A stretch of DNA of 35,818 nucleotides from Candidatus Parcubacteria bacterium (lineage in GTDB: Bacteria > Patescibacteriota > Patescibacteriia > Patescibacteriales > UBA12075): NCBI GenBank assembly GCA_023132155.1, contig JAGLYP010000030.1, positions 1-35,818 on the forward strand, read 5' to 3'. A model generated the notes under the pieces. It was not told the DNA's origin. It worked only from the letters and a program-made list of their open reading frames with translations, and did no database searches. The position numbers and the translations under genes are program-made. Positions 1-35,818 of this stretch are shown here, piece after piece. Every line of letters starts with the position of its first letter. Positions within the stretch are counted from its first letter, which is position 1.

Positions 1-12
1 CCGTTTTATCTT

Positions 13-143
13 TGTCATTGCGAGCTCGCGAAGCAATCCCGTGCCACAAAACACCAGACGTAAATTAACAATGGACGGTGCAGCTATCACGGGATTGCTT
101 CGCGAGCTCGCAATGACATGTCAAAGCGCTCGCAATGACAAAA
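13..143. repeat. Palindromic dispersed repeat, family A copy 1
   Basis: Two perfectly complementary 31-base arms (13-43 and 88-118) flank a 44-base centre. A shortened extra copy of the right end follows at about 124-140 (core GCGCTCGCAATGACAA). A second copy lies at 652-786 and shares arms, centre (CCACAAAAC and AACAATGGACG) and the extra tail. No coding capacity is visible, so this looks like a small non-autonomous palindromic element. It ends about 9 bases beyond the stop codon of the neighbouring pseudopilin gene and could act as its 3' mRNA hairpin. Confidence 0.85.
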
Positions 144-152
144 AATTGATAA

Positions 153-632
153 TTAACGAACAGTCGCGGCCGATTCCAAATCCAAACTATAATCAAACTC
201 AACGCTGGAACTATTTTTATAAACAGCTGAATAACTGAATTTAATGCTATCAACCTCGCTATTGCCCAAATTAACAAAACTCAAATTACTGATTAAAACA
301 TTCTCACTTGTAATATCTGAAATTTGCCCGTTATTAATTTTAATAATCCCGCCGGCCAGACTGATTGTTTCTGAGTCTCCGGAAAAATTTTCAAGCACCA
401 ATTGATTTGAATTATTTCCTTGTGCGGGACTAATGATGCTTTTCGCCTCTTTAATTTCTTTACTTATTATTTCTTGCGCTAAACGCGCGCTATTATTTAC
501 TTCCGACATAACAAAATTTCTCTGATTTATTCCGGAAATTAACAGTCCGAAAGAGCTTACCGCAAATAAAATTAAGCCCAGCAGAACCGAATAAATTAAT
601 GTTTCTAATAATGTAAAGCCGTTGTTATTCAT
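153..632 (-). CDS. Type IV pilin-like (pseudopilin) protein
   Basis: A 159-aa protein beginning MNNNGFTLLETLIYSVLLG. This is a class III prepilin signal: a short leader, G at position 5 as the expected peptidase cleavage site, then F, a hydrophobic stretch and E at mature position 5. About 20 hydrophobic residues follow as the N-terminal helix, and then a polar pseudopilin-like domain rich in N, S and I. It is the last gene of the minus-strand pilus cluster, separated from the preceding pseudopilin by repeat family A. No strong Shine-Dalgarno sequence is seen before the ATG. It is probably a minor pilin of a type IV pilus or competence pilus; which one cannot be told. A PilW/GspJ-like role is possible but unproven. 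Confidence 0.8.
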   Translation of the reverse strand: MNNNGFTLLETLIYSVLLGLILFAVSSFGLLISGINQRNFVMSEVNNSARLAQEIISKEIKEAKSIISPAQGNNSNQLVLENFSGDSETISLAGGIIKINNGQISDITSENVLISNLSFVNLGNSEVDSIKFSYSAVYKNSSSVEFDYSLDLESAATVR

Positions 633-651
633 ATGATTGCAAATCTTATTT

Positions 652-786
652 TGTCATTGCGAGCTCGCGAAGCAATCCCGCGCCACAAAACGCTGTACGC
701 GAACAAACAATGGACGATGCGAATATCACGGGATTGCTTCGCTAGCGCTCGCAATGACAAGGAAACTGGCGCTCGCAATGACAAAA
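652..786. repeat. Palindromic dispersed repeat, family A copy 2
   Basis: Second copy of the element at 13-143. The left arm (from 652) matches copy 1 closely; the right arm (726-757) has a few changes near GCTAGCGCTC. The tail GCGCTCGCAATGACAAAAAA is again present. It fills almost the whole gap between two pseudopilin genes and ends about 3 bases from the stop codon at 790, the same placement relative to the upstream gene as copy 1. Confidence 0.85.
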
Positions 787-789
787 AAC

Positions 790-1266
790 TTAACGATTAA
801 TTAATATCGTTTCTCTCATAATCGTGCTAATTTCACCATTTTGAATTTCCCAGCTAACGCCTGCTTCTATCCGCTTTGTATTTTGATCCAAGACCGCTTC
901 GGGATGGCTTTCCGCGACTTGATTATTGGCGCTGTCCCGATAAACTGGAAAAAATGAAATCTGCCGGTTAAACCTGCCAATTTGTCCGCTTGTTCCTTCT
1001 CCCAATAAAACCCAGGTACCGGAAAAAGTTCCCACCTCGCTTTTGCTATACGCTAAATTATTCCAATTATCGCGAGCAATCATTCTTACGGCCTCCAAGC
1101 CTTCGTCGGCCAAAGCACCGGCAAGCAAAAACTCTTTTTCTCTGGCCATTAAAGAACTGCCTCCTAAAAGCTGGCTGCCTAAAGAAACAACTAATATTAA
1201 AAAAACTCCCAAAGCGACTACAATTTCCAATATTGATATTCCTGTTTGGTTTTTAAAATAACTCAT
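790..1266 (-). CDS. Type IV pilin-like (pseudopilin) protein, PilV/GspI-like
   Basis: A 158-aa protein whose N-terminus reads MSYFKNQTGISILEIVVALG. The G at residue 9 followed by I-S-I-L-E-I-V matches a prepilin peptidase site, with Glu at mature position 5 and a long hydrophobic helix ending near residue 30. The segment EGLEAVRMIARDNWNN resembles the region after the N-terminal helix in PilV/GspI minor pilins (inference). It starts 5 bases after the stop of the FimT-like gene, so the two are surely co-transcribed. The product would be processed by a prepilin peptidase (not in this window) and assembled with PilB and PilC encoded just upstream in the transcript. Confidence 0.8.
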   Translation of the reverse strand: MSYFKNQTGISILEIVVALGVFLILVVSLGSQLLGGSSLMAREKEFLLAGALADEGLEAVRMIARDNWNNLAYSKSEVGTFSGTWVLLGEGTSGQIGRFNRQISFFPVYRDSANNQVAESHPEAVLDQNTKRIEAGVSWEIQNGEISTIMRETILINR

Positions 1267-1271
1267 AAAAA

Positions 1272-1751
1272 CTAATCTATTAACCCAAAAGAATTTATCG
1301 CGCTTACCGCGGTTTCTTCGGTTCGTTCATTTGTAATGCTTACCTCGCCTGTTCGCGACGGCGCTCCCAGTCCTTGTAAAAAATTTATTTCATTTCCAAT
1401 TATGGCTGTATCTAAGCTTAAAGAAGCATCAAGAACATATTCTTTGTCAAAATTCGCCTCACGGGCGGCGTATGAATTTCCTTGATAAACAATTATCTTA
1501 TCTTTTTCACCCGGATTAATATCCAAATACACCCCGTGAGAACTGTTATTACACCCTGCCAAACTTCGCGCGCGCGCCAAACGCAAATCCTGCTTAAGCT
1601 GAGAAGCGGCTGAATCCAATTCCACCGCGTTTTTCCAGCCGACATAAAACGGAGAAACCGCTCCTGCCAAAACAATAATAATCGTTACTGACAATATTAT
1701 CTCCAGCAAAGTAAAGCCTTTGTTGTATTTAAAAATTAAATTATAAAACAT
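1272..1751 (-). CDS. Type II/IV pseudopilin, GspH/FimT-like
   Basis: A 159-aa protein. After a basic leader, NKGFTLLEIILSVTIIIVLAG gives G12 as the cleavage site, F13 as the first mature residue and E17 at mature position 5, followed by a hydrophobic helix. The next segment, with DSAASQLKQDLRLARARSLA, is the alpha-helical signature of GspH/FimT pseudopilins. A beta-rich C-terminal half follows with GVYLDIN and VSITNERTEETAVSAIN. It is the first of three pseudopilin genes after pilC and probably forms part of a minor-pilin initiation complex. The leader has 11 residues, longer than in the gene at 153-632. Confidence 0.85.
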   Translation of the reverse strand: MFYNLIFKYNKGFTLLEIILSVTIIIVLAGAVSPFYVGWKNAVELDSAASQLKQDLRLARARSLAGCNNSSHGVYLDINPGEKDKIIVYQGNSYAAREANFDKEYVLDASLSLDTAIIGNEINFLQGLGAPSRTGEVSITNERTEETAVSAINSFGLID

Positions 1752-1908
1752 TTATTTGTATTTATAATTATACATCAAGAACACGATACGAATTTCTAAA
1801 TTATAATTTCTAATTTCCAATAAATTTCTAACCCATGAGATTGCTTAAAGAGCCGAAAAATTAAACATTAGCACTTTATTAGATATTGTAATTTAGAAAT
1901 TAGAAATT
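1752..1908 (-). promoter_or_regulatory. AT-rich spacer with possible promoter for the pseudopilin genes
   Basis: A 157-base gap between pilC and the FimT-like gene. It contains repeated AATTTCTAA/TTAGAAATT motifs able to form a weak stem. On the minus strand a TATAAT hexamer lies at 1772-1767, directly preceded by TG, 16 bases before the FimT-like ATG. No convincing -35 is seen. This may be an internal promoter or only AT-rich spacer. Confidence 0.3.
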
Positions 1909-2994
1909 TTATTTATAAATCCCCCCGGTAACCGTATAGATCGGCGTTATAATTGAAAGCGCCAAGCCGCCGACTACAAAACCGATTATAACTAATAAAA
2001 TCGGCTCAACCGCTGATGATAAAGCGCTCGCGCGCGACTCTGCCTCTTTTTCATAAATTTCCGCTATATTAAAAAATTCCTCTTCCAAATTTCCCGATCT
2101 TTCACCGACCATAACCAGCCCTGAAGCCAGCTTTGGAAAATAACCGGATTGAATTCTTAATGCTTCAGATAGCTTCTTCCCTTGATTAATATCATAAATA
2201 ATATTTTTAATGCTTTTTTGATAATAATAATTTCCCAAAGTATTGCCGGAAACAGCCAAAGATTCATCAATACTGATGCCGGATCTTAATAAAACCGCCA
2301 AAGTCCGAAAAAATAAAGCTAAATTTTTCGCGCGGATTAACTTTGAAAAAATTGGAAAATTAAGGAATATATAATGGGTAATCGGCCTTATAAACCTCTG
2401 CCTTGCCAGCCAAAACAAAAATATTATTAAAAAAAATAAAACAAATAAAATTTGCGCTCCATACGCTTCAACGCTTTGCGCCAGCCAAATCAGAAAACGG
2501 GTTGACGCCGGAAGCTCTATATGAAGTCCGCTAAATACTGAGGTAATTTTCGGCAAAACCCAGAATGTTAATAGTAATCCGATTAAAAAACTTAAAAATA
2601 ATATTATCAAGGGGTAAACCATTGCCGCCCTAATCTTTTCCAATAAATCTTTTTGCTTGTGATAACGCGCGCCAATACTTTTTAAATTTTCATCCAATGT
2701 ACCGGATGTCTCGCCGGCCATAACCGAGCTTAAAAAAAATTCCGAGAATATTTTCGGATAAAGGCCTAATGCCTTTGAAAGCGGGTTTCCGGAATTGATA
2801 TTTTTACTGATTTTTCCGATTATTTTCTTGAATTTACCATCCATCTGATCTTCCAAAATATCAAAAGCCTCGGAGATGCTCAATCCCGCTTTCAACATTA
2901 TCGCCAAATTATTAGCAAACATTGCTTTCTCTCTCAAGCTAATTTTGCCAAAAGAAATTTCTAAATTTAATATGTTTTTGTTTTTTTTAGGCAT
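1909..2994 (-). CDS. pilC: Type IV pilus inner-membrane platform protein PilC/GspF
   Basis: The reading frame opens further upstream, but the likely start is the ATG at 2994, giving 361 aa (MPKKNKNILNLE...). A purine-rich AAAAGAGAG lies just before it, and the 37 extra upstream codons fall inside a repeat arm. The protein has two GspF domains, each with a helical cytoplasmic part: LREKAMFANNLAIMLKAGLS early, and LALFFRTLAVLLRSGIS in the second half. Membrane segments include PLIILFLSFLIGLLLTFWVL, a hydrophobic stretch around FVLFFLIIFLFWLA, and a C-terminal one with EPILLVIIGFVVGGLALSII. PilC anchors the assembly ATPase at the inner membrane. It is separated from pilB by an inverted-repeat-bounded GIY-YIG gene. 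Confidence 0.92.
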   Translation of the reverse strand: MPKKNKNILNLEISFGKISLREKAMFANNLAIMLKAGLSISEAFDILEDQMDGKFKKIIGKISKNINSGNPLSKALGLYPKIFSEFFLSSVMAGETSGTLDENLKSIGARYHKQKDLLEKIRAAMVYPLIILFLSFLIGLLLTFWVLPKITSVFSGLHIELPASTRFLIWLAQSVEAYGAQILFVLFFLIIFLFWLARQRFIRPITHYIFLNFPIFSKLIRAKNLALFFRTLAVLLRSGISIDESLAVSGNTLGNYYYQKSIKNIIYDINQGKKLSEALRIQSGYFPKLASGLVMVGERSGNLEEEFFNIAEIYEKEAESRASALSSAVEPILLVIIGFVVGGLALSIITPIYTVTGGIYK

Positions 2995-3004
2995 ACTCTC
3001 TTTT

Positions 3005-3065
3005 CTGTCATCCTGGAATTTTTTCTTGGAGCGGCAGCGACAAGAAAAAATATCCGGGATCCAGG
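3005..3065. repeat. Left arm of long inverted repeat flanking GIY-YIG gene (family B)
   Basis: A 61-base arm beginning CTGTCATCCTGGAATTTTTT and ending ATATCCGGGATCCAGG. It is near-perfectly complementary to 3409-3467, with differences mainly in the central CAAGAAAA tract. Each arm is itself partly self-complementary (CCTGGA near one end, TCCAGG near the other), so it also resembles a single REP-type hairpin. It lies 11 bases upstream of the pilC start codon and just outside its ribosome-binding region. Confidence 0.88.
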
Positions 3066-3074
3066 GGTAAAAGC

Positions 3075-3374
3075 TTATTCCATGTCTTTTAAAAAATCTC
3101 TCCAAGCAGGATTATCTTTTTCAATTAATTCTATTTTCCATTGTCTTTTGTATCTTTTTAATTTTTTTTCACGGACTATCGCGTCTTGAATATTTTGATA
3201 TTCTTCATAATAAACAAGTTTGTCTGTACTGTATTTTGCTGTAAAACTATTTTTATTTATCTTTAATTTATGTTGTAACATTCTTGAATATAAACTATTT
3301 GTTACTCCGATATATAATGTTCCGTTTCTTTTGCTTGCCAAAATGTATGTGTAATAAATGTAATCTTTTTTCAT
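3075..3374 (-). CDS. GIY-YIG nuclease-domain protein between inverted repeats
   Basis: A 99-aa single-domain protein of the UvrC-N/YhbQ type. YTYILASKRNGTLYIGVT carries the two halves of the GIY-YIG motif. R31 in SLYSRMLQHK matches the conserved catalytic Arg, and the Glu in IVREKKLKRYKRQWKIELI matches the metal-binding Glu. C-terminal residues NPAWRDFLKDME are typical of small free-standing members. The gene sits alone between a pair of ~60-base inverted repeats, inserted between pilB and pilC, which are usually adjacent. It could be a domesticated nuclease or part of a mobile element; it is not needed for pilus function as known. The cellular role of this family is not settled. Confidence 0.85.
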   Translation of the reverse strand: MKKDYIYYTYILASKRNGTLYIGVTNSLYSRMLQHKLKINKNSFTAKYSTDKLVYYEEYQNIQDAIVREKKLKRYKRQWKIELIEKDNPAWRDFLKDME

Positions 3375-3408
3375 CTTTGATGATTATTTTATGGTTTTAT
3401 TTCTTGCT

Positions 3409-3467
3409 CCTGGATCCCGGATATCTTTATTTCCGCTGCCGCTCCAATAAAAATTCCAGGATGACAG
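3409..3467. repeat. Right arm of long inverted repeat flanking GIY-YIG gene (family B)
   Basis: A 59-base arm complementary to 3005-3065, starting CCTGGATCCCGG and ending CCAGGATGACAG. It ends 11 bases before the pilB stop codon at 3478-3480. No target-site duplication is visible outside the two arms. Confidence 0.88.
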
Positions 3468-3477
3468 GCGGTGGGGA

Positions 3478-5172
3478 CTACCCCTCCCCAATAACACGAA
3501 ACACTTCGTCCAAAGTCGTTACCCCGTTTAAAACTTTATCTATTCCATCCTCAAATATGGTAGGCATCCCCATTCTTTCCGCAATTTTTTCTATTTCCGC
3601 GCTTGATGCCCGCTTAAGCACTTTTTCTTTCACAGCCTCGTTCATTTCCATTACTTCAAAAATTCCCACTCTGCCCTTATAACCGGAATCTGAGCACACC
3701 TTACAGCCCTTGCTTTTATATAAATATAATTTATTCAAATCTTTTTTATGTTTTTTAAAAATAATTTCTTTAAACTTTTCGTTTTTATTTATAATTTCAG
3801 CTTCTTTTTGGCTTAATTTATAAGAATAACGGCATTTTTCGCATAATTTTCTTACCAAGCGCTGGGCAATGATAATTTTTATTGTTGAAACAATCAAATA
3901 AGGCTCAATTCCCATATCCAAAAGGCGAGGCAGTGTTGTCGCGGAATCATTAGCGTGCAAAGTAGATAGCACCAAATGCCCTGTCATAGCGGAATTAACG
4001 GCAATTTTCGCGGTTTCTTGATCGCGAATCTCTCCCACCATAATAATATCCGGATCCTGCCTGACCAAAGCGCGAAGCCCTTTGGCAAAAGTAAGGCCGG
4101 TTTTTGGATTTATCTGAATCTGGCTTATTCCTTCAATATCATACTCAACCGGGTCCTCAATAGCGGCAATATTAACTTTGCTGGTATTTAAAATTTTTAA
4201 TATTTCATAAATTGTCGTGGTCTTGCCGCATCCTGTCGGACCGGTTACCAAAATCATGCCATGCGGATTTTTTATGATTGATTTAACTGATTTTAAATTT
4301 TCATTTGACAGCCCGCTTTCATCCAAATTCACTTCCCTGCTAGCCGCCGCCAAAAGGCGAATAACAATATTTTCACCTTCGTTTACGGGCACAATTGAAA
4401 CTCTGGCGTCAATATAATTATCTTGATATTTAAATTGGAACTTCCCGTCTTGGGCGGCTTTATGCTCATCAATTCTCATTTTTGCCATTATTTTTATCCT
4501 GCTTAATATTAAATCTAAAAATTTTTTCGGCAGAACCAAAACCCGATGCATTACGCCGTCAACGCGAAAACGAATAATCACGTCAGCGCGTCCGGGCTCA
4601 ATATGAATATCAGAGGCTTTGCTTATATAACCGTACTCCAAAAACAAATCCACGATTTTTACCATTAATTCATCCTTTTTTTCCTGATCTTCCTTAATAT
4701 TTTTTATGCGCCGTAAAACATCCTCCATATCCTCTTTAAGCCCGGCGCGATAACGCAAAAGCGCGTGATTTAAATCTCGCGTCGTAATATAATACGGCTT
4801 TATTGTTTTGCTGAATTTTTTTTCCAAAACATGAATCATTTCCAAATCTCCAGGATCCTCCATACCCACTTTAATTTGATTTTCATCCCCCGCAAAAGCA
4901 ATTAATTTTCTTGATTTTGCCACCAAATCCGGAATACTGTAAAATATTTTTTCATCAAACTTTTCTTCGCGCAAATTCACAAACGGATAACCGATATTTT
5001 GCGCGGCTAATTGTCCAAACTGCTCATCCTTTATCAAGCCATCATCAAGAATTAAATCGATTATTTTCTTTTTTCCGCTTTGCGCGCGCTTAACCGCTCT
5101 TTTAAAATCATACTCGCTTAAATACCCAGGGTCAACTAATATTTTTTTTAAATTTTCTTTTGTTATTTCCAT
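3478..5172 (-). CDS. pilB: Type IV pilus assembly ATPase PilB/GspE
   Basis: A 564-aa secretion ATPase. It has an N-terminal MshEN-like region (about 1-150), then the GspE catalytic core. Visible motifs: Walker A GPTGCGKTTT at 311-320, the Asp box around AAIEDPVEYD (336-345), Walker B DIIMVGEIRDQETA (375-388), the His box GHLVLSTLHAND (398-409), and a tetracysteine zinc site CEKC (444-447) with CKVC (490-493). It powers pilus extension by ATP hydrolysis at the cytoplasmic face of PilC. No PilT retraction ATPase lies in this window. Upstream within the same transcript are a receiver, a histidine kinase and a Cache sensor, so pilus assembly may be under their control. It ends beside the family B repeat. 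Confidence 0.95.
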   Translation of the reverse strand: MEITKENLKKILVDPGYLSEYDFKRAVKRAQSGKKKIIDLILDDGLIKDEQFGQLAAQNIGYPFVNLREEKFDEKIFYSIPDLVAKSRKLIAFAGDENQIKVGMEDPGDLEMIHVLEKKFSKTIKPYYITTRDLNHALLRYRAGLKEDMEDVLRRIKNIKEDQEKKDELMVKIVDLFLEYGYISKASDIHIEPGRADVIIRFRVDGVMHRVLVLPKKFLDLILSRIKIMAKMRIDEHKAAQDGKFQFKYQDNYIDARVSIVPVNEGENIVIRLLAAASREVNLDESGLSNENLKSVKSIIKNPHGMILVTGPTGCGKTTTIYEILKILNTSKVNIAAIEDPVEYDIEGISQIQINPKTGLTFAKGLRALVRQDPDIIMVGEIRDQETAKIAVNSAMTGHLVLSTLHANDSATTLPRLLDMGIEPYLIVSTIKIIIAQRLVRKLCEKCRYSYKLSQKEAEIINKNEKFKEIIFKKHKKDLNKLYLYKSKGCKVCSDSGYKGRVGIFEVMEMNEAVKEKVLKRASSAEIEKIAERMGMPTIFEDGIDKVLNGVTTLDEVFRVIGEG

Positions 5173-5203
5173 AAATCTAAAATCATAAATCCAAAATCAT
5201 AAA
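5173..5203. repeat. Short tandem duplication in pilB leader
   Basis: The 31-base gap between pilB and the receiver gene consists of a duplicated unit of about 16 bases (AAATCTAAAATCATA / AAATCCAAAATCATA). No ribosome-binding site is obvious in it. Confidence 0.5.
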
Positions 5204-5587
5204 TTATACATATTCTTTTATCTTTTCAATTATCTCCCTAATTGAAAAATTTGATTTTATCAAATAATCATTCGCGCCTAAATCTCTTCCTCTTTGAATA
5301 TCGCTGTCTTGGCCGAGATTAGACAAAATAATTATTGGAATATTTTTTAAATCATTATCCGCCTTAATCTCTTCCAAGGCCTCAAAGCCATTTTTTTCAG
5401 GCATTATCAAATCAAGCAATACCACATCCGGCTTTTCTTCTCTGGCTTTTTTCAAAGTTTCATTGCCGTCATAGGCGGTAATAACTTTAAAGCCGGCGCG
5501 GCCCAAGCCGTCTTGATACGCCTTGGAGATAAATTTATCGTCCTCGGCTAACAGAATTTTTACTTGCTTATTTTTTTTTCTGTCCAT
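5204..5587 (-). CDS. Stand-alone response-regulator receiver domain (CheY-like)
   Basis: A 127-aa single REC domain with no output domain. It shows the acidic pair in LLAEDDKF, the phosphoacceptor Asp in VVLLDLIMPEKNG, the Ser switch residue in PIIILSNLG, and the conserved Lys in DYLIKSNFS. It sits directly between the histidine kinase at 5639-7738 and pilB, all on the minus strand, so it is the natural phosphoacceptor of that kinase. Having no DNA-binding domain, it should act by protein contact, for example on the pilus machinery, as PilG/PilH do in twitching systems (inference). A possible internal promoter lies 27 bases upstream. Confidence 0.9.
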   Translation of the reverse strand: MDRKKNKQVKILLAEDDKFISKAYQDGLGRAGFKVITAYDGNETLKKAREEKPDVVLLDLIMPEKNGFEALEEIKADNDLKNIPIIILSNLGQDSDIQRGRDLGANDYLIKSNFSIREIIEKIKEYV

Positions 5588-5613
5588 AAATTTAATTATT
5601 TATATTTAGTTAG

Positions 5614-5619
5614 ATTATA
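5614..5619 (-). promoter_or_regulatory. Possible -10 element upstream of the receiver gene
   Basis: On the minus strand TATAAT occurs in the 51-base gap between the kinase and the receiver gene, 27 bases before the ATG. No matching -35 at standard spacing was found, so it is only a candidate internal promoter for the receiver-pilus genes. Confidence 0.3.
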
Positions 5620-5638
5620 TTCCTAATTGACAAAAAAA

Positions 5639-7738
5639 TCATGATATAGCCAAACCTCTTTCTCCTTCGCGCTCTTTCATGCCCTTAACCGGAATTTTCA
5701 CGAAAAAACACGCGCCTTTGTTCTTTTTTGACTTAAACCATATTCTGCCGCCGGAAGATTCAACTATCATTTTGGAAACATAAAGCCCCAAACCGGTTCC
5801 TTCCGTAACCGATTTTATGGCATTATCGGCCCTAAAAAACTTTTCAAAAATTCTTTTCTGCATTTTCTCGGGAATACCAATGCCATTGTCTTTTACTTTT
5901 ACTAAAAATGAATCTTTGCTATCCCTTTTTACCTCAACAATTATTCTGCCTCCATTATTTTTTGAATATCTAATCGCGTTAATTAATAAATTATGTATCA
6001 CTTGGCGCATTAAATTTTGATCAAGGGGAATTTTAGTTAAATCATTATCAGAAATAAAATCTATTTTTATTTTTTTATTATCCGCGAAAGGCTTGGCCTC
6101 GGCAATAGCTCCCTTTATCATATCTTTTAAAATCGCTGGTTCGGGCGTAACGCGCAATCTGCCGGATTCAATTCTGGTTACATTTAATAAATCATTAACC
6201 AGCCTAACCATGCGTTCGGTTGATTCATAAATATTATCCAAATATTCCGCCTGCCCCTTATTAAACTTTCCGACTTCGCCGTTTATAAGCATGCCGGTAA
6301 ACAATTTAATTGCCGTAAGCGGCGTTCTCATCTGGTGGGATGCCACGGAAACAAATTCAGTTTTCATTTTATTTATTTTTTTTAAAAACGTTATGTCACG
6401 CAAAATTATCGCTCCGCCCACAATCTTTTTATTCATATCTTTTACCGGAATAATAAAAATTTCAAAATAATAATCATTTAACTCAACATTTTCAAATCTA
6501 AAAATTTCGCCCGTTTTTAAAGATAAATCAATTTTCTCGGATATTTTATACCCTTTAAAAACCTTATATACATCATTTAAGCTTATTGCTTCTTTTTCAA
6601 AACCGACATACTTAGCCGCGCTAGGATTCATTAAAACAATATTTTTTTCAGAATCATACATCAATATTCCGTCGCTTAAGCTCTCAATCAATGAACTGGT
6701 TTTTGTATTTTGAGAACAAACGATTGTTTGTAAGCGAGAAACCGAGATAGAAAGATTAGCAATCATGGCCTCAATAAATTCAACTTTTTTACTTTTCAAA
6801 ATATCATAATCGCTTGCGGTTAATTGAACCAGTCCCAATGTGTTGTTACCCGTTTTAAGCGGATATATAATATTTTCTTTAAATTTTAATTTGCTGTTAT
6901 TATTAAGTTTTTTTCCAAAAATATGAGGCTTTACATTTTCTATAACATGCGCTACGGCTGATAAATTTTTTCTTTTTTTGCTAGTGAAATACTTTATTAA
7001 ATTATCCTTGATTTTTTTCATATACCGCTCGCTAAGTTCATGATTCAAACAAGCCGAATAAGTTATTCCGCCGGCGTTTCCTTCATTGATAATTACAAAA
7101 ACAGCCGCGCTAAAATCAACCGCCTTTGCCAAATGTCCGCTAAAAATTTTTATAGCATCCTCAATTTCCAAGACGCTGGATAATTCTACCCCTAAAGACC
7201 TTAAAATTTCCAGTTCTTGCCTTTTTTCGATTAAAGCTTTATTAATTATTCTTAATTCATCCTCTGACTTATTAACATCTTCTAAAATATTCAGCGTAGC
7301 CAAACGCTGTTTTTCCAAATCATGTTTTTCGTTTTGGATTCCAGCTAATGCCTTTTTTAGCTCCTTTGTTTTATCAGCCACTTCTTTTTTTAAATTTTTA
7401 TTATATTTCTCAACCTTTTTATCGGAAATATTCAATTCTTCGGCCATTTGATTGAAATTGCCGGCCAATTCGCCCAATTCATCATTATTAAAAACCTTTA
7501 TCCTATAATCCAAATCGCCTTTTTTGATTTTATCAACGCCAATAATTATTTTTTTTATCGGCTCTGAAAAATTTTTTACAAAAATAACCGCAATAATCAT
7601 TACCAGCGCCAATATAATAAAAAATATTATCGTGTTATTTTTTTCTCTGACCGCGTCTACAAAAATAAACAAACAGCCCGTAAAAAAAGTCGGCAATAAA
7701 ATCAACAAACCAATTTTCGCGCGCAAATTTACCCTCAT
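5639..7738 (-). CDS. Membrane sensor histidine kinase (HAMP-GAF-PAS-HisKA-HATPase)
   Basis: 699 aa. Two membrane helices near 10-27 and 36-54 are joined by a very short loop, so it has almost no extracellular sensor of its own. Then come HAMP (about 55-105, with DELGELAGNFNQMAEEL), a long coiled coil (106-180), a GAF-like domain (about 185-340), PAS (about 345-450), HisKA with H468 in SVASHQMRTPLT, and HATPase with N587 in NLLINAIRYS, DNGIGIP, FEKFFRADN and GTGLGLYVSKMIV. Its ATG overlaps the stop of the Cache-sensor gene as ATGA, so the two are translationally coupled. It probably takes its input from that membrane partner and phosphorylates the receiver encoded next. Confidence 0.93.
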   Translation of the reverse strand: MRVNLRAKIGLLILLPTFFTGCLFIFVDAVREKNNTIIFFIILALVMIIAVIFVKNFSEPIKKIIIGVDKIKKGDLDYRIKVFNNDELGELAGNFNQMAEELNISDKKVEKYNKNLKKEVADKTKELKKALAGIQNEKHDLEKQRLATLNILEDVNKSEDELRIINKALIEKRQELEILRSLGVELSSVLEIEDAIKIFSGHLAKAVDFSAAVFVIINEGNAGGITYSACLNHELSERYMKKIKDNLIKYFTSKKRKNLSAVAHVIENVKPHIFGKKLNNNSKLKFKENIIYPLKTGNNTLGLVQLTASDYDILKSKKVEFIEAMIANLSISVSRLQTIVCSQNTKTSSLIESLSDGILMYDSEKNIVLMNPSAAKYVGFEKEAISLNDVYKVFKGYKISEKIDLSLKTGEIFRFENVELNDYYFEIFIIPVKDMNKKIVGGAIILRDITFLKKINKMKTEFVSVASHQMRTPLTAIKLFTGMLINGEVGKFNKGQAEYLDNIYESTERMVRLVNDLLNVTRIESGRLRVTPEPAILKDMIKGAIAEAKPFADNKKIKIDFISDNDLTKIPLDQNLMRQVIHNLLINAIRYSKNNGGRIIVEVKRDSKDSFLVKVKDNGIGIPEKMQKRIFEKFFRADNAIKSVTEGTGLGLYVSKMIVESSGGRIWFKSKKNKGACFFVKIPVKGMKEREGERGLAIS

Positions 7739-10521
7739 AAAAAACCTTTATTTTTTAGTTTATTTAATTTTTCTTTTAACTCAATCATTTTAAATTCCCG
7801 ATTTACCGTTAATTTTTGAAATTTTTTCAATTCTTTAATTTTTTCTTCAAGCTGTTTTTTTCCCTCCTTCTGCTTTTTTAATAATTGTTCTTTTGCGCGA
7901 GTTGTCTCTTCTTCTCTTTTCAGCTGCTCTTTCATAAGACCGGAACTCTTTTTTATTTCAGCGGTCTTCATTTCTACTTCCGTTCGCAGGGATCTAGTCA
8001 AAAAATAACTAAATAACAAACCAAAAATAAAAAACGAAATCAATGCTATTAAAGCAAAAAACCAAATATTGTTAAGCGTGCTGTCGATATCATGATAAGC
8101 GTCTTTTTCTCGTCCCTTAACGGCTAGTGTCCACTTGTTATCCTGAATTTCAATCGGCACATAAACAACGATTTGATTTTCTTCTTCCAAAACAAAGTCT
8201 TCAAAGCCCGCTTTATCGGCTTTTAAAATATTTTTACAATTATCTTTAACTATTTTATATTTTTCAATTTCAATAATATTCTTGCCGATATAATCCGTTT
8301 GGCAAGAAGCAATTATCTGTCCCTTGCCATCAAATAAAAAAGACTCATGCGGATAAATATTACTAAAAAGCGGAGAAATAATATCAAAAAAGTCATCAAT
8401 ATTAGCCAAAAAGGCAACTACTCCGTCATATTCTCCGTTTTTTATTATCGGATAATATAAAGTTATGCCCTTAAATCCCTCTGGCGCGTCAAAAATATTG
8501 CTAAGCACCGGCCTTAATGTTTTTCTAAGCTTTTTCATCTGCTCCTGCTCGCTGATATTGCCGCCAATAACTGCATTATCCATAGGATACATTTCCCTGA
8601 TTATGCCGTCTTTATCAATTTGATAAGCGATATGAATATAATCCTTATTTCTTTCATAAGCGCCTTTTAATAAATTAAAATAGTTTTCTTTGTTAAAATT
8701 TTCACTTACAACGGTTTTAACTAAATATTCTAGTTCAATTTTCATACCATCAATCAGGTCAACAATCTCTTCGGCTAAAAGATTCCCAATCCGCAAATGC
8801 TGATTAATATAATTATTTTTAAAATAATCCTTTAAATTTTTAACCGTGGAATAAGAGCCAAAAACAAACATTCCGCTAATCAAAAGAAAAAAAATAGCCA
8901 ACACCGCGAGCAAAGTAATTCTTTCCACCTCTATAATTTTAAAATAATATAATAAGGCTAAAACAAAAAAAATAATTATTATGCCCCAAAAAAACCAATA
9001 AATATAATTGACATAATCGGTACTAAGCGTTTCATTTATATTTTGCGCTTGTTTTTGGCTTTCTTTAAATTCATCCGAATGAACGATAGCCACGGCATAC
9101 CATTCTTTGCATGGAATATCAACTTTTTGATATGCCCCGATTTGTATCTCGCCGTTTTCCTCAAATTCCAAAAAACCGCTATTCCCAATAAGCTGGCTGG
9201 CGGCAATAACAGACGCGGCTTCCCCGCCTTCATCCAATGCTTGACCCGGATTGCGTGAATCCGCTAAAGTTACCACCCAATCGTCAGTTACTTCACCTTC
9301 GGCGTTCTCATAAGCCTTGTCTAAAAATAATACATTACCGCTATCGCTAAAAGCTTTCAGTATCGCGCCGGCCTTAAAATTAATTACCGCCAAACCCAAT
9401 CTTTCCCCGTCTACATCAATCGGCACCGCATACCTAATCGCCGCGCTATTTGTCCGTCTGGCTATGCTAATCGGCGAAATATAGACCTCTCCGCCTTTAA
9501 CAACTGACGGATTCATCACGTCTTTAAACCAAGATTTATCACCCTTATAATCATTAACATCTTCTTCTCCGAGAATCACGCCGCTGACTACATAACCGTT
9601 TTTATAAAATAATCTGACCAAATCAATCTCTTCGGTATTTTGCCCATAAAACCGTAAAAAATATTCATAAACATTCTGCCAATATTTTTCTTTGTCTTGA
9701 GGATAATATTTTTTTTCAATTTCCGTGTTTGTCAATACGCCCTCATCTTTAACTTGGACCAATAATTTTCTAATACCGAGTGTCTGCGATAGAGATTTGA
9801 TATCACGGCTAAAACTATTGGTTATTATTTCAATTTTTTTGCTCGCGTCTTGCGCGGCGCGCGACAGATCTTCTTTGCCCTTAATAATTTGTTTTTGATC
9901 ATTTTGAATTTTATCATCTTTGATTATTTCAAAATTTTCATACTCATTTAGATAGGTCGTAGCCGCTACATGCAAACCAACTCCGTCAGCTGTTTTAGCG
10001 TCAACCACGGAAATATACATATATTTTTGTTTTATACTGCCGTCCGCGTCTTCCCAATCATAAATACCTTCCGCATCCTGTCCCCCTTGTGTCTGGGACA
10101 TAATACCGTAAAAGCCCGGCAGTTTATCAGCCAAAGTATGTAAATCCAAATTTACAATATCCGAACTTTTATGAAACCGATTAATTAACGTATCATAATC
10201 AGTTACCGCCGTATAGCCGGTTTTACCCACTGCTTGAACCGCCATATCCTTAAAGTATTCATCGCTCTGCAGTTCTTTTAATGTTAAATGCGGATTTTCT
10301 TTTAAGTAAGCGCTAATCTGGTTCGCTACTTGCAAGGCCTTAAGTCTAATAGATAACTCCTCAAATGTTTTTTTCTTTCGCTCGGCGCTAATTTCTTCTT
10401 CATACTCATCTTTTTCTTTTTCAATAAAATCATTACTCTCTCCAGCTTTCACTTGACCGCTAAAAATAACAGCAATTAAAATTACAATAAAAAATATTTT
10501 TTTTGTTTGCTTGAAATTCAT
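7735..10521 (-). CDS. Three-Cache membrane sensor with C-terminal coiled coil, no transmitter domain
   Basis: 928 aa. A signal peptide or N-terminal helix spans 1-26. A first extracellular part (about 30-500) carries two Cache-like segments: one near 90-195, with YISVVDAKTADGVGLHVAATT, and one near 290-480, with WFKDVMNPSVVKGGEVYISP and YAVPIDVDGERLGLAVI. Two membrane helices (506-528, 534-556) follow, then a third Cache-like region (about 560-810, with IAYQIDKDGIIREMYP and TLYYPIIKNGEYDGVVAFL) and a membrane helix (818-842). A charged coiled coil (845-925) ends the protein with FQKLTVNREFKMIELKEKL, a segment that often precedes kinase or PAS modules. No kinase, methyl-accepting or cyclase domain is present. 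It overlaps the next kinase gene by 4 bases, suggesting a split receptor-kinase. Confidence 0.85.
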   Translation of the reverse strand: MNFKQTKKIFFIVILIAVIFSGQVKAGESNDFIEKEKDEYEEEISAERKKKTFEELSIRLKALQVANQISAYLKENPHLTLKELQSDEYFKDMAVQAVGKTGYTAVTDYDTLINRFHKSSDIVNLDLHTLADKLPGFYGIMSQTQGGQDAEGIYDWEDADGSIKQKYMYISVVDAKTADGVGLHVAATTYLNEYENFEIIKDDKIQNDQKQIIKGKEDLSRAAQDASKKIEIITNSFSRDIKSLSQTLGIRKLLVQVKDEGVLTNTEIEKKYYPQDKEKYWQNVYEYFLRFYGQNTEEIDLVRLFYKNGYVVSGVILGEEDVNDYKGDKSWFKDVMNPSVVKGGEVYISPISIARRTNSAAIRYAVPIDVDGERLGLAVINFKAGAILKAFSDSGNVLFLDKAYENAEGEVTDDWVVTLADSRNPGQALDEGGEAASVIAASQLIGNSGFLEFEENGEIQIGAYQKVDIPCKEWYAVAIVHSDEFKESQKQAQNINETLSTDYVNYIYWFFWGIIIIFFVLALLYYFKIIEVERITLLAVLAIFFLLISGMFVFGSYSTVKNLKDYFKNNYINQHLRIGNLLAEEIVDLIDGMKIELEYLVKTVVSENFNKENYFNLLKGAYERNKDYIHIAYQIDKDGIIREMYPMDNAVIGGNISEQEQMKKLRKTLRPVLSNIFDAPEGFKGITLYYPIIKNGEYDGVVAFLANIDDFFDIISPLFSNIYPHESFLFDGKGQIIASCQTDYIGKNIIEIEKYKIVKDNCKNILKADKAGFEDFVLEEENQIVVYVPIEIQDNKWTLAVKGREKDAYHDIDSTLNNIWFFALIALISFFIFGLLFSYFLTRSLRTEVEMKTAEIKKSSGLMKEQLKREEETTRAKEQLLKKQKEGKKQLEEKIKELKKFQKLTVNREFKMIELKEKLNKLKNKGFL

Positions 10522-10532
10522 TGCGTTAAAAT

Positions 10533-10559
10533 AAAAAAACCGGCAGCAAAAAGCCGGGT
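10533..10559 (-). terminator. Rho-independent terminator after the multi-pass kinase gene
   Basis: Read on the minus strand, CCCGGC then a short loop then GCCGGT followed by seven T. It lies downstream of the kinase gene ending at 10563 and only about 12 bases before the Cache-sensor ATG at 10521. Confidence 0.8.
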
Positions 10560-10562
10560 ATT

Positions 10563-12716
10563 TTAAAAATTAAATTTTCCCCCCTTATTTTCATTTTTTA
10601 TTAACGGCAGTGAGATAATAAATTTAGCGCCCTCTCCCTCCTTGCTTTCAACTTTTATCTCCCCTAAATGGCGATTTACGATTTCTTTGCATATTGCCAA
10701 ACCAAGTCCGGTGCCTCTATTATCTTTTCCTGCCCGATAAAAACGAGAAAATAACTTTGGTATTTTCTCTTTTCTTATCCCTACTCCAGTGTCCGCGATA
10801 CTTAGCTCAATTATTCCGCTCTTTTTCTTTAAAGTAAAATTTATTTCATTATTTTTTTTATCACCGAAATATTTTACGCTATTGCTGACGATGTTCATTA
10901 TCAGCTCTTCTATTTCTTTCTTGCTTCCGTTAAAAAAAATCTTTTTTTCTATACTGCTTTTAAGCGAAATATTTTTTTCAGACGTAATAATTTTAAAATT
11001 TTCAATTAAGTCAAAAAGCAATCCGCTTAAATCAAACTTTTCTTTTTCAAATTTATCTTTCTGATTTTCCATTCGCGCCAATCTGAGCATATCGTATATA
11101 AACATGGAAATCCTATCCAAATTTTTTTCTAAATATTTAATATTATTCTTATCCGCCACTTGGTTTTCAAGATTATGCAATTCGCCTTTAATAATCGTCA
11201 AGGGCGTTTGCAAACCGTGGGAAATCTCCAACATCATCTGCTTCTGCCCTTCCTGCAAGGCTTGTATTTCCGATACTCTTTCTTTTACTTTTTGCTCAAG
11301 GTCTTTAGAGTAATTTTTTACTTTTTCATACAACTGCGCTTTTTCCAATGCCACACCGGCCTGAATTGAAAAAGTTTTTAAAAGATTATAATCCTCTCCT
11401 GTATATATATCTCCTGACAGCTTTTTACCCAGCGCCAAAAGACCCATTAATTTATTTTCCAGCTTAATCGGAACCGTAAGCGAAATATTAAATTTTTTGC
11501 CATAAATTTCCGCCATTTTTAAAGCCTTATACTCCTCTGATCCTTTGTCTGTACTTTTTAATAAACTTGGTATTTCACTATGATCCAAATAAGCCCTATC
11601 ATCATCAGCAATCGCCTTTACAGAGTCTTTGATAAAACCAAGTGATTTAACTTTTACTTCGCCTTTAGTATCCAAAAGTATATTTTGCTTTGGCAAAACA
11701 ATTCTTAAATCTTTAATTTTTAAAATACTTTTCAGCCTTTTTGCAGACTCTTTTAAAAGCGTATTTAGGCCAATGTTTTTATTTAAAACTTCGCTTAACG
11801 AAAAAACAGCCTCTGAATAATCATATTTATCTTTAAAAAAAATTTTATCAGTCCATTTTTTAAAATATCTTTCAATAATCGGCACGGTATATACGCAAAC
11901 CATGGTAGTGGTCAGAGCAGCTAACATCATGGCAACATCTGTGGTTTGTTGGAAAAAAAATCCCAATAAAAACATCAAAATAAGATACACCCCGACAACA
12001 ACAGAAAACAAAATTGAATATATTATTCCGCGCTGGATAACGACTTTTATATCAAGGAGCTGGTGTTTTATGATCGCGTAGCTTGTAAATATTATAATAA
12101 ATACTAAAAAACTATTTCCCAGCCTATACAAATCAACTGTAAGCTTATTCTGAAAAAACAAATTTACGGTAGCTACGACAACCGAAGCTAATGAAAAACC
12201 AATTAAAACATATAATGTCTGTATCTTTTTCTTGTTTTGAAAACGCCTATATTTAAAAAATAAAATTACTGATCCGCCCACAAAACTAAATAAAATGATA
12301 GCGGCGAATAATAAATGAAGGGCGCCTGTATCAAAATTTAAAATATTATTATAAAAATAAACTTTCTTTATAACTAAACCTGTGGTTAACGTTATAATGG
12401 TTATAAAAAATAACAAAAATATAAAAATATAATTTATTATTTTGTTAATCTTTTTATTTTCCAAGAAACTATAACAAAAAAGAAACCAAAAGTAGCCCCA
12501 GATTGGAGAAATAACAAAATCCGCATACAAAAAAATAATTCTCAATTTTTCATTTATCATCTCATTTTCCAAGTAATTTGCTACCAGCCAAAAAACCAAT
12601 AAAAAATTAAAAATTAAAAAGTATCTATTGTCCAGTCCCCTGGGATTATTTCTGTACACTAAAACTCCTAAAAATAAACTGGAAATTATTATAAATATAA
12701 ACAATAATGTAAACAT
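10563..12716 (-). CDS. Multi-pass membrane histidine kinase with GAF domain
   Basis: 717 aa. About eight hydrophobic helices in residues 1-285, the pattern of a 7TM-type histidine-kinase N-terminal module, precede a GAF-like domain (about 300-460, ending ALGKKLSGDIYTGEDYNLLKT). A coiled coil follows, then HisKA with H500 in MMLEISHGLQTPLT, and HATPase with N608/N612 in MNIVSNSVKYF, ADTGVGIRKEK, FSRFYRAGKDNRGTGLGLAICKEIV. The Gln in HGLQTP replaces the more usual Arg. It is followed by a terminator, so it is likely the last gene of its transcript. No receiver gene touches it; the OmpR-type regulator at 14829-15503 on the same strand is the nearest candidate partner. Confidence 0.92.
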   Translation of the reverse strand: MFTLLFIFIIISSLFLGVLVYRNNPRGLDNRYFLIFNFLLVFWLVANYLENEMINEKLRIIFLYADFVISPIWGYFWFLFCYSFLENKKINKIINYIFIFLLFFITIITLTTGLVIKKVYFYNNILNFDTGALHLLFAAIILFSFVGGSVILFFKYRRFQNKKKIQTLYVLIGFSLASVVVATVNLFFQNKLTVDLYRLGNSFLVFIIIFTSYAIIKHQLLDIKVVIQRGIIYSILFSVVVGVYLILMFLLGFFFQQTTDVAMMLAALTTTMVCVYTVPIIERYFKKWTDKIFFKDKYDYSEAVFSLSEVLNKNIGLNTLLKESAKRLKSILKIKDLRIVLPKQNILLDTKGEVKVKSLGFIKDSVKAIADDDRAYLDHSEIPSLLKSTDKGSEEYKALKMAEIYGKKFNISLTVPIKLENKLMGLLALGKKLSGDIYTGEDYNLLKTFSIQAGVALEKAQLYEKVKNYSKDLEQKVKERVSEIQALQEGQKQMMLEISHGLQTPLTIIKGELHNLENQVADKNNIKYLEKNLDRISMFIYDMLRLARMENQKDKFEKEKFDLSGLLFDLIENFKIITSEKNISLKSSIEKKIFFNGSKKEIEELIMNIVSNSVKYFGDKKNNEINFTLKKKSGIIELSIADTGVGIRKEKIPKLFSRFYRAGKDNRGTGLGLAICKEIVNRHLGEIKVESKEGEGAKFIISLPLIKNENKGGKFNF

Positions 12717-12772
12717 ATATAAATTTTAAAGGGGAGAAAAATAATTATTAATCAATCCCCCCCATAAATAAA

Positions 12773-13366
12773 CTATTTCTTTTCCACCATAATACCCCAT
12801 CCTAAGCTTTCATCATCATCGGGCATATAATCCTTCATTGCTCCAATAACAACAAAACCTAAACTAATAAAAAATCTTATTGTAGGATCCCTTTTTGCAT
12901 ACATTATAACATCTTTTTCAGTAAAATCGTCTTTTGCTTTACCTTTTCTATAAAGAGTGGGAATTCTTCCTCCTATTAAAGTGGCAATTTTTCTTTTTTC
13001 TGGAATTTTTAAATTTTCTCGCACTAACATTGATGCTACCCGGGGGTTATCTTTCAATACTGTCAAATTAACCCCATACACTATATTGCCGGTATCACAG
13101 TGATTTGTTATATAACCGTTAGCCGTAGCTTCTGCCCAAGTTAAATAATTTCCATCTGAATAATCCAAATTTATTATATGCGACACCACAACACCGACTA
13201 TTTGTCCGTTTTTTAACGCTACTTTGGTTCCTTCCGGAAATATCCTGATACGCGATTCCCATTTTTGTTTTCCAGCGGCAATTTCTAATTTCCATTTTTC
13301 ACATTCAATCTCAATTAAACCGTCTATATCTTTCAACTCGGCTACTCGTATAATAATATTATTCAT
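12773..13366 (-). CDS. GNAT-like N-acetyltransferase domain protein
   Basis: 197 aa. It starts IIIRVAELKDIDGLIEIECEKW, the typical first strand and helix of a GNAT fold. KVALKNGQIVGVVVSHI fits beta strands 2-4, and the C-terminal FFISLGFVVIGAMKDYM fits the last conserved helix-strand (F..LGF). The central acetyl-CoA loop is not a clean Q/RxxGxG/A, so substrate and activity are uncertain. It starts 4 bases after the radical SAM gene, and its Shine-Dalgarno AGGAGG is formed by the last two Arg codons of that gene, so translation is coupled. This makes a joint role with the radical SAM protein likely. Confidence 0.7.
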   Translation of the reverse strand: MNNIIIRVAELKDIDGLIEIECEKWKLEIAAGKQKWESRIRIFPEGTKVALKNGQIVGVVVSHIINLDYSDGNYLTWAEATANGYITNHCDTGNIVYGVNLTVLKDNPRVASMLVRENLKIPEKRKIATLIGGRIPTLYRKGKAKDDFTEKDVIMYAKRDPTIRFFISLGFVVIGAMKDYMPDDDESLGWGIMVEKK

Positions 13367-13370
13367 TTTG

Positions 13371-14474
13371 CTACCTCCTATTACATGAGCAATTTTGAAT
13401 TTGTTCTAAACAAGTAAAATCATGGCTAGCTCGCAAATATACTAAAACATTTGCGATTCTTTCCGTACATTTACTACAATTCCTCGGCACAAAAAGGGGT
13501 TGCGGCCAATCAAAAAATTCGCCTAATTGCCAATGCGGGGAAAAAAAATTAATTTTCTCTATTATCTCAATTATATTCCACAGAGTTGGCGGTTTTATCT
13601 GCTTTTTTTCATAAAGAATTTTCCATCTCGTGCCCTCTTGCACGCAATATGCCTCAAGGCTGACAAGATTTGAACCGCTATTCCATGCGTATTTTACACT
13701 CTCTATTGTTTTAGTTATAACTTCTTCTTCTTGCAAAAAAGGCGAACCGATTAGTACATAAGTATTAACATTGCCTCCCATTCTTCTTATCATATTTACC
13801 GCGGTTTCGTATTCTTTTTTTGAAAGATTTTTTCTAATTTGAACATTTCTTATTTCATCATCAGACGATTCAAGCCCGATAGCAACCCTTATTTTTTTTT
13901 CTTTGGCCATTTTGATATAATTCGATAATCTTCTTGAATTTTTTATAACATATTCAGCCCTTGTTTCAATTTCTATTTCACCAATATTACTAAAACAAAA
14001 AAAATTAATAATTATCTCCTGGGCATCAATCGGCAATTCCTCTTCATTTAAAAAACTACCGGCCATAAAAACTGCTAATAAATCAATCTTTATAAATTCT
14101 TCTTTTAACAACTTTTCTAAATTTGTTATAAAAATTTTTATTAAAAGCATTATAGCGATTGAATGGAATTCACGAAATCTAAATTTTTTAATTACTTTAT
14201 TAAATCCGCACATAGCGCAACCGCCATTATTAAAATAATGCGAACATCCATATGATGGAACAGCCAGAATAGCCTTGTTGATCATACATTGCCTAATTCC
14301 ATCATATTCTTTGGAAACTTTTACAACATCGCCAAATAAATTCACTATCTTTCCCGCTATCCAGTAATTTATTTTTTTTAACCCAACAATGTTAAAAACC
14401 CATTCAATCCGTAAATATATCAAAGAAAAAATAAAAGTTAAATAATAAATCAAGGAATCTTTTTCTTTTTTCAT
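13371..14474 (-). CDS. Radical SAM protein, Elp3/RaSEA-like
   Basis: About 367 aa from the ATG at 14474 (a GTG one codon earlier is possible), behind GGGAGGTGG. Counting from that GTG, the cluster-binding Cys are C78, C87 and C90 in PSYGCSHYFNNGGCAMCGF, a CX8CX2C spacing like Elp3/YhcC/RaSEA proteins rather than CX3CX2C. Other radical SAM landmarks are EIEIETRAEYV and RVAIGLESSDDEIRN; then NTYVLIGSPFLQEEEV. The C-terminus is Cys-rich (NCSKC, and CLEQIQNCSC), resembling the tail of RaSEA-type proteins. The N-terminus has a hydrophobic segment (about 9-32) that may associate with the membrane. Its substrate is unknown. Elp3 fuses radical SAM with a GNAT domain; here a GNAT protein is encoded just downstream as a separate chain. 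Confidence 0.78.
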   Translation of the reverse strand: MKKEKDSLIYYLTFIFSLIYLRIEWVFNIVGLKKINYWIAGKIVNLFGDVVKVSKEYDGIRQCMINKAILAVPSYGCSHYFNNGGCAMCGFNKVIKKFRFREFHSIAIMLLIKIFITNLEKLLKEEFIKIDLLAVFMAGSFLNEEELPIDAQEIIINFFCFSNIGEIEIETRAEYVIKNSRRLSNYIKMAKEKKIRVAIGLESSDDEIRNVQIRKNLSKKEYETAVNMIRRMGGNVNTYVLIGSPFLQEEEVITKTIESVKYAWNSGSNLVSLEAYCVQEGTRWKILYEKKQIKPPTLWNIIEIIEKINFFSPHWQLGEFFDWPQPLFVPRNCSKCTERIANVLVYLRASHDFTCLEQIQNCSCNRR

Positions 14475-14704
14475 CACGCCACCTCCCTATTAAAGAATTC
14501 TTTTAAATGACTACTTCCCCCTTGTCTTAATCCTGCGTTACACAAATTTCACATAATTCATCTGCTTTTTTTAATGCTCTGCTATATACTAATCAAAATA
14601 CTTTTTATTAACGACTATGCTGTTAATGCGATTTTTATTTTTTCCCTCCTTATTTTTTAAAAGAACAATTAAACCATATAGTTTATCCCTCCTCCTTTAA
14701 TTAA
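14475..14704 (-). promoter_or_regulatory. Long 5' leader of the radical SAM gene with serial Shine-Dalgarno-like motifs
   Basis: About 220 bases between the predicted transcription start (near 14698) and the radical SAM start. Read on the minus strand it holds AGGAGGAGGG (14697-14688) followed by the two-codon frame ATG GTT TAA, then AAGGAGGG (about 14652-14645), AAGGGGG (about 14522-14516) and finally GGGAGGTGG before the gene. None of the first three is followed by an open frame of useful length. It may be a translation-controlled leader or the remains of a short gene. Confidence 0.4.
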
Positions 14705-14710
14705 ATTATA
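14705..14710 (-). promoter_or_regulatory. Extended -10 promoter of the radical SAM-GNAT operon
   Basis: The minus strand reads TTTTTGCTATAAT, a perfect TATAAT with the TG-N extension. No good -35 at 16-18 bases. Transcription would start near 14698, almost on top of an AGGAGG motif. Confidence 0.6.
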
Positions 14711-14768
14711 GCAAAAACCTAATGAAGAAAAGTTAAAATAATTATAAAGTTTTCATAAAATAATTATA

Positions 14769-14810
14769 AAAAAACCGCTAATTCGTTTTATTGCTAGCGG
14801 TTTTTATTTT
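14769..14810 (-). terminator. Rho-independent terminator of the OmpR-type regulator gene
   Basis: Inverted repeat ACCGCTA...TAGCGGT with A-runs before and T-runs after, so it can work in both directions. On the minus strand the stem is followed by seven T. It lies 20 bases beyond the regulator's stop codon. Confidence 0.75.
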
Positions 14811-14828
14811 ATAAATTATTTTAATTTT

Positions 14829-15503
14829 TTAATCAATAACATCAATTTTATAGCCTCTTCCGCTTACCGTATGGATAAGTTTTTTACGTTTTGGCAAATC
14901 AAGCTTCTTTCTCAGGCTCATAATATGCGATTCAATCGTATTGGAAAACGGATCAATGCTCATATCCCAAACATGTTCCATAATCATACTTCGCGAAAGC
15001 ACAATTCCTTTATTTTTTAATAAATACTTTAATAAAATAAATTCTTTCTTGGTTAAATATATTTCTTTTTCGCCCCTTTTAACAATATGGCGGCTTAAAT
15101 CCAAAAATAAATCGTCAATCTGCAAATTTTCGCTTTCCATTTCTTTGGGCCTCCTTAAAAGCGCTTTAATTCTGGCATTTAATTCATCAATTGAAAAAGG
15201 CTTGGTTAAATAATCATCAGCGCCCGCGTTTAGCAAATCAACTTTAGTCGTGGTTTCGGATTGAACCGAAAGCATCAAAATCGGCACATTATTTCCTTCC
15301 GCCCGCAACTCTTGGCAAACTTCCAATCCTGTCTTTTTAGGCATATTATTATCCAGCACCACTATATCATAGCTGTTTGTTTGAATTAATTTCAAGCCCT
15401 TTTCTCCGTCAAGCGCCGTGTCAACCACATAGCACTCCGACTCCAGGCTTTTTTTTAAGAAACTGCAAATATCTTTTTCGTCTTCCACGATTAATGCTCG
15501 CAT
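14829..15503 (-). CDS. OmpR/PhoB-family response regulator
   Basis: 224 aa. The receiver domain covers about 1-118: acidic residues in VEDEKD, phosphoacceptor D51 in DIVVLDNNMP, switch Ser in PILMLSVQSE, Lys in YLTKPFS. The C-terminal winged helix covers about 128-222: LTKKEFILLKYLLKNKG, the recognition-helix region SNTIESHIMSLRKKLD, and the wing HTVSGRGYKID. The start is supported by AAGGAGG six bases before ATG. It is monocistronic, with a promoter about 120 bases upstream and a terminator just downstream. The partner kinase is not adjacent; the orphan kinase at 10563-12716 is the nearest candidate. Confidence 0.93.
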   Translation of the reverse strand: MRALIVEDEKDICSFLKKSLESECYVVDTALDGEKGLKLIQTNSYDIVVLDNNMPKKTGLEVCQELRAEGNNVPILMLSVQSETTTKVDLLNAGADDYLTKPFSIDELNARIKALLRRPKEMESENLQIDDLFLDLSRHIVKRGEKEIYLTKKEFILLKYLLKNKGIVLSRSMIMEHVWDMSIDPFSNTIESHIMSLRKKLDLPKRKKLIHTVSGRGYKIDVID

Positions 15504-15525
15504 ATATCCTCCTTAATGTTTATAT

Positions 15526-15557
15526 TAAACACGATTAAGTTTGCTAAACGCGATCAA
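15526..15557 (-). promoter_or_regulatory. Direct repeat upstream of the OmpR-type regulator
   Basis: TAAACACGATTA at 15526 and TAAACGCGATCAA at 15545 form a direct repeat with a 19-base period in the leader of the regulator gene. OmpR/PhoB proteins bind tandem direct repeats, so this could be an autoregulatory site. The period is not the usual 11 or 22 bases, and the site lies downstream of the predicted promoter. Confidence 0.3.
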
Positions 15558-15618
15558 TATAAATATTATTAATTTATTATAATAGTTTTATATTAAATTT
15601 CTCATCCGTAATAATTTT

Positions 15619-15647
15619 ATTATACCATTTTTATAAATTTGGGGCAA
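15619..15647 (-). promoter_or_regulatory. Promoter of the OmpR-type regulator gene
   Basis: On the minus strand: -35 TTGCCC (15647-15642), a 17-base spacer, and TATAAT (15624-15619) preceded by TGG, an extended -10. A second TATAAT at 15581-15576 is an alternative. The leader would be about 110 bases. Confidence 0.5.
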
Positions 15648-15666
15648 AAAAATTAAAATCTAAATT

Positions 15667-15747
15667 ATGATTTTAATAATTACTATGATGGACTGTGATT
15701 ATTTTATTACAACCGAATTAACCCAAGAATGTATCAATAAAATTTAA
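15667..15747 (+). CDS. Possible 26-aa small protein followed by a terminator
   Basis: The plus-strand frame MILIITMMDCDYFITTELTQ plus six more residues (ECINKI) ends in TAA. Twenty bases after the stop begins a stem-loop followed by a T-rich tract on the plus strand. There is no Shine-Dalgarno and no clear plus-strand promoter, and it lies opposite the upstream flank of the OmpR-type regulator. It is listed only because an otherwise empty stretch ends in a plus-directed terminator. It could equally be an untranslated small RNA or nothing. Confidence 0.2.
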   Translation: MILIITMMDCDYFITTELTQECINKI

Positions 15748-15766
15748 TATTATTCATCCCTAGAAC

Positions 15767-15802
15767 TAAAAGGGAGACCGTTATCAAGGTCTCCTTTTAT
15801 TT
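15767..15802 (+). terminator. Stem-loop terminator overlapping the GIY-YIG stop codon
   Basis: AAAGGGAGACC, loop GTTATCAA, GGTCTCCTTTT. The T-rich tract follows on the plus strand; on the minus strand the stem is followed by only four T. The loop contains the stop codon of the GIY-YIG gene at 15784. It may end that gene's transcript, a plus-strand transcript, or both. Confidence 0.6.
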
Positions 15803-16038
15803 TCTATAATCTCAATCTTCTCACCTCTTGATAATTTTTTTATTCTACACTCTTCTTTTAAGGCGCTGGATTTACTTTTTTTCCTGCTTGAATATGCCAA
15901 TTTTACCGGGCGCCTGCCTTTTGTATATTTGGCTCCCAAGTTTGAAGTGTTATGTTCTTTAACTCGCCTTTTAAGATTGCTTGTAATTCCGGTATAAAAT
16001 GTTTTGTCTCTGCATCGCAGGATGTATATATGCCACAT
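15784..16038 (-). CDS. Small GIY-YIG nuclease-domain protein (YhbQ-like)
   Basis: 84 aa. WHIYILRCRDKTFYTGITSN contains the Y-I and Y-T-G halves of the GIY-YIG motif; R25 in LKRRVKEHN is the conserved catalytic Arg, and the Glu in LKEECRIKKLSRGEKIEII is the likely metal ligand. The length fits a free-standing single domain. Its ATG follows the stop codon of the AbrB-like gene without a gap (TAG ATG), so the two are almost certainly co-translated. It is clearly different in sequence from the GIY-YIG protein at 3075-3374. The biological role is unknown; the pairing with a small DNA-binding protein recalls a toxin-antitoxin layout (inference only). Confidence 0.85.
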   Translation of the reverse strand: MWHIYILRCRDKTFYTGITSNLKRRVKEHNTSNLGAKYTKGRRPVKLAYSSRKKSKSSALKEECRIKKLSRGEKIEIIENKRRP

Positions 16039-16209
16039 CTATTTCTCCCAATCCTCAATCACGATTTTCTTCCCTATTTTCCTAAGCACAAATTTCTGCC
16101 TCTCGCTCCAGCCTAAATCTTTAATGAATTCTTTTGGGATAATGCAATAATAACTGCCTGAACCGGTTTTGGTTAATTTTCTGATATTTTTAGATGAATA
16201 TGATTTCAT
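16039..16209 (-). CDS. AbrB/MazE/SpoVT-type DNA-binding protein
   Basis: 56 aa from the ATG at 16209 (MKSYSSKNIRKLTKTGSGSY...). RKLTKTGSGSYYCIIPKEFI followed by KDLGWSERQKFVLRKIGKKI has the SpoVT-AbrB swapped-hairpin pattern: strand, 'IPKE', helix, 'LGW..GQK'-like turn, strand. The frame stays open for 60 codons upstream, but that part runs through the promoter and a palindrome, so the inner start is chosen. The predicted TATAAT lies 52 bases upstream, with a 24-base palindrome between it and the start codon. Such proteins act as antitoxins or transition-state regulators and commonly bind their own promoter. It is directly followed by the GIY-YIG gene. Confidence 0.82.
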   Translation of the reverse strand: MKSYSSKNIRKLTKTGSGSYYCIIPKEFIKDLGWSERQKFVLRKIGKKIVIEDWEK

Positions 16210-16233
16210 AAAAATATTTTTTAAAAAATAAAA

Positions 16234-16257
16234 ATGTACGTACATGTGTACGTACAT
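16234..16257. promoter_or_regulatory. Palindromic operator at the AbrB-GIY-YIG promoter (copy 1)
   Basis: Arms ATGTACGTAC and GTACGTACAT around a 4-base centre (ATGT); complementarity extends three more A/T pairs outward. It lies 3 bases downstream of the -10 hexamer, where a bound protein would block transcription start. A near-identical site occurs at 31851-31874 in the same position relative to another promoter. Confidence 0.75.
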
Positions 16258-16260
16258 TTT

Positions 16261-16266
16261 ATTATA
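16261..16266 (-). promoter_or_regulatory. Extended -10 promoter of the AbrB-GIY-YIG pair
   Basis: The minus strand reads TTTTGCTATAAT, a perfect -10 with TG-N extension. The start would fall inside the palindrome just downstream. Confidence 0.6.
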
Positions 16267-16326
16267 GCAAAAAATAATAATATAGGGAACAGGCATTTTT
16301 TCTTTGCGTATCTTAATAATTTTTGA

Positions 16327-16332
16327 TATAAT
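16327..16332 (+). promoter_or_regulatory. Extended -10 promoter of the glycan operon
   Basis: The plus strand reads TTTTTGATATAAT: TG-A-TATAAT. The transcript would start near 16339 and have a structured leader of about 130 bases, with a hairpin from AATAAGAAA/TTTCTTATT, a five-codon frame starting ATGCCCAAAGGGCAC, and the large inverted repeat at 16397-16452. Confidence 0.55.
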
Positions 16333-16396
16333 TACAAATAAGAAACGATAATTTCTTATTTTTATATACAAGTTATGCCCAAAGGGCACTAACAGT

Positions 16397-16452
16397 AGTC
16401 GGGAATATTCTCAGCCCGAGGCTGATCCGCCTCGGGAGGAAAATTCCTTGAC
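16397..16452. repeat. Long imperfect hairpin before the GH130 gene
   Basis: An outer stem AGTCGGGAAT / ATTCCTTGACT encloses an inner perfect 8-bp stem CCCGAGGC (16415-16422) / GCCTCGGG (16429-16436). It ends 17 bases before the GH130 ATG. There is no T-run, so it is not a terminator; it looks like a REP-type palindromic repeat or a leader structure. Confidence 0.7.
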
Positions 16453-16469
16453 TATAAATTTTTTTTCTT

Positions 16470-17501
16470 ATGATAGAAGTAAAAAAACACGGAGTAATTC
16501 TTAAACCGACCAAGCTTGCTTTTGAAAGCAAATGCGTTTTTAATCCCGGCATCTATCAAGACGGAAAACAAGTGCATGTTATCTATCGCGCCTTGGACGA
16601 AGAATATCTTTCTTGTTTCGGTTACGCGCGGCTTGACGGACCGACTAAAGTAGTTGAACGTTGGAAAAAACCTTTTGCCGTTCCTAAATACAAATATGAA
16701 AAAAGCGGCATTGAAGATCCGCGTATTGTAAAAATCAACGATACTTTTTATATGCCTTATGTCGCCCATGACGGTAAAAACGCGATAATTGCTTGTATGC
16801 GCGGAAAAAACCTCTTTGATTTAAAAAGAGCCGGTATAATCGGCCCCATAATGAGCTACCGCAAGGCAAGCCAATTATTCCAATTTTCAAAATTAAAAGA
16901 CGACTATTATTTTTTCTCAAGCTTTTATGAAAAATACGCTGGCAAAAACGTCTTGATTTGGGAAAAAGACTGCGTATTTTTCCCTGAAAAAATTCGCGGC
17001 CGCATAGCTTTGCTCCACAGGGTTTTACCGGACATACAAATCGCCAGAGTTGAAAGCTTTAAAATGTATAAAGATAAAAATTATTGGCATAACCATATCC
17101 ATCACTTGGGAAAACATGTTGTTTTGGAGGGCAGATACGGCTGGGAAGCGCGCCATATCGGCGCAGGCGCGCCGCCGATTAAAACCAAAAAAGGCTGGCT
17201 TTTAATATATCATGGCGTTGAGCCGAGAAACAAAGGACGGCTTTATACGGCAGGCGCGGCTCTTTTAAACTTGCGCGATCCCAAAAAAGTTATCGGACGA
17301 TTGCCTTATCCTTTATTTTCTCCTGATGAAAAATACGAACGAGAAGGACATGTGAACAACGTTGTCTTTCCTACCGGCACCGCTTTGTTCGGTAATCAAT
17401 TATATATATACTATGGCACTTCCGACACTTATGTCGCAGCTGCAAGCGTTAATATAAATAATTTAATTAAAGAACTGATAAAATACCCTGAAAAATCTTA
17501 A
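16470..17501 (+). CDS. Glycoside hydrolase family 130 protein (mannoside phosphorylase-like)
   Basis: 343 aa, the usual length of GH130. Family landmarks: NPGIYQDGKQVHVIYRAL near the N-terminus; GIEDPRI, which contains the Asp expected to act as general acid; ARHIGAGAPPIKTKKGWLLI followed by YHGV; and NNVVFPTGTALFGNQLYIYY near the end of the five-bladed propeller. GH130 enzymes mostly phosphorolyse beta-mannosides (beta-1,4-Man-Glc, beta-1,2-mannan), and the retained basic/His residues around HIGAGAPPI fit a phosphorylase, though the exact linkage cannot be read. It is cytoplasmic (no signal peptide). No clear Shine-Dalgarno precedes the ATG. It is first in an operon with a GT4 fusion and an (alpha/alpha)6 enzyme. 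Confidence 0.88.
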   Translation: MIEVKKHGVILKPTKLAFESKCVFNPGIYQDGKQVHVIYRALDEEYLSCFGYARLDGPTKVVERWKKPFAVPKYKYEKSGIEDPRIVKINDTFYMPYVAHDGKNAIIACMRGKNLFDLKRAGIIGPIMSYRKASQLFQFSKLKDDYYFFSSFYEKYAGKNVLIWEKDCVFFPEKIRGRIALLHRVLPDIQIARVESFKMYKDKNYWHNHIHHLGKHVVLEGRYGWEARHIGAGAPPIKTKKGWLLIYHGVEPRNKGRLYTAGAALLNLRDPKKVIGRLPYPLFSPDEKYEREGHVNNVVFPTGTALFGNQLYIYYGTSDTYVAAASVNINNLIKELIKYPEKS

Positions 17502-17520
17502 TTTGCCGTTCTTCGCCTAT

Positions 17521-19758
17521 ATGACAAAAGTAAAAAATCCATCAATCCTATATGTATCAAGCTTTCCTCCCAGGGAATGCGGCATTGCCACCTTTACCCA
17601 GGATTTGACTAACGCAATGGACAAGGAGTTTAATCCTGAAATAAAGAGCAAAATTTTGGCAATCAATGATAATGGTACGTCAATTTACAATTACCCGCGC
17701 AAAGTCGCCAAACAAATCAATGAAACCGAAATGGAAGACTATATTAATCGCGCGAATGAAATAAATAAAAGCCCTGATATAAAATTAGTTAATATCCAGC
17801 ATGAATATGGATTATTCGGCGGCGAGCAAGGCGAATATTTGCTTCCTTTTTTAGAGCTCTTAAAAAAGCCTGTCATCATTACCATGCATACTGTTCTGCC
17901 TCACCCGGGAGATAAAATGAAAAAAATCGGCAAGCTGATTTCAGAAAAATCCTTTGGCACGATTGTTATGAATCACGCGGCTAAAGACATATTAATAGAA
18001 AAATACGGAATCAAAAAAAATAAAGTGCATGTTATTCCGCATGGCGTCCATCATATCGCTTTTCCGTCCGGCAGACGATCCAAGAAAAAAATGCACCTGC
18101 AAAATCGTACAATACTTTTGACTTTCGGAATGATCAGCCGCGATAAAGGCATTGAATACGCTATTGAAGCTTTGCCGAAAATCGTTGAAAAATACCCGGA
18201 TATTTTATACTTGATAATCGGAGCGACTCATCCGGTTGTAAGAAGGCAGGAAGGCGAGAAATATCGCAACAAATTAAAAAAATTAATTGTTAAGCATAAG
18301 CTTACCAAGCATGTTAAATTCTACAATAAATATCTGGAACTGGGTGAACTTATTGACTATTTAAAAGCGACTGATATTTATATTTACCCTATGCTTTCCC
18401 GCGATCAAGCTTCCAGCGGCTCCTTGTCTTATGCCATGTCATGCGGCTGCCCTTGTGTTGTTACCCCCAGCCAATATGCTAAAAGCGTAATTAATAATGA
18501 ACGCGGCAGATTTACGCGCTTTAGAAATTCCAAAGACATTGAAAAAGCCTTGGATGAAATTATTAGCAACGCGAAGTTAAGAAAAAAAATGAAAAAAAAT
18601 AATTATTTCTATACCCGCCATATGACTTGGCAGAATGTCGCGCTTTCTTATTTTAAAATTTTTAATCAATACGCGAAAATAGTTCCCAAAGAAAAAGGCA
18701 AATTTCCGCCGATTAATCTTGATTACATTAAAAACCTGACTGACGCTTTCGGCATGATCCAATTTGCCAACCATACCAAGCCGGATATCCATTCCGGCTA
18801 CTGTCTGGATGACAACGCGCGCGCGCTTTTCGGCTGCGCCCGGCAATACAAACAAAAAAAATTAAAAAGCACGCTTGACTTGATTAACATTTATTTAAAA
18901 TTTATAAAATATACCCTAAAATCAAACGGCAGATTCCATAATTTCGTAAGCTACAACGGCAGTTTCATTGACAGGACGGAAAGCGACGATTCTTTTGGAC
19001 GCGCCATTTGGGCTTTAGGCTATATTATTAACGCCCAACACCTGCCGGAAGACATGCGCGAAAGCGCGGCGAAAATATTTAAAAAATCAATCAAGCGCGC
19101 GAATGAACTGCAATCACTTAGGGCAATGGCTTTTACAATCACGGGACTCTCGCATTTAGAGGAAAAAGATTTTATAAAATTCAAAATTAATTCTGAAAAA
19201 ATAAATAATTATATTAAACTGCTAAGTGATAGCCTAATAGAACATTTTGACAGCACAATTAACAGACAAAACAATAATTGGCATTGGTTTGAAGATTGCT
19301 TAACCTATTCAAACTACAAACTGCCGGAAGCGCTTTTCAGGGCTTACAAAAAAACCAAAGATAAAAAATATTTGAAAGTCGCGGAAAAAAGCCTTAATTT
19401 TTTGAATAACATCACTTTTGAAAAAAAAGATGTCTTTTCTCCAATCGGACAAGACGGCTGGTATTTCAGAAACGGCAAACGCTCATATTTTGACCAGCAG
19501 CCGGAAGACGCCGCTACCGCGGTTGAGGCTTTAGTGGCCGCCAACGCGATTACAAAAAAGAAAAAATATTTAAAGCAGGCGGAAATCGCCTTTCAATGGT
19601 TCCTTGGAAAAAATCATCTTAATCAAATGGTATATGACGAAGCCACCGGCGGCTGTTATGACGGGCTTGGAAAATACTCGCTTAACTTCAATCAGGGAGC
19701 GGAGTCAACTATTTCTTATTTTTTAGCGAGATTGGCTATTGAGAGGATTTATGAATGA
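17521..19758 (+). CDS. Family 4 glycosyltransferase fused to an (alpha/alpha)6 glycosidase-like domain
   Basis: 745 aa from the ATG at 17521, 19 bases after the GH130 stop (a TTG at 17503 is in frame but less likely). The N-terminal half (about 1-385) is GT-B: VSSFPPRECGIATFTQDLTN, VNIQHEYGLFGGEQGEYLL, ITMHTVLP, HVIPHGVHH, LTFGMISRDKGIEYAIEALP and the donor-site region SRDQASSGSLSYAMSCGCPC, which departs from the usual E-x7-E. The C-terminal half (about 405-745) is helix-rich with CLDDNARALFG, GRAIWALGYI, NWHWFEDCLTYSNYKLPEAL and NFNQGAESTISYFLA, like (alpha/alpha)6-barrel enzymes. No signal peptide. Next to a GH130 gene this suggests synthesis and trimming or turnover of one mannose-type glycan in the same cell; the substrate is inferred from context only. 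Confidence 0.85.
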   Translation: MTKVKNPSILYVSSFPPRECGIATFTQDLTNAMDKEFNPEIKSKILAINDNGTSIYNYPRKVAKQINETEMEDYINRANEINKSPDIKLVNIQHEYGLFGGEQGEYLLPFLELLKKPVIITMHTVLPHPGDKMKKIGKLISEKSFGTIVMNHAAKDILIEKYGIKKNKVHVIPHGVHHIAFPSGRRSKKKMHLQNRTILLTFGMISRDKGIEYAIEALPKIVEKYPDILYLIIGATHPVVRRQEGEKYRNKLKKLIVKHKLTKHVKFYNKYLELGELIDYLKATDIYIYPMLSRDQASSGSLSYAMSCGCPCVVTPSQYAKSVINNERGRFTRFRNSKDIEKALDEIISNAKLRKKMKKNNYFYTRHMTWQNVALSYFKIFNQYAKIVPKEKGKFPPINLDYIKNLTDAFGMIQFANHTKPDIHSGYCLDDNARALFGCARQYKQKKLKSTLDLINIYLKFIKYTLKSNGRFHNFVSYNGSFIDRTESDDSFGRAIWALGYIINAQHLPEDMRESAAKIFKKSIKRANELQSLRAMAFTITGLSHLEEKDFIKFKINSEKINNYIKLLSDSLIEHFDSTINRQNNNWHWFEDCLTYSNYKLPEALFRAYKKTKDKKYLKVAEKSLNFLNNITFEKKDVFSPIGQDGWYFRNGKRSYFDQQPEDAATAVEALVAANAITKKKKYLKQAEIAFQWFLGKNHLNQMVYDEATGGCYDGLGKYSLNFNQGAESTISYFLARLAIERIYE

Positions 19759-19877
19759 TTTCCAGGCTCATCCCATTTTTTATTTTAATATTTATTATAT
19801 AATTCGTATTATAGATTTCTCCTCGCTACCGCTCGTCGAAATGACAAAGAAAGGTGTGTCGGGAATGACAGAAGATA
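19759..19877. other. Intergenic gap with repeat remnant
   Basis: 119 bases. The middle part (about 19820-19870) has CTCGCTACCGCTCGTCGAAATGACAAAG and GTCGGGAATGACAG-type words of the kind seen in dispersed palindromic repeats, but no second copy occurs in this window. No terminator is present, so the operon probably reads through. Confidence 0.4.
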
Positions 19878-20456
19878 ATGAAACTATTAAGACAAATATA
19901 CTACAAAATAAAATGCAATAAAATAATAAAAAAACACGCGAATTATAAGCGTGAAAAATATGAAGACAGAAATGTATTGGAAGGCATTATTTTTCCTTAC
20001 ATGCTTGCGTATCACAATCCGGAAACCATTCTTGATATTGGCAGAGAAGATAATCAAAAATTTTACAACGACTTTTTTGCCAACAGGGAGCTTTGGACTC
20101 TTGATTTAAATCCTAAACACAGAAAATTCGGCGCCAAAAATCATGTTACTGACGATGTTGTTAACATCAAAAAACATTTTAAAAATAATTATTTTGATTT
20201 TATTTTAATGAACGGGGTATTCGGCTGGGGGCTGGATGACGAAAAAAAAATTCAAAGCGCGTTTGAGGGAATTTATAAAATTTTAAAACCGAACGGAATA
20301 TTTATTTTGGGATATAATGACGAAATTTTTCCTTTTAAAAAAATTAACGGATTGAATAAGTTGAAAAAATACAATTTCAAACCATTAAAAAATTCTTCTT
20401 TTAAATGTGTTAACGGCGAACATACTTATGATTTTTATATAAAAATTAAAGAATAA
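19878..20456 (+). CDS. Class I SAM-dependent methyltransferase-like protein
   Basis: 192 aa. After a basic N-terminus, PETILDIGREDNQKFYNDFF fits motif I, though the glycine loop is reduced. LWTLDLNPKHRKFG fits the acidic end of strand 2, NYFDFILMNGVFGWGLDDEKK fits motif IV, and IYKILKPNGIFILGYND fits the 'LkPGG' motif. The overall order matches Rossmann-fold methyltransferases, but the short glycine loop leaves activity uncertain. It lies inside the glycan operon, 4 bases before the glycosidase gene, so modification of a sugar or lipid acceptor is a reasonable guess. The start is not decided by a strong Shine-Dalgarno. Confidence 0.7.
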   Translation: MKLLRQIYYKIKCNKIIKKHANYKREKYEDRNVLEGIIFPYMLAYHNPETILDIGREDNQKFYNDFFANRELWTLDLNPKHRKFGAKNHVTDDVVNIKKHFKNNYFDFILMNGVFGWGLDDEKKIQSAFEGIYKILKPNGIFILGYNDEIFPFKKINGLNKLKKYNFKPLKNSSFKCVNGEHTYDFYIKIKE

Positions 20457-20460
20457 ATCT

Positions 20461-21630
20461 ATGTCAATCAAGGAGGATGCTTATAAAAAAGCCGTCGCGG
20501 TTTTGGAGGCCTGCGCGACAAAAAAAGGTTTTTACGCTTCCGGGCTTAGGGGCGGATACGAAGCTGTTTGGGCGCGCGATTCTATGATTGCGGCGCTGGG
20601 CGCGAGTCTTGTTGAAAATAAATTCAAACTCACCTTTGCATACAGCTTGCGCAATCTTAAAGAATGGCAAACCGTAAACGGACAAATCCCTAATTGCGTC
20701 GGTTCTTACAATTTGGACAGGCGCTCTGATAAAACTTACAACACTATTGACTCATCCCTGTGGTTTATAATCGGCTCTTACATTTTCGCTGAAAAATATA
20801 ATTCTCATGGCTTGTTTAAGGAACACAAAAAAACTATTGCCCGCGCTTTAATATGGCTTAAATATCAAGATCCGAATGAAGACGGATTGCTTTCACAGCT
20901 GCCGACAATGGATTGGCAGGACGCTTTTCCGCATAAATACGGCAATGTAACTAACACGCAAGCTCTTTATTATTTTGTTTTAAAATTAGTCGGCAACAAA
21001 AAACAGGCCGAGCATATGAAAAAAGTTACTAACGGTGATATTGAAGCCTACTTAAAATTATATGATAAAAAACTCGGGTATTATCTGCCTTGGAATTGGA
21101 AAAACCATGACGGCGACCGCGAGCAAGAAGAATGGTTTGATTCGCTTGGCAACATTCTGGCAATTCTTACCGGGCTCGCGAAAAAAGATATCGCCTTAAG
21201 CATCTTACGGCATATTAAAAAAGAAAAAATTAACGAGCCCTTTGCTTTAAAAGCGATTTGGCCGCCGATTAAGCCAGGCGACAAAGAATGGCATTCTTAT
21301 TTTTCCAAATGCGACGCTCGCGAACCATACCACTATCTAAACGGCGGCGTTTGGCCGTTCATCGGCGGATTTTATGTTGCCGCGCTTATTAAAATGAAAA
21401 AACACAAAGAAGCGCTATCAGAACTGGAAAAACTTGCCAAAGCCAATTTGCAAAAACTTGATATCAGCGCAATACAAAAAAGACGGCTTAAAGGTAAATA
21501 CGAATTTAATGAATGGCTGGATGGCCGTACAGGCAAACCAAAAGGCGAACCTTATCAAGCTTGGTCGGCGGGAATGTATATTTACGCCTATAGTTGCGTC
21601 AAAGAAAGAAAAGCGATTTATTTTGAATAA
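20461..21630 (+). CDS. (alpha/alpha)6-barrel glycoside hydrolase, GH15/GH63/GH100-like
   Basis: 389 aa, cytoplasmic. Motifs: EAVWARDSMIAALGASLV near the N-terminus (the 'W-x-RD' substrate-binding loop), TYNTIDSSLWFIIGSYIF, DGLLSQLPTMDWQDAFP with a candidate acid Asp, YHYLNGGVWPFIGGFYVAAL, and FNEWLDGRTGKPKGEPYQAW followed by SAGMYIYA with a candidate catalytic Glu. These resemble amylo-alpha-1,6-glucosidase and neutral-invertase-like enzymes, but family and substrate cannot be fixed by eye. It ends the operon, and its TAA lies inside the shared terminator stem. With GH130 and the GT4 fusion it probably acts on the same intracellular glycan. Confidence 0.78.
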   Translation: MSIKEDAYKKAVAVLEACATKKGFYASGLRGGYEAVWARDSMIAALGASLVENKFKLTFAYSLRNLKEWQTVNGQIPNCVGSYNLDRRSDKTYNTIDSSLWFIIGSYIFAEKYNSHGLFKEHKKTIARALIWLKYQDPNEDGLLSQLPTMDWQDAFPHKYGNVTNTQALYYFVLKLVGNKKQAEHMKKVTNGDIEAYLKLYDKKLGYYLPWNWKNHDGDREQEEWFDSLGNILAILTGLAKKDIALSILRHIKKEKINEPFALKAIWPPIKPGDKEWHSYFSKCDAREPYHYLNGGVWPFIGGFYVAALIKMKKHKEALSELEKLAKANLQKLDISAIQKRRLKGKYEFNEWLDGRTGKPKGEPYQAWSAGMYIYAYSCVKERKAIYFE

Positions 21631-21662
21631 CCCCGCCCCTCGCGAAGGGCGGGGTTATTTTT
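21628..21662. terminator. Bidirectional terminator containing both convergent stop codons
   Basis: A ten-base perfect stem AACCCCGCCC (21629-21638) / GGGCGGGGTT (21647-21656) with loop CTCGCGAA, followed by T-runs on the plus strand. The stop codon of the glycosidase (21628-21630) and of prfB (21655-21657) both overlap the stem ends. Confidence 0.9.
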
Positions 21663-22749
21663 GCATCCAGCGCAAATACGCTTCCATAAACGGAGCTAGG
21701 TGTCCATCCAAAACCCCGTCAATATCCTGGGTTTCGTGCTTGGTGCGATGATCTTTCACCATTTTATAAGGCTGCATGACATACGACCTGATTTGTTTGC
21801 CCCATTCCGCTTTTTCCGCTTCTCCGCGAAGCTTTAATTCTTTAGCTTCTTTTTTTTCTTCTTCCAGTTTAAATAATTTTGATTTTAAAATTTTTAACGC
21901 GGTTTCTTTATTCTGATGCTGGCTTCTTTCGTTTTGGCAAGTAGCGATAATACCGCTTGGCTTATGCTTTATTCTAACGGCTGAATCGGTTGTGTTAACG
22001 CCTTGTCCGCCCGGTCCTGATGACTTAAACACGTCAATCCGTAAATCGCTTTCATTTATTTCTACTGTCTCGGTATCTGGTAATTCCGGAATTACTTCTA
22101 CTAAAGCGAAAGAAGTATGCCTCATTGCTTCCGCGTCAAAAGGCGAAATACGCACCAAACGATGCACTCCTGATTCGCTTTTTAAATATCCATAAGCCCA
22201 GCGCCCTCTAATATTGTAAGTCGCGCTCTTAATTCCCGCTTCATTGCCAACTGTTCGATCAACAATCTCCGCTTTCCAATTCATTTTCTCAACAAAACGC
22301 AAAAACATGCGCTCCAAAATCTGCGTCCAATCTTGCGCGTCTACTCCGCCTGTACCTGCATGAAGTGATAAAATAACATTGCTTTCATCGTATTTAGCCG
22401 AAAACATCACATAAAATTCCAATTTTTCATATTGCTTTTTAAACTTTTGATATTGCGCGCGCGCCTCTTCGTCTAATGAATCATCTTTTAACTCAGCTGA
22501 TTCCGCCACCAATTCTTCTAAAGACCTTATTTCCGCTCGCAAATTCTCCCATTCCGCCACCTCTTTCTCAAGTTCATCCGCTTTTTGGCTAATCTCAACC
22601 GCTTTTTCCCTGTCGTCCCAAAAACCAGGCTTAGCCATCAAAACTTTCATCTCACGCGCCTCTTCTTTCTTTCGTTCAATATCCAAAAGTCGCATGGTTT
22701 TTAACACGCTTTCCCGTAAGTCTTCTATATTTTTTAGTAAATTTTCCAT
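21655..22749 (-). CDS. prfB: Peptide chain release factor 2
   Basis: 364 aa from the ATG at 22749 (MENLLKNIEDLRES...). The open frame extends 25 codons further, but that part overlaps the 3' end of the AlkD-like gene. The GGQ motif appears as FKSSGPGGQGVNTTDSAVRI and the RF2-type stop-codon anticodon SPF in RISPFDAEAMRHTSFALVEV. RF2 releases peptides at UAA and UGA. The early region MRLLDIERKKEEA corresponds to where many bacteria carry the programmed +1 frameshift; here the frame reads straight through CTT TTG GAT with no in-frame UGA, so that autoregulation is absent. The gene follows alkD by 19 bases. Confidence 0.95.
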   Translation of the reverse strand: MENLLKNIEDLRESVLKTMRLLDIERKKEEAREMKVLMAKPGFWDDREKAVEISQKADELEKEVAEWENLRAEIRSLEELVAESAELKDDSLDEEARAQYQKFKKQYEKLEFYVMFSAKYDESNVILSLHAGTGGVDAQDWTQILERMFLRFVEKMNWKAEIVDRTVGNEAGIKSATYNIRGRWAYGYLKSESGVHRLVRISPFDAEAMRHTSFALVEVIPELPDTETVEINESDLRIDVFKSSGPGGQGVNTTDSAVRIKHKPSGIIATCQNERSQHQNKETALKILKSKLFKLEEEKKEAKELKLRGEAEKAEWGKQIRSYVMQPYKMVKDHRTKHETQDIDGVLDGHLAPFMEAYLRWMQK

Positions 22750-22768
22750 AAGATTATCGACTAATTCT

Positions 22769-23494
22769 CTATTTTTTTCCCAACCCCAAATAATATTTCC
22801 TCTTCGTTTCCGGCAACCGCTCAATCGCGTATCTGAGAGTAGTTCGCGGCATTTTCAAAATATATTTATCTAAAAATCTAACTAATTCTTTCTCGCCTTG
22901 CTCTGATTTTTTTCCAACTTCTCTAAGCATCCACCCGCAAGCCTTGTGCATTAAATCATGTTTATCGTTTAAAAAAATTTCCACTAATCTAATTGTATCC
23001 CTAAAATCATTATCACGAATAAACGCAAAAGTGGAAATAATCGCAATCCGCCGATCCCAAAGCGTTTTTGATTTTGCCAGCTTGTACAAAACATCCCGCG
23101 AGTTACCCAATAAATATTCTCCGACGATATAATGGGCGCTTACATCAACCAAATCCCAATTATTAATCCAATTAGTATTTTTTAAATATAATTTATATAT
23201 TTTTTCTTTTAATTTTTCTTTTGCCTTTTTAAATTGATTAACCAAAATAATAGCCGCCGTAAAGCGATATTCATGAATTTCCGAACGCAGTAACCGCTCA
23301 ATATCTTTTAAAGGCAAATTCTCAAACTTAAGGGCCACTTTTCTCTGAACCGGAACTTTTATCCCCAAAAATATATCACCTTCGCCATATTCTCCCTTGC
23401 CTGTCTTAAAAAACCGCCGCGAAATTTCGGCTTGTTTTTTATTTGCCAATAAATCAAGTTCTTTTTTTATTGCTTTTACTTTACTCATATTCAA
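22769..23494 (-). CDS. DNA alkylation repair enzyme, AlkD-like HEAT-repeat protein
   Basis: 241 aa (an ATG two codons in gives an equivalent product). The helix-rich HEAT-repeat pattern of AlkD is clear: EGDIFLGIKVPVQRKVA, HEYRFTAAIILVNQF, NWINNWDLVDVSAHYIVGEY, LWDRRIAIISTFAFI, HDLMHKACGWMLREVGK and MPRTTLRYAIERLPE. The W..WD segment and the WxRR/GWMLRE helices correspond to the surface that holds the lesion in AlkD glycosylases for N3/N7-alkylpurines. It is probably co-transcribed with prfB and divergent from the LOG-family gene, sharing a 148-base upstream region. Confidence 0.9.
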   Translation of the reverse strand: MNMSKVKAIKKELDLLANKKQAEISRRFFKTGKGEYGEGDIFLGIKVPVQRKVALKFENLPLKDIERLLRSEIHEYRFTAAIILVNQFKKAKEKLKEKIYKLYLKNTNWINNWDLVDVSAHYIVGEYLLGNSRDVLYKLAKSKTLWDRRIAIISTFAFIRDNDFRDTIRLVEIFLNDKHDLMHKACGWMLREVGKKSEQGEKELVRFLDKYILKMPRTTLRYAIERLPETKRKYYLGLGKK

Positions 23495-23581
23495 ATTATA
23501 CTACTTTTTTGAGTTATTGTATAATTGGATCAAATTAATAATTTACCTTGCGCAAATTATTGTATTATAAAAAAATTCTAA

Positions 23582-23609
23582 TTGACATCAACCCAATTTA
23601 TGCTATAAT
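23582..23609 (+). promoter_or_regulatory. Consensus promoter of the LOG-family gene
   Basis: TTGACA at 23582-23587, a 16-base spacer ending TGC, and TATAAT at 23604-23609: perfect -35 and -10 with an extended -10. The start would be near 23616, about 27 bases before the ATG. Confidence 0.85.
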
Positions 23610-23642
23610 TTTCCATATAATAAAGCAAAAATAAAAAAACAA

Positions 23643-24158
23643 ATGAAAATATTAGTCGTCGGGAGCTGGCATCCTGAAAAAATAAAAAAATATACTTTAC
23701 AAGCCCAAGAGCTGGGCATGCTTTTGGCCGAAAGAGGGCATATTTTAGTCGCGTCGCCCGGTTCCGGATTTCAGGGCTTGGTTGCTAGGGCATATAGGCA
23801 AAATAACGGCTCTGAATTTATCGGTTATTATCCTGAATTAAAATTAATGCGTGAATTCGGTGAAAATATTTTAACTGAACCGGATACAAAAATTTATACA
23901 AAACAGGATTATCCAACCAGGAATCTTTTAGAAATAAAAGAAAGCGAAGCGGTTATTGGAATTACAGGCGGGCTTGGAACTCTAACTGAATTAATAGCGT
24001 CCATTTATGATTACAAACTTCCAACTTCTTTTTACAAAGGAAGCAGCGATATCATTGATAAATTTATTAAAAGAGAATCATGCTTTGCGAAAAAAATTAA
24101 TTACGGAAATAATATCAATAACCTGTTAGATTATCTTGAAAATACCAGCGCAAAATAA
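23643..24158 (+). CDS. LOG/TIGR00725-type Rossmann-fold (SLOG) protein
   Basis: 171 aa. MKILVVGSWHPEKIKKYTLQ fits the first strand and loop, LAERGHILVASPGSGFQGLV the nucleotide-binding region, PTRNLLEIKESEAVIGI the segment preceding, and TGGLGTLTELIAS the conserved GGxGTxxE. LOG proteins release cytokinin-type bases from nucleotide monophosphates; other SLOG members bind nucleotides or act in signalling. The lead residue of the usual PGGxGTxxE is T here (TGGLGTLTE), so the substrate is uncertain. It is monocistronic, with its own consensus promoter and a terminator. Confidence 0.82.
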   Translation: MKILVVGSWHPEKIKKYTLQAQELGMLLAERGHILVASPGSGFQGLVARAYRQNNGSEFIGYYPELKLMREFGENILTEPDTKIYTKQDYPTRNLLEIKESEAVIGITGGLGTLTELIASIYDYKLPTSFYKGSSDIIDKFIKRESCFAKKINYGNNINNLLDYLENTSAK

Positions 24159-24180
24159 CATTATAATTTTTATTTCAACA

Positions 24181-24218
24181 TAAAAACCGCTCTTAAAAAT
24201 TTAAGAACGGTTTTTTAA
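24181..24218 (+). terminator. Rho-independent terminator after the LOG-family gene
   Basis: Imperfect stem AACCGCTCTTAAA / TTTAAGAACGGTT followed by TTTTT; A-runs on the other side allow it to serve the minus-strand gene at 24242-24559 as well. Confidence 0.8.
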
Positions 24219-24241
24219 TATAAAATAAAAAAATCACAAAC

Positions 24242-24559
24242 CTATTTCAAATACTCCTTAACGCTATTCGGCAGATTATCTAAATTCGGCAAATCACCAT
24301 TAACCGCATCGCCAAGACCCAATAATTCTTTATAAGTATCTAAAACTCCATTTAACAAAGGCGGCAAATAAATAATACTCAGCGCTATCGGAATTGCTAT
24401 AATCAATATTTTAATTATTCCAAAAATTCTTTGCCAAATCACAAAACCGTTTATTTTTTTACTTAACGCGAGTATTTCTTCTGATAATTTAATATTTTTC
24501 TCAACCAACTCCGTCATTTCCTCTATTTCATTCTTTAAATTATTTTTTTGTTCTTCCAT
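24242..24559 (-). CDS. Small membrane protein with N-terminal coiled coil, function unknown
   Basis: 105 aa. Residues 1-37 are charged and heptad-like (KNEIEEMTELVEKNIKLSEEI). A single membrane helix follows around 44-70 (IFGIIKILIIAIPIALSIIY), then a short tail with PPLLNGVLDTYKELLGL and NLDNLPNSVKEYLK. No known domain is recognised. A palindromic repeat abuts its start codon directly, and no Shine-Dalgarno can be seen, so expression is uncertain. It lies downstream of nrdG on the same strand, about 100 bases away, with the repeat in between; any link to ribonucleotide reduction is unsupported. Confidence 0.65.
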   Translation of the reverse strand: MEEQKNNLKNEIEEMTELVEKNIKLSEEILALSKKINGFVIWQRIFGIIKILIIAIPIALSIIYLPPLLNGVLDTYKELLGLGDAVNGDLPNLDNLPNSVKEYLK

Positions 24560-24628
24560 AGGTTATTCGCTTCGCGAACCCGCCACTGCGAATACCGTAG
24601 AACGGCACACGTGCGGGACATGCGAATG
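24557..24628. repeat. Dispersed repeat family C, copy 1
   Basis: Starts CATAGGTTATTCGCTTCGCG and continues AACCCGC...ACTGCGAAT, then GCGGGACATGCGAATG. A second copy at 28297-28348 matches but lacks an internal 19-base block (ACCGTAGAACGGCACACGT). The repeat begins exactly at the start codon of the minus-strand gene at 24559. Confidence 0.75.
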
Positions 24629-24661
24629 ATAATATTAAATTACTAAAATACTCGTAGATAA

Positions 24662-25414
24662 TTACCTCACCTCGCAAAAATCAACATAAGCCTCGCCAAT
24701 TTCTCTCATTTCTTCCATTGCCTTTAAAGAATACGGCTCATAATCCTGAAAGCGATCATTCACTAAGCCAGTATCTGATTTAAAATTCTGCAAATACCAT
24801 TTTTTAGCCCCTTTTATCAGCTCTCCTATATTTTTAATATCTTCCTTTTCTATTAATTCAGGCACTACCGTAGTCCTAAATTCATAAGGCAAGCCGCTTT
24901 GCATAATAATTTTTATGCTTTTTTCAATGCTATTCAAGTCGGGTTGTACTTCTGTTATTATATCATACTTTTCCAAAGAGCACTTAATATCCATAGCAAT
25001 ATAATCAATTAGCTTTTCATCTATTAAACTTTCCATCATTTTTGGATTTGTTCCGTTTGTATCCAGTTTGACTTTAAAACCTAGTTTTTTAATTTTTTTA
25101 ATAAAATTCGGCAAATCTTTATGGATTGTCGGCTCGCCGCCGGTAATAACAATCGCGTCTAATTTTTTTTGCCTTTTCTTTAAAAAATCAAAAAGGCCAT
25201 CCTCTGGGAATCGGGGATAAACCTTTTCGATCTTTTCATCTGTATTATCAGATGAATTGATATTTTTGAACTTGCCAACCTCGGATTGGGGCCAGACAAG
25301 CATAGGGTTATAACAAAAATGACAACGGAAATTACAGCCTTGCGTAAACACTATTGCCGAAATATGATCAGGATAATCCAATAAGCTGAATTTTTGCAAT
25401 CCGCCGATAATCAT
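24662..25414 (-). CDS. nrdG: Anaerobic ribonucleoside-triphosphate reductase activating protein
   Basis: 250 aa radical SAM activase. MIIGGLQKFSLLDYPDHISA, then TQGCNFRCHFCYNP gives the cluster Cys C27, C31 and C34 (CX3CX2C). DAIVITGGEPTIHKDLPNFI is the GGEP motif, and KVKLDTNGTNP and DYIAMDIKC follow the usual order. The enzyme uses S-adenosylmethionine and a 4Fe-4S cluster to put the glycyl radical on NrdD. It is longer than E. coli NrdG (154 aa) and matches the longer type found with many class III enzymes. It starts 6 bases after the 47-codon glycyl-radical gene, so the activase is coupled directly to its presumed radical-carrying target. Confidence 0.92.
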   Translation of the reverse strand: MIIGGLQKFSLLDYPDHISAIVFTQGCNFRCHFCYNPMLVWPQSEVGKFKNINSSDNTDEKIEKVYPRFPEDGLFDFLKKRQKKLDAIVITGGEPTIHKDLPNFIKKIKKLGFKVKLDTNGTNPKMMESLIDEKLIDYIAMDIKCSLEKYDIITEVQPDLNSIEKSIKIIMQSGLPYEFRTTVVPELIEKEDIKNIGELIKGAKKWYLQNFKSDTGLVNDRFQDYEPYSLKAMEEMREIGEAYVDFCEVR

Positions 25415-25420
25415 TTGTTT

Positions 25421-25564
25421 TTAATAGCCTTTTTCAATTTTAAACATTTTTCGATTATTATGTTCTGCTACTTTAGCGTCATTCCATTGTTTTATAGGGC
25501 GTAAATAACCGTTAACGCGGCTGTAAACTTCGCATTCTTGCCTTTGTCTTTTAACTGGGCTCAT
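25421..25564 (-). CDS. 47-aa glycyl-radical subunit, split C-terminus of NrdD
   Basis: Read by hand on the minus strand from ATG at 25564 to TAA at 25421. Residues 10-29 read QECEVYSRVNGYLRPIKQWN, followed by DAKVAEHNNRKMFKIEKGY. In one-chain class III reductases the zinc site is directly followed by a segment of the form (C/T)EVYSRVxGYLRPVxxWNxGK, and the Gly of RVxGY is the radical Gly (family knowledge). Here that is G19. The nrdD product upstream lacks this motif. The gene lies 86 bases after nrdD and 6 bases before nrdG, on the same strand. No strong Shine-Dalgarno; a TGT-TAAAAT sequence in the gap could be a minor promoter. It probably docks on NrdD to complete the active site, in the manner of the spare-part protein GrcA (YfiD) for pyruvate formate-lyase. 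Confidence 0.85.
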   Translation of the reverse strand: MSPVKRQRQECEVYSRVNGYLRPIKQWNDAKVAEHNNRKMFKIEKGY

Positions 25565-25650
25565 ATTTTTATTTTAGTTAAATATTCAAATTTTTATTAA
25601 ATAATTAACTGTTTTATTTTTTATTATTTTAACATAATTTATTAACTTTC

Positions 25651-27816
25651 TTAAAACCCTGCCATCGCTTGAATTAAATCCCTTTCATCTTTCTCAAAAT
25701 CAGCCTGTTTTTCATTTTCTTTTTTGGTACTTGTTGTTATTAATAAACTTTTTTGGCTGTCAAATCCATCTTGCTTGAGCGCGTCTTCGTTTTTATATCC
25801 AATCTCCGCGTCGCATTTTGGGCAATATTTATGCTCGCCGGTGATATAGCCATGTTTCGGGCAAATGGAAAAAGTCGGAGTAATCGTAAAATAAGGCAAA
25901 TGATAATTATAAGCAATGCTTTTTATGAGTCTTTTAACTGATTCGGCAGAAGGCAAGGCTTCGCCGACATAAGCATGCAATACCGTTCCGCCGGTATATT
26001 TAGTTTGAATATCATCCTGCAAATCCAAAGCCGCGAATAAATCATCGGTAAAATTAACAGGAAGCTGGGTTGAATTAGTATAGTATGGCGAAGCTTTGCC
26101 TTTTTTAACTGCTTCTTGATTAGCCACTATAATATCCGGATATTTTTCTCTGTCAACATTAGACAAACGCCTGGTGGTGCCCTCGGCCGGAGTAGCTTCC
26201 AGATTATATAAATTATTCGTGCTATTCTGGTAATCCATCATTTTTTCCCGCATATATTCCAATATTTCCAAAGCAAAAGCTTTTCCTTTTTTTGAAGTAA
26301 TATCCTCTGCAATCGGCGCAAAATTTAACAATGCTTCATTCATACCTATGACGCCGATTGTTGAAAAATGATTCTGCCAATATTTGCCAAACCTTTCTTT
26401 AATATTGCTTAAATAATGCCGAGCATACGGATAAAGCCCGCCCTCGGTTAACTTTTCCAAAACTTGCCGCTTAGTTTCCAGGCTATTGCTGGCAATAATC
26501 ATTAAACTGTTTAATCTGTCAAAAAATTCTTTTTTACTTTTTGATAAATAACCGATGCGGGGCAAATTAACAGTTACCACGCCGATTGAGCCGGTTAAAG
26601 GATTTGCGCCGAACAAACCGCCTCCTCTCCTTTTTAATTCCCTATTATCCAGCCGCAGACGACAGCACATAGACCGGGCATCTTCCGGGGACATATCCGA
26701 ATTGATAAAATTTGAAAAGTAAGGAATTCCGTATTTAGCCGTCATTTCAAACACTTTTTCCGTAACAGGAGATTCCCAGTCAAAATCCTCGGTAATATTA
26801 TAAGTTGGAATTGGAAAAGTAAATACCCTGCCCTTGGCATCTCCATCCATCATTGCCTCGGCAAAAGCCATATTCATCATATCCATCTCTTTTTGAAAAT
26901 CTTTATATCTTTCTTTCATTGCTTTACCGCCGATAATAACATTTTCCTCGCGCGTCTCTCCTGTTGGCGTTAAATCCATTGTAATATTTGTAAAAGGCGT
27001 TTGAAATCCGACTCTGGTCGGCACATTAATATTAAATAAAAATTCTTGAATGCATTGCTTTACTTCGTTATAATTCAAATTGTCATATTTTATAAAAGGC
27101 GCTAAATATGTGTCAAAGTTGGAAAATGCTTCCGCTCCGGCGACTTCGCCCTGAAGAGTGTAGAAAAAATTAATTACCTGCCCGAGAGCTGTGCGAAAAT
27201 GCTTTGGCGGTTTTGATTCAACTTTACCGAAAACTCCCGTAAAACCCTGAATAAGCAAATCTTTTAAATCCCAGCCCGCGCAATACGGCGCCAAAAGCTG
27301 TAAATCATGAATATGAATATCGCCGTTTTGGTGCGCGTTTCTAATATCTGAAGTATAAACTTTTGAAAGCCAATACTTCGCGGAAATAATAGACGCAAGA
27401 TGATTATTAAGCCCCTGCAGGCTATAACTCATATTTGAATTTTCTTTAATTCGCCAATCCGCCTGTTTTATATAATTTTCCATTATATCAACTGAATTCA
27501 CCATGTTTTTCATATCGCGCAAACGCGCCCTTTGATCACGATAAAGAATATATGCCTTGGCAACCTTAATCTGTTTATTGGAAATAAGAACTTCTTCAAC
27601 TATGTCTTGTATTTCTTCCACAGCCGGAATGCTTCTTTTATGAAATTTTTCTTTTAAAATTTCCACAACGCTATTGCTAAGCTTTTTTGCCGAATATTCA
27701 TCAGGCTTGCCGATTGCTTCCGTGGCCTTAAAAATAGCCTGTGTAATTTTCGCTTGATCAAAATTAACAATCCGGCCTTTTCTTTTACGAATTTGGGAAA
27801 CTTTTTTTTCTTGCAT
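25651..27816 (-). CDS. nrdD: Anaerobic ribonucleoside-triphosphate reductase large chain, lacking the glycyl-radical tail
   Basis: 721 aa. An ATP-cone (about 5-100: SQIRKRKGRIVNFDQAKITQ) gives allosteric control by ATP/dATP. The barrel domain has DIHIHDLQLLAPYCAGWDL with C179 as candidate thiyl-radical Cys, PTRVGFQTPFTNITMDL, SMCCRLRLDNREL, GSIGVVTVNLPRIGYL and TPAEGTTRRLSNVDREKYPD. A zinc site follows (ICPKHGYITGEHKYCPKC, with C652, C665 and C668). After it, where the RVxGYL radical loop is expected, the chain continues with a polar tail (NEDALKQDGFDSQKSLL ... LIQAMAGF) that has no such motif. The radical segment is instead encoded by the next gene (25421-25564). It makes dNTPs from NTPs without oxygen. 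It follows nrdR by 18 bases. Confidence 0.93.
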   Translation of the reverse strand: MQEKKVSQIRKRKGRIVNFDQAKITQAIFKATEAIGKPDEYSAKKLSNSVVEILKEKFHKRSIPAVEEIQDIVEEVLISNKQIKVAKAYILYRDQRARLRDMKNMVNSVDIMENYIKQADWRIKENSNMSYSLQGLNNHLASIISAKYWLSKVYTSDIRNAHQNGDIHIHDLQLLAPYCAGWDLKDLLIQGFTGVFGKVESKPPKHFRTALGQVINFFYTLQGEVAGAEAFSNFDTYLAPFIKYDNLNYNEVKQCIQEFLFNINVPTRVGFQTPFTNITMDLTPTGETREENVIIGGKAMKERYKDFQKEMDMMNMAFAEAMMDGDAKGRVFTFPIPTYNITEDFDWESPVTEKVFEMTAKYGIPYFSNFINSDMSPEDARSMCCRLRLDNRELKRRGGGLFGANPLTGSIGVVTVNLPRIGYLSKSKKEFFDRLNSLMIIASNSLETKRQVLEKLTEGGLYPYARHYLSNIKERFGKYWQNHFSTIGVIGMNEALLNFAPIAEDITSKKGKAFALEILEYMREKMMDYQNSTNNLYNLEATPAEGTTRRLSNVDREKYPDIIVANQEAVKKGKASPYYTNSTQLPVNFTDDLFAALDLQDDIQTKYTGGTVLHAYVGEALPSAESVKRLIKSIAYNYHLPYFTITPTFSICPKHGYITGEHKYCPKCDAEIGYKNEDALKQDGFDSQKSLLITTSTKKENEKQADFEKDERDLIQAMAGF

Positions 27817-27834
27817 AAGAGTTTTTACTAATTA

Positions 27835-28299
27835 TTACTTCTTTTTCTTATTTCTTAAAAGCTTATTTAACTCTTCTTGAAAATCCTGCAAGTCTTCAAA
27901 GGACTCATAAACGCTTGCAAAACGGATAAAAGCGACTTTGTCTACTTTTTTTAATTCTTTCATGATTATTCTGCCGACCTTGCTGGAAGAAACCTCGCTT
28001 TTTCTTAAACCTTGCAAATCCCTTTCAATCGCGCTGACCAATTTTTTAAAAACATCTTCGGTAATAATCCTTTTTTCCAAAGAACGCCTTAGGCCGCAAA
28101 CTAATTTTTCTTTATTGTATGCCTCTTTTCGCCCATCTCTTTTAATTATCATTAAATCCAAAAGCTCAATTTCTTCATAAGTTGAAAAACGAAAACCGCA
28201 CTTCAAACACTCCCTGCGGCGGCGAATAGAAAAACCGTCAACCGCTACCCGCGAATCAACTACTTTTGTATCTTGATGTAAACAAACAGGACATTTCAT
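27835..28299 (-). CDS. nrdR: Transcriptional repressor NrdR
   Basis: 154 aa, the normal length. A zinc ribbon is formed by C3/C6 (KCPVCLH) and C31/C34 (RRRECLKCGFRF). The ATP-cone domain (about 46-136) starts LLDLMIIKRDGRKEAYNKEK and includes RIIMKELKKVDKVAFIRFASVYESF. NrdR senses ATP/dATP through the cone and represses ribonucleotide reductase genes by binding pairs of NrdR boxes. Here it is first in the nrd operon, and two boxes overlap its promoter, so it should repress itself together with nrdD, the glycyl subunit and nrdG. A family C repeat abuts its start codon. Confidence 0.96.
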   Translation of the reverse strand: MKCPVCLHQDTKVVDSRVAVDGFSIRRRRECLKCGFRFSTYEEIELLDLMIIKRDGRKEAYNKEKLVCGLRRSLEKRIITEDVFKKLVSAIERDLQGLRKSEVSSSKVGRIIMKELKKVDKVAFIRFASVYESFEDLQDFQEELNKLLRNKKKK

Positions 28300-28480
28300 A
28301 GGTTATTCGCTTCGCGAACCCGCACTGCGAATGCGGGACATGCGAATGTGGCTATTCTCCGAACACGTAGACTATAAACATTCGCAATTCGCGACATTCG
28401 CATTTATTCGCAGATTAGCATTATTCATTAAGCAATTAGCAAATTAGCATTTATTCGCGGAATTAGCATTATTTATTTGG
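28297..28480. repeat. Dispersed repeat family C copy 2 plus ATTAGCATT-type short repeats
   Basis: 28297-28348 matches the copy at 24557-24628 (CATAGGTTATTCGCTTCGCG...) without its 19-base insert. From about 28378 to 28480 follow degenerate short units such as ATTCGCATTTATTCGC, AGATTAGCATTATTCATT and AAATTAGCATTTATTCGC. No coding sequence is visible; this makes up most of the nrdR leader downstream of the hairpin at 28482-28543. Confidence 0.65.
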
Positions 28481-28481
28481 C

Positions 28482-28543
28482 AATAAAAAAACACCTAAAA
28501 AAATTCCCTGTCTTTTAATTATGAATTTGTTAAAATTTAGGTG
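28482..28543 (-). terminator. Terminator-like hairpin in the nrd operon leader
   Basis: On the minus strand CACCTAAA (28543-28536) pairs with TTTAGGTG (28499-28492), directly followed by a run of seven T. The loop of about 36 bases contains a second possible stem, AAATTC/GAATTT. It lies between the nrd promoter and nrdR, so transcripts could end before the first gene. A three-codon frame (ATG AAC GCG TAA) behind AGAGGGG precedes it. Confidence 0.55.
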
Positions 28544-28566
28544 CGTTACGCGTTCATCCCCTCTTT

Positions 28567-28578
28567 ACAATATCTTGT
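28567..28578 (-). promoter_or_regulatory. NrdR box 1
   Basis: ACAATATCTTGT fits the NrdR-box core ACwATATaTwGT with one mismatch. It lies just downstream of the -10 of the nrd promoter. Its centre is 33 bases (three helical turns) from box 2. Confidence 0.75.
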
Positions 28579-28591
28579 ATTCCTTATTTAT

Positions 28592-28619
28592 ATTATACCA
28601 CTAGATATTGTAATGTCAA
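28592..28619 (-). promoter_or_regulatory. Promoter of the nrdR-nrdD-nrdG operon
   Basis: On the minus strand: TTGACA (28619-28614), a 16-base spacer, TATAAT (28597-28592). Both hexamers are perfect. The spacer carries NrdR box 2, and box 1 covers the region around +5 to +15. Confidence 0.85.
28600..28611 (-). promoter_or_regulatory. NrdR box 2
   Basis: ACTAGATATTGT fits the NrdR-box core with one mismatch, lying between the -35 and -10 hexamers. Eleven bases of it (AGATATTGTAA) are an exact inverted copy of the left part of box 1 (TTACAATATCT). Confidence 0.75.
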
Positions 28620-28800
28620 TCCCTTTTAGTTTTTGCTTATCTTACAAAAAATAAATTTTATCTATTCTTAATTTAACATTTACACAAAAATTTACAAGCT
28701 TTTTTGTGTGGATAAGTGGATAACTTTGATAATTACAAATTACACCCGTCAAGCGAGTACAAGCAAATAAGCACAAATTCACAAATACAACGATCGGTAC
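28620..28800. other. Intergenic stretch between the nrd promoter and the M16 peptidase gene
   Basis: 181 bases, AT-rich. Besides the DnaA-like boxes it has an inverted repeat ACACAAAAA / TTTTTGTGT (about 28682-28709) and, at 28740-28795, words such as AAGCGAGTACAAGCAAATAAG and CACAAATTCACAAATAC that look like dispersed repeat sequence. No gene or clear terminator for the M16 gene was found. Confidence 0.4.
28707..28723. promoter_or_regulatory. Two overlapping DnaA-box-like sites upstream of the nrd promoter
   Basis: TGTGGATAA at 28707-28715 is a perfect reverse complement of TTATCCACA, and AGTGGATAA at 28715-28723 differs by one base. They lie about 90 bases upstream of the nrd -35. DnaA controls nrd genes in E. 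coli, so a link is plausible. There are too few boxes here, and no dnaA/dnaN, to call an origin. Confidence 0.45.
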
Positions 28801-31746
28801 CTACTCCTTAATCAACTTCAACTTATTCCCCTCTAATTTCCCGTTAACCTCCCCCAGCTTCTCCTTACAGGATAAAACCGCTACATTATAATCCTGCCAA
28901 TTGTCGCGCAAATATTTTTTCGCAACCCTGTTTATATCGCCTCTTTTTACATTAAAAATCCCTTTTTTAAAAATTAAACGCCTATTATCGCTTAAGCCGA
29001 TAATATTTCTGGTAAAAGCCATTTTTGCTTCTTCAAACGGACTGCCCGGCCTGTCTAAATCCGAACATGCCTGCAAAATCGCTTCTTGAATATTTTCGTC
29101 CGTATATTTATTATTTAAAACAAACTTTTTCGCGCGCGCGAAAGTTTTTAATGTTAAAACAATATGCGGATCGCGGTATGAGCCAAAAGAAAATACGCCT
29201 TCCAAGTAATCATATTTCGCGATGCCGCCGTAAGCTCCGCCTTTTTCTCTGATTTCAGTATGAAAAAATTGACGGCCTAAAATCTTGCTTAAAATGAAAA
29301 GCGCCGGCGCGTCTTTATGCCCGATTTCAGGCACGCGAAAACCGCTGCCGACAAATGAAACATTCGCGGCAATGGGATAGCCTTTATAAAAAATTTCGCT
29401 TTTGTAATCTATAAAACTATCAATATTAATTTTATCTTCATTCGTATGCTCCAGCGGCTTAATTAATCTATTTGATAATTTTAATGCCGTTAATAAATCC
29501 TGCTCACCGCCGATATGCGCTAATTTAAATTCTCCCCTAAACGCGTAATAACCGATTGCGATTAATTTATCCGCGAGTTCTTTTAATTTTTCTTTATCAA
29601 TATTTTTAACAGTTTTTTTAACATATCTTAACTGGCTAACGCCATACCAGCTTTCATTCAAATATTGAGATGCTGAAAGATTTTTTCCGGCCATGCTCAT
29701 TGCCATTATATGCCCGTTTTCAACCACGCTTAATTCCAAATGGGAAACATATTCCAATAAAAACTTTTTTAACGCGTCCAAATCCGAGAAATTATGCTCA
29801 TATATTATTTCCTGATAAATATCATAAGTTTTTTTTATATTTCCGCTCAAACATTTAGTTGATCCGGCAATATTTATTTTGGTTTTTTTGTCTTTCAAGT
29901 TTAGAAAAGCTTGCGCGCTAAAATTAATTCCTCCGGTATAAGCGTTAATTTCTTCTGAAAGCTCAAGATAATTTTTGCTCTTAGTTCCCAATAAGGGCAG
30001 TAAATAACAAAATAAAGGCAGTAAATTTAAATCTTCACGCGGCAAAAAATCAAGCTCAAACACGGAAGACAGATAAAACAAGCCGTTTACGGGCTGTTCA
30101 TAAGCAAATACTCCTTTCTGCGAAGCAGCTTTATTTTTTGCTGTTTTTTTTATGCTCTGAGGCACATCTGATAATTTCAAAGCCGGCAAGCAAGATAAAT
30201 TCTCTTCTTTTTCCTGCAATCCCTTTAAGGCCAAAGTATCAGCAATTATTTTTTCTCTCTCATTCTTTTTAAGGCCTTTTTTTACGCGCGCTAATTTTAA
30301 TTTTTCTTTCTTGTTTTGTTCCGCCTGAATTTTTTTGTCAGGCTCCAAAACAATAAACGCGCGATTCAAATTATTTAAAAAATATTTCTCAAGTTTTTTC
30401 TCTAAATACCACGCCTTTTTTAAATTATTTTTTATACGCGCGATATCTTTATTAAAATTCAAAGCGGCAACCGCGCTTCCGCCGTGAATATACGGAAGTA
30501 AAAAACGAAGCCAAATTTTAAGTCCGTAGGGATAGGGATGGTTGCTTACCTCTTTATGGGAAAATTCCAATTTTTGCAAAGAAGAATCAATTATTTTTTT
30601 ATCCAAGCCTTTTCGCGTAATTTTTTTAATTGTATTTAAAACAATTTTTTTCACTTTACTTATGTCTTCTTCTTTTATATCCTTTAATCCGCAAGAAAAT
30701 ATCACTTGCCGAAAATCAGTATCCAGTCCGCTGTAATCCGCCAAATCGCTTCCCAATCCGCTTGAAATTAAAGCATCCCTGAGCGGAGCCGACGGCGAGC
30801 CAAGCAATATGTCCTCTAATAATTCCAAAACCAATACTTCCTCAGATTCGTCAACTCTTGCCAAAACCCAAGCCAAATTAGCTTGATATTTTTCTTTTGT
30901 ATTTTCATCCGCGCGAATTGGAAGCTTGTATTTAAATTTTTGCTCTTTTTTCCAATTTGGTTCCAATTTTATTTCCGCTTTAATATTTTCTTTTTTAAAC
31001 TTTTGCATTACCTCCCTGTCAATAAACTTCAAATGCTTATCTAACGGCAAATTTCCATAGCTGTAAAAATATGCATTGCTTGAATGATAAAATTTCTTGT
31101 GAAAAGCTTTTAACTCTTTATGCGTCAAATCAATGATTTCTTCCGGTTCGCCGCCGGAGTTAAAACGATAAGAAGAATTCTGGAAAAGCGCGTTTTTAAC
31201 CGACTCCTCCATAATTCTTTCCGGTGAAGACATTTGACCTTTCATTTCATTATATACAACCCCCTTATATACAAGCTCGCCATTATCAAATTCAAGCCTG
31301 CTTCCTTCTTGCTTGAAATTCAACTCGCTTATTAACGGGAAAAAAGCCGCGTCCAAATAAACCGATAATAAATTATAAAAATCCTTTTTATTTTGCGTGG
31401 CAAAGGGATAAGCCGTCCAGTCATTGCCTGTAAAGGCGTTCATAAAAGTGCTTATGCTTCTTTTTAACATTGAAAAAAACGGATCCCTGACCGGGTATTT
31501 TTTTGAACCCGCAAGCACCGTGTGCTCCAAAATATGCGCGACGCCTGTTGAGTCCTCGGGAATAGTCTTAAAAGCAACCGAAAACGCATTTTCCTTGTCT
31601 TCATTGGCAATATGGATATACTTGGCTTTTGTTTTAATATGCTCAAGTTCTGTTAAATCAATCTTTAAATCTTTTATTTCCGCAACACCCCTGACTTGCC
31701 AATTATGGATTATTTGATTTTTTTTGAATTTTGTTTTGTTGATCAT
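28801..31746 (-). CDS. M16C-family zinc metallopeptidase (presequence protease/PreP-like)
   Basis: 981 aa, the normal length of one-chain M16C peptidases. The inverted zinc motif HILEH is at 71-75 with E167 (VVYNEMKGQMSSP) as the third ligand. GSKKYPVRDPFFSMLKRSIS and STFMNAFTGNDWTAYPFATQ are hallmark M16C strings. A second inactive M16 half follows, including REKGGAYGGIAKYDYLEGVF near residue 840, with the substrate-binding R/Y pattern. A charged linker (about 455-530) joins the two halves. There is no signal peptide, so it is probably a cytoplasmic oligopeptidase. Its promoter carries the same palindrome as the AbrB-GIY-YIG promoter, so the small AbrB-like protein may repress it. Confidence 0.92.
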   Translation of the reverse strand: MINKTKFKKNQIIHNWQVRGVAEIKDLKIDLTELEHIKTKAKYIHIANEDKENAFSVAFKTIPEDSTGVAHILEHTVLAGSKKYPVRDPFFSMLKRSISTFMNAFTGNDWTAYPFATQNKKDFYNLLSVYLDAAFFPLISELNFKQEGSRLEFDNGELVYKGVVYNEMKGQMSSPERIMEESVKNALFQNSSYRFNSGGEPEEIIDLTHKELKAFHKKFYHSSNAYFYSYGNLPLDKHLKFIDREVMQKFKKENIKAEIKLEPNWKKEQKFKYKLPIRADENTKEKYQANLAWVLARVDESEEVLVLELLEDILLGSPSAPLRDALISSGLGSDLADYSGLDTDFRQVIFSCGLKDIKEEDISKVKKIVLNTIKKITRKGLDKKIIDSSLQKLEFSHKEVSNHPYPYGLKIWLRFLLPYIHGGSAVAALNFNKDIARIKNNLKKAWYLEKKLEKYFLNNLNRAFIVLEPDKKIQAEQNKKEKLKLARVKKGLKKNEREKIIADTLALKGLQEKEENLSCLPALKLSDVPQSIKKTAKNKAASQKGVFAYEQPVNGLFYLSSVFELDFLPREDLNLLPLFCYLLPLLGTKSKNYLELSEEINAYTGGINFSAQAFLNLKDKKTKINIAGSTKCLSGNIKKTYDIYQEIIYEHNFSDLDALKKFLLEYVSHLELSVVENGHIMAMSMAGKNLSASQYLNESWYGVSQLRYVKKTVKNIDKEKLKELADKLIAIGYYAFRGEFKLAHIGGEQDLLTALKLSNRLIKPLEHTNEDKINIDSFIDYKSEIFYKGYPIAANVSFVGSGFRVPEIGHKDAPALFILSKILGRQFFHTEIREKGGAYGGIAKYDYLEGVFSFGSYRDPHIVLTLKTFARAKKFVLNNKYTDENIQEAILQACSDLDRPGSPFEEAKMAFTRNIIGLSDNRRLIFKKGIFNVKRGDINRVAKKYLRDNWQDYNVAVLSCKEKLGEVNGKLEGNKLKLIKE

Positions 31747-31850
31747 GTATTTTTTTAAATTTTAAGCTATCTTAAATTTACCAATTTTAGCGCGCAAAGT
31801 CAACGATAAAATTTTTAAAAAAAACGCCAAAAATAATTTTTTAAATAAAA

Positions 31851-31874
31851 ATGTACGTACACGTGTACGTACAT
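31851..31874. promoter_or_regulatory. Palindromic operator at the M16 peptidase promoter (copy 2)
   Basis: A perfect 24-base palindrome, ATGTACGTAC + ACGT + GTACGTACAT. It has the same arms as the site at 16234-16257 and lies 5 bases downstream of the -10. Between this site and the M16 start codon lies a leader of about 105 bases with A/T tracts and no gene. Confidence 0.78.
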
Positions 31875-31879
31875 TATTT

Positions 31880-31885
31880 ATTATA
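31880..31885 (-). promoter_or_regulatory. Extended -10 promoter of the M16 peptidase gene
   Basis: The minus strand reads TTTTTGTTATAAT: TG-T-TATAAT. No strong -35. Transcription would start inside the palindrome. Confidence 0.6.
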
Positions 31886-31921
31886 ACAAAAACTTAAATA
31901 GAATGTTAAAAAAATATCATT

Positions 31922-31951
31922 TATAGTCCAAAGCCTTGGCGTAGGACTACA
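31922..31951 (-). terminator. Possible hairpin terminator overlapping the ftsZ stop codon
   Basis: On the minus strand TAGTCC pairs with GGACTA, with an inner GCC/GGC pair; the ftsZ stop codon is the start of the stem. A T-run follows about 10 bases later, so termination would be inefficient. Confidence 0.4.
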
Positions 31952-33143
31952 TCATCTTTTTCCGAATAAACGCCGGGATGCCTAATTCGCTGTCTTCTTC
32001 AGTATCGCTTACAGCCTCTTTTTTCTTGACCTGCTCCGCTTGGGCGGCCTTTAGGGGAGAAACTTTGTTTTTTTCTTTTTTCTGTTTTTCTTCGGCAACT
32101 CTCTCCATCTCCTTGGTTTCCTTTTCGGCAATATAAGTATTTCGGCTATAAGATCCTTTCTGCTCAATTGCGGACCTGCCGGAACCGATTTGTCCGTCAA
32201 AACCGGTGGCGACTACGGTAATCTTTATTTCATCTTTCATTTTTGGATCAATTACGGCGCCAAAAATTATTTTTGATTCTTCTTCGGCTGCCGCGGTAAC
32301 TATCTTAGCGGCTTCATTGACTTCTGTCATTCCTAAATTAACTCCGCCGGTAATCGTAAACAAAATTCCTCTGGCGCCTTCAATATTCATTTCCAAAAGC
32401 GGAGAATTAATTGCCGCTTTAGCCGCCTCAATCGCCTTATTTTCACCGCTCGCGCGGCCAATACCCATTAAAGCCGAACCGGCATTGGCCATTACCGCCT
32501 TTACATCGGCAAAATCCACATTAATTAAGCCCGGAACGGTAATTAATTCGGCAATTCCCTGCACGCCCTGTTGTAAAACATCATCAACCACCATAAACGC
32601 GTCTAAAAGCGAAGTCTTTTTATCAATAACTTGTAATAATTTATCATTTGGAATAGTAATAATCGTATCAACTTTATCAGCCAATTCAGACAGTCCCCTA
32701 TCAGCGATATTCTTGCGTTGCGCTCCTTCAAAAGCAAAAGGCCTAGTAACAACAGCTACGGTAAGCGCTCCCAAGTCGCGGGCGATTTCAGCGATAATCG
32801 GACTGGCTCCGGTTCCTGTTCCGCCTCCAAAACCGCAAGTAACAAAAACCATATCAGCGTCTTTCAGGACGTCCCTTACATCATTTTGCGATTCTTCAGC
32901 GGCTTGCCGCCCGAGCTCCGGATTCATGCCCGCGCCCAAACCGCGAGTAATTGACTTTCCGATATGAATTTTTTTTCCGGCTTTATTATAGTGTAATGCC
33001 TGAACATCGGTGTTTACCGCGATAAACTCCACACCCTTAACGCCAGCGTCAATCATGCGATTTAATCCTGCTCCGCCGCCGCCGCCAACGCCAACCACTT
33101 TGATTTTAGCAAAAGTTTCTAATTCCGGTTTTACTTCAGCCAT
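31947..33143 (-). CDS. ftsZ: Cell-division protein FtsZ
   Basis: 398 aa tubulin-like GTPase that forms the division ring. [20 protein letters not shown] is the N-terminal nucleotide loop, [20 protein letters not shown] the tubulin signature GGGTGTG, and [19 protein letters not shown] the T5/T7 region. The GTPase core ends near residue 320. A variable linker rich in E and K (about 325-385) precedes the conserved C-terminal tail [13 protein letters not shown], which binds FtsA. ftsA lies upstream on the same strand with a 181-base gap, so the pair is probably co-expressed, perhaps with an extra ftsZ promoter in the gap. Confidence 0.97.
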
Positions 33144-33225
33144 ATATGTTGAAATATTAGTTAATTTTATTTAATATTGGGAAAAATATTATAAGCTGCT
33201 TTTTTACCTGATTATTTAATATAAT

Positions 33226-33252
33226 TTTATAGTATTTATAGAAAAATATCAA
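33226..33252 (-). promoter_or_regulatory. Possible promoter of ftsZ in the ftsA-ftsZ gap
   Basis: On the minus strand TTGATA (33252-33247), a 15-base spacer and TATAAA (33231-33226). Another TATAAT-like sequence lies closer to the gene. The gap is otherwise AT-rich and empty. Confidence 0.35.
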
Positions 33253-33324
33253 GAGCTTTATTAAAAAACAGTCCAAAAAAATAAAATGGGTGTATAAATT
33301 TTTTATTCACTTATAACGGCATCC

Positions 33325-34590
33325 CTATGGAATCAAGGATTTAAACCAATCTTTAAGCTTTTTTACACCCCTGCCCACGTCAACGCCGCCGGGCAATTTT
33401 AAAACGGAACGGCCAATATTTTCAGATAGCTTATTGCCCCAAACAACCAAGCCGAGAGCGTTTAAATACCCAGTATCATTAACTTTATCTATTATTGACG
33501 CTACATTTTTATTCACACCTAAACTCACTGGAAGGCGCAGGCATTTTTTCGCTACTTCTACGATATTTTCCAATTTTGTTCCGCCGCCGATTAAAAACAC
33601 TCCGCCAGGCAACATGCCTGATCTTTCAATGCTTTTAAACTCATAATCAATCTTTTCAAATATTTCTTCAACCCTAGCCCCAATAATCTGGGCTAAATAT
33701 TTTCTATTCACAGTCTTGATTTCTCCTTCGGCGTCTTCTTCTTTTGCCAATTCGCTAACGTCAATTTCATCTTTTTTATTAAAATTATCCGATAACGCGC
33801 TGCCAATTTCCTTTTTAACGCGATCCGCCAAATTTATAGGGCATCTAAGGCCTATCGCTATATCCGCGGTAATATGTTCTGATCCGATTGGAATTACCGC
33901 CGTATGTAAAAGTTCGCCCTCTTCAAATATGGCCAAACTTGTTGTTGACGCGCCGATATTTACTAAGGCGGCTCCCAATTCCTTTTGTTTTGAACCGATT
34001 ACCGCTTCAGCCGCCGCTAAAGGCGATAATACCAAATCTTCAATATCAAGGTCGGTTCTGAATATTGCCTTTGTTAAATTTTTAATCTGGCTTGTTAATC
34101 CTTGAATAATCAATGTTTCCACTTCAAGCCTTACCCCTGTCATACCTACAGGATCTTTTATATCCTCTTGATTATCAACAGTGAATTTTACCGGAATAAC
34201 ATGCAATATCTCATAATTCGGCGGAACCGATAAAGCCTGGGCCGCTTCAAGGGCGCGTCCGACATCTTCCGAACTGATTTCACCGTCGCTTTTGCCAACC
34301 GCGACAACCCCGCGGCTCTTTTCACATTTGATATGCGGAGAATTAATTGAAACCCAAACGCTGTCAATCGGTATGCCAACCAATCTTTCCGCTTTTTCCA
34401 AACACGCGGAAACAGAAGATGTAACATCTTCAATTGATTTTACCGCGCCTTTATTTATTCCTTCGGAAGGAACTTTAACGGCGCCGATAATTTGCAATTC
34501 CTCGCCTTCTCCTGTATTTTTATGCTGTCCGACAACAAGCCTAATTTCAGTTGAACCGATATCAAGACCGGCTATTATGTTTTCTTTCAT
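33325..34590 (-). CDS. ftsA: Cell-division protein FtsA
   Basis: 421 aa actin-like ATPase. ENIIAGLDIGSTEIRLVVGQ is phosphate-1, ALVNIGASTTSLAIFEEGEL phosphate-2, and GGVFLIGGGTKLENIVEVAK the adenosine motif. The SHS2/1C domain falls near residues 85-165 (VSINSPHIKCEKSRGVVAVG). The C-terminus GVKKLKDWFKSLIP is an amphipathic helix with basic and aromatic faces, the usual membrane-targeting sequence. FtsA ties FtsZ filaments to the membrane. No ftsQ, mur or mra genes lie next to it in this window, so the classical division-cell-wall cluster is not seen here. Confidence 0.96.
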   Translation of the reverse strand: MKENIIAGLDIGSTEIRLVVGQHKNTGEGEELQIIGAVKVPSEGINKGAVKSIEDVTSSVSACLEKAERLVGIPIDSVWVSINSPHIKCEKSRGVVAVGKSDGEISSEDVGRALEAAQALSVPPNYEILHVIPVKFTVDNQEDIKDPVGMTGVRLEVETLIIQGLTSQIKNLTKAIFRTDLDIEDLVLSPLAAAEAVIGSKQKELGAALVNIGASTTSLAIFEEGELLHTAVIPIGSEHITADIAIGLRCPINLADRVKKEIGSALSDNFNKKDEIDVSELAKEEDAEGEIKTVNRKYLAQIIGARVEEIFEKIDYEFKSIERSGMLPGGVFLIGGGTKLENIVEVAKKCLRLPVSLGVNKNVASIIDKVNDTGYLNALGLVVWGNKLSENIGRSVLKLPGGVDVGRGVKKLKDWFKSLIP

Positions 34591-34674
34591 ATTAAATATA
34601 ATTCAAATGCTGCAAATAATATCCGAATACTACGAATAGAATAGATGTGTATAAAATTTTTGTACGATAACATT

Positions 34675-34703
34675 ATTATAACAATTTATTTAAAAAATAA
34701 CAA
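34675..34703 (-). promoter_or_regulatory. Promoter of ftsA
   Basis: On the minus strand TTGTTA (34703-34698), a 17-base spacer ending TGT, and TATAAT (34680-34675). The TG-T extension is present. The leader to the ATG is about 78 bases. Confidence 0.6.
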
Positions 34704-34780
34704 GAATTAAAAAAAATAATCGGCGGAAATGGCTAAATTTTATCTGTTGGAAATTGACAAAAATCAGCAGGCCATGCTTA

Positions 34781-34803
34781 GGTATCATATCAATATGATA
34801 CCA
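34781..34803. other. Palindrome between the ftsA promoter and the S74 gene
   Basis: GGTATCATAT and ATATGATACC separated by two bases. On the plus strand ATAATTTTAATTTTTT follows, so it may be a weak terminator; otherwise it may be an operator. The rest of the 267-base gap (34591-34857) holds only the ftsA promoter and AT-rich sequence. Confidence 0.5.
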
Positions 34804-34857
34804 TAATTTTAATTTTTTCAACTTTTATTGTCTAAACCATCAAATACGCCGATATTT

Positions 34858-35818
34858 TTAATCACAAAAATTTTCATAAGAATATCTTTCACATAAGAAA
34901 TTTTTCATTTCTTTGTTATCCTCTTCAAGGTTGCCAATCTGTTCTTGTTGAGATTTAATCAGTTCAATAACATAAAAGATAAGTTTATCTCTTTGATAAC
35001 CTGCAATATGTCCGTCGTCTCGGTATAATCCAGGTAAAATTTCTTTAACTTCTTCGGCAATATAGCCAAAATCTTCCATGTCATTATCTTTCCAAGTAAA
35101 AGACTTCAATTCTAAATCCAATATTTTTCCCGTTTCTAATTCTAATGGTTTAATATTAGTCTTATAATTTTTTGACGATGGATTTGTGTTTGTTAAATAA
35201 CCGCCAGATGAATAAACAGGACCATTAACAGCTAAACCTTTATGGTAAGTATTTCCATCATTAAACAAAATATGTGTTGGCTGTGTCCCCCCCGTAGTCA
35301 AACTTCGCGAAACAGCCAAACCCATAGTGGAGAAGGGGGCATCAGCATTCCAGCCAGATAAAATACTGACACCATGACCGCTAAGCATTTTATTCTCCAC
35401 AGCTAACGCAATCCCATTAACCTTAGGATACATAACATATAAATAACCGCCGTTAATCCATGCATTGCCTCCGGTTACGTATAATTTACTGGCGCCAGGA
35501 TTGCCTCCAATCCCGACATTGCCGTTCACACGGAGATTGTTTGGAATATGAACGCCGCTTGTGTGAGTGCTTCCGTCGTTTAATCTTAACCATTCGTCTG
35601 TTGATCTTGCTATGGTTCCGAAATCTCCGTAAATATAGTTTATGCCATGTAAATCGCCGGTAATCCTCGCGCTGCCCAAAACATCTAAATTATAGCCCGG
35701 AGTCGTCGTACCAATCCCGACTTTGCCATTCGCATTATCAACAAAAAGAACATCGTTAGTTCCTCCATCTCCGACATAAAAATTTCCGCCAACAGACAGG
35801 TTGCCGAGTTTTGTTTGC
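34858..35818 (-). CDS. Surface or tail-fibre-like protein with C-terminal Peptidase S74 chaperone domain (partial)
   Basis: The frame stays open to the window edge, so the N-terminus is missing; the visible part is about 319 residues. Upstream residues include LSVGGNFYVGDGG and NGKVGIGTTTPGYNLDVLGS, and VNGNVGIGGNPGASKLYVTG follows later; such VGIGTTxP repeats are typical of trimeric beta-helical fibres. The C-terminal about 115 residues match the S74 intramolecular chaperone: NPSSKNYKTNIKPLELETGK with the Ser-Lys expected at the self-cleavage site, FTWKDNDMEDFGYIAEEVKE, GYQRDKLIFYVIELIKSQQE and a final coiled coil. Its role may be adhesion or prophage fibre. No other phage gene is seen here. 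Confidence 0.85.
   Translation of the reverse strand, partial: QTKLGNLSVGGNFYVGDGGTNDVLFVDNANGKVGIGTTTPGYNLDVLGSARITGDLHGINYIYGDFGTIARSTDEWLRLNDGSTHTSGVHIPNNLRVNGNVGIGGNPGASKLYVTGGNAWINGGYLYVMYPKVNGIALAVENKMLSGHGVSILSGWNADAPFSTMGLAVSRSLTTGGTQPTHILFNDGNTYHKGLAVNGPVYSSGGYLTNTNPSSKNYKTNIKPLELETGKILDLELKSFTWKDNDMEDFGYIAEEVKEILPGLYRDDGHIAGYQRDKLIFYVIELIKSQQEQIGNLEEDNKEMKNFLCERYSYENFCD

Follow-up and report, generated by a model that had tools for sequence, protein, structure and literature searches.

A GIY-YIG nuclease gene enclosed by CGTC-type REPs between pilB and pilC, a candidate mobilising enzyme for these repeats

RAYT (TnpA-REP), a Y1 HUH transposase, drives the spread of GTAG REPs, and the name 'REPtrons' is used for such systems. 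The superfamily of CGTC-tagged REPs was defined in 2013 by Di Nocera and colleagues, who also noted TGTC and CCTC variants of the tag (PMC3733652). Its members are 20-40 nt long, with an unpaired tag, a stem of 8-9 bp that has AT in its first two positions, a loop of 4-5 nt and a CCA-like tail, and they form tag-outward (HH) dimers (PMC3733652). CGTC REPs are widespread and include dRS3 of Neisseria and RPE-4 and RPE-6 of Rickettsia. According to the defining survey, which left open what moves them, they are not accompanied by transposase genes, and they 'apparently lack a dedicated transposase' (PMC3733652).

The GIY-YIG superfamily includes homing endonucleases (PMC1564403), and the passages of that survey that were searched contain no mention of a link to CGTC REPs. 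Among open-licence papers, no earlier report of such a link was found, and priority is not certain. In this study, we describe a small GIY-YIG gene enclosed by two inverted REPs of CGTC type and present evidence that, in the family to which it belongs, the repeats follow the protein.

The unit between pilB and pilC and its copies

The window, i.e., the whole stretch of 35,818 nucleotides analysed, is contig C24 of a Candidatus Parcubacteria genome of 1.23 Mb in 42 contigs (labelled G000). The original prediction had placed a single small nuclease gene of the GIY-YIG type within inverted repeats of about 60 bases, as an insertion between pilB and pilC, and the coordinates of the gene, the arms and the flanking genes bear this out:

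1909 to 2994, (-) strand: pilC, flanking the unit
3006 to 3466, strand not assigned: whole unit (REP, nuclease gene, REP), between pilB and pilC
3006 to 3065, (+) strand: arm 1, a CGTC-type REP hairpin with TGTC tag outward, AT-started stem and CCAGG tail
3075 to 3374, (-) strand: GIY-YIG nuclease gene, 99 aa, the only gene between the arms
3409 to 3466, (-) strand: arm 2, inverted copy of the REP, a hairpin with tag outward
3478 to 5172, (-) strand: pilB, flanking the unit

The arm sequence, TGTCATCCTGGAATTTTT...ATATCCGGGATCCAGG, is present as two inverted copies of 60 nt (arm 1) and 58 nt (arm 2), both of which read TGTC-AT...AT-CCAGG. They form one inverted alignment of 61 columns with 88.5% identity (72.5 bits). 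The inverted arms are thus real, but 'near-perfect', as they had been called, somewhat overstates their likeness: identity of 100% is confined to the outer 19 nt. Folded as single-stranded DNA, arm 1 forms a hairpin of -17.1 kcal/mol (z -5.4) and arm 2 one of -10.8 kcal/mol (z -2.8), in agreement with the suggestion that the arms are REP-like hairpins in themselves.

The enclosed protein matches PF01541 with 52.4 bits (Pfam cut-off 22.6), and Y10, Y21, G23, R31, H35 and E69 are invariant in an alignment of 31 sequences. By its conserved catalytic residues and its fold, this 99-aa protein belongs to the GIY-YIG superfamily. PF01541 was the only domain found in it, with no NUMOD or other DNA-binding extension and no intron context, and NCBIfam and PHROGs hold no specific named family for it. 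The AlphaFold2 model (pLDDT 93) has helices at residues 62-74 and 77-87, which places residues 74-76 at their junction and residue 79 early in the second helix. In a fold search, the nearest solved chains were 1zg2 and Slx1 (probability 1.00, though with E values of 0.004-0.08), and a profile search returned the UPF0213 proteins 1zg2 (E 7e-9) and 1ywl (E 9e-7). Slx1 is a structure-specific nuclease of branched DNA. A second GIY-YIG gene in the window (15823-16038, (-) strand, 84 aa) belongs to a different subfamily and has no REPs on either side; it serves as an internal control.

The window contains five more REPs, of two other families:

13 to 41, (+) strand: REP of the TGTCATTGCGAG...GCAATC (GCGAG) family, pairs with 90 to 118
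90 to 118, (-) strand: partner of the REP at 13 to 41, inverted pair
652 to 680, (+) strand: REP of the TGTCATTGCGAG family, pairs with 729 to 759
729 to 759, (-) strand: partner of the REP at 652 to 680, inverted pair
19811 to 19846, (-) strand: single REP of a third family (TGTCATTTCGACGAG...GAGAAATC), the type adjoining the nuclease gene at G000:C16:68267

The two inverted pairs (13-118 and 652-759) bracket a pilin-like ORF at 153-632 on the (-) strand. Their family has 38 copies in this genome, and the nuclease matching it, with the motif KAGSRKKK, is encoded at G000:C19:59-367; contig C19 ends inside a REP beside this gene.

A DNA search of the genome with the whole unit gave 37 matches. 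One is a further complete unit, 89% identical (C12:61174-61603), and the remaining matches include many arms, often as inverted pairs without a gene, so that both solo and paired arms occur across the genome, as had been anticipated. The C12 copy has ACG where the other copies have an ATG start codon (L012 1483-1485), and may therefore be decaying or start elsewhere. In a congener (G001), four units lie at four further places, which makes six units at six places in the two genomes and answers the call for further arm-GIY-YIG-arm units. The unit on G001:C32 is absent from the syntenic site of G000, and gene-less repeat pairs of G000 (L003, L004, L006, L007) are absent at four syntenic sites of G001. 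About the same intergenic region holds a CCTGG-type pair in G000 (L005) and a pair of another REP type (ATTTCGACC...GAGAAATC) in G001:C56 (L419). In these comparisons the genomes nearest to G000 are about 80-88% identical to it, and divergence at the syntenic empty sites is too high to place insertion boundaries or target duplications to the base. Many genomes are draft MAGs with contigs broken at repeats.

The unit had also been said to break the usual pil gene order. Several relatives at a greater distance indeed have pilB and pilC side by side, with short gaps and no GIY-YIG gene, so that sites without the gene exist. In the congener, the pilB stop is followed at the same point by an arm, a stretch of about 54 nt and the beginning of an inverted arm, and no gene is seen up to the end of the contig. 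Elsewhere this junction holds an independently acquired ORF for a small helical protein (G003, L054 3186-3681) or a different REP pair (G010, L056), and it therefore seems to be a tolerant insertion point. The opposite picture, of random solo arms unlinked to the gene and of a gene kept at this site without arms, was not what we found. The unit shares with insertion sequences the terminal inverted repeats around one gene, the several copies and the absence from sites in relatives; a Pfam search found no known transposase domain in the enclosed protein.

Among the six gene copies dN/dS is about 0.1 (0.08-0.26), and these genes are under purifying selection. Family matches occur in 51 of 59 relatives, with up to about a dozen in each. 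Strong purifying selection would suit a domesticated host nuclease that resolves or trims the cell's own REP hairpins, the adjoining repeats acting in autoregulation or as terminators. The likeness of the fold to UPF0213 proteins and to the structure-specific Slx1 fits such a role, as does the position of repeats within tens of bases of the gene. However, the units stand at different places in congeners and interrupt conserved neighbours (pilB-pilC and, in an example given below, sufB-sufC). Copies also decay, as with the change from ATG to ACG in C12, and some matches carry stops. Presence is moreover patchy, with a family match in 155 of 240 genomes sampled across the phylum, and we consider a housekeeping role improbable.

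REPs around family genes in other genomes

The association of gene and repeats was assessed by comparing the two 200-nt flanks of a gene for an inverted repeat scoring 36 bits or more. Such a repeat was found for 22 of 49 family genes in related genomes and for 3 of 78 neighbouring ORFs; among 90 ORFs around pilB there were three, one being the window unit itself. A scan of one genome per species provided 80 family loci from many phyla, a set biased to the KKWxRxWK type because it was collected with a closer alignment (a broad one gave no usable pattern). Here the inverted repeat was present in 37 of 78 loci (47%) and in 2 of 412 neighbours (0.5%).

A hairpin detector ([CT]GTCA[TC] with a 6-nt stem and at most one mismatch, within 350-nt flanks) was applied to a systematic set of 293 distinct family genes, 268 of them with full flanks. 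A [CT]GTCA hairpin was present on both sides of 217 of these 268 genes (81%) and of 29 of 548 neighbouring ORFs (5%). At least one side was without a hairpin in about 19% of the family genes, and in about 6% the detector found none at all. Loose single matches in the window show that the detector gives some background, so the count of genes with hairpins on both sides is the more reliable one. Median distances between the matched coding region and the nearest repeats are 25 and 19 nt, and the tags of these repeats point outward more often than inward (203:54 upstream and 192:59 downstream). Two-sided cases come from about 20 phylum- or class-level groups.

Chance or base composition as the cause of this association was ruled out by the neighbouring ORFs and by reversed sequences, in which 2 of 293 genes had a two-sided hairpin. 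The idea that every GIY-YIG gene attracts repeats was likewise rejected: other GIY-YIG genes, UvrC included, have no two-sided REPs (0 of 10). A further explanation by coincidence holds that repeat-rich intergenic regions are a frequent location of small free genes, with no functional link between repeat and gene. REPs are common between genes, and 38% of the neighbouring ORFs have a detector match within 350 nt on at least one side. Against this stand the excess of two-sided hairpins and of inverted repeats over the neighbours, the lack of two-sided repeats at other GIY-YIG genes of the same genomes and the type-specific covariation in four residues described in the next section, and we give coincidence very little credence.

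Individual loci illustrate the range of settings. On plasmid AZO_p3 of Azospirillum lipoferum 4B (L228), the gene splits the suf operon between sufB and sufC and has a complete REP pair on each side. In Neisseria gonorrhoeae, a family gene has dRS3-type repeats around it, and in Sinorhizobium meliloti the repeats are of the CCTC-tag variant. In Planktothrix, a family gene with REPs lies between an MmeI-like enzyme and drmA. At the fnrL site of Sphingobium plasmids, some strains have the unit, two have a fused palindrome, and two have unrelated sequence without such a repeat. The palindrome (CGTCAC..CCGGGTCAAGCC..GGGGTGACG; L243, L244) resembles the outer halves of both arms joined, and looks as if the gene and the inner arm halves had been deleted between short direct repeats. 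In IMG/VR viral contigs (L098-L136), 36 distinct family genes were found, every one with a [CT]GTCA hairpin close by and 28 with hairpins on both sides; prophages may carry the units, or the contigs may come from host DNA.

Correspondence between protein and repeat type

In genomes of the window's order and phylum, the arms vary between genes, even within one genome, and nearly all start with [CT]GTCAT and end with ATC(C/T). When each gene was compared with its nearest protein in another genome, the repeats differed at 1.28 of 8 positions, against 2.73 of 8 for random genes, and none of 1000 permutations fell below 2.41. In a within-genome swap test, genes of one genome that have different repeats were judged by their cross-genome neighbours, and the real assignment of gene to repeat was better in 79 of 90 informative pairs. 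Gene pairs are non-independent, so the safest figure is the test per genome, in which the real pairing gave the better fit for 27 genomes and the swapped one for 2 (p = 1.6e-6).

The alignment columns most informative on repeat type are residues 74, 76, 75 and 79. These four outperformed all 60 random sets of four variable columns in predicting the repeat. At equal identity elsewhere in the protein, genes sharing the same four residues differed by 1.2-1.6 repeat mismatches, and otherwise by 2.4-3.4. Stem base 6 is C where residue 74 is K (90 cases) and G where this residue is G, N, R or A; GS at 75-76 goes with ATTGCG, and K-W-N..W with ATTCCC. Predictions from these motifs for two loci (L017 and L013), made ahead of inspecting their flanks, both came true. 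In the window protein, the putative repeat-reading residues are R74, Y75, K76 and W79. Shared ancestry as the only cause of the match between protein and repeat was ruled out by the within-genome swap and the matched-identity comparison. Judged from these sequence comparisons, repeat type follows the protein, mostly via residues 74, 75, 76 and 79, in the manner predicted of a recognition code.

The link extends to the content of whole genomes. Among 59 relatives, which are not independent of one another, at least four TCCCGC repeats were present in 12 of 14 genomes with a K-type gene and in 9 of 45 without one (p = 1.6e-5), and at least four GCGAG repeats in 10 of 10 genomes with a GSR-type gene and in 9 of 49 without one (p = 1.5e-6). 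Reversed patterns gave no counts. These counts may miss some genes, as gene types were assigned from retrieved sequences alone. Several genomes rich in a repeat type (G051, G008, G011) had no matching gene detected; they are mostly incomplete assemblies.

These data bear on a homing-type explanation, in which the nuclease gene is a parasite copied by repair into a cut, gene-less repeat pair and the repeats spread by other means. That homing endonucleases occur within the GIY-YIG superfamily (PMC1564403) is in keeping with it. The arm-54 nt-arm arrangement at the pilB-pilC junction of the congener is related to the window unit as an unoccupied site would be to an occupied one, and the Azospirillum gene has a complete repeat pair on each side. 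However, the protein is only 99 aa long and has neither an intron nor a NUMOD context, and the abundance of a repeat follows its matching nuclease type. In many genomes a different enzyme also comes with a different repeat type, a change for which a passive target would have no need, and the repeat pairs themselves differ by insertion between the two congeners. We therefore regard homing as unlikely, although less so than the housekeeping role or coincidence.

Proposed mode of spread and relation to described systems

The explanation we favour, and consider likely, is that the 99-aa protein is a sequence-specific endonuclease for its flanking CGTC REPs, and that cognate pairs of enzyme and repeat co-diversify and spread as small mobile elements. 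The unit would be an enzyme gene carrying its own recognition sites. The enzyme is proposed to read stem bases 3-6 through residues 74, 75, 76 and 79, at the junction of the last two long helices. Enzyme and repeat family would form a cognate pair that diversifies together, with several pairs possible in one genome, and the unit, together with gene-less pairs that share its arms, would spread within genomes. The invariant catalytic residues and the likeness to UPF0213 proteins and Slx1 are consistent with an enzyme that recognises a REP, extruded as a hairpin or cruciform, by its stem and makes its cut there or nearby. By analogy with Slx1, the cut would probably fall at the hairpin or at the hairpin-duplex junction.

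We infer that the protein cuts its cognate repeat and moves repeats by cutting followed by repair or re-insertion. To our knowledge, GIY-YIG enzymes do not join DNA by themselves, so that host repair or replication would be needed for movement. The cut might become a new copy by repair from another copy, by capture of a hairpin that has been released or by insertion linked to replication.

The pairing of gene and repeat in about 20 groups, with the enzyme tracking repeat sequence, makes this nuclease the best candidate for the missing partner of CGTC REPs, a large class that has long stood without one, and it probably drives their spread as RAYT does for GTAG REPs. The broader proposition, that small GIY-YIG nucleases are the dedicated mobilising enzymes of CGTC REPs and form minimal elements with a four-residue code and no transposase or integrase of a known type, is in our judgement evenly balanced. 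A co-varying cognate nuclease is in any case a named and directly testable candidate for the mover of these repeats. If the proposal is true, the GIY-YIG catalytic domain offers a compact case of built-in sequence recognition, and the REP-plus-enzyme lifestyle has arisen a second time, independently of RAYT.

Among described repeats, the window arms share the TGTC tag, the AT stem start and the CCA-like tail with the CGTC superfamily, and their family likewise has many dispersed copies, many of them in pairs; the tags of the repeats around family genes point mostly outward. At 58-60 nt, with a longer, interrupted stem, the arms are too long for the 20-40 nt of that superfamily and are therefore filed as a longer CGTC relative, not as a typical member; other families studied here, e.g., TGTCATTCCCGCGAAAGCGGGAATCCAG, fit the size. 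The survey of the superfamily found no dedicated enzyme, whereas one is proposed here.

Among nucleases, the stand-alone GIY-YIG proteins of the UPF0213/COG2827 type (1zg2, 1ywl) and Slx1 share the fold and the catalytic residues, and the window protein is likewise a small stand-alone nuclease. We know of no repeat partner for the solved members, and other GIY-YIG genes of the window's genome, unlike the one described, have no two-sided REPs. Homing endonucleases of the I-TevI type share the nuclease superfamily and possibly the behaviour of a gene entering a site, but here there is neither intron nor NUMOD, and recognition apparently resides in the catalytic domain itself.

The closest parallel is with REP/RAYT, whose logic the original prediction had seen in this unit with a GIY-YIG protein replacing the Y1 transposase, a view now supported by the wider two-sided and cognate-repeat data. 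Both systems have short hairpin repeats with an unpaired 4-nt tag, inverted repeats flanking an enzyme gene, gene-less inverted pairs elsewhere (REPINs) and matching types of enzyme and repeat. They differ in the enzyme, which here has a GIY-YIG domain as its only domain and no HUH Y1 transposase, in the tag, which is CGTC or TGTC (TGTC in the window) and not GTAG, and in distribution, which here covers CPR and about 20 other groups. Since enzyme and tag differ, the system would work like REP/RAYT, yet it is not a member of it.
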